Program-made: the position numbers and the translations under genes
Shown: one piece after another, positions 1 to 64,000 of the stretch
How the letters are laid out: the number at the start of each line of letters is the position of its first letter
Numbering within the stretch: the stretch's first letter is position 1
Source of the DNA: a virus
Length of the DNA: 64,000 nucleotides
Virus record (IMG/VR): IMGVR_UViG_3300040751_004835
Location: 27,375-91,374 of that record
Strand: one strand, 5' to 3'
Notes under the pieces: model-generated
What the model saw: the letters and a program-made list of their open reading frames with translations, nothing else
Database searches by the model: none
Told to the model about the DNA's origin: nothing

Positions 1-1
1 A

Positions 2-1651
2 AGAATTAAATCTGTTTCAGAAGCTGGATGGCCAGACAATCCACTAACATCGGATTTTTCTTCTCCCGTGGTGGTAACGTTCCCAGAGGATCTTTCAACA
101 CAAAGTACCACACAAAGTGTTAGTACTAACCTTAAGGATGAAGCAATACTTGCAATTCAGGAGGATCTTAATGCTAAAGGGATTGATGGTCTTTTAAATC
201 AGCAGGTACAGACCGCAGATAAAACCTACTACCTTGGAACCTCGTCTATTTTAAGCGGATATTATGATAGCTCTGGTAATCCTTTGGATCTTTTCCAAAA
301 ATTGAACGAGCTCCAGGATCAAATTAATTCTCTGCAGGCTACAATTGGTAATGTTACTGGATCGCTAGAGGTTTACGTCGTTAGTGGATCAAATTCTCAG
401 CTTGTTTCGAATGGATCAACAGTCAATCTAAATGCTGGCTATTTTGATCAGATCTACCAGAACGCTTCAACCTCTGATGCAGGTAAGATAGCTTCAACTG
501 TTTACGAGATCAAAATTATTAATACCTCTGCAGGTTTATTAGAACTTTCTTCCATACTACCTGGTGGGTTATCTACTCTTGCTGGTACAAGCTCTACTTA
601 TTCTTTACCGGATGGATATACAACTAATTTAAGATATGGTGAAGTACCAATTTCAGTTACTTCTTTGAGTACCGCTGATATTATACCAACTGGATCAACT
701 GGTGGTGCTAATAACGACTCATTCAAAGAATTTAGACAAGCACCACCATACGCTTCTGGTAATTCTAACAGTCAGTTTATCTACCCAAGGTGGAAGTCAG
801 TAGGCTTTGATGCTCAGCTTTATAATGTACCTGCATCTTTTTCTGCATCTTATGACTATACCGGGGATTCGAGTGGATTGCCAAGAAACGGAAGTCAGCT
901 TTTGCCTTTTGATCCTACCGATTCTTCGGTTCCTACCGCATCAGGAACTGACGCAAATGTTTGGAATGGAACATTTTCTGGTGTGACCGGAAGTTATACT
1001 GGAAATGGAAATGGAACCCTAAGCGAATTCTGTATTCATAAGAATCATCCAGATCTAACAACCGGGTTATCTTTCACAAATCTTGTGAAACCAAACTTCA
1101 GCGGGGGAGTGGTAGTTTACCCTTATTTCAGGCAATCAGACTACTTCCATTTGGATACAACCGTTGTTAACAGCTTCCAGCAACTTGGATATCAGCAAGT
1201 TTCTGTAGATTTTGCCCAGGGTGCAACTGCATCGAGAGAAGATGCCATGTACCCGAATAAGCTTGGGTTTACTGCTAATGACGAGTATTTGATTGGAAGG
1301 TACACGTGTGGATCTTACCTATTCTTAGGTCCACCAACAGCATCTACCATACAAGTTGAGGGATCAACACAGCTGGCCTCAAAATATGTCAAAAGTGGAG
1401 ACAAAAATGCTATCAATATTCCTTTAATATTCCAATTTAGAGCTAATGATAAATTAGGTTATATCGGCGGTTTTAGAGCGGATGGAAACCCAACAAACAT
1501 AACATACACCAAAAAAGCTGGAATAGATATACAGGTAAGAAACCAAAGTCCTTTCTCTTTTGATGTTGTTGTGACTGGAAAGTATAAAAATGATACACTC
1601 TCAGCTCCTAATTTTGCATCTATTGGACAAAATATGGGAGGGGATTTTTAA
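2..1651 (+). CDS. virion structural protein, 5' partial
   Basis: The reading frame is open from the first bases of the window, so the true start lies upstream; the first in-window GTG (position 68) is not a convincing start. At least 549 residues are visible, rich in Ser, Thr, Gly and Asn with aromatic beta-strand-like segments, as in tail or baseplate proteins. Around residue 95 there is a short helical stretch (LFQKLNELQDQINSLQATIG) typical of a trimeric coiled coil. The gene precedes a giant structural gene and two fibre genes, so a baseplate or fibre-attachment role is likely. No specific family recognised. Confidence 0.6.
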   Translation, partial: RIKSVSEAGWPDNPLTSDFSSPVVVTFPEDLSTQSTTQSVSTNLKDEAILAIQEDLNAKGIDGLLNQQVQTADKTYYLGTSSILSGYYDSSGNPLDLFQKLNELQDQINSLQATIGNVTGSLEVYVVSGSNSQLVSNGSTVNLNAGYFDQIYQNASTSDAGKIASTVYEIKIINTSAGLLELSSILPGGLSTLAGTSSTYSLPDGYTTNLRYGEVPISVTSLSTADIIPTGSTGGANNDSFKEFRQAPPYASGNSNSQFIYPRWKSVGFDAQLYNVPASFSASYDYTGDSSGLPRNGSQLLPFDPTDSSVPTASGTDANVWNGTFSGVTGSYTGNGNGTLSEFCIHKNHPDLTTGLSFTNLVKPNFSGGVVVYPYFRQSDYFHLDTTVVNSFQQLGYQQVSVDFAQGATASREDAMYPNKLGFTANDEYLIGRYTCGSYLFLGPPTASTIQVEGSTQLASKYVKSGDKNAINIPLIFQFRANDKLGYIGGFRADGNPTNITYTKKAGIDIQVRNQSPFSFDVVVTGKYKNDTLSAPNFASIGQNMGGDF

Positions 1652-1678
1652 TTACTAAATAAAGGAATAAAACTTTAG

Positions 1679-4600
1679 ATGGCTTCACCAAAATTATTTG
1701 ATTACAATTCCTCTTTTGGACTTCTAAGAACAAACCCCAAATTAACGGGAAATGTAAAAGTTTCTTTGGATTCATCTGGTGGAGTTTGGCTAAACTCCTT
1801 TAATGCCAATCCAACGCTTAGTTCTGAGAGGTTTAAGAAGTTTCAAGTTACTGGAAAGGATTCTTATGCAACTGATATTTATAACTTTTTTGATAAGGGT
1901 GCTTTAGCTAATGATCTGATATTCCAAGTTGGTGAATTTACTGACGGGAGTTCCAAAGCCCAAGAGGACTTTGAATTTCAGTATGATTTTTTTTATGGAA
2001 GTGGAGCTTCTACCCTGATTGATAAAAATTATACTGAGAATTTCAGATATTTTCAGCCCCTTTGGTTGAGAAACGAGTTGCCTGAATTTTTTGTCATATT
2101 TAAAATACCAGAGCCATTAAGCTATCCATATACTACAAATGTAACTAGGATTAGGGAATCAATTAGTTATAAATTAATTCAAGATCCTGATTCAACGGAG
2201 ACTTTTCAAATAGCATATGGTAAGGACAACTCAGGTCTTGATATTTTATACAAGGCAAATCAAATCTTTGATGGAGTAAATCTTTACAGCACCTATCGTG
2301 TGGTTTCTGGTTCTGGAAAGGTCGTTGAAATGAACGAACTTAAGTTCCAAAATGATGTTGATGACGTCGAGGGATTTTTTAATTCTAAGATTCTACCCCA
2401 TGCAAAAGTAATAGCAACATATGATTTAAGGTCTGAGACTAAGATTGGGCAGTACATCAGGGGTATTGTTAACAATAAAAATTACAAAAAATCCCCGATT
2501 GATTTCTCTTTCCAACAGAATACTTACACATATTACAATGGAGTGAGCATTAAGGATGGTGTTTTTACAGAGAGGGGCGAGCTTCTATATGATTATTTGG
2601 TAAGCCCACAAGCATCTATCCAATCTGATTTTGAAAACTACGTTACTGACGGGTTTCAAAGAAATGGAGTTGTTTGTCCGAATGTGCTGAACATGGAATT
2701 TCTATTTAACGATCCAGATTCAGATTTATATACAATCAACAGATATTTTGGTTTTTATGTCTCCAAAAACGATCTTGGTGAGTTTTTCTTAAATGGCGAT
2801 TATTTTTTCGATTTCAAGAATAGTCCAGACAATTTAAATTTACCAAAGCCGTCTAGAAATAATTTGGGGCATTATGAAGATAATAGACCAAATTTCCAAA
2901 GTAGCACTGGTGGAGTAAGATTGTATTACGAGGGAGCCTCTGGGTGGATTCCCGGTTCGTATGATACCAATGTTAACGATCCACAGAAGCTTTATTACAT
3001 CACAGATAAGAGCGACAATTTTTATTCTCTAAAAAGGTTTGAGAATTATAACAGAACTACTAAAACCTGGGAGAACAATACGCCAGGATATGCTACCTAT
3101 GGTCCTTATGATAATGGTACCTTTGGAGTAACCGGAAATGTAAACCTTCCTACTGGATCCCTTGTAATAGGCAATAAGTCAATCAATCTACAGGCATTCA
3201 CAGGATATGGTGATAAGATTGGGTCAATCAAAGGGATTTTACCAGGTTCAAGGGGAAGAGCAAACATTGGAATTGAATTCTTAATAAACGAGCCATTAAA
3301 CGGAGAGGTAGTCTTTAAGCTATTTTGGCCGAATGGAACAAGATCTGAATCCGCTGGAAGATATGATTTAATTAAAACTGGAGAATTTGGTGGAACCCTT
3401 GTAGGATGGAAAGCCGGATCATCTTATAATATAGGGAACAATCATTATTTCAATGCAATTGACGGAAATACTAAACAGATAGCTTCTGCTTTTTGTGATT
3501 GCGTAAATTCAATAAGTGATGTGGTTTGGAATTCTGCTCCAAGCTCATCCACCTCGGTAATCAGAACCAAAGCTAGTGGTACAAAAGTTAATCGTGAGTA
3601 TAGAGTTGTAATCTACGATGACTATGCAACATTTGAATCTGAATATGTTGGATTATGGAACAACACAAGCGGATATTCTACTGGTGATGTTGTTATGTCA
3701 CAAAACAATTACTACAAAGCTAAAATCAATATCTCGCCATCTACTCCAGGATCTCCTAATGCAGATCCAGCCATAGATACTACTAGCTGGGAAATTTATT
3801 CAACATTTTCTCAATCTGGGTTTGTTAAGATAGGCGGTGTTGATGCATCAACCCTCTCTGGTGCTGTATCATTTAGCGGCGGAACAGATTATGCACTTTC
3901 TAGAGTTTCTTTTGGATCCTCTGAGAAAGATAAGGTTGTTGTTGGTAATTATATTGAGGTCAAGAGTGGAACTGGTGTCACCGGTGGTGCATCAGCGATA
4001 GAAACCGTTACTCCGTATGTTGATGATCCAATTTTTGATGTAAATGGAAAGGTAACTGGGTTTAATGGCTATGATGAATTACTTACCGCAAGTTTAAAAG
4101 ACCAAAAGTCTGTTATTGATCTTGGTACTAGCCAATCTTTTAATCTCTATGAAATGCCAAAGATTAAGACGGGAGTATTCTCTTTCTTTGATATCAAGGA
4201 TTTTGATTTTGATTTTTGGTCTTCCTCCTACGGAGAAACCCCGACTCCCGAATTCCACCGATACTTTCAGTTGATATCCGAAGTAAATGGACAGATCAAA
4301 TCTGGTGTTAAGTATATAGTCCAATCTGGAGAGATCTTAGTTGATAATGGAACTGGGAGTCAAAGGACCTTAACCACTGGTCAAGCTTTTATAGGAACTT
4401 CGGTAAGTTATTTCGAAGATATTGGCTTTAGTAATACTGGTGCTACCTCAATTGTTGTACCTGCAATATTTACACAATCTGGTTGGAAGGATGCTTCATC
4501 ACTATATAAGGGGGTAAAAGCCGAGGAGAACCTCGATTCATTTGATGGATTTTTCGGAATTCAGTCGATTAACGAGACCCAAGCAATTTCTCAAGCTAAC

Positions 4601-7201
4601 ACCAAAGAATATATTTTTAATTACGGAAAGCTAGATACTGAATATGAGTACCTAGAGGAAAACTATACAGCTCCAAGAGCAAATAGATCTAAAATCGTTC
4701 CATTCATAAACAAGTGGGGCTATTTTGGAGGTACTGATGCAAGGGGTCATTCTTATAGATTAAATGCATCTCCTGCGTTTAGCCCAACTAACTTTTCTCC
4801 CAGCTTTGAAAAGGAAATTCCAGATCCAATGTATCTTACCCATGAATGGATGCTTTTGGAAGGAGTTCCTGAAGGATACCCTTCTGATGAAATAGAGGGG
4901 CAAAACAGCTATTTACCGAGCAAGATAGACCTAAGCAAAATTAGGAGTGCAAATCCTGATGATGCTTTATATTTTTCTTCTTTCCTCACGGTTGAGCCAG
5001 CAGACTATTCTAGCCCTTATAATATTTCTGGAAACACAACAAAGGAGCTATTCACCCCATTTGTCTACAACAGGTCTACTGGATTTTATGATACTGTTTT
5101 TAGAGGGGCTAAGATATCGCTAAGAAGAAGGAGTACTGTTGCTAACCCTCAAAGTGCCCTTGAAAAATATGTTCCTAATTACAGAGGGTTTGAGGACTAT
5201 AAATTTGCTTCAATCTTAAGGGTTGAAGTCGAGACAACCAATACCATTCAATCTCCTGTTAGTTATGAGATAATCGAAAACACCCAACAAAAGTGTGTTC
5301 TTTTTGTCTGTACAGTAGTTATCAAAGATTATCGAGCATTCCCTCTAGGATATACTGGTGGGACTGGTAGTAGTCCCTATTTAGATTATACACTGCTTTA
5401 CAGTCTTAGTGATAAAAAGAGGGATTCTGGAGTAGGAACAACTGGGTCTACTGGAGCAACTGGATCTCCACTATATGAAATTGATGACATCAAACTTAGT
5501 GCTGCACTCGACTTGTCCATCTCTTCTAGTAGTTCAGTTACTGAATTTACTAATCCTGGTTTTATCTATACTATTCCAAATTCAGAATATGATACAGACT
5601 TAAGGGAAGAGATTAATACGATTTATCCTGTTGGTGGAACTGGATCTCTATCCCCCACAGGTAAGGGAAGCTTCAGCGTTCCTGCTATTTCCTCAACTTA
5701 CCCTTGGCCTATTGGAAGATCTAAAAATTTAGCATCTTTTGGTCCAGTTGGTACTAATTATACATTTACAATACCTTTTGCATTTAGCTCTCCTGTTACT
5801 GTACCTGTTGGACCTAAAAGTGCTTACCAAGGAAATCCAGTATTTCAGGTAGAGGGAGGTGAGAAATACTTTGATTTTATCATGAGGAGGATTTCTCTAT
5901 CACAGATTTCTGATAGGGTAAATAACGAAAGCCCCTTTATCAAATATCGAACATATTCTTGGGACGAAGAGACTCAAACTACCGAGGTACGAAATGATTA
6001 CTTCCAATTCTATATGCAAAAGCCAACTGCTCTTTTCCGAAGTAATGGGACATTCCCGGTAGCCGACTATTCAGGACCTCAGACTCTAGGTCAGAACCAA
6101 CCTACCGGATATCAGATTAACGTGGGCTCAAATTATGCTGCAGACATTTTAAGATATGCTGGTAAATACGAGCCATTGTTCAAGAAGGTAATGAGGTATA
6201 AAAACGATAAAACGGATACCATTACCGGATTTACCTCAGCAGATTTGAGTTACCGTAATTGTACCTTTGCTCCAGAAAAATCTGAGTTTGGTAAGCTAAA
6301 AAATCTAAATTATAGTAAGGTTTCACTGGGAAGAAACATTCTAGAGAAATCTGACAATTTACCCCTAGGTCCAGTTTATCCCCTAGTTGGTGAAACCCCT
6401 ATTGCGAAAAAAGATTTTTCTGTATTTCTTTCTACTTGGGATCCTGGTTATTTCAATCTTTTCACATCTGCTACACAGAATTCGTCAGTTGCTGGTACTA
6501 GATCAATGAGGGAAAACAAGTCTTTCTTTGGATCTAAGATGATGCAAACCCCTTATACGATAACATCATATACATTTATCACTTTGGAGGTAAATAGGAA
6601 TAGTGGAGAAACTGATATCCAGAAAATTAACGCGGCAGCTACCAGGGCACTTCAGCAGATACAGAGTATTACCCCACAAACATCAAACACTGGTATAGGT
6701 CAGTTGGGAACAGTTCTTTCGAGTGTAGACTTACCAGCATTCGATGAAGGAATTTATCCAGATGTTGAGGTTTTCTGGCAAAAGGACACACAAACAAATA
6801 AGCTTTATGGGTCAATTAGGCTTGATAGAATTTTAAGAAGATTCCTATTGAACTCTGGGATAAGCAAGGTATTCGTTGAAAATATAATTAGCGAATTTGG
6901 TGTTGGTGATCCTGAAAACATAAATGACGATATCAAAACCTATATTGATAAAAACATAGTGCCTATCTATCAGGGGATAACCTTTGATCTCTTTGTTAAA
7001 AAGACCGGTACTGATTTAAGTGCTACAGAGATACTACTCAGAGGTGATTTAGTAAGTCCAGATAGGATTAGATATTCGTATTATCAAGAACCAAACTATA
7101 AGCTTACAAAAAGAAATGCACTGTCATACTCTTTTGAACTCCCAATGGAAAGCGGGAAAAACTACTCCACTACATTTACTTTCCAGATAGAAAAAATATA
7201 G
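1679..7201 (+). CDS. giant virion structural protein (1,840 aa)
   Basis: The longest gene in the window. The product is soluble, has no signal peptide or membrane segment, and is rich in Tyr, Phe, Asn, Ser and Gly with many short beta-type stretches. Around residues 660-720 a segment with GYSTGDVV...YYKAKINIS...WEIYS resembles the small carbohydrate-binding/chitinase-type (CBM5/12-like) folds found in phage tail proteins. A short collagen-like run, TTGSTGATGSP, lies near residue 1255. It stands between another structural gene and two fibre genes. A large baseplate or tail-fibre-proximal protein is the best guess; the family is not recognised. Confidence 0.6.
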   Translation: MASPKLFDYNSSFGLLRTNPKLTGNVKVSLDSSGGVWLNSFNANPTLSSERFKKFQVTGKDSYATDIYNFFDKGALANDLIFQVGEFTDGSSKAQEDFEFQYDFFYGSGASTLIDKNYTENFRYFQPLWLRNELPEFFVIFKIPEPLSYPYTTNVTRIRESISYKLIQDPDSTETFQIAYGKDNSGLDILYKANQIFDGVNLYSTYRVVSGSGKVVEMNELKFQNDVDDVEGFFNSKILPHAKVIATYDLRSETKIGQYIRGIVNNKNYKKSPIDFSFQQNTYTYYNGVSIKDGVFTERGELLYDYLVSPQASIQSDFENYVTDGFQRNGVVCPNVLNMEFLFNDPDSDLYTINRYFGFYVSKNDLGEFFLNGDYFFDFKNSPDNLNLPKPSRNNLGHYEDNRPNFQSSTGGVRLYYEGASGWIPGSYDTNVNDPQKLYYITDKSDNFYSLKRFENYNRTTKTWENNTPGYATYGPYDNGTFGVTGNVNLPTGSLVIGNKSINLQAFTGYGDKIGSIKGILPGSRGRANIGIEFLINEPLNGEVVFKLFWPNGTRSESAGRYDLIKTGEFGGTLVGWKAGSSYNIGNNHYFNAIDGNTKQIASAFCDCVNSISDVVWNSAPSSSTSVIRTKASGTKVNREYRVVIYDDYATFESEYVGLWNNTSGYSTGDVVMSQNNYYKAKINISPSTPGSPNADPAIDTTSWEIYSTFSQSGFVKIGGVDASTLSGAVSFSGGTDYALSRVSFGSSEKDKVVVGNYIEVKSGTGVTGGASAIETVTPYVDDPIFDVNGKVTGFNGYDELLTASLKDQKSVIDLGTSQSFNLYEMPKIKTGVFSFFDIKDFDFDFWSSSYGETPTPEFHRYFQLISEVNGQIKSGVKYIVQSGEILVDNGTGSQRTLTTGQAFIGTSVSYFEDIGFSNTGATSIVVPAIFTQSGWKDASSLYKGVKAEENLDSFDGFFGIQSINETQAISQANTKEYIFNYGKLDTEYEYLEENYTAPRANRSKIVPFINKWGYFGGTDARGHSYRLNASPAFSPTNFSPSFEKEIPDPMYLTHEWMLLEGVPEGYPSDEIEGQNSYLPSKIDLSKIRSANPDDALYFSSFLTVEPADYSSPYNISGNTTKELFTPFVYNRSTGFYDTVFRGAKISLRRRSTVANPQSALEKYVPNYRGFEDYKFASILRVEVETTNTIQSPVSYEIIENTQQKCVLFVCTVVIKDYRAFPLGYTGGTGSSPYLDYTLLYSLSDKKRDSGVGTTGSTGATGSPLYEIDDIKLSAALDLSISSSSSVTEFTNPGFIYTIPNSEYDTDLREEINTIYPVGGTGSLSPTGKGSFSVPAISSTYPWPIGRSKNLASFGPVGTNYTFTIPFAFSSPVTVPVGPKSAYQGNPVFQVEGGEKYFDFIMRRISLSQISDRVNNESPFIKYRTYSWDEETQTTEVRNDYFQFYMQKPTALFRSNGTFPVADYSGPQTLGQNQPTGYQINVGSNYAADILRYAGKYEPLFKKVMRYKNDKTDTITGFTSADLSYRNCTFAPEKSEFGKLKNLNYSKVSLGRNILEKSDNLPLGPVYPLVGETPIAKKDFSVFLSTWDPGYFNLFTSATQNSSVAGTRSMRENKSFFGSKMMQTPYTITSYTFITLEVNRNSGETDIQKINAAATRALQQIQSITPQTSNTGIGQLGTVLSSVDLPAFDEGIYPDVEVFWQKDTQTNKLYGSIRLDRILRRFLLNSGISKVFVENIISEFGVGDPENINDDIKTYIDKNIVPIYQGITFDLFVKKTGTDLSATEILLRGDLVSPDRIRYSYYQEPNYKLTKRNALSYSFELPMESGKNYSTTFTFQIEKI

Positions 7202-7217
7202 GGATTAGAAGTTAAGG

Positions 7218-7227
7218 AATATATAAA
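7218..7227 (+). promoter_or_regulatory. putative late promoter element
   Basis: AATATATAAA, 28 nt before the start of the first collagen-like fibre gene. A member of the recurring GATATATA set, with A in place of the first G. Confidence 0.45.
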
Positions 7228-7245
7228 CAAAGATAAGAGAAGAAA

Positions 7246-8739
7246 ATGCCGAATCTGAACATAAAAGCTTTAAACGCCGGCGACAACCAGCAATCCATAA
7301 GGGAGAAAGTAAATTCTAACTTTGATGCTATTGTAGCTTCTGGCGGTGGCCCTCAAGGACAACAGGGAGCCCAAGGAGAGCAAGGACCGATTGGACCTGC
7401 TGGTCCTAAGGGTGATCCTGGACAAGAAGGCTTAAGAGGTACTAAGTGGTTTGTTCAGGGAGCTGAGCCAACTGGGGGAGCTAGCGACCCAATAAGGGTT
7501 GGAGATTATTGGGTTCAGACTTTGGCTAACAACTCTATTTTTGAGTATACTAGTGCTGGCTGGGTTGATACTGGGCAAAACCTGAAAGCATCAGAGGTTT
7601 TTGAAGTAGTATCTGGAGTTTCTGGTCCAACTGGAAGTAAGGATGCTATTGTTATCAGCAGCCCCTTCCCTGAACTCAATACCCTTGTACTTAGCGATTC
7701 TGCTGCGGCAACTTCAACCATAAACCCGACTTATGCTAAGTTTCTGATTTCTTCAAACGGTAGCAACGACTATCCGATTATGGAGTTTTCTAAAACCAAT
7801 GTAAGTGGAATTGGAACACCAGCAGATTATAATAGACACCCACAGTTTAGATGGTTAGATCCCTCTGGTTCTAATTATGATCTATTATTCTCGGTTCCAC
7901 AGGATGACCTTTCTATTACCTCAGGAGGAAGTATGCTTATACAGTCTACCTCATCAACACTGGATATATCTGGTAATGGTGGTCTGACCATGACTTCTGG
8001 TTCGAACATGAACGTGACCTCTACGGGTAATATGTCATTTTCGTCTGGGTCTTCACTAATGACTTTCTCATCTCAGAAATTTACACTTTCCAGTAGTTCA
8101 TTAGCCCTCTCGGTTCCGTTGAATATTACAGGAGTAACAAGTCAGTCCCCACTATTAAGCCTTCTTAGCTCTGGAAGTGGTGATACATTGAAAGTTCAAT
8201 CTACATCCTCGTCTTCTTCTTACTATCTTCTAAGGCTATTAAGTGCAAGCACAGAAAGATTTAGTGTTAGAAATGATGGTAAAGTAACATTCCAAAGACA
8301 AGTTAATGCTACTAATAATTCAAGCTCAACTGCATCATATAGTGCTAGTTTAAGTGGAACCCCTTGGGCATTTTGGTGTCATGGTCCTGCATCTGGTACC
8401 CAAAGTAGCGTTGTTAATGTTTATGATTTTGGAGCTGGAAATAACATATATGCAAACTGGACAACTTCTTCGAACCGGGGTATACTTATCAATCATTCTA
8501 GTGGTTCCTCACTAACTTGGGAAAGCTGGCTTTCCAATAATGAATCAATCACCCTAAACTACTATGCAGTAAGCGGTAAGGAAATTGAGGGGATAGCATC
8601 CATGAACGGTGCACCACCTTCATCGGTAAGTGTTTTCTCAACATCTGCTTCTTATGTACAGGTTACTATAATGAAAGTTGGATCTACTGCGAAGTGTTAT
8701 TGGTCTACATGTGCTGGAGAATGTGGAGTTTTATTCTAA
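7246..8739 (+). CDS. collagen-like tail fibre protein (paralogue A)
   Basis: 497 aa. Residues about 1-32 are a conserved head (residues ALNAGDNQQSIREKVNSNFD) like the attachment ends of phage fibres. Residues about 34-64 are Gly-X-Y repeats (GPQGQQGAQGEQGPIGPAG) that would form a short collagen triple helix. A Trp-rich block follows, then a long Ser/Thr-rich beta-structured shaft with repeated SG-S motifs, and a C-terminal receptor-binding-like domain with several Cys. The next gene has the same order of parts, so the two are paralogues. The family is known to form trimeric host-recognition fibres; exact position on the virion is inference. An AATATATAAA element lies 28 nt before the start. 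Confidence 0.75.
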   Translation: MPNLNIKALNAGDNQQSIREKVNSNFDAIVASGGGPQGQQGAQGEQGPIGPAGPKGDPGQEGLRGTKWFVQGAEPTGGASDPIRVGDYWVQTLANNSIFEYTSAGWVDTGQNLKASEVFEVVSGVSGPTGSKDAIVISSPFPELNTLVLSDSAAATSTINPTYAKFLISSNGSNDYPIMEFSKTNVSGIGTPADYNRHPQFRWLDPSGSNYDLLFSVPQDDLSITSGGSMLIQSTSSTLDISGNGGLTMTSGSNMNVTSTGNMSFSSGSSLMTFSSQKFTLSSSSLALSVPLNITGVTSQSPLLSLLSSGSGDTLKVQSTSSSSSYYLLRLLSASTERFSVRNDGKVTFQRQVNATNNSSSTASYSASLSGTPWAFWCHGPASGTQSSVVNVYDFGAGNNIYANWTTSSNRGILINHSSGSSLTWESWLSNNESITLNYYAVSGKEIEGIASMNGAPPSSVSVFSTSASYVQVTIMKVGSTAKCYWSTCAGECGVLF

Positions 8740-8747
8740 TATAGGAG

Positions 8748-10331
8748 ATGGCAGATTTTAACACAAAATACATATTACCGGGAGATGACAAGGATACCAT
8801 CATCAATAAGATAAATCACAACTTTTATCAAGTATTTTTCAATGGTGTTGGTGAAAGGGGTCCTGTTGGCTACGTTGGTGCTACGGGTATTAGAGGTCAA
8901 GCTGGGAGAGATGGTGAAGCAGGTGCAACTGGCGAAAGAGCTGCTGATTGGTTTTTCTCCTCTACCGAACCAAGTGATTCTGAATCTCAAAATGGTGATA
9001 TTTGGATTAACATAGGGGTTACTGGAGGCCAGCAGGTTTACGTTTATACCTCAGGATCTTGGGTCAATACTGGACAAACACTTCTTTCTTCCGGTGTATT
9101 CTCTACAATAACTGGTGTTTCCGGTCCTGGTAATTCCACTTCAAATAATGCCATTTACATTAATGGAAGTCAGGGAGATAAAACTTTTGTTTTATCAGAT
9201 TCGGTTGGTGCAACATCGTCTATGAACCCTAACCTTTCTAAGGTAATAGTTTCAACAGATACCTCTCAAACTTCTGATTTTCCTATAGTTGGTTTTGCAA
9301 AGACTTTTTTAACTCAGACTCCTGGTGGAATAGTTTCTATGAAGTGGTCCCAAACAGGAAGCTCTTATGACCATAAATGGAACTTTCCCGGAGAAACTAG
9401 AATCCAAAGTGGACTTTCTTCCACTTATTCTGCCACGGGAGGAACGATGACACTTTCGGCTCCGAATCAGAATTTGAATGTTTCCTCTAGATCGACTGCT
9501 AGCTTTACTGCAGCAACGGGAGGTACTGGTACTTTTTCTTTTTCAACTCCTGGAATTTTTAGTTTTTCCTCTAGTTATGCAAACTTATCTGCTTCATCTT
9601 TTGATGTAACTATAAGTAATCCTGGCTCAACTGGATATATTGCTGCTACTGTTTCTCCATATACTCCTTTGGCGTCTTTGTCTGGCTCAGGAAATGGTGT
9701 AAACATCACTGCAGCATCAGAAACTTCAGACGAATTGCTTCAGGTATTAAGTACGACGGGTAAGGACTTTATTAAATCTGAAAGGACAAATAGATTTTCC
9801 ATCGGTGGAGCTAATGGAGCTACTGGTGCATATAAGGTCAAAGGTATAACTAATACCACCCAAAATCTCTTATCTGATGGAGTAGACTACTATGTAAATT
9901 GTGGAAATCCAACAAACGATGTTTGTGTCATTACTCCAGGTCCACTTTATTCAGGTAGTCCAAGTGCTAACGGAAAAGCTAACCGTGTCCTGCTGAATGT
10001 TGGTAGCAATTTTTCTTGGGCAGCGGGACTTTTAAATTCTGGTGAAAGCAGAACCTTCGATTTCTTTATGAATTCTTCAACATTTTCCTTTGGTGGAATA
10101 AGAGTGGTTAAATCCGGAATACCTGGTGTGGGCAAAGAATATATTAACGACAATACAGCAGGTGAAGATGGGTGTCAGCACATACGTTTAACTTTTTTCC
10201 CAGTAACACTCACTGCAAAATTCCACTACGAGGCTTTTTCAGACGATCACTACGAGTGTGGCTGGGAAACTTATACCATAGCGGTAACGACAGCTGGTGG
10301 AGGCGGAGGCGGAGGCTTTTTAGGTCTCTAA
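8748..10331 (+). CDS. collagen-like tail fibre protein (paralogue B)
   Basis: 527 aa, beginning 8 nt after the previous gene with a good AGGAG ribosome-binding site. The N-terminus (YILPGDDKDTIINKINHNF) matches the layout of paralogue A. Gly-X-Y repeats follow at about residues 36-62 (GPVGYVGATGIRGQAGRDG), then the shared blocks W-x-TGQ-x-L, GVFxxxTGVSGP and LSDSxxATSxMNP. The shaft and tip differ from paralogue A, and the end is glycine-rich (AGGGGGGGFLGL), reminiscent of glycine-rich phage adhesin tips. Likely a second receptor-binding fibre or an alternative tip. Confidence 0.72.
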   Translation: MADFNTKYILPGDDKDTIINKINHNFYQVFFNGVGERGPVGYVGATGIRGQAGRDGEAGATGERAADWFFSSTEPSDSESQNGDIWINIGVTGGQQVYVYTSGSWVNTGQTLLSSGVFSTITGVSGPGNSTSNNAIYINGSQGDKTFVLSDSVGATSSMNPNLSKVIVSTDTSQTSDFPIVGFAKTFLTQTPGGIVSMKWSQTGSSYDHKWNFPGETRIQSGLSSTYSATGGTMTLSAPNQNLNVSSRSTASFTAATGGTGTFSFSTPGIFSFSSSYANLSASSFDVTISNPGSTGYIAATVSPYTPLASLSGSGNGVNITAASETSDELLQVLSTTGKDFIKSERTNRFSIGGANGATGAYKVKGITNTTQNLLSDGVDYYVNCGNPTNDVCVITPGPLYSGSPSANGKANRVLLNVGSNFSWAAGLLNSGESRTFDFFMNSSTFSFGGIRVVKSGIPGVGKEYINDNTAGEDGCQHIRLTFFPVTLTAKFHYEAFSDDHYECGWETYTIAVTTAGGGGGGGFLGL

Positions 10332-10373
10332 TAAGAAATTTTGTGATACATAAACTTAGATAAATATACAGTA

Positions 10374-10610
10374 ATGGAACTTACAAAGAAAGAGAAAAAT
10401 AAAGCCAATTCATTGAAGGACCAGTTTTCCTCGGTTAGAGGTGAAATTGAATCAGTACAGGCTGAGATGGATCTGCTAACTCAGAAAGCTGGTACATTGA
10501 TCAAGGAACTTGAAAATTTGAGGGACCAAGAAGCACAGTTTATAACTGGACTTAAGAACAAATATGGTGAGGGAACACTCGATCCATTCAAACTAATCTA
10601 TATGAAATGA
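10374..10610 (+). CDS. small coiled-coil protein
   Basis: 78 aa, highly charged and almost entirely helical, with heptad-like spacing (IESVQAEMDLLTQKAGTLIK). No signal or membrane segment. The stop overlaps the next start (ATGA), so the two are translationally coupled and may act together. It could be a chaperone or assembly factor for the neighbouring fibre proteins, or a partner of the membrane-anchored coiled-coil protein downstream. Function unknown. Confidence 0.55.
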   Translation: MELTKKEKNKANSLKDQFSSVRGEIESVQAEMDLLTQKAGTLIKELENLRDQEAQFITGLKNKYGEGTLDPFKLIYMK

Positions 10611-11422
10611 CACCAATTGTTGGTAAAATATGGTCTTTAATTAACAGCAAGGTTGGACCTATAGTTGCTATAGTTGTCCTAGCTTTTTTGCTTTTAAGGC
10701 AGTGCAACGTTTCTCAAAATGCCAAAAGGGAGGCTGAAAGAAATATGAACAACCTTCTGGCAGAGCAGGATAGCGTAAGAGAAGTTACCTCAAAGCTTGG
10801 AAACGTTCTTGCGGAAAAATCTGCTTTCCAATTAAAATACAATGAACTTTCAGAGGAGCAAGAGGATCTGATTAAACAACTAGAATTAGCTAAAAATAAA
10901 AAGCCTGGAGTTGTTATTGAGACCCAAGTGGTTTATAGAGACACAACAATTATAGTACCTGTTGAAAATGAGATTGGCGATAGTTCTTCGACTTTGAAGT
11001 TTGCTTACAATCCAACTTTGCCAGGAAATAATAGATTAATGGTCAATGGCAAATTACCTTATACTACAAGTGATACCTTAATAAATGGGTTAGAAAGAAC
11101 CTTGATTAACCCCGGTGTAGTTAATCTTACCATTGAGCAAAAGATAGATTTGGTAACTGGTTTATATAGAGATCCGAAAACAGATAGGCTATTTGTAAGA
11201 GCTTCCACTACCTTCCCAGGCATTTCGTTTAATGATATAAATGCTTTGGATATGGTCGATGACCCAGGTACACGAAAAGCACTGAGGGGAGCAAGAAAAC
11301 CTTTTGGTATCGGTGTTAATGTAGGTTATGGTATGCTCCTTACAATGGATGGGTATCAAGCAGGGCCTATCATAGGAGTTGGCTTGCACTACTCACCAAA
11401 ATTCCTGCAGTTTGGTAAATAA
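10607..11422 (+). CDS. membrane-anchored coiled-coil protein
   Basis: 271 aa. Residues about 15-33 (VGPIVAIVVLAFLLLRQC) are a single N-terminal transmembrane segment, followed by a helical, Glu/Lys-rich coiled coil to about residue 100. A periplasmic-type beta domain and a C-terminal hydrophobic Gly-rich part (PFGIGVNVGYGMLLTMDGYQ), reminiscent of an outer-membrane beta strand, come next. The arrangement (anchor, coiled coil, envelope-spanning part) resembles phage spanins or envelope-interacting proteins, but no spanin lipobox or known family is visible. Start overlaps the preceding stop. Confidence 0.5.
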   Translation: MTPIVGKIWSLINSKVGPIVAIVVLAFLLLRQCNVSQNAKREAERNMNNLLAEQDSVREVTSKLGNVLAEKSAFQLKYNELSEEQEDLIKQLELAKNKKPGVVIETQVVYRDTTIIVPVENEIGDSSSTLKFAYNPTLPGNNRLMVNGKLPYTTSDTLINGLERTLINPGVVNLTIEQKIDLVTGLYRDPKTDRLFVRASTTFPGISFNDINALDMVDDPGTRKALRGARKPFGIGVNVGYGMLLTMDGYQAGPIIGVGLHYSPKFLQFGK

Positions 11423-11433
11423 AGAAAGATAAA

Positions 11434-13929
11434 ATGGCATTTTCAAGCACATCAAAATACGTTCAGCTTACTCCTTACTTGGTAATGGAGTATAGATATG
11501 CAGATCAACCAAACCCAGAGGCATATTTTGTCAACACCGGATCTCCATCAATTGGTTTTAATAAGTTGATCAATGGTGTGCTGGAAGATGATAACGGACA
11601 GCCTTCTAACGATGTACAGATAATGAACCTCGACGAGGATCAATCTGTAACACAAAATACCCGTAATAATAGCGTTGTACAAACTAACCAAAATACGTTT
11701 ATAACTCTTGATCCAGGACTTGTAGTACCTTACAATGATTTTAATTCAGATCTTACAGATACTGCAGATCTCCCTATTACATTTCCTTCTAATATTCAAG
11801 TGATTTATGACTCTGTAAGGTATCACATTCTTGCTGGATATAACCTAAATAATATTGATGGTCTTGTTCTTCAGATTCAGTATCTTGATGTAAACGGATC
11901 TCATGTAACATTTTCGCAGATTAAATTATCGAAGGGTTCTTCCCAGACTTACACATTGAGTCCAAATCCTCTGACGATTGGGTCTAATATTTTCGACAAA
12001 TATTACGAAGTTAAGATACCAAGTCTCGTTGACATGAACAACAAGTACGGTGCAGCTACAGCTTCAAATAAGTCAAAAACTTTAGCTGGATTAACTAGTA
12101 AGAGCGGTCGGGGATATCAAACAGCAGCTCCGATAAGGATTAAAGCCTACGAGATTTTAAGTACAACAACCACCAATGGCTATGACACCTATGGCACGAA
12201 TCTTCTGGCAGCTCTTTCTCTTGAGTCTACTGACCCATTTAAGAATATAGGTGCCTATATTGCACCGTCTGACCAGGGTGACTACTTTGAGTATTTTGCT
12301 ACTGATGATGGTGGATTTCCGGAAGATTTCATCCTCTTCCAAAATTCTATTGGAAATAGTTACTACCTAAATCATACTATTGAAACCCTTGAGCAAGTTG
12401 GAGGGGCACTGCTAAATACATCTAATTTTAGTAATATCCAAACCACTGCCTATGATGTTCCGAACCTTTTAAGGCCTATTGTTAGATACCCACAGGTTGC
12501 TTCTTCTTTTACCTTGAGATACACCATGACTCTGGTTAATAACAAAGATCAATCAAGGCTTATCAGAATTGCAACCTACACTTCTACTGATGTGAGTAGA
12601 TATGGTGCTGAAATTCAGCCATTGCAACTTCAGGTTCTTCCTCAGCAGCAAAAGATTTACAACAAGGTGGCTGGTAGCACAAACATATCGGTTCCAAGCA
12701 GCGGAATAACACCCAGTCAGATTACAAAATTTGCAAATGTTTTTGTTGACAGGACCTTAGTAAACACCTCACTTACCAATCTGGTTGTAAATGGGAGTAC
12801 CTTGAGAGAAGACACCTCTAACCAAACTACGGCTAGTGCAGCAATTTCTTACGGGGTTGGTCAAGCATACATTACTATTTCTCCTTTTGATAACTATTAT
12901 AAGTTTACATTTTTCCAAAAGGCAAATGACGGGACTACTAAAAATATAGATCTTTCCTCTTCTGGCGAATATTCAATGGTATTTGTTGACAACCAGAATA
13001 AGAAGGTTAGTGCTCCATCAATAGCTGATAATAATATTGCTAAACCTGCAAAGGGGGAACTAGCCTTTAAAATAGATGAAACCCTATCAACGCAAATATT
13101 GCAGTTTACCAATAAGAAGTTTTATATTTCTAATAGGCCTAGGGTTGAAGCAAACACAGGTAATGATGGAAACGCTTCTGCTTTGAGCAACTTAAGATCA
13201 CAAGTACAGTCTAGAACAACCTCTTTTAATAGATCTGTATCTGATATTTCTGTTTCTTCTCAAAACAACCAAGCAAAGATTGGAACTGCTAACATTTCAG
13301 CTAAATCCTCCTCGGTTTTATATTGGGGAAATTGGATATTAGAAGACGAGACTGCTCCACAAGTAAGTGTTGATACTGATCTACAAACCGGAACTATTTC
13401 TTCTGGTGAGGCTACGATTGGAAATATTCTAGATCTCTTCCCAACACAAACAACCGGTCAATCCTCTTGGCAAGCATACGGGTCAACCTCTGGTAACAAT
13501 CAGGCAAATACTCCACAATCTGCAACGACAACAACTGGTGGATCCCAAACGAGTAATTTAAGTCCTGCAGAAATAAGGAGTTCTATAGCATCCGATGTCC
13601 AAGGTAAGATAGAATTGGAATGGTCGACCAACGATATACTCGCTTACTATTTGGATCCTTCTGGTGTTGGGTATAAGCTTTACGGAGGTATTAGTAAAGG
13701 TGTATTTTATCAAGCAGTAAGTGGAATATTCGATAACACTGCACTTGGTATCCTCTATAATTACGGGAACACTGGATTTGGAACCACCAATGGTGGAGCT
13801 GCAGCAAGCAACAATTCCAGCAATAATGCATCCGGAAACGATAGTGGAAGTAGTACTGCTTCTACAAGTGGAACCTCTGGGGGATCACAAGGGCCAAAGG
13901 GTACTTTACCATCATTTATAACCGTGTAA
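11434..13929 (+). CDS. large virion structural protein (831 aa)
   Basis: Soluble, Ser/Thr/Asn-rich, mostly beta-type composition. It opens with SSTSKYVQLTPYLVMEYRY, a start style I associate with baseplate-type structural proteins. The last ~90 residues are low complexity (Gly, Ser, Asn, Thr), suggesting a flexible tail. It lies between the membrane-anchored coiled-coil gene and the tube-like gene, so a baseplate or tail role fits. No enzymatic motif seen. Confidence 0.55.
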   Translation: MAFSSTSKYVQLTPYLVMEYRYADQPNPEAYFVNTGSPSIGFNKLINGVLEDDNGQPSNDVQIMNLDEDQSVTQNTRNNSVVQTNQNTFITLDPGLVVPYNDFNSDLTDTADLPITFPSNIQVIYDSVRYHILAGYNLNNIDGLVLQIQYLDVNGSHVTFSQIKLSKGSSQTYTLSPNPLTIGSNIFDKYYEVKIPSLVDMNNKYGAATASNKSKTLAGLTSKSGRGYQTAAPIRIKAYEILSTTTTNGYDTYGTNLLAALSLESTDPFKNIGAYIAPSDQGDYFEYFATDDGGFPEDFILFQNSIGNSYYLNHTIETLEQVGGALLNTSNFSNIQTTAYDVPNLLRPIVRYPQVASSFTLRYTMTLVNNKDQSRLIRIATYTSTDVSRYGAEIQPLQLQVLPQQQKIYNKVAGSTNISVPSSGITPSQITKFANVFVDRTLVNTSLTNLVVNGSTLREDTSNQTTASAAISYGVGQAYITISPFDNYYKFTFFQKANDGTTKNIDLSSSGEYSMVFVDNQNKKVSAPSIADNNIAKPAKGELAFKIDETLSTQILQFTNKKFYISNRPRVEANTGNDGNASALSNLRSQVQSRTTSFNRSVSDISVSSQNNQAKIGTANISAKSSSVLYWGNWILEDETAPQVSVDTDLQTGTISSGEATIGNILDLFPTQTTGQSSWQAYGSTSGNNQANTPQSATTTTGGSQTSNLSPAEIRSSIASDVQGKIELEWSTNDILAYYLDPSGVGYKLYGGISKGVFYQAVSGIFDNTALGILYNYGNTGFGTTNGGAAASNNSSNNASGNDSGSSTASTSGTSGGSQGPKGTLPSFITV

Positions 13930-13962
13930 CCGTGTCTTAAGAAAATTAAAATAATTTTATAA

Positions 13963-14523
13963 ATGGCTATATTAAACGCAAGAGCAAATAGCTTTTATTT
14001 CGTATTTCCGAAAGGATTCTTTCCCGAGAAGGTCCATGAGAAGTATATTGACTACTTAAAAAAGCAGCCTACCCCATACGATACTCTAACTTCGTATATG
14101 AATAGCACTATACAAAGTGTGACATTTCCTTCGGTTAGTATGGATTTGTCTGAACAGGTTAGAAATTTAGGTAAGAGGATTAACTATCAGAGTGCAACAC
14201 CGGTTCAGGATTTATTTAACAGGGAGTTCCAGGTTTCCTTTAGAATAGCAGAGGGGTTTGTAAATTACTTTATTATGCTAGAAACTGTTTTGGATTATCT
14301 GGATTTTAAGAATCCTGGTACATATATTCAAAATTTGCCACTTAGGACTTTGGATAATGAGGGTAATATCCTGACAACAGTTATGTTCAAAGAAGTGACC
14401 CTAACATCTTTCTCCGAACTAAACTTGAACTATACACAAAACACTCCTTCTGTTTACACATTTAATGTTGGGTTCAAATGTAACTATTTGGGTCTCGATC
14501 TTGAAATTGGTAAGGAAAGGTAA
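13963..14523 (+). CDS. tail tube-like protein
   Basis: 186 aa. The central part pairs hydrophobic beta-strands with charged turns: IQSVTFPSVSMDL near residue 50, then FQVSFRIAEGF and the closing strand block YTFNVGFKCNYLGLDLEIG. That is how T4 gp19-like tail-tube and related tube-initiator or terminator proteins are built. Length is close to gp19 (163 aa). The call rests on fold-like features and structural-gene context; a tail terminator or gp54-like initiator is equally possible. Confidence 0.42.
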   Translation: MAILNARANSFYFVFPKGFFPEKVHEKYIDYLKKQPTPYDTLTSYMNSTIQSVTFPSVSMDLSEQVRNLGKRINYQSATPVQDLFNREFQVSFRIAEGFVNYFIMLETVLDYLDFKNPGTYIQNLPLRTLDNEGNILTTVMFKEVTLTSFSELNLNYTQNTPSVYTFNVGFKCNYLGLDLEIGKER

Positions 14524-14533
14524 GATATATAAA
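14524..14533 (+). promoter_or_regulatory. putative late promoter element
   Basis: GATATATAAA, first base 29 nt before the ATG at 14553. It belongs to a recurring set of elements at near-constant distance from late-type genes and resembles the T4 late -10 box TATAAATA. Confidence 0.5.
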
Positions 14534-14552
14534 ATACAAAAAATACTAAGGT

Positions 14553-14798
14553 ATGAAGAAGTTCTCAGATTTAACCAAAATTAACGAAATGAAGTACGGT
14601 CAGCCAATGTACGGCGAGGATGACCTAAAGCAACATATGAAAGATCTTTTAGTCGCTGCATCTGGCAATGACCAGAGAGTGTTAAACGATATTGTTGATT
14701 GCTTAACTGATGATCAGATGAAAAAGTGCTATGACAAACTGATCAACGATTACAACTACACTGGAAAGAAAGGTGAGGTTGTAAAGCCTAATATGTAA
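14553..14798 (+). CDS. small late protein with N-terminal capsid-targeting-like tag
   Basis: 81 aa. The start, MKKFSDLTKINE, has the recurrent tag form (Lys-rich, Phe, acidic, then an [LI]xE site, here INE). By analogy with T4 internal proteins, the prohead protease would cut after E12, leaving an approximately 69-residue, charged, mainly helical peptide (DLKQHMKDLLVAASGNDQRV). A strong terminator follows. Tag identity is inference from the repeated pattern in the window; the function of the mature part is unknown. Confidence 0.6.
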   Translation: MKKFSDLTKINEMKYGQPMYGEDDLKQHMKDLLVAASGNDQRVLNDIVDCLTDDQMKKCYDKLINDYNYTGKKGEVVKPNM

Positions 14799-14818
14799 AT
14801 CTAAATTCATTTAATTAA

Positions 14819-14846
14819 AGCCTTCCTATTTAGGAGGGCTTTTTTG
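14819..14846 (+). terminator. rho-independent terminator
   Basis: AGCCTTCC and GGAGGGCT form an 8-bp stem (one G-T pair) around the loop TATTTA, followed by six or more T. It closes the structural block ahead of the RuvC-like gene. Confidence 0.8.
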
Positions 14847-14850
14847 TGTT

Positions 14851-14860
14851 GATATATAAC
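14851..14860 (+). promoter_or_regulatory. putative late promoter element
   Basis: GATATATAAC immediately after the terminator and 33 nt before the TTG start at 14884. It could drive the nuclease and the RuBisCO-like cassette. Confidence 0.42.
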
Positions 14861-14883
14861 TTGTATTCTTAAACACGTTCATT

Positions 14884-15555
14884 TTGAAAACACTAGTCGG
14901 AATAGATTTTTCCCTCAATTCACCAGCATTTTGTATTTTAAGAGAAAACCAATTTACTTGGGGTTCCCTAACTAGGAGCGACCGGACTGCGGAATCCCTT
15001 AAGAAAAATACTAAAAAACCTTACTATGTTTTATCTGAAGACAAAACGGAAGACTATGTTCTTATGTTTATGTCAAAGGATAAAATGCCAGAAGACTACT
15101 CGGAAAGGGAAAGAATAAAGATAGATTATTTCCAGGAGCTCGTTGATGAATTTTGGTCTGAAATAGAAAATATCTGTGCAGGTGATGACATCATTGTAGC
15201 TATGGAAGGACTAAGTTTTGCCTCTAATGGTAATGCTTTGATTGATATCTCTATGGCCACAGCTCTACTCCGTAAGAAGATAGTTGACCACACAGGTAGC
15301 GATAATTTCTACGTTTATTCGCCAACTTCTATAAAGAAGTTCGCTTTTAAGGGAAATGCAAAAAAGCACGAACTTTATAATTCACTTCTTGATCGCAAAT
15401 TTCCAGAAACTAATTTAGGGTCTTTCACTAGTATTTTAGAAGAAAATAAGGACGAATGGATAACTCCCTCCGGTAATGTAAACAAGCCATTGGATGATAT
15501 TATAGATTCGACCTGGATATGTTTATTTTTATATGACTCAATCAAAGAAGGTTAA
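14884..15555 (+). CDS. RuvC-like resolvase / RNase H-fold nuclease
   Basis: 223 aa, starting at TTG. The RNase H-like fold is indicated by a first strand with an acidic residue (TLVGIDFSLNSPAF, D8), a second acidic site in the strand VAMEGLSFASNGNA, a RuvC-like helix with KKFAFKGNAKKHELYN, and a C-terminal DDIIDSTWI that supplies the last acids. This matches the D-E-D/D pattern of RuvC-type Holliday-junction resolvases. It would cut branched DNA during recombination or before packaging, perhaps doing the job of T4 gp49. The end overlaps the next gene by 23 nt. Confidence 0.65.
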   Translation: MKTLVGIDFSLNSPAFCILRENQFTWGSLTRSDRTAESLKKNTKKPYYVLSEDKTEDYVLMFMSKDKMPEDYSERERIKIDYFQELVDEFWSEIENICAGDDIIVAMEGLSFASNGNALIDISMATALLRKKIVDHTGSDNFYVYSPTSIKKFAFKGNAKKHELYNSLLDRKFPETNLGSFTSILEENKDEWITPSGNVNKPLDDIIDSTWICLFLYDSIKEG

Positions 15556-16264
15556 CATTCTTATTCCTCTCGGAGGTGCTGGAAGGAGATTCAGCGACGC
15601 TGGATACTTACAGATAAAGCCATTTATAGACGTCAGCGGAGAAACGATGATTAGGTCTGTGATCAAAAACCTAAATCATCAAGATGCACACTTTGTATTT
15701 GTGATAAACGAGGAATATATTTCTCCCACAGAATTTGAATCCCATATATCAGACATGGGAATATCGTTTGAGGTTTTCTCAACCCCAACCCTAACACAAG
15801 GACCAGCTTCAACAGTTCTCTTTGCAAGTCAGTCGATTGATAACGATTTACCCCTTATTGTTGTTAACTGTGATCAGATTATTCTGGATTTCAATCTGGA
15901 CTTCATTTTAGATTTTGCAAGAACTACGGGGTGTGATGGATTGTTGGGATGTTTTCTTTCCTCTTCTAAAAAGAACAGCTATGTTAAGTTAGATCCAAAC
16001 GGAGAGGTCTGTGATGTGAAGGAAAAAATTGTGATTTCCAACATTGCTACTAACGGGTTACATTTTTGGAAGCACGGCAAATACTTTGTAGAAAGTGCGG
16101 AACAAATGATAGCAGCAAACGATCGATATAATAATGAGTTCTACGTTGCACCTACCTACAATTACATGATAAAAAGTGGAAAGAAAATATTGCCCTTCTT
16201 CTATAACCTTCACTTTCCGATAGGTACCCCAGAGGACCTGGATAAATTTTTAAAGTTGGTTTAG
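15533..16264 (+). CDS. sugar-phosphate nucleotidyltransferase-like protein
   Basis: 243 aa. The N-terminus, ILIPLGGAGRRFSDAGY followed by KPFIDV, is the nucleotide-binding signature (LxGGxGxRF...KP) of the NTP_transferase family. VVNCDQII near residue 105 supplies the metal-binding Asp. Such enzymes join a sugar or polyol phosphate to an NTP. The protein is about the length of a single-domain member with no left-handed helix domain. It is the first gene of the cassette leading to the RuBisCO-like protein, and its start lies inside the RuvC-like gene. The substrate cannot be read from the sequence; CTP, GTP or UTP with an unusual phosphate is possible. Confidence 0.75.
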   Translation: MTQSKKVNILIPLGGAGRRFSDAGYLQIKPFIDVSGETMIRSVIKNLNHQDAHFVFVINEEYISPTEFESHISDMGISFEVFSTPTLTQGPASTVLFASQSIDNDLPLIVVNCDQIILDFNLDFILDFARTTGCDGLLGCFLSSSKKNSYVKLDPNGEVCDVKEKIVISNIATNGLHFWKHGKYFVESAEQMIAANDRYNNEFYVAPTYNYMIKSGKKILPFFYNLHFPIGTPEDLDKFLKLV

Positions 16265-16267
16265 TTT

Positions 16268-16591
16268 ATGGAAGTTTATAGAATTGAAGATATGGAGGGA
16301 GGTTGGTATGCTGGAGATTTCTCCCCAGTAGCTTACCAAACTAGTGATTTTGAGATTTGTTATAAAAAGCACTTCAAGGGCGAAGAGTGGCCAAAACATT
16401 ACCATAAGGAAGCGGATGAAATAAACTTCCTCAGATCGGGTAAAATGATTATACAAGGACGGGAATTAAATTCGGGGGATGTGTTTATTCTAAGGAAAGA
16501 TGAAATTGCTGACCCCGTATTTTTGGAAGACTGTGAAGTTTTTATAGTTAAGACCCCCTCGGTTCCTGGTGATAAATTTGTAATTGAATGA
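16268..16591 (+). CDS. cupin-domain protein
   Basis: 107 aa, a single small cupin. The metal motif is visible as KHYHKEADEINFLRSGK (HxH, then E, then G), followed by the second half GRELNSGDVFILRKDEIADP. Small cupins of this kind act as isomerases or epimerases, or bind a sugar or acid ligand. It is placed 3 nt after the nucleotidyltransferase and its stop overlaps the RuBisCO-like start (ATGA), so it is probably translated with that protein and may act on the same metabolite. Confidence 0.75.
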   Translation: MEVYRIEDMEGGWYAGDFSPVAYQTSDFEICYKKHFKGEEWPKHYHKEADEINFLRSGKMIIQGRELNSGDVFILRKDEIADPVFLEDCEVFIVKTPSVPGDKFVIE

Positions 16592-17823
16592 TAAGCATTT
16601 TTAAAAATAAGGCGGATTTCGATACATCCCAGTATTTTATAGTCAAATACTTTTTGGAAGCTAAAACTTCTTTGAGAGAAGCTTCCTGGAATTTGGCTAT
16701 AGGTCAAAGTATAGGTAACCCGAATAATAGGAGCGAGTGGGAAACCGATGAGATGTTTGAAAATCACAGTTGCTTTATTCTTGCAAACGAAGAAGATCTT
16801 GCCCAACTAAAAGAGGGCGAGATCGAGATAGCTTTTCCTCTAGCAAATCTTAATTTGGAAGAAGACGGGATCTCTCAAATACTTTGTCATATAGCTGGTG
16901 GTCAGGTTGACATAGAGGAAGTAAGACAATGTCATGTCTTGGACATTTCTTTGCCTGAGGATGCTGAGAGATCATTTTCTTTAAATCCGGCCTATGGTAT
17001 TGATGGATGGAGGAAATTTAATGGTATAAACCAAAGACCTTTCTTAGGTGGAATAGTTAAACCTAAGGTTGGTATGTCTCCCTCTGTTCTTCTCGAAGCT
17101 GTGAAGGAAATGGTTTATGGTGGTGTGAATTTCATCAAAGAGGATGAATTACTTGCTAACCCTTCCCACTGCCCTCTTGAAGAAAGAGTACCTTTGATTT
17201 CATCCTGGTTAAAAGAGAATGCGCCCAACGTAATTTATTGCTTTTGCATAAATGGTGATAGTCCATATGCCTTAGAAAGAGCAAAATTTGTAGCAGATAA
17301 CGGTGGGAACGGAATACACATAAACGTGTGGAGTGGACTGGGAATTTATCGTGCTATTAGAAAGCAAAATCCAAATCTCTGGATACATTTCCAAAAGAGC
17401 GGAGATAAATTCTTTACTGACCGTAGGGCGCCAAACCACATTTACTGGCCGGTTTTGTGCAAGATCGCTGGATGGTCTGGAGTCGATTCGATCCATGCAG
17501 GAATGATCGGCGGTTATATGAGCCAAGATGAGCAGGAAATAAAAGATACCTTACAAACCCTTTGGAATTATAACATTGTTCCTGCTTTAAGCTGTGGTAT
17601 GCATCCAGGGCTTGTTGAGTATATTAATACAACAATAGGAAGCTTCGATTGGATGGCAAACGTTGGTGGTGCTATGCATGGACACCCTCAGGGGACTAGG
17701 ACTGGTGCCTTGGCAATGAGACAGTCTATCGATGGAGATCACGATCAACCTGAATATAAAGCAGCAATAGAAAAATGGGGTAACAAATGTTTCTCTGAAG
17801 ATCTAGACTATCGAATATTCTGA
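16588..17823 (+). CDS. RuBisCO-like protein (form IV-type RuBisCO large-subunit homologue)
   Basis: 411 aa, spanning both the N-terminal alpha/beta domain and the TIM barrel of the RuBisCO large chain. By eye (spinach numbering), KPK at K158/K160 equals K175/K177. GGVNFIKEDE supplies K184, D186 and E187, equal to the carbamylated K201 and the Mg ligands D203/E204. H267 matches H294 and H303 (SIHAG) matches H327; SCG and VGGA match the phosphate-binding glycine sites. Residues needed for carboxylation look changed: loop-6 K334 is Y310, R295 is F, N123 is G, and E60 is not found. The protein should therefore be a RuBisCO-like enolase or isomerase-type enzyme acting on a phosphorylated keto-sugar, not a CO2-fixing enzyme. 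It is coupled to cupin and nucleotidyltransferase genes. Substrate unknown. Confidence 0.85.
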   Translation: MISIFKNKADFDTSQYFIVKYFLEAKTSLREASWNLAIGQSIGNPNNRSEWETDEMFENHSCFILANEEDLAQLKEGEIEIAFPLANLNLEEDGISQILCHIAGGQVDIEEVRQCHVLDISLPEDAERSFSLNPAYGIDGWRKFNGINQRPFLGGIVKPKVGMSPSVLLEAVKEMVYGGVNFIKEDELLANPSHCPLEERVPLISSWLKENAPNVIYCFCINGDSPYALERAKFVADNGGNGIHINVWSGLGIYRAIRKQNPNLWIHFQKSGDKFFTDRRAPNHIYWPVLCKIAGWSGVDSIHAGMIGGYMSQDEQEIKDTLQTLWNYNIVPALSCGMHPGLVEYINTTIGSFDWMANVGGAMHGHPQGTRTGALAMRQSIDGDHDQPEYKAAIEKWGNKCFSEDLDYRIF

Positions 17824-17824
17824 T

Positions 17825-18259
17825 ATGAAGCTAATATCACATAGAGGTAATTTAAAAGGTCCAAATCCGGATAGAGAAAATACGATTGACTATATACAGG
17901 AAGCTCTTGATCTGGGGTATGATGTGGAGATCGACGTTTGGATCTCCGGAGCATCAATCTATTTGGGACACGATTCTCCAGAAACCAAAATACATCTTGC
18001 TTGGCTTTTAGAAAGAGGGGATAAGTTATGGATACATTGTAAAAACATATCAGCTATGGTTTATCTGAAGGAATATGGAGATCTCAATGTTTTTTGGCAC
18101 GAAAACGACAAGGTAACCCTTACCTCTAAATCTTTCATTTGGGCTTTTCCTGGGATGCAACCAATTAGCAAAAGCATTGCGGTTTTACCTGAGATGTACG
18201 AGGAGAAAGTTGATAGTTGTTGTGGTGTATGTTCTGATTATATTGTGAATTATTCATGA
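17825..18259 (+). CDS. GDPD-like phosphodiesterase domain protein (short)
   Basis: 144 aa. The glycerophosphodiester phosphodiesterase signature is present: HRG at residues 5-7, ENT (about residue 19), DVEIDVW with the E-x-D metal ligands (about residue 34), and GHD (about residue 48). The family is usually 230 aa or longer, so this is a compact or half-barrel version lacking much of the C-terminal half; activity is uncertain. It starts 1 nt after the RuBisCO-like gene and its stop overlaps the next start. A role in handling a phosphodiester-linked glycan or polyol would fit the cassette. Confidence 0.65.
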   Translation: MKLISHRGNLKGPNPDRENTIDYIQEALDLGYDVEIDVWISGASIYLGHDSPETKIHLAWLLERGDKLWIHCKNISAMVYLKEYGDLNVFWHENDKVTLTSKSFIWAFPGMQPISKSIAVLPEMYEEKVDSCCGVCSDYIVNYS

Positions 18260-19038
18260 GGATTGCCTTACTACTTCCTGGTCAAATAAGGGAAGCTCAG
18301 GATTCCTTCCCGTTTATCAAGTCAGAAATTTTAGATAAGTACGATACTGATGTTTTCATATCAACCTGGAATCCTTCCGGTGAAATCAACCAGTCTCTTC
18401 ATGCTGAAACTAAGGACCTAGTGGATTCCTTAACTATTGACGATCTTATAAAGATGTATTCACCTAAGCATTTGAAGACTGACGATTTTGGTTCTGCTGC
18501 GATTAAAAGGTTTATTGACAGAGCTTGGTCGTATGAAAAGTTTGGTCCACAGACTGGTGAGATCAACCCAGTGTCTGTTTTTTTGATGTGGTATAAAATT
18601 AGACAAGCTTTCTCCCTGATGGAAGAATATGAAATCCAGGTAGGTCAAAAGTACGATTGCGTCATCAAGGGAAGAATGGATATTAAGATCCACAATGAAT
18701 TGAATTTAGGACGGGACTTGGATAAGATCAACGTCCCTCCTGGGTTTGATTGGAAGGGTGGAGTAAATGATATATTGGCTTGGGGTGGCAGAGAATCAAT
18801 GGAACATTACTGCAAAATGTTCGACTATCTGGAGGAGTATATTATATCCGATATTTACTTCCACCCTGAAACTTTACTAAGATATCACATAGAAAGTTCT
18901 GAATTTGGTTTATCTAGGCCGTTTGTCAAAGTTTCACTCCGAGGTAAGAATGTTTGGGAGACCGAAGTATCAGAAAACGAAATAGATGAAAAAAGTTTTG
19001 GATATATAATGTCTAGGGGAAACATTTGGGACACTTAG
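18256..19038 (+). CDS. glycosyltransferase-like protein
   Basis: 260 aa. It begins with a nucleotide-sugar-type strand-loop (MRIALLLPGQIREAQDSFPF) and has YDCVIKGRMDIKI near residue 135, resembling the R-x-D motif of WavE/capsule-type glycosyltransferases common in phages. A helical middle holds many aromatic residues. It is the last gene of the coupled cassette. It may attach the product made by the upstream enzymes to a glycan or protein; this is inference from context. Confidence 0.5.
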   Translation: MRIALLLPGQIREAQDSFPFIKSEILDKYDTDVFISTWNPSGEINQSLHAETKDLVDSLTIDDLIKMYSPKHLKTDDFGSAAIKRFIDRAWSYEKFGPQTGEINPVSVFLMWYKIRQAFSLMEEYEIQVGQKYDCVIKGRMDIKIHNELNLGRDLDKINVPPGFDWKGGVNDILAWGGRESMEHYCKMFDYLEEYIISDIYFHPETLLRYHIESSEFGLSRPFVKVSLRGKNVWETEVSENEIDEKSFGYIMSRGNIWDT

Positions 19039-19079
19039 AGATTAAATAAAGGATTTTAAAAAATAATTAAGAGAAAATC

Positions 19080-20033
19080 ATGAGTAATTTAGACATTTTT
19101 AATTTGGATGCGGAAGCATTCGTAACGAAAGCAAAAAAGGAGAATTCAGAAGGAACAGAATTTTACAAACCATATCCGGAAAACGGAAAGGATGGAGTTT
19201 ACAAATCGCTGATCCGTTTTCTTCCTAACCACGTCGATCCGACGAAATCAAAAATCCACAAGTACTACGTTTATCTAAACGATCCAACAACAGGTGATGG
19301 ATTTCCAGTTGACTGTCCGTCAACGGTAGGAAAAAAATCGGTACTTAAGGATATGTTCTGGAAGCTGAAAAATTCACATTCAGCAGCAGACCAAGAATTA
19401 TCAAGAAGTTTTTCTAGAAAGGAAGACTACTACTCACTCATTCAAATCGTACAGGATAAACACAATCCTGAGCTTGAGGGAAAAATTATGATCTTCAAAT
19501 TTGGACGTAAGCTGAATGATATGCTCGAAGCACAGCTCAAGCCTGAATATGGAGATTCTTGCAACCCTTACGACCTTTTCGAGGGTAAACTTTTCTCAGT
19601 ACATACAAGAAAAGTTGGTGAGTGGAACAACTACGATCTTTGCTCATTCGTTGGTGATAGAACCGCTATCGAGATCAACGGCAAGAAGATGGCTAAGAAT
19701 CAGGATGACATGAATGCAATCATGGAATACCTTAAAACAGGTCCTGATAACCTCACACAATTTGAATACAAGGATTGGGATCAAAATACTACCGACCGTG
19801 TGATGAATGTTATTAAGAATTCAGTTCCTGACGGAAGATTAGTTAATGAGGTTTTAGGAGGTGTAAACCAATCTTCTACTACAACTTCATCTTCTAGTTC
19901 AACGAACGATTTCTATAATGAAGCTTCTTCAACAAAGGTAGGATCCGAACCTGCAAAAGAGGATAAAGGCATCAGCCAACCTTCAGCACCAGAAACTTCA
20001 TCGTCCCTAGACGACCTATACGCAGATCTCTAA
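19080..20033 (+). CDS. 32: single-stranded DNA-binding protein, T4 gp32-like
   Basis: 317 aa, close to T4 gp32 (301 aa). The basic N-terminal part (FVTKAKKENSEGTEFYKPY) would be the cooperative-binding region. The OB-fold core contains IRFLPN and YYVYLNDP. The C-terminal tail is Ser/Thr-rich then acidic (SSLDDLYADL), as in gp32, where it contacts replication partners. The gp32 zinc site (H, C, C-x2-C) is not evident: only one Cys lies in that region, in VDCPST. It has its own long A-rich leader and a strong terminator, and is followed by the primase gene. Confidence 0.82.
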   Translation: MSNLDIFNLDAEAFVTKAKKENSEGTEFYKPYPENGKDGVYKSLIRFLPNHVDPTKSKIHKYYVYLNDPTTGDGFPVDCPSTVGKKSVLKDMFWKLKNSHSAADQELSRSFSRKEDYYSLIQIVQDKHNPELEGKIMIFKFGRKLNDMLEAQLKPEYGDSCNPYDLFEGKLFSVHTRKVGEWNNYDLCSFVGDRTAIEINGKKMAKNQDDMNAIMEYLKTGPDNLTQFEYKDWDQNTTDRVMNVIKNSVPDGRLVNEVLGGVNQSSTTTSSSSSTNDFYNEASSTKVGSEPAKEDKGISQPSAPETSSSLDDLYADL

Positions 20034-20045
20034 ATCTATCTTGAA

Positions 20046-20086
20046 TGGGGGCTTGGCAATGAGAATTGCTGCCCCCTTTCTTTTTT
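20046..20086 (+). terminator. rho-independent terminator after gp32-like gene
   Basis: GGGGGC pairs with GCCCCC and an inner GGCAAT pairs with ATTGCT around the loop GAGA, then a T-rich tract. The strong stop would separate highly expressed ssDNA-binding protein from the primase block. Confidence 0.85.
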
Positions 20087-20106
20087 AACTGTAAACTAGG
20101 ATTAAT

Positions 20107-21168
20107 ATGGATTTGGGTAGAATTAGGGAACTTTTAGATGACATTTTAAGAAAAGAGTTTGCTGGAAATGCTGGCAAACAAAAGATATATGAGGCTGGTA
20201 ATAGATTAAATATTTCTTGTCCATATTGCGGAGATAGCTCAAATCCTCGTAAGAAGAGGGGAAATTTCTACGTTGACACACTCACATATAAATGCTACAA
20301 TGGTGGTTGCGGGATTTATAAGGATGCTTTTTCGATGTTCAGGGATTTTCAGGTTGTATCAAAGCTTGACGGTGACGAAAAGAGGGATATCATTGACCTA
20401 ATTAAGAAGGGTAAGGAAAAGAGACAAACCACTTATGGCGACGTAGACATTTCTTTGTTTTTCGATACTGATTTCAAATCCGTAGTTATTCCAAGGGAGA
20501 GATTCATGCAAGAAATGGGACTCCAGGAGGTTAAGGGCTCTAAGATGGAAAACTATTTGATACGTAGAAACCAGCAATCCGATGACAAGTTTGCCTGGGA
20601 TCCTGAAACTGGTAAACTTTACCTTTTCAATCTATCCAAGGATAATGAGATACTTGGTTTACAATTTAGAAATATGGATTCCACATATGGTTCCAAATAT
20701 TACACATATAAACTAAGTGGAATATGGGAAAAGCTTCTTAAGACGGACGATCAAAATTTGATAGAAGAGGCAAAAAAGATAGATCCAGTATCATTTGTTT
20801 TTAATGTGGGGCGGATTTCTTTTGACCGAACCATCACAATCTTCGAGGGTCCAATGGATTCATGGCTCTGGAAAAATTCGGTTGCACTTTGCTCTATAGA
20901 AAACAAATTTCCGTTTGATGTTGAAAATGTACAATACTGGTATGATTGGGATAATGCGGGAAGGCAGAAACACTCTGAACTCTTATCTGCTGGTAAAAAA
21001 GTGTTTAATTGGAAGAAGTTTTTAACAGATCACGAACTTCCGATAAATAGGAAATGGGACTTAAATGACCTTGTAAATTTTCTTCGTGCGAAGAGAATAA
21101 AAATAAGGAGATTGGATAACTACTTTACTGAGGAAATACTTGATTTATCCGATTTCATATATGCTTGA
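20107..21168 (+). CDS. 61: DNA primase, DnaG-type (T4 gp61 role)
   Basis: 353 aa, close to gp61 (342 aa). An N-terminal zinc-binding domain is visible (SCPYCGDSSNPRKKRG, then KCYNGGCG). The Toprim catalytic core has ITIFEGPMDSWLW near residue 245 and YWYDWDNAG near residue 280, with the acidic residues used for metal binding. It would make RNA primers for the lagging strand together with a replicative helicase not seen in this window. Next to gp32, UvsY and UvsW, as expected of a T4-type replication cluster. Confidence 0.85.
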   Translation: MDLGRIRELLDDILRKEFAGNAGKQKIYEAGNRLNISCPYCGDSSNPRKKRGNFYVDTLTYKCYNGGCGIYKDAFSMFRDFQVVSKLDGDEKRDIIDLIKKGKEKRQTTYGDVDISLFFDTDFKSVVIPRERFMQEMGLQEVKGSKMENYLIRRNQQSDDKFAWDPETGKLYLFNLSKDNEILGLQFRNMDSTYGSKYYTYKLSGIWEKLLKTDDQNLIEEAKKIDPVSFVFNVGRISFDRTITIFEGPMDSWLWKNSVALCSIENKFPFDVENVQYWYDWDNAGRQKHSELLSAGKKVFNWKKFLTDHELPINRKWDLNDLVNFLRAKRIKIRRLDNYFTEEILDLSDFIYA

Positions 21169-21169
21169 G

Positions 21170-21388
21170 ATGCCAACTATAGATCAAACCCAGGAATGGG
21201 AGGAGAGCTTAAATTCAGAAGAGGGGGACGTAAAATTTCCAGTATCTTTTCTTGATAGATTTAATGAAGAAGATATTAAGGTAGAGGCCTCCAATATTGA
21301 TATAGGAACACCAAGACTCAAGAAATCCTCAGTAAAGGAAATAAAGTTAGGCAAAAAGACTAAAAACAAAGGCAACGAATTATTCTAA
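21170..21388 (+). CDS. small hypothetical protein
   Basis: 72 aa from the ATG at 21170, which lies 1 nt after the primase stop; an ATG at 21161 would overlap it. Acidic first half (EWEESLNSEEGDVKFP), Lys-rich second half. The gene ends 1 nt before the UvsY-like gene. No family recognised; its place between primase and UvsY suggests a replication or recombination accessory. Confidence 0.5.
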   Translation: MPTIDQTQEWEESLNSEEGDVKFPVSFLDRFNEEDIKVEASNIDIGTPRLKKSSVKEIKLGKKTKNKGNELF

Positions 21389-21389
21389 T

Positions 21390-21836
21390 ATGTCAGAGCA
21401 ACAAAAAATTGATTATGGTAAGCTTTTTGAAACTGAAAGAGCTGAATGGAAAGAAAAAATCCAAGTAATATCACTGAGCTTAAAAAGCATTAGGACCGTT
21501 GCTGAAGCACAGGTAGAGTTGTTTTCTAATAGACAAATACTGTTAGAATATAGCTACAAACTAGCTCAGATTGTCAGCAAACTTGCTACAAAGGAAAGAA
21601 AGTTGAGGGCTTCAAAACTAAGAGATTATACTGTAAACAGTGATGTGAGATATGGATCAAACGAGACCAAATTACTTATAGAGGGAGATGTTGCAGACGT
21701 TGTGGAAAAAATACAGCTAGTTGAGGGACACCGCAAATTCATCGACCAAACAATTCAGACTGTTGATCATATGCTCTATGGTATAAAATCTAGGATTGCG
21801 CTTGAAGAATATTTGAGGGCGAGCACGATAAAATAA
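21390..21836 (+). CDS. uvsY: UvsY-like recombination mediator
   Basis: 148 aa (T4 UvsY is 137), almost entirely helical and charged. The order of features follows UvsY: a YSYKLAQIVSKL-type helix, a basic patch (KERKLRASKLRDYT), an acidic helix (IEGDVADVVEKIQL), and a closing helix with the IKSR motif (HMLYGIKSRIALEEY). UvsY loads the UvsX recombinase on gp32-coated ssDNA. It directly precedes the UvsW-like helicase, as in T4. The similarity is weak at single residues, so the call leans on layout and neighbours. Confidence 0.6.
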   Translation: MSEQQKIDYGKLFETERAEWKEKIQVISLSLKSIRTVAEAQVELFSNRQILLEYSYKLAQIVSKLATKERKLRASKLRDYTVNSDVRYGSNETKLLIEGDVADVVEKIQLVEGHRKFIDQTIQTVDHMLYGIKSRIALEEYLRASTIK

Positions 21837-21845
21837 AATAGGTGG

Positions 21846-23369
21846 ATGATTAAGTTTAATGTATCCGAAGATCAACAATGGCTAATACTCGCTCAATCTA
21901 ATGATGAGATAGAAAAAAGGCAAATTGAGATCTCTCTAACCAAGAAAATACACAACTGGTATTTTCACCCATTGGTTAAGAAGAAGATCTGGGACGGTAA
22001 TATTTGCTTTATAGAAAAGAAAGGTGCCTTTTGGAAGGTTCCTATTGGTCTCTGGAGGGAGGTCCTAGAAATAGGAAAAGAGTTTAATATAGAAATTGAC
22101 ATTGAGGGTCTTGATAAGATAATACTCAGTGACTTAACTCTGGAGGAATTCCAGGAATGGGTGGATGGATTTTTTGGCGACAAAGAAATTACCCCGCGTG
22201 ATTATCAGGTTGAAGCTGCATGGAAAATTGTAAAATACAGGTATTCGGTATCTGAGATTGCTACATCTTCTGGTAAGACCCTTATATCTTTCATGATTTT
22301 TGCTTTTCTTAAGCAGAGGGGACTTATTAGAAAGTTCTTAATGATTGTACCAAACACTAACCTAGTCTTCCAAGGAAATGATGACTTTATAGACTATGGT
22401 ATTGGTGAACTGGGGGTAAGAATTCAACAAATCGGAGGGGGTAGTAAACTTAGAGATGGGTGTGACCTTATTATAGGTACTTTCCAATCATTGGTTAAGA
22501 AAGACGAAGATTTCTTTGAGGAGATTGATGCAGTTTTTGTTGACGAGGCTCATCACACCAACTCAATGTCTATTAAGAAGATTGTTGCTAAATGTATGCA
22601 CAGTAAGTGGAGATTTGGTTTAACTGGGACTCTTACTAAAAGGGGATCAGCTGACCATTTAACCATACAGCAATTCTTGGGTCCTGTTGTCGTTGAAATT
22701 TCCCCAGATTTCCTTTTCAAAAATAAACATGCAACACCAGTTCACATCAAGGTAGTACGGATGAATTGGCTGGATGATGAGATTAAGGGAAAGCTAGCAG
22801 ATTTAAAAGCTAATTCACAAAATCTTGAGGGCAATGAACTTTATAACCTTGAAAGGAAGCTTGTAATAGAAAGTGAGAAGAGGCTTAACTATGTCGTTGA
22901 ATTCATATCTAAAACATCTAAGAATTCCTTAGTGCTATTCCAATCCGTAAAAGACGAATACGGTAAGCAAATCTGGAATATGCTCAGAGAGATAACCAAC
23001 GATAAAGAGGTATTTTATGTTGATGGTGATACCGACGAATCCCTCAGGGAGGAATATAAGTCTAGGATGGCCAATGGAGAAAATAAAATCTTGGTTGCAA
23101 CCTATGGAACTTTCTCTACTGGTATCTCAATCAACAACCTTCACAACATTTTCTTAGTTGAATCTTATAAGAGCGAGGTCCTGATTAAGCAGAGCCTTGG
23201 TAGGGGGATGAGAAAAATGGATGGGAAGGATAAGGTTAATGTGATTGACTTTGTGGATGATTTTTCTTCCCCAAGATATAAGAATTACCTCCTCAAACAC
23301 AGCGAAGCAAGGATCGAGATCTACAAGAACGAAAAGTTCAAGTACAAGATCTTTAATGTTAATCTCTAA
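21846..23369 (+). CDS. uvsW: UvsW-like SF2 helicase
   Basis: 507 aa, matching UvsW (503). An N-terminal DNA-binding domain is followed by the SF2 core: Q-type motif TPRDYQVEAAW, Walker A ATSSGKTL (about residue 139), DEAH box as VDEAHH (about residue 233), SAT-like motif LTGTL, and motif VI as QSLGRGMRK (about residue 455). UvsW unwinds R-loops and branched DNA and switches T4 from origin-dependent to recombination-dependent replication. Follows UvsY by 9 nt. Confidence 0.9.
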   Translation: MIKFNVSEDQQWLILAQSNDEIEKRQIEISLTKKIHNWYFHPLVKKKIWDGNICFIEKKGAFWKVPIGLWREVLEIGKEFNIEIDIEGLDKIILSDLTLEEFQEWVDGFFGDKEITPRDYQVEAAWKIVKYRYSVSEIATSSGKTLISFMIFAFLKQRGLIRKFLMIVPNTNLVFQGNDDFIDYGIGELGVRIQQIGGGSKLRDGCDLIIGTFQSLVKKDEDFFEEIDAVFVDEAHHTNSMSIKKIVAKCMHSKWRFGLTGTLTKRGSADHLTIQQFLGPVVVEISPDFLFKNKHATPVHIKVVRMNWLDDEIKGKLADLKANSQNLEGNELYNLERKLVIESEKRLNYVVEFISKTSKNSLVLFQSVKDEYGKQIWNMLREITNDKEVFYVDGDTDESLREEYKSRMANGENKILVATYGTFSTGISINNLHNIFLVESYKSEVLIKQSLGRGMRKMDGKDKVNVIDFVDDFSSPRYKNYLLKHSEARIEIYKNEKFKYKIFNVNL

Positions 23370-23379
23370 TCATTTGTCC

Positions 23380-23389
23380 GATATATAGG
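23380..23389 (+). promoter_or_regulatory. putative late promoter element
   Basis: GATATATAGG, 26 nt before the ATG at 23406. The spacing matches other members of the set and favours 23406 over the ATG at 23394. Confidence 0.5.
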
Positions 23390-23405
23390 ATAAATGAGGA
23401 AGATA

Positions 23406-23894
23406 ATGGATAACATAAAAGATTTTCAAAGTTTTCTCAACGAGAATGTTGAAAGAAGAGAACCATATTCTGCTACTGAGTGGATTAAGCAGAAAAGGAG
23501 AAGCATAGAGGCAGAAACCGGCGCTGAGAAAATCTATCAAATGACTTATGATGAAGGCGGGGCTTTACAGAGACTTGTAAGAGGCGCTGTAGAGGGACTG
23601 CAAAAATTGGGTCAGGGAATTGCTGATCTATTTGATTCTGGTAAGGCAGCAAGCATGGATGTTGAGGATCTAAGTAAAAACAAAGACCAGGTGTTATCCA
23701 GATGGGGAGATTCAATTAAAGCCTCTGGAAAAAACAAAAGGGGTGAATATGAGACTTTCTATAGAGATGCTATCCGAAAGGGTAAGTCGACTTTTGGTAA
23801 AGACTTTGATATAAACAACCCACAAGGAAGAGATCAACAGCTTTACAAGGATTACGTCTTTTCTGCCACAGACTATTTTGATTTAGAAAAATGA
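23406..23894 (+). CDS. late protein with N-terminal capsid-targeting-like tag
   Basis: 162 aa from the ATG at 23406, chosen because it gives the tag MDNIKDFQSFLNEN and the promoter spacing seen elsewhere; an upstream in-frame ATG at 23394 would add four residues. Predicted cleavage after FLNE (E13). The rest is basic and helical: a Gly-rich amphipathic stretch (LVRGAVEGLQKLGQGIADLF) and a C-terminal block with DFDINNPQGRDQQLYKDY. No family recognised. A packaged internal protein is the inference. Confidence 0.6.
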   Translation: MDNIKDFQSFLNENVERREPYSATEWIKQKRRSIEAETGAEKIYQMTYDEGGALQRLVRGAVEGLQKLGQGIADLFDSGKAASMDVEDLSKNKDQVLSRWGDSIKASGKNKRGEYETFYRDAIRKGKSTFGKDFDINNPQGRDQQLYKDYVFSATDYFDLEK

Positions 23895-24802
23895 GAAACG
23901 TGCTAAAATTTGGGGATTACGTTTCGTTATTTGAAGGCGGAGCGGCGATAAAAGAATCCAGAAGGATAAAGGAGAGTGAGGTTCCAAAAACTATGGAGTC
24001 TATCAAAGAAATCCTTTTCCCTTTGCTTGGTGGTGGTGAGGTAGACAAGGAATACCTTATCATTGGTAGCATCGGTAAGAAGAAAGATCAAAACGACACA
24101 TCTGGAGATATTGACCTCGGAATAGATAAAAAGTTTCTTTCGAAAAGATTAGGTGTTTCCGAGGATGATGTTCTTGGAGCTTTATATAAGAACCTTTCAG
24201 AGACACTACATAACAAACTTGGGTTTGTACCAGATATGAAATTAATGAGGGGAATCAACGTTCTTTCAATTGGCTGGCCTATAGAGGGTGATGCTGAAAA
24301 TGGTATAGTTCAATTGGATCTAATTCCAATTTCTGATATGGACTGGGCTAAGTTTATTTTCTATTCCCCAGATTACAGAAAGAACGAAAGTAAATACAAA
24401 TCAGCTCACAGAAACTGGCTTTTCCAAGCGATCCTTTCTTCTTTGAAGGAAGTGATATCTAAGGACGAGAATGACGAACTAGAAGATTTCTATTCTTATG
24501 CCCTAAGATTGAGCGACGGTATTTTCAAAAATAGAAAGTCCTTCAAAGGAGCTACAAAAAGACTCAAAAGTCCTAAAACAGTTAAAGGTGAAAGTACTTT
24601 GGTAACTAGGGATCCCGATGAGTTTGTTGAGATGATGTTTGGTAGCGGAATTAGAAAGGAAGATCTTAAATCTTTTGAGGATGCTTGGAAAATAGTTTCT
24701 TCACCAAACTTTGTCCATGCAGACAAGAAGGATGAGATCCGGGATGATCTAGAAAGGTACTTAATAAACGGAGGATTTGAAATCCCCACAGAGATCAAAT
24801 AA
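23891..24802 (+). CDS. pol-beta-type nucleotidyltransferase with tag-like N-terminus
   Basis: 303 aa. The nucleotidyltransferase signature is clear: IIGSIG (G59, S60) then a loop and GDIDLGID (D73, D75), with VQLDLIP giving the third metal Asp. This fold transfers NMPs to RNA, protein or antibiotics; the substrate is unknown. The start, MRNVLKFGDYVSLFEGG, is a diverged version of the tag (FxxY then LFEG). The ATG overlaps the upstream stop. It is two genes before a ligase-NMNAT fusion, so a nucleic-acid repair role is possible. Confidence 0.65.
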   Translation: MRNVLKFGDYVSLFEGGAAIKESRRIKESEVPKTMESIKEILFPLLGGGEVDKEYLIIGSIGKKKDQNDTSGDIDLGIDKKFLSKRLGVSEDDVLGALYKNLSETLHNKLGFVPDMKLMRGINVLSIGWPIEGDAENGIVQLDLIPISDMDWAKFIFYSPDYRKNESKYKSAHRNWLFQAILSSLKEVISKDENDELEDFYSYALRLSDGIFKNRKSFKGATKRLKSPKTVKGESTLVTRDPDEFVEMMFGSGIRKEDLKSFEDAWKIVSSPNFVHADKKDEIRDDLERYLINGGFEIPTEIK

Positions 24803-25254
24803 TGGAATTTACTCAAAGACATAATGATTTAATCTACGGAGCACTTGAGGTTTTTCTGGAAAAGGATTCTCCATCACTTGTAGCTAGGGAAGAAGATGGA
24901 CTTATTTCTTTTTCCACTGTACTTGGTTTAAGTGGTGTAATCGAAAAAGAAGAAGATGGCAGCGCTAATGTATTTCTTGAGGGACAAAAGTACTATGAGA
25001 TTGAGAAAGAAGTTTTTCATCTAATAGAGAATAGAAACGAAGCCCCCGAAGTTGAATCTTTATTGGAAGAGTTGGCTATAATACATCAGATGGAATTACA
25101 AGAAAGATCGAAAATTCTTATAGAAACGATCATAAGAGGTTTAGCAAAACTTATAGCGGACCAAAAAGTAACTGTTGGAGTTGATATTCAACTTGGGCCT
25201 GTACTTATCAAGAACACAGATGACATGGGGAACGTAAAAATTCTATTGAACTAA
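24802..25254 (+). CDS. hypothetical acidic protein
   Basis: 150 aa, acidic and mainly helical (EVESLLEELAIIHQMELQER), no Cys, no membrane segment. The start codon overlaps the previous stop (TAATG), and the ligase-NMNAT gene follows 4 nt after its stop, so it belongs to that unit. No family recognised. Confidence 0.5.
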   Translation: MEFTQRHNDLIYGALEVFLEKDSPSLVAREEDGLISFSTVLGLSGVIEKEEDGSANVFLEGQKYYEIEKEVFHLIENRNEAPEVESLLEELAIIHQMELQERSKILIETIIRGLAKLIADQKVTVGVDIQLGPVLIKNTDDMGNVKILLN

Positions 25255-25258
25255 GAGG

Positions 25259-27172
25259 ATGGCGGGAATAAATCACTTATACGACATTTATAATAAGAAG
25301 GGATCTGATTTTGTTAATCAGCTTTTTAATCGTTATGTAACAATTAACGAAAAGATGGACGGTTCAGCCTTCTCTTTTGAGAGGGATAAGGAATCTGGTA
25401 ATTTCCGTTTTTATAGGAGAGACCAAAGAAATCCTATAACTCTAGTAGATAGGACGCTCATGAAATATTATGAGAAGCCAATCCAGTATATCGAATCTCT
25501 TCCACCAAACATACTTGAAAAAATCCCCAGAGGATGGAGATTTGGACTTGAGTATTTTTCAAACACCAAACCCGTAGAGATTTCATATGATAGATTACCA
25601 AAGAATAATCTGATTCTCTCCTATATCCACAAAATGGGTACTGGCGGTAAGATAGAAAGTACTATACAGGATAAGGAAGAATTGGATAATTGGGCAGATC
25701 TGATTGGAGTTGAAAGACCGCCAATCGTTTTCCAGGGGGTGTTGGACGAAGATCAGAAATCTGAGCTTATGGAGTTTTTGAACACGCCGTTCAAAGATCT
25801 TGTTGAAAGGTTCAAAACACAATCTTTTGTTAGGTTTGTTATTAAGACCTTAAACCCGGATTTAACTAAAACTGCTCTTAACGACGACCTAGATAAGGAT
25901 GTCGAGGGTATAGTTTTTAGATTTGGAGAGCTCGATGGAGATAGTGATACTATATTAGCCAAAATGGTGGATCCTATATTCACTGAAATAGCTAAGCAAA
26001 AGTTTGCTGACAAAAAGAGTAAAAAGCCTTCGGATTTTCTTGGAATCACATTGCTTGATGTGATGAATTTCATTTTGGAAAAAGATCTTTCTGAATTTGA
26101 AGTTGAAGGTGAGTCTGAAGACGAGAGATACATTTCCTTTATGGGAGACGTATTTGTTAAATTCCTGGATGAATATGAGGAGAAGTATAAGGGTACTGAT
26201 TTTGAGGAACCTGATTACTTGAAACGGGATGAATTCAGACTGAATAAGGAAAAGATTAAAGACAGAAGAGTTCTTAAATATGTTGAGAAGGATGACTCAT
26301 TTGAGTCTTTATTTAAACTCATCCTTAATTCCTTTAGAAAGATAAAAACTAGAGCTGGAGGTATCATCACCTCTGGGATGAAAGATCAGATGAATCTTTT
26401 AATCAAGGATATCAAGGATTATATTAAAAAACCAGAGAAGAAAGTAAACGAATCAAGGTTTATTAGCTTTGGTGAATTCAGAAAGGAAAACTCTCCTTCG
26501 GTTGAATATCTACAGGAGGAAGACGATTCAGATTCAAGTGATGATCCATTCTTCTCATACCAAGAATTTATTAGCAAACTAGAAACCATTGATAACGAGG
26601 AGATCCCGGCTGAGGTAGAAATGCTCAAGGAGAAAGATACGGAGGAAAGAAAACCAGTTAATGTCATAATGGGTAGATTCCAGCCTTTCCACCAGGGACA
26701 TCTTAAGATGGCGAAGGATCTCATGGAGAAAAACGATCTCCCATCTTTTGTTGTTGTGGTTTATCCTGGACACAACAAGTCTGGAAAATCCCCATTTGAT
26801 GAGGAGGCAATCAAAAGATATATGGATGCAATAGTTGCTAATAACGAGGAGATTGAAGGATATGTCCTTGCTACAAGAGGTCTTCTTGGGTCTGCTATTG
26901 CAAGACTAATAGACATGGGATATGACCCTAAGTTAATTGGTGCAGGCCCCGATCGAATAGACGACTACACTAAGCAGATAGACTATGTTAAGATGTCTGA
27001 TATTAAGGACAAAATAAGTGATGACCTTGGTATTGTAGAAACACCAAGGGTAACGAGCGGTACTGAGGTTAGACAAGCTATGAAGGACCAAGACTTTTCT
27101 AAGTTCAAAAAGATGGTTCCAAAAGAGGTATCTAATCTTTACAACGACCTTATTACAAGCGTCAGGGACTGA
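25259..27172 (+). CDS. RNA/DNA ligase-like - NMN adenylyltransferase-like fusion with internal tags
   Basis: 637 aa, two enzymes. Residues ~20-240 are a covalent nucleotidyltransferase (ligase) domain: motif I KMDG (K32 is the AMP-bound Lys), motif III-like FGLEYF, motif IV EGIVFRF, motif V LAKMVDP. Residues ~467-637 are a HxGH cytidylyl/adenylyltransferase: GRFQPFHQGH at 472-481, later IGAGPDR and a TSGTEVRQ version of the ISST motif, as in NMN adenylyltransferases (NAD synthesis). The linker (~395-465) holds two tag-like peptides: SRFISFGEFRKEN (399-411) and SYQEFISKLE (433-442), the latter nearly identical in form to the T4 capsid-targeting sequence. This suggests fusion of two genes, or processing into two enzymes in the head. 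Confidence 0.8.
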   Translation: MAGINHLYDIYNKKGSDFVNQLFNRYVTINEKMDGSAFSFERDKESGNFRFYRRDQRNPITLVDRTLMKYYEKPIQYIESLPPNILEKIPRGWRFGLEYFSNTKPVEISYDRLPKNNLILSYIHKMGTGGKIESTIQDKEELDNWADLIGVERPPIVFQGVLDEDQKSELMEFLNTPFKDLVERFKTQSFVRFVIKTLNPDLTKTALNDDLDKDVEGIVFRFGELDGDSDTILAKMVDPIFTEIAKQKFADKKSKKPSDFLGITLLDVMNFILEKDLSEFEVEGESEDERYISFMGDVFVKFLDEYEEKYKGTDFEEPDYLKRDEFRLNKEKIKDRRVLKYVEKDDSFESLFKLILNSFRKIKTRAGGIITSGMKDQMNLLIKDIKDYIKKPEKKVNESRFISFGEFRKENSPSVEYLQEEDDSDSSDDPFFSYQEFISKLETIDNEEIPAEVEMLKEKDTEERKPVNVIMGRFQPFHQGHLKMAKDLMEKNDLPSFVVVVYPGHNKSGKSPFDEEAIKRYMDAIVANNEEIEGYVLATRGLLGSAIARLIDMGYDPKLIGAGPDRIDDYTKQIDYVKMSDIKDKISDDLGIVETPRVTSGTEVRQAMKDQDFSKFKKMVPKEVSNLYNDLITSVRD

Positions 27173-27180
27173 TATATAAA
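27171..27180 (+). promoter_or_regulatory. putative late promoter element
   Basis: GATATATAAA overlapping the stop of the ligase-NMNAT gene, 27 nt before the GTG at 27198. A perfect TATAAATA also lies at 27185-27192, probably too close to the start to be the main element. Confidence 0.5.
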
Positions 27181-27197
27181 AAAATATAAATAAACCA

Positions 27198-27737
27198 GTG
27201 GAAAAAAGAATACAGAATTTCTCAGACTTCCTAAAATCTAGCTCTGTCAACGAAGGAGATGGGTTTGGAACCTTCCCTTTTTTGCTAGTGAAGGATGGTG
27301 ATATTTATAACTACCTTTTTCAATTAGAACTTGAGAATGGATCCCAAAAAGGATTTATGCTGGTAGTTGGTAAATATTCACAGTATGAGACAATGGAGGG
27401 ACCTAAAAATTCCTATGCAATTCTCAATGTAAATGAGATTGCCCCTGAAATCATAGAGGACATTGCTATTAAGAAATCAGAGATTCCTGACCTGAACGAT
27501 GTTAAGTTCACTCTTAAAGATAACGATTTAAGCAGATTCTTGGAGCAGGTATCCAAAGCTTTACTAAATTATCTTGAGAAAAATCCAAAAGTAATTCGTA
27601 TATTTGACGAAATGCAGGATAATATGGATATTGAAAACTATGAAGAGATGGTAAAATCCGTTTTGCTTTCTTTCTTAGGGCCAGAATGGTCTATGCAAGA
27701 AGGATCCCACAAGGGAACGTTCATAATCAGTAGATAA
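27198..27737 (+). CDS. late protein with N-terminal capsid-targeting-like tag
   Basis: 179 aa, GTG start. The tag is EKRIQNFSDFLKSSSVNEG: RI-x-x-F-x-D-F-L followed by a VNE site instead of LNE. The body is an alpha/beta protein with FPFLLVKDGDIYNYLFQLEL, later helices, and no recognisable catalytic motif. Its predicted cleavage would remove about 19 residues. It lies between the ligase-NMNAT gene and the mini-histone gene; likely a packaged or head-associated protein. Confidence 0.55.
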   Translation: MEKRIQNFSDFLKSSSVNEGDGFGTFPFLLVKDGDIYNYLFQLELENGSQKGFMLVVGKYSQYETMEGPKNSYAILNVNEIAPEIIEDIAIKKSEIPDLNDVKFTLKDNDLSRFLEQVSKALLNYLEKNPKVIRIFDEMQDNMDIENYEEMVKSVLLSFLGPEWSMQEGSHKGTFIISR

Positions 27738-27764
27738 CCTAAATCGAAACATTTACTTTTAACA

Positions 27765-27776
27765 ATTATATAAATA
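27765..27776 (+). promoter_or_regulatory. putative late promoter with exact TATAAATA
   Basis: ATTATATAAATA, containing an exact T4 late consensus TATAAATA at 27769-27776, 19 nt before the mini-histone start. It is the best single match to the T4 late box in the window. Confidence 0.58.
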
Positions 27777-27794
27777 AGGAAAATTTAAACAATT

Positions 27795-27971
27795 ATGGAA
27801 AATTTCGATCGAATCAAAGAAGTTATGGAAGCTGCAGAAGCTGACGTAGCAAAGTTTGTTGAAAAAGGCAATAAGGCAGCTGGAACAAGAGTTCGCCAAG
27901 CCATGCAAGAAGTTAAGAAGCTTGCTCAACAAGTAAGGTTGGATGTTCAAGAGGCAAAGAACAACGCTTAA
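27795..27971 (+). CDS. Hc1/H1-like mini-histone
   Basis: 58 aa, flanked by its own promoter-like box and terminator. The sequence MENFDRIKEVMEAAEADVAK, then FVEKGNKAAGTRVRQAMQEV, then KKLAQQVRLDVQEAKNNA, matches by eye the short histone H1-like (Hc1-type) proteins of Bacteroidota and Chlamydiae. The diagnostic core is EKGNKAAGTRVR. These bind DNA without sequence preference and compact it. In the phage it may condense DNA for packaging, enter the cell with it, or compete with the host homologue. Compared with chlamydial Hc1, it lacks the Lys/Ala-rich C-terminal tail. It is one of the best indications of a Bacteroidota host. Confidence 0.78.
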   Translation: MENFDRIKEVMEAAEADVAKFVEKGNKAAGTRVRQAMQEVKKLAQQVRLDVQEAKNNA

Positions 27972-27995
27972 GAAACCAAACTACAAACAGATATT

Positions 27996-28020
27996 AGGCA
28001 GCCCTTTCGGCTGCCTTTTC
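27996..28020 (+). terminator. rho-independent terminator after mini-histone gene
   Basis: AGGCAGCC pairs with GGCTGCCT (8 bp) around CTTTC, followed by TTTTC. With the promoter upstream, it makes the mini-histone a single-gene transcription unit. Confidence 0.85.
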
Positions 28021-28054
28021 TGTGTAGATCAGAATGGAATAAAACCGTCCAATC

Positions 28055-28064
28055 GATATATAAG
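28055..28064 (+). promoter_or_regulatory. putative late promoter element
   Basis: GATATATAAG, 27 nt before the ATG at 28082 and just after the mini-histone terminator. Confidence 0.5.
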
Positions 28065-28081
28065 AAGTAAATTTTATACAC

Positions 28082-28288
28082 ATGGGATATTACGTAGCAA
28101 AAGTTAGCTTTGAATCAACTGAAACCAAAAGAAATGGTGATCCAGTAATTCACAGATCTGAATTTCTAGTTGCAGCTGAGTCTGTGATTGAAGTTGAAAC
28201 AAAAGTAGCAGAGTTCCTACAGGGAACCACTGGATTCTTTGAAACCACACAGATTTCAAAATCCAAAATTGAAGCAGTTATAGAATAA
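28082..28288 (+). CDS. small hypothetical protein (DUF4494-like start)
   Basis: 68 aa. The opening, MGYYVAKVSFESTE, and the following HRSEFLVAAESVIEVETKV resemble the N-terminal half of the DUF4494 proteins I associate with Bacteroidota and their phages; this is a weak recollection. The full family is about twice as long. The stop overlaps the next start. Confidence 0.5.
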   Translation: MGYYVAKVSFESTETKRNGDPVIHRSEFLVAAESVIEVETKVAEFLQGTTGFFETTQISKSKIEAVIE

Positions 28289-28824
28289 TGGCAAATACCG
28301 GCAGTTACATTCCCCCACAATCACCCATTGCTATCCAACCAGGAGACAAGGGATTTGAAATAGTTGGGAAGGGTTACAATAGATGGCTTTGGACATTCCC
28401 GGATTGGAAGAAGGGAAAGAAGAAGATCATTAATCCTGCAGCCAACTGGGAATTGAATGCCAAGCCAATGAGTCCTGCGGAAATTAAAAAAAAGATGAAG
28501 GGACTTTACTTGCAAGAGGATTCTGATGAAAGAATCGAAGGTGGTATTTCTTCTGGGAAGAATTTGAGGGATATTGCCATTATGCATACCTACGATGATT
28601 CTATGGACCACGTAGATCGTGATGCTATCGAAAAAATGCTATCACATCTGGAGAAACAACTTCAAATGGGAATTGAGGTAGAAATGGAGCACACTGACGA
28701 TAGAGACTTAGCTGCTGAAATAGCTAAAGATCACTTGGTTGAGGACCCAGATTACTACACAAAGCTTCAAAAAGTCGAGGAGGGGATGAGAATTATCATA
28801 CCATTCGAAAAATATAAGATTTAG
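28288..28824 (+). CDS. hypothetical protein
   Basis: 178 aa. Starts MANTGSYIPPQSPIA, with a Lys/Trp-rich segment (RWLWTFPDWKKGKKK), a helical, charged middle (MDHVDRDAIEKMLSHLEKQL), and a C-terminus ending IPFEKYKI. The end is vaguely tag-like (FEKY) but lacks the [LI]xE site. Overlaps the previous stop by one base and is followed 1 nt later by the next gene. Late structural or head protein by neighbourhood only. Confidence 0.5.
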   Translation: MANTGSYIPPQSPIAIQPGDKGFEIVGKGYNRWLWTFPDWKKGKKKIINPAANWELNAKPMSPAEIKKKMKGLYLQEDSDERIEGGISSGKNLRDIAIMHTYDDSMDHVDRDAIEKMLSHLEKQLQMGIEVEMEHTDDRDLAAEIAKDHLVEDPDYYTKLQKVEEGMRIIIPFEKYKI

Positions 28825-28825
28825 C

Positions 28826-29263
28826 ATGCCATCAGTAAGTAAATCACAACAAGCAATTATGGGCCAAGCGTGGGCTCTAAGACAAAACGAGCTAAAGCTC
28901 AAGGACATCAATGCTAAATACAGAAAGGAGATTGAAAAGATTGCCTTTGGATATAAAGACAAAGATGGTAAGTTCATTGCACCTATGACTGACAAGGATC
29001 TCAAAAAGTTTGCAAAAACAAAATCTAAGGATTTACCAGAAAACGTTAAAGACGGGAAGCCTGTTAATGAAGGTGGATCCTCCCTTGGAGTTATCGATTC
29101 TAAAGATATGCCTTCTTTTACTCCTAAGATGAATTTTGGTGATGGAATCAAACCTATAATTCCCTATCTTAATCCAGATGCTAAGAAAGATAAAGCAGGC
29201 AAAAGGAACCTTGAGAATCTTAAGGATTATAGGGACTGGATAAAGGAAAGAAAGAAGGGATGA
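28826..29263 (+). CDS. MPSVS-type small phage protein (DUF3008-like)
   Basis: 145 aa. The start, MPSVSKSQQAIMGQAWAL, and the middle, DLKKFAKTKSKDLPENVK, resemble the DUF3008 family found in many phages (function unknown, often head-related). The C-terminal part is Lys-rich and ends LENLKDYRDWIKERKKG. Strong positive charge would suit DNA or core binding. Confidence 0.5.
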   Translation: MPSVSKSQQAIMGQAWALRQNELKLKDINAKYRKEIEKIAFGYKDKDGKFIAPMTDKDLKKFAKTKSKDLPENVKDGKPVNEGGSSLGVIDSKDMPSFTPKMNFGDGIKPIIPYLNPDAKKDKAGKRNLENLKDYRDWIKERKKG

Positions 29264-29670
29264 TAAATCTTTTTGAATTTGATAAGTATGATCCTAAATC
29301 TGAGTATCTTGAGGATGAGAGGAGAAGCATAGATCTTGATAAGATAAGGAAGTCTGATGCATACAGAGATATCATAGATCTTGGTTTTTCTGACGAGACC
29401 TCTGAGCAACAAGAACTGAATAACACCCTCAAATTCAAAAGAAAAAAGCAACCCGAGGTAAAAGGGTATGACGAGGTATTTTATACCATACACCCGACGG
29501 GAGTGGTTCGTAGATACAATCCAATTAAATCGGATGAAACCCCAGAGGGTCAAGGAAACACTATTAGGACTTATCCATCCCCGTTCAGGAATGGCAAAGA
29601 ATATAAAAAGGCACTGAGGTACCTGTTTAATTATTTGCGGAGGAAGGAATTAAGAAAGGACTATAGATAA
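29260..29670 (+). CDS. hypothetical protein
   Basis: 136 aa, ATGA overlap with the gene before. Starts with acidic helices (FDKYDPKSEYLEDERRSIDL), then a beta-rich part (VFYTIHPTGVVRRYNP) and a basic C-terminus (YLFNYLRRKELRKDYR). No family recognised. The start, LFEFDKYD, is only faintly tag-like and is not counted as a tag. Confidence 0.5.
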   Translation: MINLFEFDKYDPKSEYLEDERRSIDLDKIRKSDAYRDIIDLGFSDETSEQQELNNTLKFKRKKQPEVKGYDEVFYTIHPTGVVRRYNPIKSDETPEGQGNTIRTYPSPFRNGKEYKKALRYLFNYLRRKELRKDYR

Positions 29671-29697
29671 ATATAGAAACAATTTAAAGAACATAAA

Positions 29698-29925
29698 ATG
29701 GGATGTGGATGTAATAAGGGATCAAGAACTACGACAACAACTCAAACTACCAAGCAGTATGATGATTTGTCAGGAAAGCTTATACTTGATACCAGCGGTA
29801 ACAAATTGCTTGTGATTTCTCCAATATATGATGCTTACAAAGATATTGTTGGGTATACAGCTAAAGACGAGCAAGGTAATTCTCTTAGAATATTTGCCAA
29901 GAATGTTCAAAAAATATTAGATTAA
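29698..29925 (+). CDS. small Cys-rich-start protein
   Basis: 75 aa. The N-terminus, MGCGCNKGSRTTTTTQTTKQ, has two Cys next to the start and a Thr-rich spacer; the body is a small beta-type domain (LILDTSGNKLLVISPIYDAY). Similar MGCGC proteins occur in phages without known function. A GATAAATATAG sequence lies 32 nt upstream. Confidence 0.5.
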   Translation: MGCGCNKGSRTTTTTQTTKQYDDLSGKLILDTSGNKLLVISPIYDAYKDIVGYTAKDEQGNSLRIFAKNVQKILD

Positions 29926-29927
29926 AA

Positions 29928-30419
29928 ATGGATTCAATGTATTATCCAACTGGAAATTCTACTAACGGACGAACTTTAGTTTGTTTGTGCTGTGAGGACG
30001 TTCCCGTAATGGAAGACCAAGAAACTCCAGATGCTATGGAACTTAAAATCAAGGAATGGTTGGACGAAAACGACTATTGTGTTGAAAAATGGCAAATGGA
30101 CGAAGAAATGAAAAATTGTGGATGTGAAGGGTATGAGCTCCAAGAAATGGATGGAGGAGCACCTGCACCAGCTGGAGACGGCGGTGGAGCATTCGCTACT
30201 CTAGGCACTACTCAGGGAATGGGAAATGTTGAAGCCCCTTCGTCAGGTGGTACCAATGCAGATTTTTATAACGGAGCGGTTGGATCTGGAGATAAGTTTC
30301 CTTCTCTTACTGTAGGAACCCCAGCAGCAAAAGGAGCTGGTAAAAAGAAGAAAAAGAAAGACCGTGTTATTAAAAGCTTTGATGATTTCAAGGAGATGAT
30401 GAAGTCTTTGCAGAAATAA
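29928..30419 (+). CDS. head-associated-type protein with C-terminal tag-like peptide
   Basis: 163 aa in three parts: a Cys-containing acidic domain (LVCLCCEDVPV, CVEKW, NCGCEGYEL; perhaps metal-binding), a Gly/Ala/Pro/Ser-rich flexible linker, and a Lys run (GKKKKKKDR) followed by RVIKSFDDFKEMMKSLQK at the very end. The last peptide repeats the tag core (RVIKSFDDF) found at N-termini elsewhere, but without an [LI]xE site after it. That could dock the protein to the head core without being removed. Function inferred from the tag only. Confidence 0.5.
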   Translation: MDSMYYPTGNSTNGRTLVCLCCEDVPVMEDQETPDAMELKIKEWLDENDYCVEKWQMDEEMKNCGCEGYELQEMDGGAPAPAGDGGGAFATLGTTQGMGNVEAPSSGGTNADFYNGAVGSGDKFPSLTVGTPAAKGAGKKKKKKDRVIKSFDDFKEMMKSLQK

Positions 30420-30443
30420 GACGAAAAGTCATATGAGATTGCT

Positions 30444-30473
30444 AAAAGGTGCCAAAAAGGCACCTTTTTCTTT
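30444..30473 (+). terminator. rho-independent terminator
   Basis: AAAAGGTGCC and GGCACCTTTTT form a 10-bp stem around AAAAA, followed by T-rich sequence. It ends the late block and rules out the far-upstream start for the Hsp20 gene. Confidence 0.85.
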
Positions 30474-30525
30474 GTTTTTTAGTATTGGAATAGGATTTGA
30501 ACTATTGGTAGTAAAAAAACAAACT

Positions 30526-30882
30526 ATGAACAGAACAACTATCTACAGTCCTTTGGAAATGATGGAAAAGATTTTCGACAACACCAATCCGGTTATTCAA
30601 AGCCGCAATTACTTTGTTGATGAAAAGGATAGCGAGTATGTTTTAGAAATACCTGTTTCTGGGTTTTCTAAAAATGATATTTCGGTTGACGTTGAGGGAA
30701 ATTTCTTAGTTATCACTGGTGAGGATAACGAGTCGTATTGGACGGACGATTTTACAAGGAAGTTCAAGCTACCTAATGAAGCGGATGCTGATTCTATTAA
30801 AGCAAAAATTGAGGATGGTGTTTTAAAGGTTGCTATAGGTAAAAAGAAAGAATCCATGCCTAAGAAAATTAAAATCGCTTAA
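30526..30882 (+). CDS. small heat-shock protein (Hsp20 / alpha-crystallin)
   Basis: 118 aa. The alpha-crystallin domain is recognisable: YVLEIPVSGFSKNDISVDVE, NFLVITGE, FKLPNEADADSIKAKIEDGV and the closing LKVAIGKKK. The start at 30526 is chosen because the same frame extends upstream only through the terminator. Hsp20 homologues are known in T4-type phages, especially of marine hosts. It would hold partly folded phage or host proteins in soluble form. Confidence 0.88.
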   Translation: MNRTTIYSPLEMMEKIFDNTNPVIQSRNYFVDEKDSEYVLEIPVSGFSKNDISVDVEGNFLVITGEDNESYWTDDFTRKFKLPNEADADSIKAKIEDGVLKVAIGKKKESMPKKIKIA

Positions 30883-30913
30883 TACCGAAATTTTTCTTAC
30901 GTTTAGAAATAAT

Positions 30914-30941
30914 AAAGCTCGATCACTAAAGATTGAGCTTT
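30914..30941 (+). promoter_or_regulatory. 11-bp hairpin abutting a start codon
   Basis: AAAGCTCGATC pairs with GATTGAGCTTT (11 bp, one G-T) around ACTAAA, ending 6 nt before the ATG at 30948. The downstream run is ATTATTA rather than a T-tract. It may be a weak terminator for hsp20 or a translation-control hairpin for the next gene. Confidence 0.5.
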
Positions 30942-30947
30942 ATTATT

Positions 30948-31160
30948 ATGTCGAGGGAAAAAGAAATATTTGAAAGATTCGCTAGAGAGATTGCACAGGA
31001 AATCCTGGAGAAGGAAAAGAATCCAGATTACCAAATTATACTTGACCGTAGATCTGTAATAGATAAGCTTTCATCTATCATGGGTAAGGGTTATTCAGAA
31101 ACAGCATCAGAGTTCGACAATAAGATAAATGCATACCTCAAAAAGCTAAGGAATAGATAA
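30948..31160 (+). CDS. small helical protein
   Basis: 70 aa from the ATG at 30948; a TTG at 30933 falls in the hairpin and is less likely. Charged and helical (FERFAREIAQEILEKEKN), basic at the end (AYLKKLRNR). The stop overlaps the next start (TAATG), coupling it to the glycosylase. No family recognised. Confidence 0.5.
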   Translation: MSREKEIFERFAREIAQEILEKEKNPDYQIILDRRSVIDKLSSIMGKGYSETASEFDNKINAYLKKLRNR

Positions 31161-31549
31161 TGGAAAGGCTGATTCAGGAAGACTATGTAGATAATCCATG
31201 GAAGATGACCGTGATCTGCATCCTCTTGAATCAAACAACCAATCAGCAAGTTAGAAAAATACTTAACCCTCTCTTTGATTTAATTGAATCTCCGGAGAAA
31301 TGCTCTTCTCTAGATGTTAGCGAAATCTATCCCATTATAAGAGGAACTGGTTTTGGGAATGTAAAAGCTAAAAGAATAGTCTCGATGAGCCAAAAGTGGA
31401 TCGGGGGGTTTAAAAGCGTAGAAGATTTGCCTGGGATTGGAAAATATGGTAAAGAATCCTGGGATATTTTTGTAAATCGCAAAACTGATTTTGTGCCCAC
31501 TGATAAAAAGCTTAGGATGTATTTAGAGTCCCTTAATCACCTTGACTAA
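31160..31549 (+). CDS. HhH-GPD DNA glycosylase, MBD4-like
   Basis: 129 aa, about the size of a minimal HhH-GPD domain. It has DNPWKMTVICILLNQTTNQQ, the helix-hairpin-helix LPGIGKYGKESWDIF, and the catalytic Asp in PTDKKLRMYL. This matches the MBD4 catalytic domain (LL-NQTT, GIGKYG, D-x-KL). MBD4 removes T or U paired with G, and hydroxymethyl-U; endonuclease III relatives have a 4Fe-4S cluster absent here. Likely base-excision repair of phage or host DNA. The end overlaps by 27 nt the 3' end of the reverse-strand amidase-like gene. Confidence 0.78.
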   Translation: MERLIQEDYVDNPWKMTVICILLNQTTNQQVRKILNPLFDLIESPEKCSSLDVSEIYPIIRGTGFGNVKAKRIVSMSQKWIGGFKSVEDLPGIGKYGKESWDIFVNRKTDFVPTDKKLRMYLESLNHLD

Positions 31550-32218
31550 ATCTGGGTGTGGAGGACAGCTAAGTCTATCGATCCTTACATTGCTATGAGA
31601 CCAAAGACCCTGTCCACCCATAAGTGCTTCTTCGGATAATTCAAATCCCCCGTAAACCCCAAATTTCTCGATTTCTTTTTTCAGCCCTCTTTTAAGGTTA
31701 ATCTCATATTTTTCACTTAGCTCTAATATAAGAGATTTAATGGATTTAATCTGAGCATCTGAGTAGCTGTGGAAATACCTTGTTCCCCTAAATGGTGATT
31801 CTAATTCGGTAACCTGGTTTTTGTTAACCTTTATTTGTGTAGAAGTGTAGAAATCTCCATTTTCTGTTTTGGTCAGAGGACCGTAGTTGCAAATATCTAT
31901 TCCTATGCTCTTTTGGTTTAGAAATGTATTATTCTTTGCTTTGATGAATAGATGGTGTGACCACATTGTTTCATCAAATGCTCTATAGATGACACCATCA
32001 TATTTTTTGTCTCCTTTGCCGTCTGGTGATTGCCCACCGATAACAAAAGCGCTGGATGATCTAATTTTATTGGTTGAGTTTTTTCTATCCCTTCCCCAAG
32101 ATTCTATTAACCAGTCGGGTCTGTAGTGACCACTGGAATCTCTTAGAAATATTGAATCCTTAGGGTGTGGTTGTTGATAGTATGCACTTTCAGAAAGTGG
32201 ATAGTCAATATAGTCCAA
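31523..32218 (-). CDS. N-acetylmuramoyl-alanine amidase-like protein with altered zinc site
   Basis: 231 aa on the reverse strand. The amidase_2 fold is recognisable: HYRPDWLIESW, SSAFVIGGQ, DGVIYRAFDETMWSHHLFIK, SIGIDICNYGPL, a long helical part, and GLWSHSNVRIDRLSCPPHPD. Phage members of this type cut the bond between muramic acid and the peptide. The N-terminal ligand site is altered: where relatives have LHHTAG, this protein reads FLRDSSG, so the usual first zinc His is missing. The later His/acid or Cys site (WSHSN) is kept. It may be a changed-activity endolysin or a cell-wall-binding protein. Confidence 0.72.
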   Translation of the reverse strand: MDYIDYPLSESAYYQQPHPKDSIFLRDSSGHYRPDWLIESWGRDRKNSTNKIRSSSAFVIGGQSPDGKGDKKYDGVIYRAFDETMWSHHLFIKAKNNTFLNQKSIGIDICNYGPLTKTENGDFYTSTQIKVNKNQVTELESPFRGTRYFHSYSDAQIKSIKSLILELSEKYEINLKRGLKKEIEKFGVYGGFELSEEALMGGQGLWSHSNVRIDRLSCPPHPDLVKVIKGL

Positions 32219-32229
32219 TTCTCTGATAT

Positions 32230-32556
32230 TTATTTTTCTTCAGAGGTCTTGGCAGTTGGTGAAAGTTCTTCGTGTATTCTTTTCTTTAAATACTTTACCA
32301 GGTTTTTTGGAGCCTCGCCTCTTTTTACCATTTCGGAAAATTCCTGTTCTTCAGCTAGAGTATCTAAATAGTTATAAAGATCTGTGCTTTGGAACATTGA
32401 ATCAACTACCTGTGGGGTTTGCGTGTAAGCAGGTCTGTAGTTTCTAGAATTGACATTATCCTTGTACCATTCTCCCGGGACAACCACGCTTCCAGGTGCT
32501 GCTGAAATATAATATTCATTAAGGAAATTCTCGAAACTTTTGATCCTGCTATCCAT
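32230..32556 (-). CDS. late protein with N-terminal capsid-targeting-like tag
   Basis: 108 aa on the reverse strand, starting at the internal ATG at 32556. That choice gives the tag MDSRIKSFENFLNEYY and puts a GATATATA element just upstream; an in-frame ATG at 32592 would add 12 residues. The tag is near consensus (RIKSFENFLNE). The body is Pro/Tyr/Asn-rich then helical and charged (LVKYLKKRIHEELSP). Divergent from the polymerase gene and 11 nt from the amidase-like gene, with which it may be co-transcribed. Confidence 0.6.
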   Translation of the reverse strand: MDSRIKSFENFLNEYYISAAPGSVVVPGEWYKDNVNSRNYRPAYTQTPQVVDSMFQSTDLYNYLDTLAEEQEFSEMVKRGEAPKNLVKYLKKRIHEELSPTAKTSEEK

Positions 32557-32564
32557 AAGTATGT

Positions 32565-32574
32565 TGTATATATC
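32565..32574 (-). promoter_or_regulatory. putative late promoter element (reverse strand)
   Basis: GATATATACA read on the reverse strand, 18 nt before the ATG at 32556. It would drive the tagged gene and the amidase-like gene. Confidence 0.42.
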
Positions 32575-32616
32575 TTTTGAGATCCTCTCCAAAGATGTAC
32601 TCTCAAATTTTATTCC

Positions 32617-34029
32617 ATGATTGTAGATATTGAAAATAAAGGAACATATTTAAAGGTATCATCATACTCTGAAGATGGTGATTTAATTTTTGTTGATGTT
32701 CCAGTCCCGGAAGAAGAGAGATTTATTTGGGAAAAGTGCTCACCCAATGATAGGAGAAAAGAAGCTGATTGGCATTCTTGGGATGGAATGCCTGTTAGAA
32801 AGGTCAACACTCAGAAGTATGACAAATATAGGATGGTTCAGATTCTGGAAGAAGCTGATCCAGAGCTAACTAAGTCCCTTTGGGATTTCCAGATTCCAAA
32901 AAAATACTTTGTGGATATTGAGGTCGAGATGACCGACGAAATGGGGGATTCTTTGGATACTGCTAATGCTAAGAATAAAGTACTTTCGATCGGTATTGCA
33001 ACCGATAGATGTAAGTCGATAATTCTAGGACTGGACCCACTTTCAGCTGAAGAACAAGCAGACATTTACAAAAAGACCAATGAGTACTTGGAGCCGATGG
33101 GAGATGAATGGTCTTTCAAGTACCATCAGTTTGAGTCGGAGTATGATATGCTTTATACTTTCTTCAAGAAATTGGCTCCTAAAATGCCACTGATTACCGG
33201 ATGGAACTGGTTTGGGTATGACTGGCCGTATCTGGTTAATCGTGCTAAGAGACTTGGTATCGACCCCAAGGTAATTTCACCAGCCAATTGGCTTATAGGT
33301 AAGAACAATCTTCCCATGCACTTACTAATGGTCGATTATCTTGAGATCTATAAAAAATGGGATCGAACAATTAAGATCAAGGAGAGCAATAGATTGGACT
33401 ACGTAGCGGAAAAGGCTACAGGATTAAAGAAGATAGTATATGAAGGATCTTTGAGGGACCTTTACCAGTCTGACTTCCCTAAGTTTATTCTTTACAACGT
33501 AATTGACTGTGCTCTTGTCCACTATATTGATGTGAAGCTAAAAACGCTGTTAACTTATTTTAAAATAGCCAACCTCAACCGTGTTGAAATCAGTAGGGCA
33601 CTTTCTCCAGTGTGGGCGACTGAGGTTATGATGCTCAAAAAGTTCTTGGAGAGGAATCAGGTCTTTGTGAATGAGAGGAAGGAAGAAAGTCATGTCAAGT
33701 TTATTGGTGGATATGTGAAAGAGCCTATCAAGGGACTACACGAATGGGTTGCTTGTTACGACTTTGCTTCACTATACCCAAACACGATTGTCCAATGGGG
33801 TATTTCTCCGGAGGTTTATAAGGGTAAACTTGGAAAAGATATATCTGAAGCCAAAGAGGGATGGGTGAAAACCTCTTCCACTGCTCTTTTTGGTGGGGAT
33901 GATGAAAGTCCAATTCTGAAGACAATAATTAAGGATCTGTACTCAAAAAGGAAAGCAACAAAAAAGAGAATGCTTGAGTTACAAATAGAAATTGACGGAT
34001 TGGAGAAACAATTGAAAAAATTAACATAG
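32617..34029 (+). CDS. 43: family-B DNA polymerase, N-terminal half (exonuclease and motif A)
   Basis: 470 aa. 3'-5' exonuclease motifs: Exo I FVDIEVE (D100, E102), Exo II GWNWFGYDWPYL, Exo III YNVIDCALV. Palm motif A is DFASLYPNTI (D382). After this the protein enters the fingers and stops with a charged helix (RMLELQIEIDGLEKQLKKL). Motifs B and C are missing here and are found in the gene at 53652-54797. The two parts total about 851 residues, near the size of T4/RB69 gp43 (about 900). This half could proofread but cannot polymerise alone. Nothing in the end of the gene suggests a frameshift: it has a normal stop. Confidence 0.9.
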   Translation: MIVDIENKGTYLKVSSYSEDGDLIFVDVPVPEEERFIWEKCSPNDRRKEADWHSWDGMPVRKVNTQKYDKYRMVQILEEADPELTKSLWDFQIPKKYFVDIEVEMTDEMGDSLDTANAKNKVLSIGIATDRCKSIILGLDPLSAEEQADIYKKTNEYLEPMGDEWSFKYHQFESEYDMLYTFFKKLAPKMPLITGWNWFGYDWPYLVNRAKRLGIDPKVISPANWLIGKNNLPMHLLMVDYLEIYKKWDRTIKIKESNRLDYVAEKATGLKKIVYEGSLRDLYQSDFPKFILYNVIDCALVHYIDVKLKTLLTYFKIANLNRVEISRALSPVWATEVMMLKKFLERNQVFVNERKEESHVKFIGGYVKEPIKGLHEWVACYDFASLYPNTIVQWGISPEVYKGKLGKDISEAKEGWVKTSSTALFGGDDESPILKTIIKDLYSKRKATKKRMLELQIEIDGLEKQLKKLT

Positions 34030-34066
34030 AATTTTCCTAAAATCACCGCACTTTAGGGACCCACTT

Positions 34067-34076
34067 GATATATAAA
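34067..34076 (+). promoter_or_regulatory. putative promoter element before the nucleotide-metabolism block
   Basis: GATATATAAA, 60 nt before the dUTPase start, a longer distance than in other members of the set, so less sure. The rest of the gap to 34126 has nothing else recognisable. Confidence 0.35.
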
Positions 34077-34126
34077 AAACCTAGAGACGGGAAGGGATTT
34101 TAAAAAACTATTGCAAACAAACAAAT

Positions 34127-34594
34127 ATGGCAAATACAGATAATCAATGTGCAGACCTACAGATCGAAAACCTTTATCCCGAATCTAAAGATACTCTAGG
34201 CGACATTCTAAATCTTCAGGCAGAAACCCAGAAGAATGTTTATGGTTACAACTTCGACGAGATGTCTCTAAGAGACCTTATGGAGTTTTGGCACATGAAC
34301 AATCACGCATTAATCGACGAGATCCACGAGGCAACTGATGCTCTCGGTGGTATTAAAGACGGTAACGGAAACGCTATTTGGAAAAGGTGGAAAAGTGCAT
34401 ATACCACTTATTCAGACAAAAGCTTTTCTGACCTCTCTGAATCCGACAAAATGGAGTGCAAGTTTGAAATTGTAGACATGCTACATTTCTTTATGAACTA
34501 TGCAGCCTCCATAGGAATGACCTCCCAGGAAATGTACAACATGTACATGAGTAAGAACGAGGAAAATCGTCGAAGACAGGCAAACAATTACTAA
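34127..34594 (+). CDS. dUTPase, all-alpha (MazG/dimeric dUTPase type)
   Basis: 155 aa, helical. NHALIDEIHEATDALGG and FEIVDMLHFFMNYAASIG contain the paired E-x2-E and E-x2-D metal ligands of the all-alpha NTP pyrophosphatases; the tail YNMYMSKNEENRRRQ resembles the K-x-x-N-x2-R-Q ending of the dimeric dUTPases. Converts dUTP to dUMP, keeping uracil out of phage DNA and feeding dTMP synthesis. First gene of a dUTPase-nrdB-nrdA-adk unit. Confidence 0.8.
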   Translation: MANTDNQCADLQIENLYPESKDTLGDILNLQAETQKNVYGYNFDEMSLRDLMEFWHMNNHALIDEIHEATDALGGIKDGNGNAIWKRWKSAYTTYSDKSFSDLSESDKMECKFEIVDMLHFFMNYAASIGMTSQEMYNMYMSKNEENRRRQANNY

Positions 34595-34620
34595 ACTAAA
34601 AAAAAACAAAGTATTAAATT

Positions 34621-35604
34621 ATGAAGGAGGACTATTCGCTACCGGAACCGATTTTACAAGAAAATCCTAACAGATTTGTTATATTTCCTATCCAACACCA
34701 GGAGATTTGGGAGATGTACAAAAACCAGGAAGCTTGTATCTGGACAGCAGAAGAAATTGACCTTTCGGCAGATATTGACGATTGGAGAAACAAGTTGAAT
34801 GACAACGAAAGACACTTTATCAAGCATGTGTTGGCATTCTTTGCTGCATCAGACGGTATTGTGAATGAGAACTTAGCTGAAAATTTTGTCAGGGAGGTGC
34901 AATACTCGGAAGCTAAATTCTTCTACGGGTTCCAGATTATGATGGAGAACATCCATTCTGAGACCTACTCACTTCTGATTGATACCTATATTTCTGATCA
35001 AGCTGAGAAGAAAATGCTTTTCAATGCAATTGAAACTATCCCAGCAGTTAAGAAAAAAGCTGAATGGGCTTTAAAGTGGGTTGAATCTGAGCATTTCCAA
35101 GAGAGACTAGTTGCCTTCGCAGCAGTGGAGGGTATATTCTTCTCTGGTTCTTTCTGTTCAATCTTCTGGCTTAAAAAGCGTGGATTGATGCCTGGATTAA
35201 GCTTCTCAAACGAACTTATTTCAAGAGACGAAGGTATGCACTGTGACTTTGCAGTACTCCTACACAACAAATACCTAGCTAATAAGGTATCTGAGGAGAG
35301 AATCAAAGAAATCATTCTCAGTGCACTGGAGATTGAAAAGGAATTTATTACTGAATCTTTGCCTGTTAAGCTAATCGGTATGAACCAAGATCTTATGAAA
35401 CAATACTTAGAGTTTGTTGCTGACAGATTGCTTGTAGATCTTGGATGTCCAAAGGTTTTCAATGCAGAAAACCCATTTGACTTTATGGCAAACATTTCTT
35501 TACAAGGTAAGACCAACTTCTTTGAAAAAAGAGTTGGAGAATACCAAAAAGCTGGAGTGAAAAATTCCTCCGAAAATGCGTTCGATATGGACGTAGACTT
35601 CTAA
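34621..35604 (+). CDS. nrdB: class I ribonucleotide reductase, small subunit
   Basis: 327 aa. Ferritin-like fold with metal ligands: WTAEEIDLS, then [10 protein letters not shown], in which E-x2-H and the radical Tyr four positions later are present, then a further E in [10 protein letters not shown] and E-x2-H in [11 protein letters not shown]. It houses the di-iron/tyrosyl radical that starts NrdA chemistry. The C-terminal tail ([10 protein letters not shown]) is the usual NrdA-docking peptide. Placed directly before nrdA. Confidence 0.95.
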
Positions 35605-35620
35605 AAAAATAAAAGCAAGC

Positions 35621-38095
35621 ATGTACGTAACTAAGAGAGACGGATCCAAAGAAGCGGTTAGATTCGATAAGATTTCTAATCGTGTAAAAAAGATGACTTA
35701 TGGCCTGAACAACGACTTTGTTGATTGGATGGGCATTTCACAAAAAGTAATCGCGGGAATTTATGATGGAATTTCGACCGGGGAGTTAGATAATCTAGCT
35801 GCTGAAACCTCAGCATCACTTATTCCAAGTCACCCAGACCATTCAATTTTGGCAGCAAGAATTGCTATTTCTAGATTGCATAAGTCTACAAAGAAGAAAT
35901 TTTCTGAAACGATTGAGGATTTATATTCCTACATCGACCCAGAAACTAATAAGCCTGCAGGTCTTATTGGTGATGAAACCTACGAGGTAATAATGAAGAA
36001 TAAGAAAAAATTTGATTCTGCCATTATACATGATAGGGATTTCAACTTCGAATACTTTGGATTCAAAACGCTTGAAAAAAGTTACCTCCTTAAAATGCAT
36101 GGAATGCCAGCAGAAACCCCACAACATATGTACATGCGTGTTGCGGTAGGTATCTGGGGAGATGATATTAAAAATGCTCTCAAAACATATGAGCTTCTCT
36201 CAACTCATATGATGACACATGCAACTCCAACGCTATTTAATTCCGGTACTAAAAAACCACAGCTATCTTCCTGTTTCCTTTTAACTATGCAGGAAGATTC
36301 TATTCCTGGAATCTACAAGACTCTTTCTGATGTTGCTATGATTTCTCAGAATGCTGGTGGTATTGGTCTTGCTATCCACAACGTAAGATCAACCGGTTCT
36401 TATATCAGAGGTACAAACGGTAAATCAAACGGTATTGTACCTATGCTTAAAGTATTCAACGAAACTGCAAGATATGTTGACCAAGGTGGCGGTAAAAGAA
36501 AAGGATCTTTTGCTATCTACTTAGAGCCATGGCACGCTGATGTTGAAGATTTCTTAGATCTAAGAAAGAACACAGGTAAGGAAGAAAGAAGAGCTAGAGA
36601 CCTGTTCCTTGCTCTTTGGGTTTCTGATCTATTCATGGAAAGGGTAGAAAAAGATGAAATGTGGTCTTTGTTCTCTCCTTCTGAGGTACCTGGACTTCAT
36701 GAAGTTTATGGACAGAAGTTCAATGAAATGTACATAGCAGCTGAAGAGGCTGGGAAAGCAAAGAAAACTATTAAAGCAAGGGAACTTTGGGGAAAGATTA
36801 TAGAGTCTCAAATTGAAACCGGAACTCCTTATATCCTTTACAAAGACTCTGCTAACAGGAAGTCAAACCAGCAGAATTTAGGGACCATCAAATCTTCGAA
36901 TTTATGCTGTGAGATTATCGAATACACAGACAAGGATGAACAAGCAGTTTGTAATTTGGCCTCCATCCCGGTTAACAAGTTCTTAAAATCTACAGATGCA
37001 AGAACATCAAAGATTACCAGAGGAAAATGTGAGGTTGATCATGACTACTTATATGAAGTATCATATCAAACTGCTGTAAATCTGAATCGGGTAATTGATG
37101 TAAACTTCTACCCTACTGTTGAGACTAAAAGATCCAACATGAGACATCGTCCGATTGGTATTGGAATTCAGGGTTTAGCGGATCTTTATGCAACCATGGG
37201 TATTCCATTTACTTCTGATGAGGCAAGGAAAATTAACTCCGAACTATTTGAGACGATCTACTTCGCATCAATGACAGCTTCTAAAGATCTAGCTAAGAAA
37301 TTTGGAGCTTATGAAACTTTTGAAGGATCTCCATTAAGTGAGGGTAAATTCCAATATAACTTATGGCAGGTAAATGACGAGGATCTCTCGGGAAGATGGG
37401 ATTGGAAAAAACTCAGAAAGGATGTTATGAAGCATGGAGTTAGAAACTCTCTTCTTATTGCTCCTATGCCAACAGCTTCGACAGCACAAATTATGGGTAA
37501 CAACGAAGCTTTTGAGCCCTTTACATCTAATATCTACACTAGGAGAACTCTAAGTGGCGAATATGTGATTATTAATAAGCACCTAGTTGGAGATCTAATT
37601 TCATTGGGACTTTGGAATGAGGATATGAAGAATATGATTATCATCCATAAAGGATCGGTACAAAATATTCCAAATATCCCTGATGACATCAAGGAGATCT
37701 ACAAAACAGTTTGGGAGATCAAGCAGAAGGATCTTATCGAAATGTCTGCTGATCGTGGTAAATTCATTTGCCAATCACAATCTCTAAACCTATTTATAGA
37801 GGGAGTTAATGCTGCCAAACTTACTGCAGCTCATTTCCATTCTTGGAAATTAGGTCTTAAAACTGGTATGTATTACCTAAGAACAAAAGCTGCAGTAGAT
37901 GCTCTTTCAGGTCTTGGTATTGACACGAGCAAATACAAAAAGGTAGAAGAAACTGCTCCAGCACCAAAACAAGTTGTTGTAGAACCTCAACCTAGAGTAG
38001 CAAACGAAGATCTCAAAGCTTTGGCAGAACAAACTATGAACGATCTTTCTTGTAGCTTGGACAATCCAGATGATTGTTTGTCTTGTGGTTCTTAA
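35621..38095 (+). CDS. nrdA: class I ribonucleotide reductase, large subunit
   Basis: 824 aa. N-terminal ATP-cone (YVTKRDGSKEAVRFDKISNR), redox Cys in LSSCFLL, catalytic site SSNLCCEIIEY (N, C, E), later AVCNLASIPVN, the finger PMPTASTAQIMGNNEAFEP, and a C-terminal CLSCGS Cys pair that is re-reduced by thioredoxin (a thioredoxin gene is at 59230). Slightly longer than E. coli NrdA (761 aa). Makes dNTPs for phage replication. No intein or intron seen. Confidence 0.95.
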   Translation: MYVTKRDGSKEAVRFDKISNRVKKMTYGLNNDFVDWMGISQKVIAGIYDGISTGELDNLAAETSASLIPSHPDHSILAARIAISRLHKSTKKKFSETIEDLYSYIDPETNKPAGLIGDETYEVIMKNKKKFDSAIIHDRDFNFEYFGFKTLEKSYLLKMHGMPAETPQHMYMRVAVGIWGDDIKNALKTYELLSTHMMTHATPTLFNSGTKKPQLSSCFLLTMQEDSIPGIYKTLSDVAMISQNAGGIGLAIHNVRSTGSYIRGTNGKSNGIVPMLKVFNETARYVDQGGGKRKGSFAIYLEPWHADVEDFLDLRKNTGKEERRARDLFLALWVSDLFMERVEKDEMWSLFSPSEVPGLHEVYGQKFNEMYIAAEEAGKAKKTIKARELWGKIIESQIETGTPYILYKDSANRKSNQQNLGTIKSSNLCCEIIEYTDKDEQAVCNLASIPVNKFLKSTDARTSKITRGKCEVDHDYLYEVSYQTAVNLNRVIDVNFYPTVETKRSNMRHRPIGIGIQGLADLYATMGIPFTSDEARKINSELFETIYFASMTASKDLAKKFGAYETFEGSPLSEGKFQYNLWQVNDEDLSGRWDWKKLRKDVMKHGVRNSLLIAPMPTASTAQIMGNNEAFEPFTSNIYTRRTLSGEYVIINKHLVGDLISLGLWNEDMKNMIIIHKGSVQNIPNIPDDIKEIYKTVWEIKQKDLIEMSADRGKFICQSQSLNLFIEGVNAAKLTAAHFHSWKLGLKTGMYYLRTKAAVDALSGLGIDTSKYKKVEETAPAPKQVVVEPQPRVANEDLKALAEQTMNDLSCSLDNPDDCLSCGS

Positions 38096-38109
38096 ATAAA
38101 TATACTACA

Positions 38110-38769
38110 ATGGAGAAGGTACGTAATTTTGAAAATTTTATTGCTATAAACGAAAGAGTTATCCCGGATAAACAAGGAGAGATCCTTGTTATTCTGGGAC
38201 CTCCGGGATCTGGTAAAGGAACTCTATCAAAGAAACTTGTTGATAGGAACAAATTTACCCATATTTCTACGGGAGAGCTTATTAGAAATTCTGATGATAA
38301 GGAATTGAAGAAAACCGTGGAGAAAGGGGATTTCATACCTGATCGGGTTATGGTGAGGATGTTAAGAAAGGCACTAGGAAAGGCTGATTTGGAGAACGGG
38401 ATTATCATTGATGGATTTCCAAGAAACGTTAAACAGGCTAAGCTACTTGATTCCCTTCTTGGAAAGTTAGGTGTGGGTTTGAACCATGTGATCTATCTAG
38501 ATTTGGAAGAGGAAAAAGCCAAAGATAGAATCATGAAAAGAGCCGAGAAAGAAGATCGTGCTGACGATAAGGATCCAGAAATCATATCCAAGAGATTCAA
38601 GGAATATAAGGAGAAAACTTTACCCTTAGTCAAGAAGTATAAAAAAAGCAGAAAGCTTGTTAAGGTAGATGCTTCTAAAAAAATAGAAAGGGTCTACAAA
38701 CAATTGCTTGACAAAATCGGGATTAGTTACAAACCTCAGGATGAAGAAGGGAAAGAAAAAGCTTCCTGA
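38110..38769 (+). CDS. adk: adenylate kinase with N-terminal capsid-targeting-like tag
   Basis: 219 aa from the ATG at 38110. Residues 1-15 (MEKVRNFENFIAINE) are the tag; NFENFIAINE is close to TYQEFIAE of T4 internal proteins, and the predicted cut is after INE. The rest is a complete short-LID adenylate kinase: P-loop GPPGSGKGT, THISTGELIR, DGFPRNVKQA, and LID region around RIMKRAEKEDRADD. Converts AMP + ATP to 2 ADP. Following nrdA it could simply serve nucleotide pools, but the tag suggests it is carried in the virion. A TAAATATAC sequence lies just upstream. Confidence 0.88.
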   Translation: MEKVRNFENFIAINERVIPDKQGEILVILGPPGSGKGTLSKKLVDRNKFTHISTGELIRNSDDKELKKTVEKGDFIPDRVMVRMLRKALGKADLENGIIIDGFPRNVKQAKLLDSLLGKLGVGLNHVIYLDLEEEKAKDRIMKRAEKEDRADDKDPEIISKRFKEYKEKTLPLVKKYKKSRKLVKVDASKKIERVYKQLLDKIGISYKPQDEEGKEKAS

Positions 38770-39160
38770 TAATATTGTTTATAGCGAAGATAGTGGTAAG
38801 TATGATGCCTTCCTCAAGCCATATGCAACCTCAATATCTTCCCCTAAGATAGATGTTTCTGGTTTAGCGCTATTCAAACAGCGTGCTGCAATACACTCAA
38901 ATCACAAATTTGGTAAAAGAGCTGAGGAGATCAAAGAACAAATCTCGGACCTTCTCCAGGAATTTGAAGACAACGAGCTTGTTTGGAATTCTACAATGTC
39001 TTTTGAAGCACATATCGGGACAGAGATATATCTATATGAAAATTCAAAGGGAGAAACTTTTGCAAGTCTTATTTCTCCTGAGGAATGGAATAACAAATTC
39101 CCATTCTTCGGTAGGTTTAAATTAGACACAGATTTTTCCTGGAAAAGGATAAGAGATTAA
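38741..39160 (+). CDS. DUF2452-like protein
   Basis: 139 aa from the ATG at 38741 (an earlier start at 38708 adds 11 residues). It matches the layout of DUF2452 proteins I associate with Bacteroidota: LKPYATSISSPKIDV, a helix, then SFEAHIGTEIYLYENSKG and SLISPEEWN. Function unknown. The overlap with adk suggests co-expression. Confidence 0.6.
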   Translation: MKKGKKKLPDNIVYSEDSGKYDAFLKPYATSISSPKIDVSGLALFKQRAAIHSNHKFGKRAEEIKEQISDLLQEFEDNELVWNSTMSFEAHIGTEIYLYENSKGETFASLISPEEWNNKFPFFGRFKLDTDFSWKRIRD

Positions 39161-39162
39161 AA

Positions 39163-39864
39163 ATGAGTATTCATCAAGATAAATTGGTAGATGATTTTCT
39201 AGCAAAGATTGAATCTGAGCTAGAGCATAAGAAAAAACTAAACCTCTCCGAGAAGGAGCAATTAGAAACAATTATTGAGGTCATCACAAACTACCTCAGG
39301 TATTTTGCTGAGGTTGATGTAAAAGAGCCTAAATTAATTAGAGGAAAACATCCCCATGTAATAATTGATGCACCAAAAACTGATGTAGAGGATCTCATAT
39401 CTGCTGTTGAAAAACTTTTCATGGAGCTCGGAATTCGTTTCAAGAGACACAGATTCCAAGGATCACTATCTCTGCTATCCGCAAAAAATAACACAGTCCC
39501 TGGACTTGTTTACGGTAGGGGATATTTTTTGGTTACACCATCTACTAAATTTAAGACAACCGGATCTACACTTAGAATTGAATGTTTAAGAGAAAATCAG
39601 GTAGTAAAGGTACTTGATGGTAAATTAGACAATCTCACTCTGGTTTATTGGAATGGTCGAGGAATGAGTAGAATGGCTTTTGACCCCGTCTGTGAAGATG
39701 AAAAGAAAAAAGCTATTGAATACCCGGACGATCAAACGGGTTTTGTAACCCTAGATCTTGTTGCTAGAAAAAAGGAAAAAAACATCAAGGCGGTTGGCGA
39801 TTTCACACTTACCCTTAATGATGAACTGATTCTCGAAAGAATTACCTCATTAGCTCGAGGATAA
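39163..39864 (+). CDS. hypothetical protein
   Basis: 233 aa, 2 nt after the DUF2452-like gene. Helical N-terminus (FLAKIESELEHKKKLNLSEK), then mixed alpha/beta with a Gly-rich segment VPGLVYGRGYFLVTPSTKF and WNGRGMSRMAFDP. No catalytic motif or family recognised; its place at the end of the nucleotide block gives no clear hint. Confidence 0.5.
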   Translation: MSIHQDKLVDDFLAKIESELEHKKKLNLSEKEQLETIIEVITNYLRYFAEVDVKEPKLIRGKHPHVIIDAPKTDVEDLISAVEKLFMELGIRFKRHRFQGSLSLLSAKNNTVPGLVYGRGYFLVTPSTKFKTTGSTLRIECLRENQVVKVLDGKLDNLTLVYWNGRGMSRMAFDPVCEDEKKKAIEYPDDQTGFVTLDLVARKKEKNIKAVGDFTLTLNDELILERITSLARG

Positions 39865-39887
39865 GGTGAAATTTTTCTAATTATTGG

Positions 39888-39897
39888 GATATAAATA
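39888..39897 (+). promoter_or_regulatory. putative late promoter with exact TATAAATA
   Basis: GATATAAATA; the T4 late consensus TATAAATA is exact at 39890-39897. 32 nt before the glycosyltransferase start. Confidence 0.52.
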
Positions 39898-39919
39898 GAA
39901 ACGACAATATTTAGTTTCT

Positions 39920-41182
39920 ATGGCTTCCAAGACCAAAAAGAAAAGGGCAAAAAAATCTACTACCCCCAGTAAATCAAAATCTTCAAACCAGCAGGTTGAT
40001 TTAACAAAGCAAGACATTTCACTTTGTCTTGTTATGATTGTAAAGGATGAGGAGGACACTATTAGGAGGTGTCTCACTCAAGTTTCTCCTTACATTTCCT
40101 ATTATGTCATAGTTGATACTGGATCCTCTGATAATACTATCCAGGAGATTAATTCTACTATGGAAGAACTCGGTATTGACGGGGAGGTTCACGAAAGACC
40201 TTGGGTAAATTTTGAGGTAAACAGAACAGAAAGTTTACAGCTTGCTAAGGGAAAATGTGATTATAGGTGGATAATCGATGCAGACGATACATTTAGAGTA
40301 GCAAATCCTGAGGTAAATCCTTTTAGCAATTTACCAAAAGAGAAGGTTGATTGCTTACAGATTCTTTATAAGCTCAACAACCTTCAATATCATAGGGCTC
40401 AAATTGTAAGATCTGACCAGGATTGGGTTTATAAGGGGGTACTCCATGAATATTTGGAATTACCTGGGAAGGAACCTTTGATTCAATACCAGATCCCTAG
40501 AGATAAATGTTACGTTGATGCCGACATCAGCCCGCTTAAAAGGGCAAATACACTTGAAGAGAAATATGCGAATGATGCTAATATTCTCGAAAAAGCACTT
40601 GAGGATGAGCCTACAAATACAAGGTATATGTTCTATTTAGCACAAAGCTATAGGGATTCAAACCAGAAAGTGAAGGCGATCGATGCTTACGAAAAAAGGA
40701 TTGAAGCAGGTGGATGGGAAGAAGAGGTATACTATTCAATGTATATGATCGGAAAAATCAAAGAGCAGTTAGGAAGACACCCAGATGAGGTTATACAAGC
40801 TTATTCTAGAGCATGGGAATATAGGCCAGAAAGACTTGAAGCTGTTTTCCATGCAATGAGAAAACTCAGAGAGAGGGGAAGATGGGTAATGTCGTTTACC
40901 TATGGCAACATGGCAGTCAAAAATCCGGGAACTTCTGATATACTATTCGTTGAGCCAGAGGTTTGGCAGTGGAGACTTTTGGATGAATATGCTTTAGCAG
41001 CTTTCCACACTGGAAATCCAGAGCTAGCATTCGAAAAAATAGATGCGGTTGTTAGAGAGGAATTCTTCTCATCCCTCCCACCAAACGAGAAAGATAGGAT
41101 GCTCAAAAACCTAGACCATTATAGAAATGCTGCAGCACAAAAGGCAGAAGCTATAAAATCAAGAGAAGCCGTTAAACAATAA
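39920..41182 (+). CDS. family 2 glycosyltransferase with C-terminal TPR-like region
   Basis: 420 aa. The basic leader KTKKKRAKKSTTPSKSKSSN is followed by a GT-A fold: LCLVMIVKDEEDTIRRCL, VIVDTGSSDNTI, and the DxD-type site WIIDADDTF. After residue ~230 there are helical repeats (YMFYLAQSYRDSNQKVKAID) of TPR type. Such two-part enzymes transfer sugars to protein or surface glycans. The next gene encodes a carbamoyltransferase, and the upstream promoter is late-type, so virion decoration is a reasonable inference. Confidence 0.8.
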   Translation: MASKTKKKRAKKSTTPSKSKSSNQQVDLTKQDISLCLVMIVKDEEDTIRRCLTQVSPYISYYVIVDTGSSDNTIQEINSTMEELGIDGEVHERPWVNFEVNRTESLQLAKGKCDYRWIIDADDTFRVANPEVNPFSNLPKEKVDCLQILYKLNNLQYHRAQIVRSDQDWVYKGVLHEYLELPGKEPLIQYQIPRDKCYVDADISPLKRANTLEEKYANDANILEKALEDEPTNTRYMFYLAQSYRDSNQKVKAIDAYEKRIEAGGWEEEVYYSMYMIGKIKEQLGRHPDEVIQAYSRAWEYRPERLEAVFHAMRKLRERGRWVMSFTYGNMAVKNPGTSDILFVEPEVWQWRLLDEYALAAFHTGNPELAFEKIDAVVREEFFSSLPPNEKDRMLKNLDHYRNAAAQKAEAIKSREAVKQ

Positions 41183-41191
41183 ATATTTAGG

Positions 41192-42946
41192 ATGGCAAAA
41201 ATTCTTTCCATATCTGCAATTGCACACGATTGTGGTGTAGCTCTAATAGAGGACGGGATTGTAAAATACGCTTTTGATGAAGAAAGATTTCGAAGGGTAA
41301 AGGGGATTTTTATACAGTTTTTATTCCCAGATCTCTCCTTGCAAGCCTTAGAAAAAGAAACAGGTATAACGCCATTTGATGATGATGTGATTGTTGTTAT
41401 GTCAAAGTCTGTTCTGTGTGGACTTGATTATATCGAAAAAATTCTTGACGTCAAGGACATTTATCTTTTCGACCACCACTATGCTCATGCATGTACCGCA
41501 TATTACTTATCTGGTTTTTCAGAGGAAACCCTAGTGTTGACTTATGATGCTGGGGATAGTAATGGCATTCATGAATCTGTTTTGACAAAAGAGGTTCTTC
41601 AAAAGATCTACGAACAAAAACTACCTTTCCGCAAAACAGAGATCCCTGAGGAGGATTTTATAAAATTAGCTAGAGGAGAAGTAGACAGGGAAACGAAATT
41701 TTTCCCATATCAGGTGATGATGTATCCAGATAGTTGGTGGAAATCTGAAGATCATATAAAGAATAGGAACAACTGCTCTGTTTACATTGGAAATGGTTCT
41801 AAGCTCACCAACGAGCTGGAATACAGAAACTTTGATTCGATTGCTTCACTGTGGGATGCTTTTTGTCTCTTGAATAATATGTTTGGTGGTAAAGACGAGG
41901 GTAAAATTGTAGGTATGGCTTCTCAGGGTTCATTTAATACTGAGATCAATGAAGCCATCGGACATTTTTTTGATTTTAATGAGGGTTTCTTTTGGGAACA
42001 CTATTGGGATGTTAGAGACTATTTTGAATCCTTGGATCTTAAGAACAGGAAGATCCAAATGGATGCTTCCTTCATGCTGCAATACCTAACAGAAAAATAT
42101 TTTCTTGAAGCCATCGGGTATTTGAAGCAAAAATTTCCTTCTTGTAAAAAATTAGCATTAGCCGGGGGTTTATTCTCAAATGTCAAGCTGAACCAAAAGA
42201 TAAATGAGCTTTCTGAATTTGATGAGATCTTTATTGCCCCTGGAATGGGAGATGGAGGATTAGCGATCGGTGCTGCAATAGCTAAGGCCAATGAACTTGG
42301 TGAATTTGATGTACAGACTATTGATAATGTTTTCTGGGGGAATAAAACGGATACTAACTTTATTCATCCTGGGGTTGAAGAGACCGAGTTAAATTACAGC
42401 CAGATAGCTTCGGAATTGTCTGAGGGTAAGGTAGTTGGGATTTTTTCTAACAGAAGGGAATGGGGTCCAAGAGCTTTGGGTGGAACCTCTATTATGTTTG
42501 ACCCCCGTAGAGAAGATGCCCAAGAATATGTGAATAGAAGGCTCAATCGTAATGAAGTTATGCCATTTGCTCCAGTAGTTATGGATGGATTTGAATCAGT
42601 CCCCTTCTACTGCTACAAATCTAAATATGCTTCCCAATTTATGACCATCTGTTATCCGGTAAAAGAGGAATGGGTGAATAAAATCCCTGGGGTTATAAAT
42701 AGGTTTGATAACACCTCAAGGATTCAAATTGCTAAAAAAGATAACAAACCTTTCTTCCCTATACTAGAGGCTTTTAAAGAAATTACCGGAGTTCCGGTGT
42801 TGATGAATACCTCTTTTAATGTTCATGGTGAACCAATTATTAACGAAACTGAACAAGCAATGAAACACCTAGTGAATGGTGTAGTTGATATTTTGGTTGT
42901 TGATGATAAAGTTTACAGGAAAAAAACTTCCGTCTTTGATATCTAA
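41192..42946 (+). CDS. carbamoyltransferase (NodU/CmcH/TobZ family)
   Basis: 584 aa, full length. The N-terminal Kae1-like domain has ISAIAHDCGVALIEDG and the metal-binding DHHYAHACTAYYLSG; LTYDAGDSNG binds nucleotide. The C-terminal YrdC-like domain holds NRREWGPRALGGTSIMFDPR and PFAPVVM. These enzymes make carbamoyl-adenylate from carbamoyl phosphate and ATP and place the carbamoyl group on a hydroxyl of a sugar or other acceptor. Directly after a glycosyltransferase, so a carbamoylated sugar on fibres or DNA is possible; the acceptor is unknown. Confidence 0.9.
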   Translation: MAKILSISAIAHDCGVALIEDGIVKYAFDEERFRRVKGIFIQFLFPDLSLQALEKETGITPFDDDVIVVMSKSVLCGLDYIEKILDVKDIYLFDHHYAHACTAYYLSGFSEETLVLTYDAGDSNGIHESVLTKEVLQKIYEQKLPFRKTEIPEEDFIKLARGEVDRETKFFPYQVMMYPDSWWKSEDHIKNRNNCSVYIGNGSKLTNELEYRNFDSIASLWDAFCLLNNMFGGKDEGKIVGMASQGSFNTEINEAIGHFFDFNEGFFWEHYWDVRDYFESLDLKNRKIQMDASFMLQYLTEKYFLEAIGYLKQKFPSCKKLALAGGLFSNVKLNQKINELSEFDEIFIAPGMGDGGLAIGAAIAKANELGEFDVQTIDNVFWGNKTDTNFIHPGVEETELNYSQIASELSEGKVVGIFSNRREWGPRALGGTSIMFDPRREDAQEYVNRRLNRNEVMPFAPVVMDGFESVPFYCYKSKYASQFMTICYPVKEEWVNKIPGVINRFDNTSRIQIAKKDNKPFFPILEAFKEITGVPVLMNTSFNVHGEPIINETEQAMKHLVNGVVDILVVDDKVYRKKTSVFDI

Positions 42947-42948
42947 TA

Positions 42949-42958
42949 GATATATAAA
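42949..42958 (+). promoter_or_regulatory. GATATATAAA element close to start
   Basis: GATATATAAA only 12 nt before the ATG at 42961. If it is a promoter, the mRNA leader would be very short or absent. Confidence 0.35.
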
Positions 42959-42960
42959 GT

Positions 42961-43518
42961 ATGAAACTAAGGAGCTTTACATCCTATACATCTCACAATA
43001 TAAGTGAATCTTTAAAGTACCATTTAGAGAAGGGCCTTTCCTTAATGGAGAGTGTTTATAGGATTGAATCTGATTCGTGGTTAGATCTAATCAATGAATC
43101 TAGAATTCTTTGGTTGAATGAGGAGATTGATCTTGAACTAGATGATGTTTTTCTGATAAGTACAGATGCTGGTGAGAAAGCTAAGTATGCTGGTGAAGAT
43201 GTAATACTTGACGTTCCTTTTGAACTTAACGAAGAAGAGTATCAGGGTAGACAAGTAAAGCTAAACAAGCCTTTTAGAACCCCAGGGGAAACTAGAAAAT
43301 TTGCAGTATACACTAAGAATGGTGAGGGCAAGGTTGTCAAGGTAAGGTTTGGACAGCCGGGACAAAGGATTAAAAACGATGACAAGAAAGCTTCAAAGTC
43401 GTTTAGAGCTAGACATAGATGTACCGAGCCAGGACCAAAATGGAAACCAAGATATTGGTCTTGCAATGTTCACAGGTATCACAAGCTTTTGGGTCTTAAA
43501 TCTAACAACCCTTGGTAA
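42961..43518 (+). CDS. DUF5872-like phage protein
   Basis: 185 aa. N-terminus MKLRSFTSYTSHNISESLKY is a diverged tag (RSFTSY, then ISES), followed by helices and a second LINE site. The C-terminal domain is the recognisable part: KFAVYTKNGEGKVVKVRFG, then SFRARHRCTEPGPKWKPRYW and SC. It matches a family common in T4-type and marine phages (DUF5872 from memory). The conserved H, C and R suggest metal or nucleic-acid binding; a head or core role is suspected. Confidence 0.6.
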   Translation: MKLRSFTSYTSHNISESLKYHLEKGLSLMESVYRIESDSWLDLINESRILWLNEEIDLELDDVFLISTDAGEKAKYAGEDVILDVPFELNEEEYQGRQVKLNKPFRTPGETRKFAVYTKNGEGKVVKVRFGQPGQRIKNDDKKASKSFRARHRCTEPGPKWKPRYWSCNVHRYHKLLGLKSNNPW

Positions 43519-43793
43519 ACCCATTTTCTGAGGAGAGAATATCAAGCACAGAATTTATAAGATGCTTTGATCAGGACTTAGATCCAGCAGAATTAAAGTG
43601 GCACCAGGACTGGGAAGACCGAACTATCCAGTTTTTGGAATCTAATGATTGGATGTTCCAGTTTGATAACGAGCTTCCGATTAAGTGCATTGGTGAGATA
43701 ACAATTAAATCAGGGACTTGGCACCGGGTAATTAAAGGAAGTGGTAGTTTAAGAGTGAAGATTACTAAACATCCTTTCTCCGAAGATATATAA
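43512..43793 (+). CDS. small conserved-type phage protein
   Basis: 93 aa from a TTG at 43512, overlapping the previous stop. WHQDWEDRTIQFLESNDWMF and SGTWHRVIKGSGSLRVKI give a small beta-type, perhaps cupin-like protein. Its last codons (D-I-stop) are part of the GATATATAA element for the next gene. Start codon uncertain. Confidence 0.5.
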   Translation: MVNPFSEERISSTEFIRCFDQDLDPAELKWHQDWEDRTIQFLESNDWMFQFDNELPIKCIGEITIKSGTWHRVIKGSGSLRVKITKHPFSEDI

Positions 43794-43794
43794 A
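43785..43794 (+). promoter_or_regulatory. putative late promoter overlapping a stop codon
   Basis: GATATATAAA, 27 nt before the ATG at 43812. Its GAT-ATA-TAA is read as Asp-Ile-stop by the upstream gene. Confidence 0.5.
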
Positions 43795-43811
43795 CAAAGA
43801 AATTTTTCGAG

Positions 43812-44342
43812 ATGAACAATTTAAAATTATATGAGGAGTTTACTAATTCAATCTACGAAGGAGTGACTCCGGTTTATGACGAGTCTAAGTTTAGAAAGAA
43901 TGTAAACATTAGGCCTGAAATGGAACTTAAATATTCTGAAGTAATTCCAGCATTAAGGGATTTACTGGCACAAAAGGAGGCTGGACAGATTGAAAGTATT
44001 ACAGCCATTGCAGAAGTACCAACACAAGGTAAGGGTGCTCCTGATTATGTGAAGGATGTTATCGACCAGGAAAGAGAAAGGTTAGCAAGACAGTACAAAT
44101 CTACGATTGGTAAATCTATTGATAGTGACACGGATGCCGAAGATTTTGATTTTGATCTAAACAGGTTTGGAGATAAAAGAACCATCTTCTTTGATTCTGA
44201 GTTTATTGTTGACCGTGTAGAAACCATCGAGGGCAAAGATTATGTTATAGGGATTCCGGTTTCTTTAAAGGATAAGGGATACGAAGCAAAAATTCTACCG
44301 ATTAAAATTGAGGAGATTTACTTTGAGCCAGCTGGTGAGTAA
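43812..44342 (+). CDS. late protein with N-terminal tag-like sequence
   Basis: 176 aa. Tag MNNLKLYEEFTNSIYEG: Y-x-E-F like T4 TYQEF, with an IYE cleavage site. The body is acidic and mixed alpha/beta (YSEVIPALRDLLAQKEAGQI; DTDAEDFDFDLNRFGD), with a C-terminal beta part. No enzyme motif. A strong terminator follows. Packaged protein by inference. Confidence 0.55.
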   Translation: MNNLKLYEEFTNSIYEGVTPVYDESKFRKNVNIRPEMELKYSEVIPALRDLLAQKEAGQIESITAIAEVPTQGKGAPDYVKDVIDQERERLARQYKSTIGKSIDSDTDAEDFDFDLNRFGDKRTIFFDSEFIVDRVETIEGKDYVIGIPVSLKDKGYEAKILPIKIEEIYFEPAGE

Positions 44343-44363
44343 TCTACAATCAAACGATATACA

Positions 44364-44388
44364 AAAGCGGGTCTTCCCGCTTTTTTTG
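44364..44388 (+). terminator. rho-independent terminator
   Basis: AAAGCGGG and CCCGCTTT form an 8-bp stem with loop TCTT, followed by a run of T. Separates the late block from the topoisomerase gene. Confidence 0.85.
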
Positions 44389-44436
44389 TGAAATTTAATC
44401 AAGACCTACACATATAACCTCAAACAATTATAGTTA

Positions 44437-46215
44437 ATGGCAACTAAAGATATACAGGTACTTACCGACTTTGAACACATCCTCAAGAGACCTACCATTT
44501 ATGTTGGTTCGGTTAAGCTCAGCGAGGAAATTATACCTATTGTTAAAAGTGATAGGATAGATTCAGTTGGGTACCAAATTTCGGTTGGGATGTATAAGCT
44601 CTTTGATGAGGTCTTTTCGAATTGCGTAGATGAAGCAAAGAGAATGAAAAAGAGTATGCCATCCATCTCAGTCGAAGTGGATTCTAAGACAAACACGATT
44701 AAGATTACAGATACCGGTGAAGGATTTGTAAATGGATCAGCACTAAATAAGAAGAGCGGATTATCCAATATTGCAACTGCGGTATCTATGTTAAGGGCAG
44801 GTTCCAATTTTGATAACGACAACGTATCTGAAACCTTAATTGGTACAAATGGAATGGGAGTAAGTCTTGTAAATGCAATGTCAAGCTTTTTCTCAATAGA
44901 AACCACAAACCCAAACGAGTATTACTACCAGGAGTGGAAAAACTTCAAACCTCAGAAAGCAAAAATCCTGAAAAGAGGAAGGAACAAATTAGGTACTTCT
45001 GTAAGCTTTACCCCTCTCCCAAATATTTTCGATAAGTGCAAATGGAACAAAGACATTTTGTTGTCTCAATTGCTTCTCAAGAAGAGAGTGCTTGAAACTG
45101 AGGAGAACACGAAGAACATTAAGATCAATTTCATCTGGGATGGTAAAGAGGTTCCAGTAGACACCAGCATTTTCAAGCAGATCTCATACAAAACAAAAAT
45201 CGGTGAACTGCTAATTTGGGAGAAGACACCAGACTCTGGATCATTCTCTTTTGTGAATTCTGCTATTTGTACTGGGATTCACCAGAAGATCATAATGGAT
45301 CAGATTAATAACAATCTTGATGATTCCCTCGCACACCACTTCTATGACTTTTGTCTAATTATTAATCTCCCACCGGCCCTTGTTAAGTTTGGTGACCAAA
45401 ACAAAACCAAATTTGTCACTAGAAGGGAAGATGTTGAAAATATAATTGTAAACAGCTTTGGATCTTCACTAAAGAAATTTTACAGCACACCGCTTTTCAA
45501 AAAAATTAGGAAGGAGGTAGAAGCAAGAAAAAGGGATGCGAGTCTTAAAAAAATACGAAAGGAGAAAAAGAATACGAGGGTAAAATTCTCAAATAAGTAT
45601 TTTCCTCCAACCTCTAGGAATGCCGAGAACCTCTTTATCGTGGAAGGATTAAGTGCTATGGGATCCATTCTTCAAAAAAGGAACCCAACACGTGATGGTG
45701 TTTATGCACTTAAGGGTAAAATTAAGAACGCAAGAAGTCTCTCAGATCTTGCTGACAACAAGGAGATCCTGGAGTTGATGCAAATACTAAACTTGGAACC
45801 TGAAAGACCAGATCTGGCTTGTCCATACGATAATATAGTAATTGCTACTGACCAGGATCCCGATGGTGCCCACATTACTTCCCTCCTAATAAATCTTTTC
45901 TTTAAGTGGTTCCCCTGGATTGTTGAAAACAAGAAATTGAGCTTTCTAGAAACACCTCTTGTTTCTGTGGGTGATAGAAGTAAGACCTATTATTACTCTC
46001 TGGAAGAATTTAAAACCAAAAGCCAGGGTAAAAGGATTTCTAATGTTAGGTATCTAAAGGGTCTTGGTTCCCTGTCTTTAGAAGATTGGGATCATGTAAT
46101 GAAGAACAAGAAGATTACCAAAATCGTCAAGGATAGGAAATCCAATGCAATGCTTGAGATGGCTTTTGGTAAATCTTCTGACGCCAGGAAGGTTTGGTTA
46201 TCAAATTTCTCCTGA
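44437..46215 (+). CDS. 39: T4-type DNA topoisomerase II, large (ATPase/Toprim) subunit
   Basis: 592 aa. GHKL ATPase: RPTIYVGS, FDEVFSNCVDEA, ITDTGEGF and IGTNGMGVSLVNAM. Transducer domain, then Toprim: FIVEGLSAMG and DQDPDGAHI. In T4 the equivalent is split into gp39 and gp60; here a single gene carries both parts. Works with the medium subunit at 50383-51756 to relieve supercoils in replicating DNA. Unlike T4, several late and repair genes lie between the two subunit genes. Confidence 0.93.
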   Translation: MATKDIQVLTDFEHILKRPTIYVGSVKLSEEIIPIVKSDRIDSVGYQISVGMYKLFDEVFSNCVDEAKRMKKSMPSISVEVDSKTNTIKITDTGEGFVNGSALNKKSGLSNIATAVSMLRAGSNFDNDNVSETLIGTNGMGVSLVNAMSSFFSIETTNPNEYYYQEWKNFKPQKAKILKRGRNKLGTSVSFTPLPNIFDKCKWNKDILLSQLLLKKRVLETEENTKNIKINFIWDGKEVPVDTSIFKQISYKTKIGELLIWEKTPDSGSFSFVNSAICTGIHQKIIMDQINNNLDDSLAHHFYDFCLIINLPPALVKFGDQNKTKFVTRREDVENIIVNSFGSSLKKFYSTPLFKKIRKEVEARKRDASLKKIRKEKKNTRVKFSNKYFPPTSRNAENLFIVEGLSAMGSILQKRNPTRDGVYALKGKIKNARSLSDLADNKEILELMQILNLEPERPDLACPYDNIVIATDQDPDGAHITSLLINLFFKWFPWIVENKKLSFLETPLVSVGDRSKTYYYSLEEFKTKSQGKRISNVRYLKGLGSLSLEDWDHVMKNKKITKIVKDRKSNAMLEMAFGKSSDARKVWLSNFS

Positions 46216-46255
46216 TTCGTTTTTACCTAACCGGATAAATCCTTATTATTACCCC

Positions 46256-47203
46256 ATGCAAAGGAAGTTTGGATATTGTTGTATAAATCTTTCGCTGAAC
46301 GAAGGCGTCAAAAAGAAAGATAGAATTACAACAAATCGCTCGATGACCAAAAAGACCTTCCTTGCCAAAGGTATAGCTTACGCTTCTGAGTTGTCTTTGC
46401 AAAACGTAAAAGACCTCAAGAAAATACTTGAGTGGAACTACGAGAATGAAATTCTAATGTATAGAATGAGTTCAGACATGTTCCCGTGGTGCTCTGAGTA
46501 TGAGCTAGAAGATCTTCCGCACATAGATGAAATAAAGGAAGCACTTAAACAAGCAGGAGATGTAGCATTATCCACAGGGCAAAGAATCACGTTCCATCCC
46601 TCGCCATATTCTGTTTTAGCTTCTCTAAGGGATGATGTTGTAGATAATGCAATTAAGGAGCTTAGTCAACATGGTGAAATCATGGATTTAATGGGTTTAC
46701 CTAGGAATCACTATTATCCGATTAACATACATGTGAATACCACTCAACCTACAAAGGAGGAAGCTGCAAAAAGATTTTGCGATAACTTTGACCTACTACC
46801 AGAATCTGTGAAATCTAGACTGGTTGTTGAGGTGGATGATAAGGGTTCTCAATACACCTCGGTTGATCTGAAAAGCATGGTTCACGACGAGATAGGAATT
46901 CCTATAACATTCGACTATTTGCACAACAGATGCAACCCACCAGTTGGTCTTTCTGAATCTGAGTCATTGAAGATTTGCATAGACACGTGGCCGGATGGAA
47001 TTACACCGTTAACACATTTTTCTGAGTCTAAAGCACTGTTTGAAGACAACTCTGCAAAGGAGCTAGCACACTCGGATTGGATACACGAAAAGATCGAAAC
47101 ATATGGGTTCGAGTTTGATATAGAATTGGAGGTAAAACAAAAAGATAAAGCCCTTTTGGATTACCACCATAATATCGAACAAATCCTATGTCTCAAGAGC
47201 TAA
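46256..47203 (+). CDS. UV damage endonuclease (UvdE/UvsE type)
   Basis: 315 aa from the ATG at 46256; the frame is open further upstream into the topoisomerase gene, but MQRKFGYCCINLSLNE is the standard N-terminus. TIM-barrel metal residues appear in YRMSSDMFPW, ITFHPSPYSVL, YPINIHVNTTQP, RLVVEVDDKGS and ITFDYLHNRC. Nicks DNA 5' to UV photoproducts without a glycosylase step. Fits a phage of a sunlit habitat and replaces T4 DenV. Confidence 0.88.
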   Translation: MQRKFGYCCINLSLNEGVKKKDRITTNRSMTKKTFLAKGIAYASELSLQNVKDLKKILEWNYENEILMYRMSSDMFPWCSEYELEDLPHIDEIKEALKQAGDVALSTGQRITFHPSPYSVLASLRDDVVDNAIKELSQHGEIMDLMGLPRNHYYPINIHVNTTQPTKEEAAKRFCDNFDLLPESVKSRLVVEVDDKGSQYTSVDLKSMVHDEIGIPITFDYLHNRCNPPVGLSESESLKICIDTWPDGITPLTHFSESKALFEDNSAKELAHSDWIHEKIETYGFEFDIELEVKQKDKALLDYHHNIEQILCLKS

Positions 47204-47439
47204 CAAAAGAAGATCTAAAAAAATTTGAAGAATTTGAAAAAACCATTCTTAACCTTAAAGATTCATCCGTAAGATATAAGAGGGATGATGAAATGGAGGT
47301 TCAGATAAAGAAAGAAGTACTTTACTCAAACTTTGGAAAGGACAAAGTAGATCAGATTTTGGAAAAGCTAAAGGTTAATTTTACCGATTTAATCGATCAC
47401 AAGGTTTATATAGAGATATATAAATTTTTAGACTCATGA
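47188..47439 (+). CDS. small hypothetical protein
   Basis: 83 aa, overlapping the UV-endonuclease end by 16 nt. Charged, helical (ELTKEDLKKFEEFEKTILNL; DKVDQILEKLKVNFTDLIDH). No family recognised. Confidence 0.45.
   Translation: MSQELTKEDLKKFEEFEKTILNLKDSSVRYKRDDEMEVQIKKEVLYSNFGKDKVDQILEKLKVNFTDLIDHKVYIEIYKFLDS
47415..47424 (+). promoter_or_regulatory. putative late promoter element
   Basis: GATATATAAA, 32 nt before the ATG at 47447 and inside the end of the upstream gene. Confidence 0.4.
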
Positions 47440-47446
47440 CAAACCA

Positions 47447-47794
47447 ATGAATATAGACCCTGGAAATTATCACTTCTCAGATTGGGGTTCGTCCTTCGAC
47501 GATCATCCCCAGTATGATATATTGAAGTGTCATGTTGAAAGAGCAGTTCAGGATCTTTTTCTAAATGCTCTTAGACTTCAATCAGAGGATTTCGTCTATA
47601 TTTTCGATACTGAAGAAAAGATAGACGATTTTTGTAGTAGGATGATTGGTTATTGGGAAAGAGAAGAGGACTACGAAATTTGTGGTGAGATCGTTTCTCT
47701 AAGAAAAGACTTAAAGAGCAAGTGGTATCTAATACCACCAGTGGATAGAGGAAAAGAAATAGTAATTCGTGAATGGCTTAAATCCTCTTTCTAG
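47447..47794 (+). CDS. small hypothetical acidic protein
   Basis: 115 aa, acidic with many aromatic residues (YHFSDWGSSFDDHPQYD; MIGYWEREEDYEICGEIVSL). Ends 9 nt before dnaJ. No family recognised. Confidence 0.5.
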   Translation: MNIDPGNYHFSDWGSSFDDHPQYDILKCHVERAVQDLFLNALRLQSEDFVYIFDTEEKIDDFCSRMIGYWEREEDYEICGEIVSLRKDLKSKWYLIPPVDRGKEIVIREWLKSSF

Positions 47795-47803
47795 GGATAT
47801 AAA

Positions 47804-48823
47804 ATGAAGCCAGATTACTATAACATACTTGGGGTAAATCGGAATTCTTCCCCCGAGGAAATCAAAAAAGCTTACAGGAAATTAGCACTGAAGTATCACC
47901 CAGATAAAGCGGGTGGTGATCCAGAAGCTGAGAAAAAATTTAAGGAGATTGCTGAAGCATATGATACCTTAAGTAATCCGGATAAAAAGTCCAAGTACGA
48001 CAACCCAAACCCATTCGGTGGATTTGGAAGAAACCCATTTGAAAATGGATTTGGAGGTTTCCATGGCGGTAATTTTTATGAGGGCGATGTTATCAAAAAA
48101 GGCAACAATATAAATGCCAAAGTTGAAATAACGCTCGAAGAGGTTCTTAATGGTGTTAAAAAGAATGCTAATCTTTATAGAAAGATGCAGTGTTCTGATT
48201 GTAAAGGTACCGGAGCCCAGAATGCTGAGTTAGACACATGCCATGTTTGTGCTGGCATGGGTGTAAAAAGGAGAATTGTTAATACCAACTTTGGCCAGAT
48301 GGCAATGGATGAAACCTGTTATGCCTGTGAAGGTATCGGGAAAATTCCAAAGTCAATGTGTAAAACATGTGCTGGCTCAGGGGTAGTTAGAAAACCGGAC
48401 CAGATAGAAATTAATATCCCAAAGGGATCTGTCTCGGGAATTAGTTTTAGGGTTCCACAGAAGGGAGATCACGCTAAAGCACCTTCCGATCCTGGTGATC
48501 TGGTTGTAAATGTTTATGATAAGAAGCACGATTTTTTCAGGAGAGACGGATACAATTTAATATGCGATGTGGATCTTACATTTCCGGAAGCATGTTTGGG
48601 CAAGGAAGTTACTATTCCAAATTTAGTTTCAGGTGGTGAATATAAAATTACCATTCCCCCCGGCACATCACCAGGAAAAATCTTTAGATTAGCAGGCAAG
48701 GGGGTTCCTGAATTTAATTCCACATATCGAGGAGATATATTGGTTAAGGTTGGCATAAAGGTGCCTAAAAATTTATCCCCAGAACAACAAGAATTTATTG
48801 AAAATTATAAAGACAAATTCTAA
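47804..48823 (+). CDS. dnaJ: DnaJ (Hsp40) co-chaperone
   Basis: 339 aa, type A DnaJ. J-domain at residues 4-66 with the HPDK tripeptide, a short Gly/Phe region ([18 protein letters not shown]), four zinc-finger repeats ([32 protein letters not shown]), then the substrate-binding C-terminal domains. It stimulates host DnaK and delivers substrates. No phage DnaK or GrpE is seen in the window. The stop overlaps the next start (TAATG). Confidence 0.93.
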
Positions 48824-49170
48824 TGAAAGATTTATATTTTATACTTATTGCGTGGTCAATCACTTCGATCCTGGTCAATGGGACAATCTTTGATAGGCTG
48901 AGAATTTATCTACTGATTAAAGCTCCTATGCTACATAAGCTATTCTCTTGTATGCAGTGTAGTGGTTTCTGGGTTGGTATCATTTTGGGAATTTTAGCAA
49001 CCGATGGAATTATCTATAACCCCTTGGGTTCTCTTTTCCATTCACCTAGTAATAATTTTTGGATCCATTACCCACTTACAACATTTGCTTATGGATTTTT
49101 GTCCAGCGGGGTAAGTGTCCTTTTGAATAGCTTAGTAGTTTTCTTTTACTCCTTCAGTCAGAAAGAATAA
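48823..49170 (+). CDS. small membrane protein (DUF1360-like)
   Basis: 115 aa with about three hydrophobic segments (DLYFILIAWSITSILVNG; GFWVGIILGILATDG; a C-terminal segment at SGVSVLLNSLVVFFYSF). The motif LFSCMQCSGFWVG resembles the SC-x-x-C-xGFW motif of DUF1360 proteins. Cytoplasmic-membrane location; function unknown, a holin-like role is possible but not supported by any specific feature. Confidence 0.55.
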   Translation: MKDLYFILIAWSITSILVNGTIFDRLRIYLLIKAPMLHKLFSCMQCSGFWVGIILGILATDGIIYNPLGSLFHSPSNNFWIHYPLTTFAYGFLSSGVSVLLNSLVVFFYSFSQKE

Positions 49171-49179
49171 TATCTCCTG

Positions 49180-49189
49180 GATATATAGC
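49180..49189 (+). promoter_or_regulatory. putative late promoter element
   Basis: GATATATAGC, 26 nt before the ATG at 49206. Confidence 0.5.
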
Positions 49190-49205
49190 ATAAATATTTC
49201 CAATG

Positions 49206-50300
49206 ATGGGAAGGATTAAGTCTTTTAGTGAGTTTGGTAAAAAATTAAATGAAGATGCAGCAGCTTCTGCTGGCGAGTTTATCGGTCAGGCTAAAGCGGA
49301 TGCTGCAAATAGACCTACTCCCGGATCTACCACCCCTTCATCAACAAAACCATCCACCAGGGGAAGGAAAGTATTATTTGGTGGCGATGGTAAGGTCACT
49401 GGATTGGATCTATTCTTAGCTACTAAAGCAGGACAAGGACTGGAAAGCTGGTTTTTAGCAAACCAAGATATAGGAAGTGGTACACCCTCAGATTCACCGG
49501 AAACTGCGGACGAGATAATTGCCCACATTGGGAGAAATCAACATGAAAGGGATAGAGTAAACAGAAATTTAGAGATAGCTAGGGAAGAAAATCCTTCCTT
49601 TGAAGCTATTGCACCAGATGCTAATTTATTACCACCAAGTAGACCTTACACTTATAGTAATCTAGAAAACCTTACTTATGATAGGGTGAAAGATTTTTTA
49701 GTCGAGTCGGGGGAATGGAGCAAAATAGATAAGGAGAGATACACTATTGTTGCTTTGCGAAATAAGTTAAGCTTAAAGAAAAGATCCCACAATCATTTTA
49801 TAGATGCTTTAGTTTTAATGTCTCCTGAATCTGACAAAAAAGTTTGGGCATATAAAGCAACAACGGTGCCTGGTCCAATGTTTATGGTTCAGGAATTTAG
49901 AAATTGGTATCTTACCCACGGAAAGGGCGATGTCATTAATCCTAAGGGACTTGCAATTATCCAGCCTGGTGTATATAATTATAAAGTAGGAACCCATAAG
50001 GGATACCAAGCTTTTGTACAAGATGGAAATGTAAAGGTTGATAGATATAAACCAGTTAATGGACCAGAGTCTGTTGATTTTGAAACCTTCTCGCCGGGAA
50101 ATACTGAATCCGGTAAATTTGGAATTAACATTCATAGAGCTTCCGCAAGCGGGACTACCCAAAACGTTAATACATATTCCGCTGGATGTCTTGTTTTTTC
50201 AAATCCGAACGACCTTAAGGAGGTTCTTAAAAAGTTAAAAGGTGCACGCCAAAGGAAAGTTCAGTTGGCGGTAGTTCAGTTGGATGATACTGCTAGCTGA
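49206..50300 (+). CDS. YkuD-like (L,D-transpeptidase-type) protein with capsid-targeting-like tag
   Basis: 364 aa from the second ATG (49206), preferred for promoter spacing; 49203 adds one Met. Tag: MGRIKSFSEFGKKLNEDA, cut predicted after KLNE. A Thr/Ser/Pro-rich linker follows, then a helical segment. The C-terminal domain (from ~165) has VWAYKATTVPGPMF, GLAIIQPGVYNYKVG and FGINIHRASASGTTQNV followed by YSAGCLVFSNP. The order His ... S-x-G-C resembles the catalytic motif of YkuD-type L,D-transpeptidases and of related phage peptidoglycan proteins. It may modify or cut host peptidoglycan on entry. Confidence 0.65.
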   Translation: MGRIKSFSEFGKKLNEDAAASAGEFIGQAKADAANRPTPGSTTPSSTKPSTRGRKVLFGGDGKVTGLDLFLATKAGQGLESWFLANQDIGSGTPSDSPETADEIIAHIGRNQHERDRVNRNLEIAREENPSFEAIAPDANLLPPSRPYTYSNLENLTYDRVKDFLVESGEWSKIDKERYTIVALRNKLSLKKRSHNHFIDALVLMSPESDKKVWAYKATTVPGPMFMVQEFRNWYLTHGKGDVINPKGLAIIQPGVYNYKVGTHKGYQAFVQDGNVKVDRYKPVNGPESVDFETFSPGNTESGKFGINIHRASASGTTQNVNTYSAGCLVFSNPNDLKEVLKKLKGARQRKVQLAVVQLDDTAS

Positions 50301-50382
50301 TCTTTTCTTTGACGTTCAGCTTTTTGCATAATTAGAAACAAACTTTCTCAAATCATATAGAACTACCGTAAATCAATTATTG

Positions 50383-51756
50383 GTGGCGAATACTTTAACT
50401 ATAACAGATCAGATCAATCAAAAGTATAGAGACTATGCACTCTATGTTTTGCAATCTAGGGGGATTCCAAATTTCTACGATTCACTAACTCCAGTACAGA
50501 GGATAATTATTGAGAATAGTCCCAACTCTTTCAATAAAACAATTGGTCTTGTTGGAGAGGTAATTAGAACTGGGTTATATCACCATGGGGATTCTTCTCT
50601 TGCAGGTGCAATCTCGAAATTAGCCAGACCTTTTGGCTGTTCTTTTGAAATTCTAGAGGGAGATGGATTCTTTGGGTCTCCGGTTAACCCTAACCCCTCT
50701 GCCCCAAGATATACTGCGGTGAAGATTAACCGTAGCATAAAGGAAATAGTAGAAAAGCATAAGGATCTCAACGAAAAAAACGAAGAGGGCGGGTTCGACT
50801 GGCTTCATTTAGAAATTCCTATTGGATTGCTTACACACATTGTTGGTATTGCAGTTGGATATAGAAGTAATATCCTTCCTAGAAAGGTCGAGGATATCGT
50901 AGAATATCTTGAGGGTAAAAACAAGCTTCTAAAACCCTATTTCAAAGATTTTTCTGGTAAGATTTATAAGTTAGATTCTGATGATTCTTGGATCATAGAA
51001 AGTGGGTTTGAAATAAATGAAAGGAAAAAGACCCTCCGGATTTTTGACCTCCCACCAATTATGAGGTATGAATCTTTTATGAAAAAGCTTCTTGGTAAGC
51101 TTGAGGCATATGGCTATGACTACTATCTCGAAAACAATTCACAGAGCAAATGTGATATAGGAATATCCCTTAAAAAGGTAAACCCAAAAGAGTTTAAAGA
51201 AGCTGTAGAAGTCATAAAGAAACAGACTCAGATAGTTGTCAGGGAAAATGTTGTGTTTATTAAGGATGGATCAGTAGCACAGTTCGACTCTGTAAAATCT
51301 TACCTGGATTCTTTCAAGGTACATTTAGAAAATGTTAGGCTCAAAAGGCTGATGAAAGATGAAGTTGATTTGAAGCTAGACTTAGAGTTTTTAGAGGCTA
51401 AGCTAAAGTTCTTGATTTTCATGAGTCAAAAGAAGAGACAAAATAAGGAGATTGTAGAATTTCTTAGTAAGTTTGCTAAGTGGATATCATCCAGGCTTTC
51501 CCAAATTCAAATAGTGAAGCTTTCCTCAGATCATATCAAAGAAACTGAGGGAATGATCAAGGACATAAAGAAACGAATCCAGGAAACTAAGAAGGCTATC
51601 ACAAAGCAACAGCAGGTGGTTAAAAAGGTAACTGCTGCATTGAAGAAAACCAAATCAGCTTCATTAATTCCAAAATCCGTTGTACCTAAATCACTTTCAT
51701 TAGACCCAGAGATAGAAGTATTTGATCTGGAAGAGGAAGACGAGGAAGATATATAA
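50383..51756 (+). CDS. 52: T4-type DNA topoisomerase II, medium (cleavage) subunit
   Basis: 457 aa from the GTG at 50383 (a TTG directly before it is an alternative). DQINQKYRDYALYVLQSRGIPN and DSLTPVQRIII, then TGLYHHGDSSLAGAI and the catalytic Tyr in SAPRYTAVKIN (Arg-Tyr pair). A coiled-coil and acidic tail (EVFDLEEEDEEDI) end the protein. It cuts and rejoins DNA in complex with the subunit at 44437. Its last two codons and stop are part of the promoter-like element of the next gene. Confidence 0.92.
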   Translation: MANTLTITDQINQKYRDYALYVLQSRGIPNFYDSLTPVQRIIIENSPNSFNKTIGLVGEVIRTGLYHHGDSSLAGAISKLARPFGCSFEILEGDGFFGSPVNPNPSAPRYTAVKINRSIKEIVEKHKDLNEKNEEGGFDWLHLEIPIGLLTHIVGIAVGYRSNILPRKVEDIVEYLEGKNKLLKPYFKDFSGKIYKLDSDDSWIIESGFEINERKKTLRIFDLPPIMRYESFMKKLLGKLEAYGYDYYLENNSQSKCDIGISLKKVNPKEFKEAVEVIKKQTQIVVRENVVFIKDGSVAQFDSVKSYLDSFKVHLENVRLKRLMKDEVDLKLDLEFLEAKLKFLIFMSQKKRQNKEIVEFLSKFAKWISSRLSQIQIVKLSSDHIKETEGMIKDIKKRIQETKKAITKQQQVVKKVTAALKKTKSASLIPKSVVPKSLSLDPEIEVFDLEEEDEEDI

Positions 51757-51757
51757 T
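51748..51757 (+). promoter_or_regulatory. putative late promoter overlapping a stop codon
   Basis: GATATATAAT, 25 nt before the ATG at 51773; read as Asp-Ile-stop at the end of the topoisomerase medium subunit gene. Confidence 0.5.
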
Positions 51758-51772
51758 CTAAAAATCTTCCCT

Positions 51773-52774
51773 ATGGAAAATATACACAGCTTTTCTAAAA
51801 GGTATTTTCTTTCATTGGATGAGTCTCTAAACATTAACTGGTCCGGATCTGGGCTTCCGTTAGAACAGGAGATCGAAATCAACGGCGAGTCTATTAAGCC
51901 CTATGTAATAGCAATGGGCATAGTTGATTCTTGGTTAGAAAATATCAAGGAAGTTACTGCAGGGAACATCGAAAAAAGCTCGGATAGGGCGATCTTTAAT
52001 GCTGCTTTTAACAGAATTTCGAAAAAGATATTTCCTACTCTCATAAGCTACCTATTACCTAGCATTGAATTTGAAGGGAAGGAAGTTATTAAAACCAAGA
52101 AAGCTTCACCAGCTTCATTTTGGAAAGAAGCCTGGCCTCAAGTTTGGAACGAGTTTAGCAAAATTGAAAGGGGGTTAATTTCTAAGTTCACCACCCTCAA
52201 CAAAGACACTTCATACGATGAGATCATGAAAAGTCTTGGTAGTACGCTTTCGGATTCTAGCCCATATAAAGGTTACAAGCCTTTAATTGGACAACAGGTA
52301 AAGCTTTTCTATGACATGATGGGAAATGGATTTTCTCAGATGTTCAATAATGAGAAGGTTTCGCTTAACAACGATTTAATCCTTGCCTTAGGTAATGACT
52401 TAAATAGTAATATTAATGGATCTAAGATTGATTTTGGAATAGGCAAAAAAGAAGATGTCAAAGGCAATTTGGAAAAACTTCCTTCAAAAGATATTTCTAA
52501 AGTTGCTCAAAAGGGGATTGATAGTGTTGTTCAAACGTTATCCAAATTTACCGAGAAGGCTTTTGATCCTCAAAAATCTAAAGATAACGCCGATACTGCA
52601 AGTAAAGATTCCGGGGAAGCTAAAGATAAAGGTGATAATGCTAAAGCATCAACAGGTGGTTCTGCTGATCAACCAGCATACCCAACAGACGTGCAAAGTA
52701 TCAGGAAATGGGCAAAAACTCTAAATCCTGTAGACAAAAGGGTAATTATTGATACGCTAAGATCAACCCTTTAA
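51773..52774 (+). CDS. late protein with N-terminal tag-like sequence
   Basis: 333 aa from the ATG at 51773, chosen for promoter spacing and tag. Start: MENIHSFSKRYFLSLDESLN, with F-x-x-x-[YF] spacing and an LDE site, so a looser match than others. The middle is helical (YVIAMGIVDSWLENIKEVT), and residues ~240-300 are low complexity (Lys, Asp, Ala, Gly). The last ~35 residues form a small conserved-looking domain (TDVQSIRKWAKTLNPVDKRV). No family recognised; a head-internal protein is inferred. A strong terminator follows. Confidence 0.55.
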   Translation: MENIHSFSKRYFLSLDESLNINWSGSGLPLEQEIEINGESIKPYVIAMGIVDSWLENIKEVTAGNIEKSSDRAIFNAAFNRISKKIFPTLISYLLPSIEFEGKEVIKTKKASPASFWKEAWPQVWNEFSKIERGLISKFTTLNKDTSYDEIMKSLGSTLSDSSPYKGYKPLIGQQVKLFYDMMGNGFSQMFNNEKVSLNNDLILALGNDLNSNINGSKIDFGIGKKEDVKGNLEKLPSKDISKVAQKGIDSVVQTLSKFTEKAFDPQKSKDNADTASKDSGEAKDKGDNAKASTGGSADQPAYPTDVQSIRKWAKTLNPVDKRVIIDTLRSTL

Positions 52775-52795
52775 TTTCTAACTCCTTAAAAAATT

Positions 52796-52827
52796 AAATC
52801 CTAGCAAAAACGCTAGGATTTTTTTTG
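52796..52827 (+). terminator. rho-independent terminator
   Basis: AAATCCTAGC pairs with GCTAGGATTT (10 bp) around AAAAAC, followed by a long T run. Ends the late unit before the clamp gene. Confidence 0.88.
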
Positions 52828-52885
52828 TGTTAGACGAAAACAAATCGTTTTACCTCTATAGAAGAATAAAGTTAAAACGTAAGAA

Positions 52886-53647
52886 ATGAAGATTAGGGTA
52901 ACAAGCACAAACAATCTAATAGCTTTCCTTAAAAAGCTAAAGGTTGTTGATAAGAGTGTTCTTCTTGAACTCAATGACGAAAGGCTGTTCTGTAAGGTAC
53001 ACACGCCGGATAAGTCTGTTATGAAATATTCTTCCGTAGATATAAGTCAAGTTTTCGAGGAGGTTCCTGGATTTGACGATCTCGGTTGTGATCGTATAAA
53101 AATTGGTCTAATTGATGTGACCAGACTGATGGATTGTTTTAAACACTTCCGACCAGAGGAGGACATTCACCTAGATCTGAATATCAATGATGTTGATGGT
53201 GAATGTGTTGCTTCCGAAATGCAGGTGGTTTCACCTTCGCTGAAGATCAAAATACGTTGTGCAGACCTTTCCCTATTATCTTATGTGGAGGATACCATCC
53301 TTAAAATGGTTCATTCACAGGAAGATGCTCTTTCAAACTTTAAGATCTATAATTCTGACTTCTCTTCTGTCATGTCTCTATGTGGTCTAGAATCAAACTC
53401 TGAGGAGCTTTTGGTGTATCGGGTAAACAAAGAACAGGTAAAGATTAGCGGTGATTCATTTGATTACAAATTAAATATCGGACCATCTGAAATCGTGGTT
53501 CAAGATCCACTTGAATCTTCAATTTACAAGTCTCATCTTAATTACGTTGATGCTGAGTCCTCTTCTTGCTACGTTCATGAGAATAGAATCATCTTCTTCT
53601 CAGAGCAAACAGATACTTCGACTGCAGTAGGAATCATAGAAAAATAA
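52886..53647 (+). CDS. 45: probable DNA polymerase sliding clamp (gp45-like)
   Basis: 253 aa (T4 gp45 is 228), two similar halves of beta strands joined by helices, as expected for a trimeric clamp. The start, MKIRVTSTNNLIAFLKKLKV, and strand/helix order (LLELNDERLFCKV; IGLIDVTRLMDCFKHF; FKIYNSDFSSVMSLC) fit the clamp fold, though residue identity to gp45 is low. It is 4 nt before the polymerase C-terminal half, which supports the call. Alternative: another replication accessory. Confidence 0.6.
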   Translation: MKIRVTSTNNLIAFLKKLKVVDKSVLLELNDERLFCKVHTPDKSVMKYSSVDISQVFEEVPGFDDLGCDRIKIGLIDVTRLMDCFKHFRPEEDIHLDLNINDVDGECVASEMQVVSPSLKIKIRCADLSLLSYVEDTILKMVHSQEDALSNFKIYNSDFSSVMSLCGLESNSEELLVYRVNKEQVKISGDSFDYKLNIGPSEIVVQDPLESSIYKSHLNYVDAESSSCYVHENRIIFFSEQTDTSTAVGIIEK

Positions 53648-53651
53648 AAGA

Positions 53652-54797
53652 ATGTCTGAAGTACAAGACCTTAAGGAAAAAATTGAAAGGCTCACTGCTT
53701 TAAAGAACGAGCTTAAAAACGAAGAACAAGCCATTAAGCTAACCATGAACTCTATCTATGGAGCGATTGGTAATAGCTGGTTTGTTTGCTTCAATCCTGA
53801 GGTTGCTGAGGCTGTGACTTTGCAAGGACAAGATTTGATCAAACACTCTGAAAAAATCCTCCACAAGTACTTCCACGAATTTTGGCACAAGGATAAAGAG
53901 CTACACGATAAGCTTGGACTTACTAATGTCAAAAAAATACACCGCCCGATGGTAGTGTATGGGGATACTGACTCCAATTATGTCACCTTCCAGGAAGTCG
54001 TTGCTTCTTGTGAAGGATGGGAAGGAAGTGATAAAGATTTAATCCTGGCAATCAACGAGAATCGTTTGGTTGGCTACCTCAAAAAGTGTTTTGACATCTA
54101 TGCTGAAAAATGGGGCACAGATAACTACCAAGACTTTGAGATGGAGACTCTTTCTATCAACGGGATTTTCCTTGGTAAGAAAAAGTACGTTACAAACATT
54201 GTCTACTCAGATGGTGTGCATTCGGAACCACTTAGCTCTATCAAAACAACGGGGGTTGAAATGGTAAAGGGTGGTACTCCATCATTTGTAAGGGAAAAAC
54301 TCATTTATCTGACCAAGTTTATTTTTAGAAAAGGTGGTGGTTTTGAGCTACGAGAATTTGTACAGGAACTGAAGGCTATTAAGAAAGACTTTAAAGCACA
54401 GGAGCCGGAAAACATCTCGGTTGCTGTAAATGTCAATAATTACCAAAAGTTTGTTTTAAACGACACAACTTCACTGGAGGTTGCTAAGGGGTGTCCGATT
54501 CATGTTAGAGCATCTGCTTATCACAACTTTCTACTTAATGCAACCAAGTATAAAGACAAGTATCCACTTATCGGTGGCGGTGAAAAGGTAAGATTCTATT
54601 TTGTTAAAGTTAAGAATCCAGGAGACAATAACGTTTTTGCTTATTCCCAGGGTACTCATCCTTACGAATTTGCACCACCAATAGATTTCGATCAGCAGTT
54701 TACCAAAACAATTTTGGATCCAATCAATCGGTTCATAGAGGTGATGGGGCACAATAAAATATCCCCTAACCTCTTTATGATTAACACATTATTCTAA
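53652..54797 (+). CDS. 43: family-B DNA polymerase, C-terminal half (motifs B and C, thumb)
   Basis: 381 aa. It opens with a charged helix (VQDLKEKIERLTALKNELKN) leading into fingers motif B, KLTMNSIYGAIGN (K29, N33, Y36), then palm motif C, VYGDTDSNYV (D105, D107), and a thumb region to the end. The exonuclease and motif A are encoded at 32617-34029, about 20 kb upstream. The break falls between the two finger helices, and both broken ends are charged helices that could pair. Active enzyme should need both products. Start codon has an A-rich leader 4 nt after the clamp gene. Confidence 0.9.
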   Translation: MSEVQDLKEKIERLTALKNELKNEEQAIKLTMNSIYGAIGNSWFVCFNPEVAEAVTLQGQDLIKHSEKILHKYFHEFWHKDKELHDKLGLTNVKKIHRPMVVYGDTDSNYVTFQEVVASCEGWEGSDKDLILAINENRLVGYLKKCFDIYAEKWGTDNYQDFEMETLSINGIFLGKKKYVTNIVYSDGVHSEPLSSIKTTGVEMVKGGTPSFVREKLIYLTKFIFRKGGGFELREFVQELKAIKKDFKAQEPENISVAVNVNNYQKFVLNDTTSLEVAKGCPIHVRASAYHNFLLNATKYKDKYPLIGGGEKVRFYFVKVKNPGDNNVFAYSQGTHPYEFAPPIDFDQQFTKTILDPINRFIEVMGHNKISPNLFMINTLF

Positions 54798-55001
54798 ATG
54801 GGATTTAATAAAAAATTTTTACCGGACCTCTCCTCTCTAAAAGCAATTAGAGAAAGATATGAGGATGATCAAATGTTCCTACGCATTTATTTACATTCTC
54901 CAGATGCGCTTATAGGTTCATCTGAATCAATCGACTACCTTAAATCAATAGACCAAAAATACCATGAAAATGAAGAAGAAAGCAATTCACGCAGAATATA
55001 G
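54798..55001 (+). CDS. small hypothetical protein
   Basis: 67 aa, starting directly after the polymerase stop (TAA then ATG). Basic first half and acidic end (FLPDLSSLKAIRERYEDDQM; YHENEEESNSRRI). Overlaps the next gene by 38 nt. No family recognised. Confidence 0.5.
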   Translation: MGFNKKFLPDLSSLKAIRERYEDDQMFLRIYLHSPDALIGSSESIDYLKSIDQKYHENEEESNSRRI

Positions 55002-55353
55002 AAAAACCTCAGAGTCGTTCCCTGATTGGCTTAAATATGAGGTAACCATATTATCAGAGGATGGAAAAATAAGTAAGGTACCTGCCTATGGGAAGGATTT
55101 ACAAGATGCCCTGTCTAGAGTGGTCCACGACGAAAAAGTTGAAAAGGTTAGCAAAACCACAAAGAGAATACCTGATTTAGTTTGGGTTTTAATGTGGTTT
55201 GGGTATATGCTTGGATTAGTCCAATTAACTTATTCTTATTCCGGTTATAACGAGTTTAATGGATTATTCTTTATGGGTGGGATGATTATTCTAACCACCG
55301 CTATCTTGAGCATCAAGAATTGGCTGAGACTCAGAAATATCGATAAGGGATGA
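54964..55353 (+). CDS. small two-segment membrane protein
   Basis: 129 aa. Basic N-terminal domain (residues 1-70), then two hydrophobic segments: LVWVLMWFGYMLGLVQLTY and GLFFMGGMIILTTAILSI, separated by a short loop. Probably in the cytoplasmic membrane with the N-domain inside. No family recognised. Overlaps both neighbours. Confidence 0.5.
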   Translation: MKMKKKAIHAEYRKTSESFPDWLKYEVTILSEDGKISKVPAYGKDLQDALSRVVHDEKVEKVSKTTKRIPDLVWVLMWFGYMLGLVQLTYSYSGYNEFNGLFFMGGMIILTTAILSIKNWLRLRNIDKG

Positions 55354-55631
55354 TAGATCCGTTTACTGAGCATCTCTTTGATGAGGGGTTTGAGGAATAT
55401 CGGGACTTCATGTATAGCAATTATGACATGATAATGAAGCACCGAACTTTCTTCATATCCGATAAGTACTTCTCAACTTCATTTAAGTGTGAAAGGGTAA
55501 AAGAACTGCTGGATTTTTTTGAACTTGAGGAAGACTTTGAAAAATGTGAAAAACTTAAGAAATTACATTCGGCGGTAGAGGTTGACCACCTTTTTACAGA
55601 GGTCTCACAAAAACAAAGTGTTAAAGAGTAG
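55350..55631 (+). CDS. small hypothetical protein
   Basis: 93 aa, acidic and aromatic-rich (PFTEHLFDEGFEEYRDFMYS), helical second half (LLDFFELEEDFEKCEKLKKL). The ATG overlaps the previous stop and the stop overlaps the mutase GTG. No family recognised. Confidence 0.5.
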   Translation: MIDPFTEHLFDEGFEEYRDFMYSNYDMIMKHRTFFISDKYFSTSFKCERVKELLDFFELEEDFEKCEKLKKLHSAVEVDHLFTEVSQKQSVKE

Positions 55632-56752
55632 TGGCAAAACCTTATGATTATATTATTGTTGGATCAGGTCTCTTCGGTAGTGTATTTGCACAACAAGCAA
55701 CTGAGGCAGGCAAGAAATGCCTTATCCTCGAAAGGAGAGACCACAATGGTGGAAATTGCTACACAGAGAATGTTGAGGGAATAGAGGTCCACAAATACGG
55801 CCCACACATTTTTCATACCTCGGACAAGGGTATTTGGGAATACGTAAACAGATTTGCAGAGTTCAACAATTACGTAAACAAACCCAAGGTAAGGCATGGG
55901 AATAGAATGTATTCATTCCCAATAAACCTAATGACACTTCACCAGCTATTTGGTGTATCAACGCCGGAGGAAGCCAGAAAAAAACTTGATGAGGTAAAGG
56001 TAAAAATTAAGAACCCGTCCAATCTAGAAGAATGGGTTTTAAATGAGGTTGGTGAGGAAATTTATGAAAAGTTCATAAAAGGATATACAACAAAGCAATG
56101 GGGCAGGGATCCTAAGGAACTTCCATCATTTATAATCAGGAGACTTCCGATCAGATTAACTTACGACGAGAATTATTTCTTTGATCGATATCAGGGAATT
56201 CCTATAGGTGGATATACCAAGATGATAGAGAACATTCAAGGAGATGTTGAAGTAAGGTTTAGTGTGGATTTCCTACAGGAAAGAGAATACTGGGAATCCC
56301 AGGCACATAAGATAGTTTTCACCGGCCCCATAGATGAATTTTTTGGATTCTCCGAGGGAGTGCTAGAATACAGAAGTCTAGACTTTGAAACATCGGTGTT
56401 GGATATAGAGGATTATCAGGGCAATGCAATTGTGAACTATACGGAGGCTGAAATACCTTGGACTAGAATATGTGAGCACAAGCACTTTGATTGGACTAAG
56501 ACAGATAAAACTGTTATTACTAAGGAATATCCAGCAGAGTGGGAGGTTGGTAAGGAAAGATTCTATCCGGTCTCTGACGACAAAAACAAGGAGGTGTATG
56601 GTAGGTATAAAAAACTTGCTGACCAAATTTCAGACAGATATATTTTTGGAGGACGTCTAGCAGAGTATAAGTATTATGATATGCACCATGTTATAGGTAG
56701 TGCATTAGCGAGGTCCAAGAGGGAAATAAGAAACATCTCTGAGGATATATAG
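55631..56752 (+). CDS. glf: UDP-galactopyranose mutase
   Basis: 373 aa, GTG start. FAD-binding Rossmann motif YIIVGSGLFGSVFAQ, then ILERRDHNGGNCYTE and the family sequence KYGPHIFHTSDKGIWEYVN. Later LTYDENYFFDRYQGIP, VFTGPIDEFFG and the C-terminal IFGGRLAEYKYYDMH. Converts UDP-galactopyranose to UDP-galactofuranose using reduced FAD. Makes galactofuranose available for glycan synthesis, presumably with the phage glycosyltransferases. Confidence 0.93.
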   Translation: MAKPYDYIIVGSGLFGSVFAQQATEAGKKCLILERRDHNGGNCYTENVEGIEVHKYGPHIFHTSDKGIWEYVNRFAEFNNYVNKPKVRHGNRMYSFPINLMTLHQLFGVSTPEEARKKLDEVKVKIKNPSNLEEWVLNEVGEEIYEKFIKGYTTKQWGRDPKELPSFIIRRLPIRLTYDENYFFDRYQGIPIGGYTKMIENIQGDVEVRFSVDFLQEREYWESQAHKIVFTGPIDEFFGFSEGVLEYRSLDFETSVLDIEDYQGNAIVNYTEAEIPWTRICEHKHFDWTKTDKTVITKEYPAEWEVGKERFYPVSDDKNKEVYGRYKKLADQISDRYIFGGRLAEYKYYDMHHVIGSALARSKREIRNISEDI

Positions 56753-56753
56753 G
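56744..56753 (+). promoter_or_regulatory. putative late promoter overlapping a stop codon
   Basis: GATATATAGG, 27 nt before the ATG at 56771; read as Asp-Ile-stop at the end of the mutase gene. Confidence 0.5.
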
Positions 56754-56770
56754 ATAAATTATTTGTCTTA

Positions 56771-58261
56771 ATGAAGAAGGTAACCCCTGCTCTTAATTTC
56801 GAATCTTTTCTTAACGAAGCTAAGGATAACGGGATGGTTGACATCCTTATTTTAAGCGGGGAGTCTAAGCCCAGCAAAACTGCAAAATCTTTTCTTGAAG
56901 AATGTGGAAAAATGGACATACCGTGTAACGTGGTAAATGTCAACAATGTGGTGTTGGAAAAAATATACAACGGACACATTGTTAAATTTTCTGATGGTGA
57001 CGAGACTAAAGAGATCTTAATTAAACCTGAGACTACTGCTATAATTCCTAGAAGAGGTGTAATTACAAACTCCTATACTAAGCAGATAATGAGAGATCTA
57101 GAAGCTGCTAGATACTTTTGTGTCAACACATTAGAATCCATTGAAATCTGTGAAAGTAAATACCTTACCTCAAAAGTTCTGGAGGAAGAAGGACTGCCAA
57201 TCCCAAGATATTCTTTGGTTAATGGAATAGATGGACTTGATAGAGCATTGGAAGAAGTTGGTGGTGAATTCCCGGTTGTCATGAAACTTCTTTCTGGAGC
57301 ACAAGGAATCGGAGTTTCCATTGTTGATTCATATGCTTCTCTTAAATCAGTTTATCAAACTATTGAGAAGCTTGATCCGGATGGAGAAATTCTGTTACAA
57401 GAAAAAATTGATTCGAACTTTGATGTTAGAGTCCAAGTGATTGTAAAGAAGTTTGATCCACTAAATCCTGGTGCTGAGAATTGCGAAGTATTAGGGGCAA
57501 TGAAAAGAGAAGCGGTTGAGAAGGACTTTAGAACTAATTATACTTTAGGCGGAGAAGTTTCTGCTTATGAAATAACTGAGGAGATTGAAAGAATAGCTTG
57601 TGAAGCTGCAAATGCTGTTTCGTGCCACTGGTGTGGAGTTGATATAATGATAGATTCTAAAACCAACAAGCCTTATATCTTGGAGGTAAACTCATCACCA
57701 GGAACGGATGGAATTTCACAAGCAATAGGAAAACCCATTGTGGATGATGTGATTAACTATGTCGTTAAAAAAGATAATTGGTCCCAATCTAAGCTTGAAG
57801 TTGGGTATTTAGAAACTATTGAGATTCCTCAAATTGGTAAAATGGTAGCTAAGTTTGATACCGGAAATGGATCTACTGCTTCCTCAATACATGCTGATGA
57901 AATATCTGAAGATGGTGATACACTTACCTGGAAGATAGGAGACAATGAAATGAGTGGTAAGATTATCGGACGGACAAAAACCGAAATTGGTAGAGGTACG
58001 GAAGAAAGACCTATTGTAAAAATGGATATTCTTTTCAATGGAGTTAAGATTCCAGGAGTTAAGGTTGCTCCAACCGACAGGATTTCAAAAAGTACCCCAT
58101 TCTTAGCAAACAGACCGCTGATGAAAAAGCTGGGGGTAATGGTCAATCCACACAAAGCATTTGTAGTCTCTGATCGTATTGATGACTATTCACCTATGCA
58201 AGCTAAAGGTGATCCTTATGGAGGAATTGAATTTATGGAAATTTCTGACCAGGAGGATTAA
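56771..58261 (+). CDS. RimK-type ATP-grasp ligase fused to RimB-like retropepsin, with capsid-targeting-like tag
   Basis: 496 aa in three parts. Residues 1-15: tag MKKVTPALNFESFLNE, cut expected after FLNE. Residues ~20-335: RimK-type ATP-grasp: AARYFCVNTLESIEICESKY, FPVVMKLLSGAQGIGVS, ILLQEKID and the metal site DIMIDSKTNKPYILEVNSSP. Residues ~345-485: aspartic-protease-like domain with AKFDTGNGSTASSIHA (D363-T-G), typical of the retropepsin-like ATP-dependent zinc protease/RimB family. In bacteria RimK adds glutamates to ribosomal protein S6 and RimB-type proteins trim them. Both in one tagged chain suggests delivery into the host to remodel S6 or another target. Confidence 0.85.
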   Translation: MKKVTPALNFESFLNEAKDNGMVDILILSGESKPSKTAKSFLEECGKMDIPCNVVNVNNVVLEKIYNGHIVKFSDGDETKEILIKPETTAIIPRRGVITNSYTKQIMRDLEAARYFCVNTLESIEICESKYLTSKVLEEEGLPIPRYSLVNGIDGLDRALEEVGGEFPVVMKLLSGAQGIGVSIVDSYASLKSVYQTIEKLDPDGEILLQEKIDSNFDVRVQVIVKKFDPLNPGAENCEVLGAMKREAVEKDFRTNYTLGGEVSAYEITEEIERIACEAANAVSCHWCGVDIMIDSKTNKPYILEVNSSPGTDGISQAIGKPIVDDVINYVVKKDNWSQSKLEVGYLETIEIPQIGKMVAKFDTGNGSTASSIHADEISEDGDTLTWKIGDNEMSGKIIGRTKTEIGRGTEERPIVKMDILFNGVKIPGVKVAPTDRISKSTPFLANRPLMKKLGVMVNPHKAFVVSDRIDDYSPMQAKGDPYGGIEFMEISDQED

Positions 58262-58270
58262 ATATATAAA
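58261..58270 (+). promoter_or_regulatory. putative late promoter element
   Basis: AATATATAAA, 29 nt before the ATG at 58290. Confidence 0.42.
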
Positions 58271-58289
58271 GTAGAAATAAATTCCAATT

Positions 58290-58469
58290 ATGGCAAAAGG
58301 AGAAGATAAAACAGAAAAAATCCAGGTCCTGTTATCAACAGAAGACCTGGAAGAACTAAGTAAAAAGATTTCTAAGAAGGCTTTGACCTCTGGGGAACCC
58401 CCAGTTTCAATTTCTCATTATGTAAGGGGTCTAATCAGAAGAGATCTTGGAAGATCTGAGAGAGATTAA
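58290..58469 (+). CDS. small ribbon-helix-helix-like protein
   Basis: 59 aa. The strand KIQVLLSTED, helix LEELSKKISKKAL and helix VSISHYVRGLIRRDL give the layout of an RHH DNA-binding domain (CopG/Arc type). Possibly a regulator or a small DNA-binding late protein. Inside the gene a 12-bp interrupted hairpin lies at 58322-58350. Its stop codon interlocks with that of the convergent gene (TTAA). Confidence 0.58.
   Translation: MAKGEDKTEKIQVLLSTEDLEELSKKISKKALTSGEPPVSISHYVRGLIRRDLGRSERD
58322..58350 (+). repeat. interrupted inverted repeat inside the RHH-like gene
   Basis: CCAGGTC-CTGTT / AACAG-AA-GACCTGG: 7 + 5 bp arms, a 2-nt bulge and an ATC loop. It lacks a T run, so it is not a terminator. 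It could be an RNA hairpin or, being so close to a DNA-binding gene, an operator. Confidence 0.55.
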
Positions 58470-58804
58470 TCTCTGTTATTAAGAAAATCTTCAAACCTCA
58501 TTACTCTACCGGGTGATGAGGTTTCTTGTGATTGCTGAACTGGCTCTACTGGAGCAGGTTCCGATGGGATCTCCGCTGTAGTAGGTTCTTGTAGAGAATC
58601 TGTTTGGTCGACTGGGTCGGTTTGATCCATTTGCTGTGGTTCTGTAGTTTCCGTAGGATCAACAGACATTTCTGGGGTTTCCTCCTCAGCGTCGGTTTGT
58701 TCAAAATCAGTCACCTCGGGGGTAAGTTCTTCTTGTTCTGTAGGCTGTTCGTTAGTAAAATCAACCTGATCTTCGATTTGTGTATCTCTTTCTTCTGTAG
58801 ACAT
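58466..58804 (-). CDS. acidic disordered protein with C-terminal tag-like peptide
   Basis: 112 aa on the reverse strand. Residues 1-95 are almost only Glu, Asp, Gln, Pro, Thr and Ser (TEEETPEMSVDPTETTEPQQ style), so disordered and strongly acidic. The last residues, SPGRVMRFEDFLNNRD, carry the tag core RVMRFEDFLN but at the C-terminus and without the final E. Could be a scaffold/core-type or DNA-mimic internal protein. A GATATATA element lies 34 nt upstream on its strand. Convergent with the RHH-like gene. Confidence 0.58.
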   Translation of the reverse strand: MSTEERDTQIEDQVDFTNEQPTEQEELTPEVTDFEQTDAEEETPEMSVDPTETTEPQQMDQTDPVDQTDSLQEPTTAEIPSEPAPVEPVQQSQETSSPGRVMRFEDFLNNRD

Positions 58805-58828
58805 TTCGATTATCTATTAGTGTTATTG

Positions 58829-58838
58829 AATATATATC
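58829..58838. promoter_or_regulatory. bidirectional promoter-like element
   Basis: AATATATATC reads as GATATATATT on the other strand. It lies 35 nt before the + strand gene at 58864 and 34 nt before the - strand gene at 58804, between divergent tagged genes. Confidence 0.4.
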
Positions 58839-58863
58839 AAGTAAAACAATAAGTGTTTCGGCT

Positions 58864-59184
58864 ATGAGATTAATTAGAGAATTTGACGACTTTATGTCCG
58901 ACCTATCCTTAACCCAACCAGAGCAGGCTATGATTAGGGATTTTGTTAAGAAATATGAGAAGTATTTTAAGTTCCACGATCCTGCAGAATTTGAAAATTC
59001 ATTGGATAAGATAGTTGATGATGTAATGTCAACATACAAGTTTCCACCAGAGAAAAGGGACGACGTAATGAATTACATATCTAGCCTTCATGACCTCTCA
59101 GATGGGATATCTGTTATCATGTCTCCAAATCCACAAATTACATACCGGACACAACCAGATATGGTACAGACCATTTTAATGTAG
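58864..59184 (+). CDS. small late protein with tag-like N-terminus
   Basis: 106 aa. Start MRLIREFDDFMSDLSLTQPE: the core REFDDF is like other tags, but the following site (MSD, LSL) lacks a clear [LI]xE, so it may not be cleaved. The body is helical (AMIRDFVKKYEKYFKFHDPA; FENSLDKIVDDVMSTYKFPP) with a hydrophobic end. No family recognised. Confidence 0.5.
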   Translation: MRLIREFDDFMSDLSLTQPEQAMIRDFVKKYEKYFKFHDPAEFENSLDKIVDDVMSTYKFPPEKRDDVMNYISSLHDLSDGISVIMSPNPQITYRTQPDMVQTILM

Positions 59185-59229
59185 TGGAATAATCCAACAA
59201 AGAACAACTATAACTAATAAATAAAAATT

Positions 59230-59532
59230 ATGACGATAGAAGAATTTAATCAGGAGCTTGAAGCAGGAGGAAACATCCTAGTTGATTTTTGGGCACCTTG
59301 GTGCGGACCCTGTAAAATGTTAGGTCCAGTATTGGAAAGGATTGACGAGGCAAACCCAAAACTTAAAGTTGTCAAAGTAAATGTTGATGAATCTAGAGAG
59401 ATTGCTGTTGAAAGGGGAATTAGAAGTATTCCAACTATGACTATTTTCAAAGACGGAAAAGAGGTTTCTATGAAAACTGGGGCAATGCCACAGGCTAAGG
59501 TCCAAGAATGGGTCAACGAATATATGGTTTAA
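59230..59532 (+). CDS. trx: thioredoxin
   Basis: 100 aa, complete thioredoxin fold. Active site FWAPWCGPCKMLGPVL, the VDESREIAVERGIRSIPTM segment with the cis-Pro, and FKDGKEV. Cytoplasmic dithiol reductase; likely reducer of the CxxC tail of the phage NrdA. Followed 5 nt later by the next gene. Confidence 0.93.
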   Translation: MTIEEFNQELEAGGNILVDFWAPWCGPCKMLGPVLERIDEANPKLKVVKVNVDESREIAVERGIRSIPTMTIFKDGKEVSMKTGAMPQAKVQEWVNEYMV

Positions 59533-59537
59533 TCATA

Positions 59538-59861
59538 ATGAAGTTCTTAGAAGAATTACAATCATATCTTAAGGAGAAGGAGGGTTTTGATACCCACTTC
59601 TCCGATTTTTTTCAAAAGCCATCTGGTGATGGTGTTGTTTACATACATTGTGTTTGTCCAGTACATGGCAAATGCACGCTAAGGTGTAAGTTCTCTGATG
59701 TTATGGGTGAAAATCATCTTGTGTCTATAAAGCCCATGCTCAGACTCTCTGAATCTCAATTTCCATGGGATAGCACAATAAAGAATGTGTATTCTTTGTA
59801 TAGCGGAATTGCTGGTGTGGGCGGTGTAGCTAACCGATCTGTTAATAATTCCCTCATTTAA
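59538..59861 (+). CDS. small Cys/His-containing hypothetical protein
   Basis: 107 aa from the ATG at 59538 (an earlier in-frame start at 59508 would overlap thioredoxin). Contains VVYIHCVCPVHGKCTLRC, with four Cys and two His that could bind zinc or iron. Beta-type, ends in a small Gly/Val-rich stretch. No family recognised. Confidence 0.5.
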   Translation: MKFLEELQSYLKEKEGFDTHFSDFFQKPSGDGVVYIHCVCPVHGKCTLRCKFSDVMGENHLVSIKPMLRLSESQFPWDSTIKNVYSLYSGIAGVGGVANRSVNNSLI

Positions 59862-59875
59862 ATTTTTTTTCTTCG

Positions 59876-59903
59876 TTGCTTCCTGGTAGTTTTGAGGTAT
59901 AAT
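59876..59903 (+). promoter_or_regulatory. possible sigma-70-like promoter
   Basis: TTGCTT and TATAAT with 16 nt between, 15 nt before the ATG at 59919. Isolated match in AT-rich sequence, and Bacteroidota hosts use different boxes, so weak. Confidence 0.25.
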
Positions 59904-59918
59904 CCAAAACTGTATAGA

Positions 59919-60158
59919 ATGGAAAATGTAAAATATATGCTCCAAGAAGCAGGAGCGAAAGTAAATTCAGCTATTGGGGATATTGAGGATTTAACAATAT
60001 CTAAAAACCATAAAGTCAACATCCTGGATGTTTTAGAAGAATTAAAGGCAGCAAGGGAAATAATTTATCACTTACAGGGTAATATTAATACCGGTAATGA
60101 TCGCTATTTTATCAACAGGGAAACCGGGATAAGAGAGCCTTTCAAACTAGAATATTAA
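59919..60158 (+). CDS. small helical protein
   Basis: 79 aa from the ATG at 59919 (upstream TTG at 59892 is less likely). Helical (MENVKYMLQEAGAKVNSAIG; VLEELKAAREIIYHLQ), basic C-terminus. The next gene starts immediately after its stop. No family recognised. Confidence 0.5.
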   Translation: MENVKYMLQEAGAKVNSAIGDIEDLTISKNHKVNILDVLEELKAAREIIYHLQGNINTGNDRYFINRETGIREPFKLEY

Positions 60159-60737
60159 GTGATAGTAGTTATTGACGACTTTATTAAGGATGAAGAGCTG
60201 TTGGCAGAAATTGCAGCAGATCAGGATTTCTTCAAAGATGCCGGTGCAAATTATTTCTTCTGGGAAGGGTGGTGGAGTACACCACCTGATACACTCAAGA
60301 AAAGATTGATCAAATACGTCTGGGGAGACAACTGTCCTATCGATAAAGTATTCAATGTAGCTGGCTTTGAGTATTGGACTGGAATACTTTCTGGAGATCC
60401 CGATAATCACTATCTAGACAGATTAGACGTTCACTTTGATAAGGATGAGGAATTATTTTCCGCAACAAGGGAAATACAATCCTCCCAAATTGGAACAGTA
60501 TATTATCCACCACAGGAAGAATTTGAAGGTGGAATGTTGGAAATCTTTTCAGAGGGTCTTGATAAAGAACCGGAAAGGATTTATGCGAAATCAAATAGAC
60601 TTGTAATATTTGATGCTGGTACAGTTCCACATGGGGTGTCTCAGGTAACAAGAGGTACAAGAAAAGCAATAGCAATAAATCTTTGGGAATTTGTCCCACA
60701 CAGCCAAACTATAGGAAAGCTTAAAAAAGAAATATGA
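60159..60737 (+). CDS. 2-oxoglutarate/Fe(II)-dependent oxygenase, prolyl-hydroxylase-like
   Basis: 192 aa, GTG start. Double-stranded beta-helix core: iron ligands HFDKDE (H-x-D), strand IGTVYYPPQEEFEGGML, and the distal His in GTVPHGVSQVTRGTRKAIAI with the Arg (RGTRK) that binds 2-oxoglutarate. This order (HxD ... H ... R) is that of P4H-type hydroxylases common in phages. Substrates range from protein Pro/Lys to small molecules. The phage's collagen-like fibres are an attractive substrate. The stop overlaps the ClpP start (ATGA). Confidence 0.82.
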   Translation: MIVVIDDFIKDEELLAEIAADQDFFKDAGANYFFWEGWWSTPPDTLKKRLIKYVWGDNCPIDKVFNVAGFEYWTGILSGDPDNHYLDRLDVHFDKDEELFSATREIQSSQIGTVYYPPQEEFEGGMLEIFSEGLDKEPERIYAKSNRLVIFDAGTVPHGVSQVTRGTRKAIAINLWEFVPHSQTIGKLKKEI

Positions 60738-61399
60738 GAAAAGAATTTGAAAAATACGCGATGAGCGAGCATAACATTGGTTCGCTGGACGTACACAATT
60801 ATTCAAGGTTTATCGAGGGTTCTTTAACCCCATATATTTTGGAAGAGAGAGAACTGAGAGCTACCCAAATGGACATCTTCTCTAGGCTGATGATGGATAG
60901 GCTTCTCTGGGTTGCTGGACCTGTTAACGACAAGATGTCAACGATAGTTCAAGCTCAGTTGATGTTTTTGGATTCTGTGGATGGCAAAGACATTACTATG
61001 CATATTGATTCCCCAGGTGGATCTGTTAAATCTGGTCTTTCTATGGTGGATGTTATGGATTATATCAAATCGGATATAGTTACGGTAAATACTGGTATGG
61101 CTGCTTCTATGGGATCTATTCTTCTTGGTGCTGGTACAAAAGGCAAAAGATATTCTCTGAGATTCTCTAAAGTAATGCTTCACCAGTCATCTGGCGGCTT
61201 TAGTGGAAATATCCAGGATGCAAAGATCGATTTCGTGGAATGGGAAAAATACAATAAGATTCTTTTTGAATTACTTGGTGAATATTGTGATAAAGACCCA
61301 AAGCAAGTTGCTGCAGATGCTAGTAGGGATTTTTGGATGGATGCGAAAGAAGCTGTTAAATATGGCATCATAGATGATGTGATAAAAAACAAAAAATAA
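60734..61399 (+). CDS. clpP: ClpP-type serine protease
   Basis: 221 aa. Serine protease fold: ITMHIDSPGGSVKSGLSMVD, nucleophile Ser in GMAASMGSILL (S125), catalytic His in VMLHQSSGG (H150), and the Asp region DPKQVAADASRDFWMDAKEA. An alternative start at 60764 (MSEHNIGSL) cannot be excluded. It could pair with host ClpX/ClpA to redirect proteolysis, or act as a phage processing protease. Coupled to the oxygenase gene. Confidence 0.9.
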   Translation: MRKEFEKYAMSEHNIGSLDVHNYSRFIEGSLTPYILEERELRATQMDIFSRLMMDRLLWVAGPVNDKMSTIVQAQLMFLDSVDGKDITMHIDSPGGSVKSGLSMVDVMDYIKSDIVTVNTGMAASMGSILLGAGTKGKRYSLRFSKVMLHQSSGGFSGNIQDAKIDFVEWEKYNKILFELLGEYCDKDPKQVAADASRDFWMDAKEAVKYGIIDDVIKNKK

Positions 61400-61412
61400 C
61401 CTATACGTTTCC

Positions 61413-62534
61413 TTGTCTAGTCCGAAAGAAAAAATAGCTTGGTTTGCCTCCTGGCCAGATTCTCAAGAGAAAATAGACCAAATTAACACGAATGCTGCCC
61501 TTCTGAGAAAAAATGGATGGGAAGTTGGCTTGGTTACACAGTATCCAAAATTGAATGCCATTGATTTTTCTGGGTTGGATCATGTTGTTTTTGACAATAC
61601 CAATGAGATGTACTTCTCGGAAACTAAATCCTTCAAGTTTGGGTTCAACCGGATAATACCATCATGTTCGGAAATGAGACAAGATTGTGGGGATTGGGTT
61701 TTTGTCGATAATAAAGCACGAGCACCTCACGTTTATTCTGTTTATCGCCTTTACTCCGTTTCCATGCACCTAAGCTCTGGTTATGGGTATAAGGTTTATG
61801 CATATTTTGAAGCAGATTTTAACGGCACACAAAAGTTGTGCGACGGGATAAATCAACTTGCAAACGACATAATTCAGGATGAATTAAATTTTGTAGGATT
61901 TGACTCATCGAACCGAGAGGGAGGTATGAATGCTTGCTTGTTTTTGGGACCTCCTCAAAAACTGTCTTCATACTTTCCTATGCATTCAGTCAAAACCGAG
62001 GATGATTTTTTTAGACACTACCAGAATGAAAGTGTCGAGGATTCGCTTGTAAGGTTTTTTAAAGGTGATCCAAATTCAAAAATTTACACAAAGGAGGAAG
62101 TGGTCAATTTTTTGGGTGGATATGGAAAAGATTGGGATACATCTCACGCTGGATTAGATTGGATAGAGGAAGCAAGTACAAGGGTATTATCTGCTTTCAC
62201 TACAAACGCTCCGTTCTTGAAATCTAGTGAAAACGGTTTCTCTCTGTTTTACCTCTTTAAACAAGAACTGATACTTAAGGAGGTTATTTTTAAAGCAAAG
62301 GTTACATTATCTAATGAATCCGGGAATAGAGTTCTGTTTGATGAAACTGCATCCCTTCCCTTTAATCACTACAGGTTTTTTGTTGATCTGTCAGACATTT
62401 TATTTGATGAACACGGTAGTATAAGGGTTGAGACTGAGACCTCGTGCGGCGATTCAGTTTTGCGGGAGGATTATTCAATATCACTTAGCTTTAAAGAATT
62501 AACTGGTTATTACAAGATTAGGCACATAGAATAA
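61413..62534 (+). CDS. glycan-related protein, glycosyltransferase-like
   Basis: 373 aa from a TTG at 61413, the only plausible start in frame. ALLRKNGWEVGLVTQYPKLN, then a middle with VFVDNKARAPHVYSVYRLYS and GYGYKVYAYFEADFNG suggest a nucleotide-sugar-binding fold as in capsule/LPS-type transferases, with EADF possibly standing in for the DxD motif. The C-terminal ~120 residues are beta-rich. No firm family call. Confidence 0.42.
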   Translation: MSSPKEKIAWFASWPDSQEKIDQINTNAALLRKNGWEVGLVTQYPKLNAIDFSGLDHVVFDNTNEMYFSETKSFKFGFNRIIPSCSEMRQDCGDWVFVDNKARAPHVYSVYRLYSVSMHLSSGYGYKVYAYFEADFNGTQKLCDGINQLANDIIQDELNFVGFDSSNREGGMNACLFLGPPQKLSSYFPMHSVKTEDDFFRHYQNESVEDSLVRFFKGDPNSKIYTKEEVVNFLGGYGKDWDTSHAGLDWIEEASTRVLSAFTTNAPFLKSSENGFSLFYLFKQELILKEVIFKAKVTLSNESGNRVLFDETASLPFNHYRFFVDLSDILFDEHGSIRVETETSCGDSVLREDYSISLSFKELTGYYKIRHIE

Positions 62535-63034
62535 TGGGAACAAACTATTATAGAATTCCGACTGAATCGGAAATGGAGGAGCGCAGGGACAGACTCCGGA
62601 CAAGGCTTATTGGTCTCAAGATGACACCGGATCTTATAGCTGACAGGTTTAGGTACATTGATGGTGGTTTGGATGATGAAGTGTTTGGCGGTATTACCCC
62701 ATGGGATGAGTTTTTAAGTGACACTCGTGTACACTTAGGAAAGAGAAGCATGGGCTGGAAATTCTGCTGGAACTTCCACGATAATAAGTATTATTCAAAT
62801 AAGCAGCAACTCATTGATTTTATCAGGAGTGGTCGCATAGTTGACGAATATGGTGCAGAGGAATCACCTCAGGAATTTTTAGATATGGCATTTAATTGGG
62901 GAGAACCTGACGGTTTGACTGTTGATACTGAATATTATAAAAACAACGAAAGGAGTTCCTTATTTAACGATCCCAAATATTACGATAAAGAAATCGATGG
63001 ATTAAGGGTTTCTTCGTCCACAGATTTCTCTTAA
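62534..63034 (+). CDS. conserved-type phage hypothetical (MGTNYY start)
   Basis: 166 aa. Starts MGTNYYRIPTESEMEERRDR, with VHLGKRSMGWKFCWNFHDNK in the middle; similar MGTNYY...HIGKSSAGW proteins occur in many unrelated phages, function unknown. The ATG overlaps the previous stop, and its own stop overlaps the helicase start. Confidence 0.6.
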   Translation: MGTNYYRIPTESEMEERRDRLRTRLIGLKMTPDLIADRFRYIDGGLDDEVFGGITPWDEFLSDTRVHLGKRSMGWKFCWNFHDNKYYSNKQQLIDFIRSGRIVDEYGAEESPQEFLDMAFNWGEPDGLTVDTEYYKNNERSSLFNDPKYYDKEIDGLRVSSSTDFS

Positions 63035-64000
63035 TGGCTACCAATAAAAAAATAGTAGATACCTCAATATTAAATAGCGACCAAAGATTGGCATTTGGGA
63101 AGCTGGTAAATTATGTTAGGAACCCAACTGACAGATCCATCTATGTGCTTAGAGGTTGGGCTGGGACTGGTAAAACATTTTGCGTAAGTCTTTTAGTGAA
63201 CTACCTTTTATCGGAGCTTTATCGGGATAAGGGGTGGTATAGAATTGCCGTTACTGGGCCAACTAATAAATCAGTCAGGGTCATTCGCAGATCGTCTGAT
63301 ATACACGACACCCGTGTCTCATTCCAAACCATTCACAAGTTACTTGGATTAAAGGAGAAGATAACACTTGACGGGAAGCAGGAGTTTGTCAAGGATCCTG
63401 GATTTCAGCCGAAGATATCGAAAATTAAGCTTCTAATAATCGATGAGGTCTCCATGTTGAATGATGATCTCTTTGAAAAAATAATTAAGCACAGGGAAAA
63501 TATAAAGGTAATATGCATGGGTGATCCTGCACAGATCCCACCTGTTGGGAAACCAGATTGTATACCTTTTAGAGAAGAGCTTGCAGAGGAATATGGAATT
63601 AAGACCTTGGATCTTAAGACCATCATGAGACAAAAGCTTGATAATCCGATCATTAGTTCTTCTGTAAAAATTCGTGAAAATATTAACGAGGCAGATTCTG
63701 GTATTCTACCACAGACCATAACTAATAAATCTGGGGAAGGTATTGAATTTCTAAATCTTGGAGATCCTGGGGTAAGGAAAAACATTTCCTCTTACATGGA
63801 AAAGTATTTCAAAACCAAAAGCTTCGAGGAAGACTCCGAATATGCTAAGGTGATAGCTTGGAGGAATAAAACGGTGTCAACCATGAACACTCTGGTCAGA
63901 AGAGTAATCTATGGGGAGGAGCAAATCAGCGAGAAAATACTTGTTGGGGAAAAGCTCATTATCAATAGTCCCTATATTGTTAATGGAATGGTTGTTTTCA
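63034..64000 (+). CDS. dda: Dda-like SF1B DNA helicase, 3' partial
   Basis: 322 residues visible; the frame runs off the window with no stop. LNSDQRLAFGKLVNYV (Q-type motif), Walker A LRGWAGTGKTF, motif Ia TGPTNKSVRVI, Walker B LLIIDEVSML, motif III MGDPAQIPPVG, motif IV-type IMRQKLDNPI. T4 Dda is 439 aa, so about three quarters is present. 5'-3' helicase acting at replication start and in recombination. Start overlaps the previous stop (TAATG). Confidence 0.9.
   Translation, partial: MATNKKIVDTSILNSDQRLAFGKLVNYVRNPTDRSIYVLRGWAGTGKTFCVSLLVNYLLSELYRDKGWYRIAVTGPTNKSVRVIRRSSDIHDTRVSFQTIHKLLGLKEKITLDGKQEFVKDPGFQPKISKIKLLIIDEVSMLNDDLFEKIIKHRENIKVICMGDPAQIPPVGKPDCIPFREELAEEYGIKTLDLKTIMRQKLDNPIISSSVKIRENINEADSGILPQTITNKSGEGIEFLNLGDPGVRKNISSYMEKYFKTKSFEEDSEYAKVIAWRNKTVSTMNTLVRRVIYGEEQISEKILVGEKLIINSPYIVNGMVVF

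Follow-up and report, generated by a model that had tools for sequence, protein, structure and literature searches.

A stretch of viral DNA of 64,000 nucleotides (positions 27,375 to 91,374 of IMG/VR record IMGVR_UViG_3300040751_004835, here called the window) was found to encode a fusion enzyme in which a tag resembling the capsid-targeting sequences of T4 precedes a RimK-family ligase and a retropepsin-like domain, and which, judged by its sequence, is probably injected at infection. The features are listed in Table 1. In the mechanism that we propose the first 16 residues would act as a T4-like capsid-targeting sequence by which the protein attaches to the core of the prohead, a gp21-type prohead protease would then cleave after E16, and the mature ligase-protease would be ejected along with the DNA. 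The cytoplasm would supply ATP and glutamate, with which the RimK domain would extend a host protein at its C-terminal end. The glutamate tails would be trimmed or reset by the retropepsin domain, working as a dimer. The likeliest host target would be ribosomal protein S6. As a whole, this picture of a virion-packaged, injected writer and trimmer of host protein tails, most likely those of S6, is the best explanation that we can offer, and we give it about an even chance of being right. For the window protein we infer packaging, cleavage, injection and both enzyme activities; the confidence attached to the single steps differs and is given with the evidence below.

Table 1. Features of the fusion enzyme gene (window coordinates; residue numbers refer to the encoded protein)
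Feature	Position	Strand	Length	Basis
Fusion enzyme: N-terminal tag, RimK-family ATP-grasp ligase and C-terminal retropepsin-like domain	56771..58261	+	496 aa	
Capsid-targeting/cleavage-like tag F10-E-S-F13-L14-N15-E16	56798..56818	+		Conservation, T4 capsid-targeting determinants; prohead-protease cleavage predicted to follow E16 (base 56818)
RimK-family ligase region, residues 24-334	56840..57772	+		Pfam match, fold match, invariant catalytic residues
Retropepsin-like domain, residues 345-466 (PF05618/DUF785/RloA-RimB superfamily)	57803..58168	+		Profiles, predicted fold
Active-site motif D363-T-G-N366	57857..57868	+		Aligned with RloA-type DTGA

The reading frame is intact and starts with ATG. 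Of 38 IMG/VR loci, nearly all contained a full-length relative, with 57-96% identity. A preliminary description of this DNA had recognized a RimK part, a retropepsin-like part with D363-T-G and a tag, and all three were confirmed by profiles, predicted folds and conservation. Profile matches placed the RimK part first and the retropepsin-like domain after it. Structure prediction, which had been suggested as a check, recovered both the RimK fold and the retropepsin fold. The whole-chain model had a mean pLDDT of 75.5; the very low values (below 50) of residues 1-18 are what would be expected of a flexible extension.

In the ligase region Pfam RimK (PF08443) matched residues 129-330 (E = 5e-32), and the cut-off of TIGR00768, the model of RimK-family alpha-L-glutamate ligases, was passed (146.7 bits against 143.4). 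The best structural matches of the whole-chain model were the RimK enzymes of E. coli and Pseudomonas (5zct, E = 9e-22; 7qyr). These share with the phage protein the fold and the conserved ATP, Mg and glutamate residues, but they are only about 25% identical to it and have neither the tag nor a fused protease domain. Residues K130, K172, E211, R246, D291, E305 and N307 were invariant in 23 family members, and in profile alignments they correspond to K100, K141, E178, R203, D248, E260 and N262 of E. coli RimK, positions which, from the roles known in the ATP-grasp family, we take to bind ATP, Mg and glutamate.

The retropepsin-like peptidase profile matched residues 345-466 weakly, and PF05618 scored 19.8 against a cut-off of 27; this cut-off was passed only by relatives (Mosig, YerA41, L102, L103 and L105, 30-37 bits). 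Profile searches with the domain detected the RloA2 structure (E = 1.6e-10) and a DUF785 structure (E = 9e-8). When the C-terminal domain was modelled alone, as a monomer, the mean pLDDT was 81.2, and Foldseek matched the model to 2pma (E = 4e-8), to RloA2 (9g59) and to HIV protease (E = 1e-4). D363-T-G was invariant across 28 sequences. Thus in both domains the catalytic residues were present on alignment, intact here and invariant among relatives, and it is very likely that the protein is a catalytically competent ligase-protease fusion with the two predicted activities. The closest solved structures, 2pma and the RloA retropepsin-like peptidases (9g58, 9g59), differ in their setting: RloA enzymes are secreted or periplasmic and carry DTGA, whereas the phage domain carries DTGN and is fused behind a ligase domain. 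The Asn that replaces Ala after DTG could, to judge from the alignment, matter for specificity.

The fusion itself is not new, having been published for phages in 2008 and for bacteria in 2025. Monier et al. (2008) described rimK in marine T4-like contigs, several with a C-terminal DUF785 (PMC2530865). These proteins agree with the window protein in domain order, T4-like setting and nearness to regA and DNA polymerase, and in a contig of that study regA lies beside rimK (PMC2530865). The fusion gene of phage Mosig adjoins, at the corresponding place, a gene annotated as translation repressor. The window protein thus meets the description of RimK with a C-terminal DUF785 in a T4-like replication cluster. 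No description of the N-terminal tag, of a retropepsin identity or of virion packaging was found in the passages of that paper that were examined (PMC2530865). The bacterial RimBK hybrid of Desulfotalea psychrophila likewise combines RimK and a retropepsin-like domain in one chain, but in it the retropepsin is N-terminal, the protein is cellular and no tag has been reported; the RimBK order can be ruled out for the phage protein, in which it is reversed. Bacterial ownership of the RimK-retropepsin order was considered and rejected: the five MAG matches reaching the second domain all lay on contigs of 3.6-13 kb, and the L102 and L104 MAG contigs, examined in full, look phage-derived. A review of jumbo phages names other peptide ligases of the ATP-grasp type that might modify translation and does not mention RimK.

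We think it somewhat more probable than not that the injected enzyme modifies the tails of host proteins. The choice of S6 is plausible but the least certain part of our reading, and we consider it less likely than not: two precedents make S6 the obvious first candidate, but it finds no support in the equivalog models. In the work of Little et al. (2025) RimB was shown to be a RimK-stimulating retropepsin that takes glutamates off S6, and the RimBK hybrid of D. psychrophila cleaves polyglutamylated RpsF (S6), so that both biochemical precedents for the domain pair act on polyglutamylated S6 (PMC11957791). The cut-offs of NF007764 (ribosomal S6--L-glutamate ligase RimK) and NF052261 (RimB) were, however, missed by wide margins (95.7 against 331 bits and 12.2 against 200 bits, respectively). 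An S6 gene was not encoded in 16 related records. A strong competitor, which we rate somewhat below an even chance, is that the enzyme is packaged and injected but does not have S6 as its target. It would then tag another host protein at its C-terminus, for example a factor of defence or translation, or synthesize free poly-glutamate, and the retropepsin would serve to tune the ligase. The protein fails the S6-ligase equivalog yet passes the broader RimK family, which includes enzymes making other products; among the matches were MptN and CofF, which make coenzyme tails. Moreover, RimK is stimulated by RimB in making poly-alpha-glutamate, and the D. psychrophila RimBK was not observed to glutamylate the RpsF with which it was tested (PMC11957791). 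Apart from the S6 precedents, this alternative is weakened by the locus, which points to no other target.

The proposal of packaging starts from the tag, the strongest element of the case. The N-terminus of T4 IPIII is MKTYQEFIAE. Its first ten residues suffice for packaging, residues 4 and 7 govern targeting, residues 8 and 10 govern processing, and the T4 prohead protease gp21 cleaves following L/I-x-E (PMC9026906). The spacing F10-x-x-F13-L14-x-E16 of the window protein is that of the IPIII sequence, a spacing equal to that of the N-terminal capsid-targeting sequences of the T4 internal proteins IPI-III and Alt, and E16 fits the gp21 cut site. The pattern thus corresponds to a T4-type capsid-targeting sequence as far as sequence can tell, with an aromatic residue, another three positions on and then L/I-x-E near the N-terminus.

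The tag was present in all 27 distinct close relatives. Four phage groups (the close relatives with 57-96% identity, Mosig-like phages, the L104 group and the L103/L105 group) together gave 106 distinct intact N-termini, and 102 of these had the pattern [F/Y]xx[F/Y/L][L/I]xE. Among the 102, position 7 was always E, position 5 L or I, position 1 F or Y and position 4 F, Y or L, while positions 2, 3 and 6 varied freely and position 8 was mostly A, E or S. Three of the four exceptions had F-S-E-V-I-R-E and one was short of a residue; a fifth group (L102) retained I-I-x-E alone. Mean conservation was 0.79 in the tag region compared with 0.39 in the residues before and 0.49 in those after it. Synonymous variation among relatives at the F, L, N and E codons indicates that conservation acts at the protein level. 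The packaging-type tag ending in FLNE that had been noticed at the outset therefore follows T4 targeting and prohead-protease logic, and it is conserved far beyond the window phage. The Mosig enzyme begins with MQVQPFKNYLEE, where the predicted cut would leave Ala13 first, and it is the sole tagged N-terminus among 184 called genes. The RimK of phage Melnitz, which has no retropepsin domain, begins with KFSQFITE. The tag was absent from cyanophage RimK proteins and from the YerA41 homologue. Chance occurrence can be ruled out, since the narrow motif gave one match in about 24,000 internal positions of the window's record and was kept across four groups. Genome-wide enrichment at N-termini was significant in the window's record (Fisher p = 0.018) and in the related record G013 (8.7e-5), and not significant in G008 and Mosig; the statistics being weak in some genomes, it is conservation rather than enrichment that makes the case. 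The literature searched gave no description of RimK with a capsid-targeting tag.

A PF03420 gp21-type prohead protease was found in 16 of 30 related records and a gp23-type capsid protein in 19 of 30. Neither gene was seen in the window's own record, a 91-kb fragment. In G008 and G013 the protease was fused to a scaffold of YSEYLAE-like repeats, in which the tag motif was matched 12-14 times; the tag of these phages thus resembles the scaffold itself. Protease-scaffold fusions with about a dozen YSEYLAE-type repeats, each a potential cut site, were observed at L071:13463-15493 and L084:12884-14854. Data on virions come from a study of Yersinia phage YerA41, which detected g112, 'Ribosomal protein modification protein', in particles by LC-MS/MS and placed its expression in the middle phase (PMC7354516). 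We equated g112 with YerA41_066 of GenBank, a 36% identical homologue annotated as structural protein, through gene order (RNR alpha is g110/064). This homologue has both domains of the window protein but lacks the F-x-x-F-L-x-E tag, and its close viral relatives were not found in IMG/VR. As the particle list includes many replication enzymes (PMC7354516), carry-over is possible.

Several genes near the fusion gene deserve mention. DNA polymerase B (53652-55001) is seemingly split, a 381-aa C-terminal piece (PF00136) forming its own gene, likewise in all 38 close loci. A conserved 253-aa protein, encoded nearby in most of these loci, was taken to be the sliding clamp. Directly downstream (58290-58469, + strand) lies the gene of a small protein, 59-75 aa in relatives, with the conserved sequence EKIQVLLSxEDL...KISKxAL...YVRKLIRRDL; by its sequence it could be a ribbon-helix-helix-like regulator. 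Beside the fusion gene, on the opposite strand (58466-58804), a very acidic and probably disordered protein is encoded, which has about 20 distinct relatives; Asp+Glu make up 28-54% of these proteins. Its C-terminal end is formed by a conserved R-V-x-x-[F/Y]-x-[D/E]-[F/Y]-like motif, tag-like but without the cut-site glutamate, and the protein is a possible core-binding partner or substrate.

Packaging and cutting of the fusion enzyme, as predicted from its sequence, appear likely, with a confidence only slightly below that in its catalytic competence. It is improbable that the gene is an ordinary auxiliary gene expressed in the infected cell, with a tag-like N-terminus that is not used for packaging. 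Such a role would suit the position near the C-terminal DNA polymerase part in 38 of 38 close loci, which is a replication cluster and not a late-gene region, as well as the middle-phase expression of the YerA41 homologue (PMC7354516) and the existence of the untagged cyanophage proteins, but it would not account for T4 targeting logic retained in nearly all N-termini while the non-critical positions drift, for a scaffold built of the tag motif in relatives, or for the unique tagged N-terminus in Mosig. Less probable still is a function inside the assembling head, where the enzyme, built into the core, would edit core or capsid peptides ending in glutamate after prohead-protease cutting: products of this protease do end in Glu (PMC9026906), the kind of end that RimK extends, and the adjoining gene encodes the acidic protein, whose C-terminus bears the aromatic motif as well. 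But ligation requires ATP, and a sealed head would soon run short of it; moreover, the acidic neighbour was encountered in related phages only, none being annotated beside the Mosig gene.

Besides the fusion enzyme, which we prefer to regard as packaged and injected, other proteins with similar N-termini were noticed. An adenylate kinase (38074-38769, + strand; PF00406, E = 1e-37) has the tag-like N-terminus MEKVRNFENFIAINE. In relatives the tag is clearer, for instance MESKIKAFNEFLNE/RELP, and the kinase is a candidate for another packaged enzyme. Two proteins without a recognized family, encoded at 23394-23894 (+) and 32230-32592 (-), carry the N-terminal tags FQSFLNE and FENFLNE and are candidate packaged cargo. 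At L102:1774-2772, after the fusion gene, a nucleotidyltransferase-like protein starts with MNKTYQQFLKE/N, very close to the T4 capsid-targeting sequence.

The fusion enzyme is common in marine phages, at least 468 relatives having been detected in one search, and the tagged members include that of an isolated phage, Mosig, which infects Pelagibacter ubique HTCC1062. With this phage at hand packaging, cutting and target are directly testable. T4 Alt, an ADP-ribosyltransferase acting on RNA polymerase, is a precedent for phage-injected enzymes that retune host transcription. The phage protein would be injected as Alt is but would catalyse another kind of reaction, its cargo domains being unrelated to Alt, and the sequence data strongly suggest the packaging part of this analogy. 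The preliminary description had gone further and envisaged a reset of host ribosome modification before any phage protein is made. In its broad form, that several T4-like and jumbo phage groups inject a writer and eraser of glutamate tails which reprogram ribosomes via S6 before phage genes are translated, we consider this idea rather doubtful. Were it true, we would know of no earlier case in which an enzyme delivered by the capsid was shown to modify ribosomes. If packaged, the RimK-retropepsin protein would extend the Alt idea from transcription to translation, and the logic of its tag would offer a simple way to recognize further injected enzymes among phages that are uncultured.
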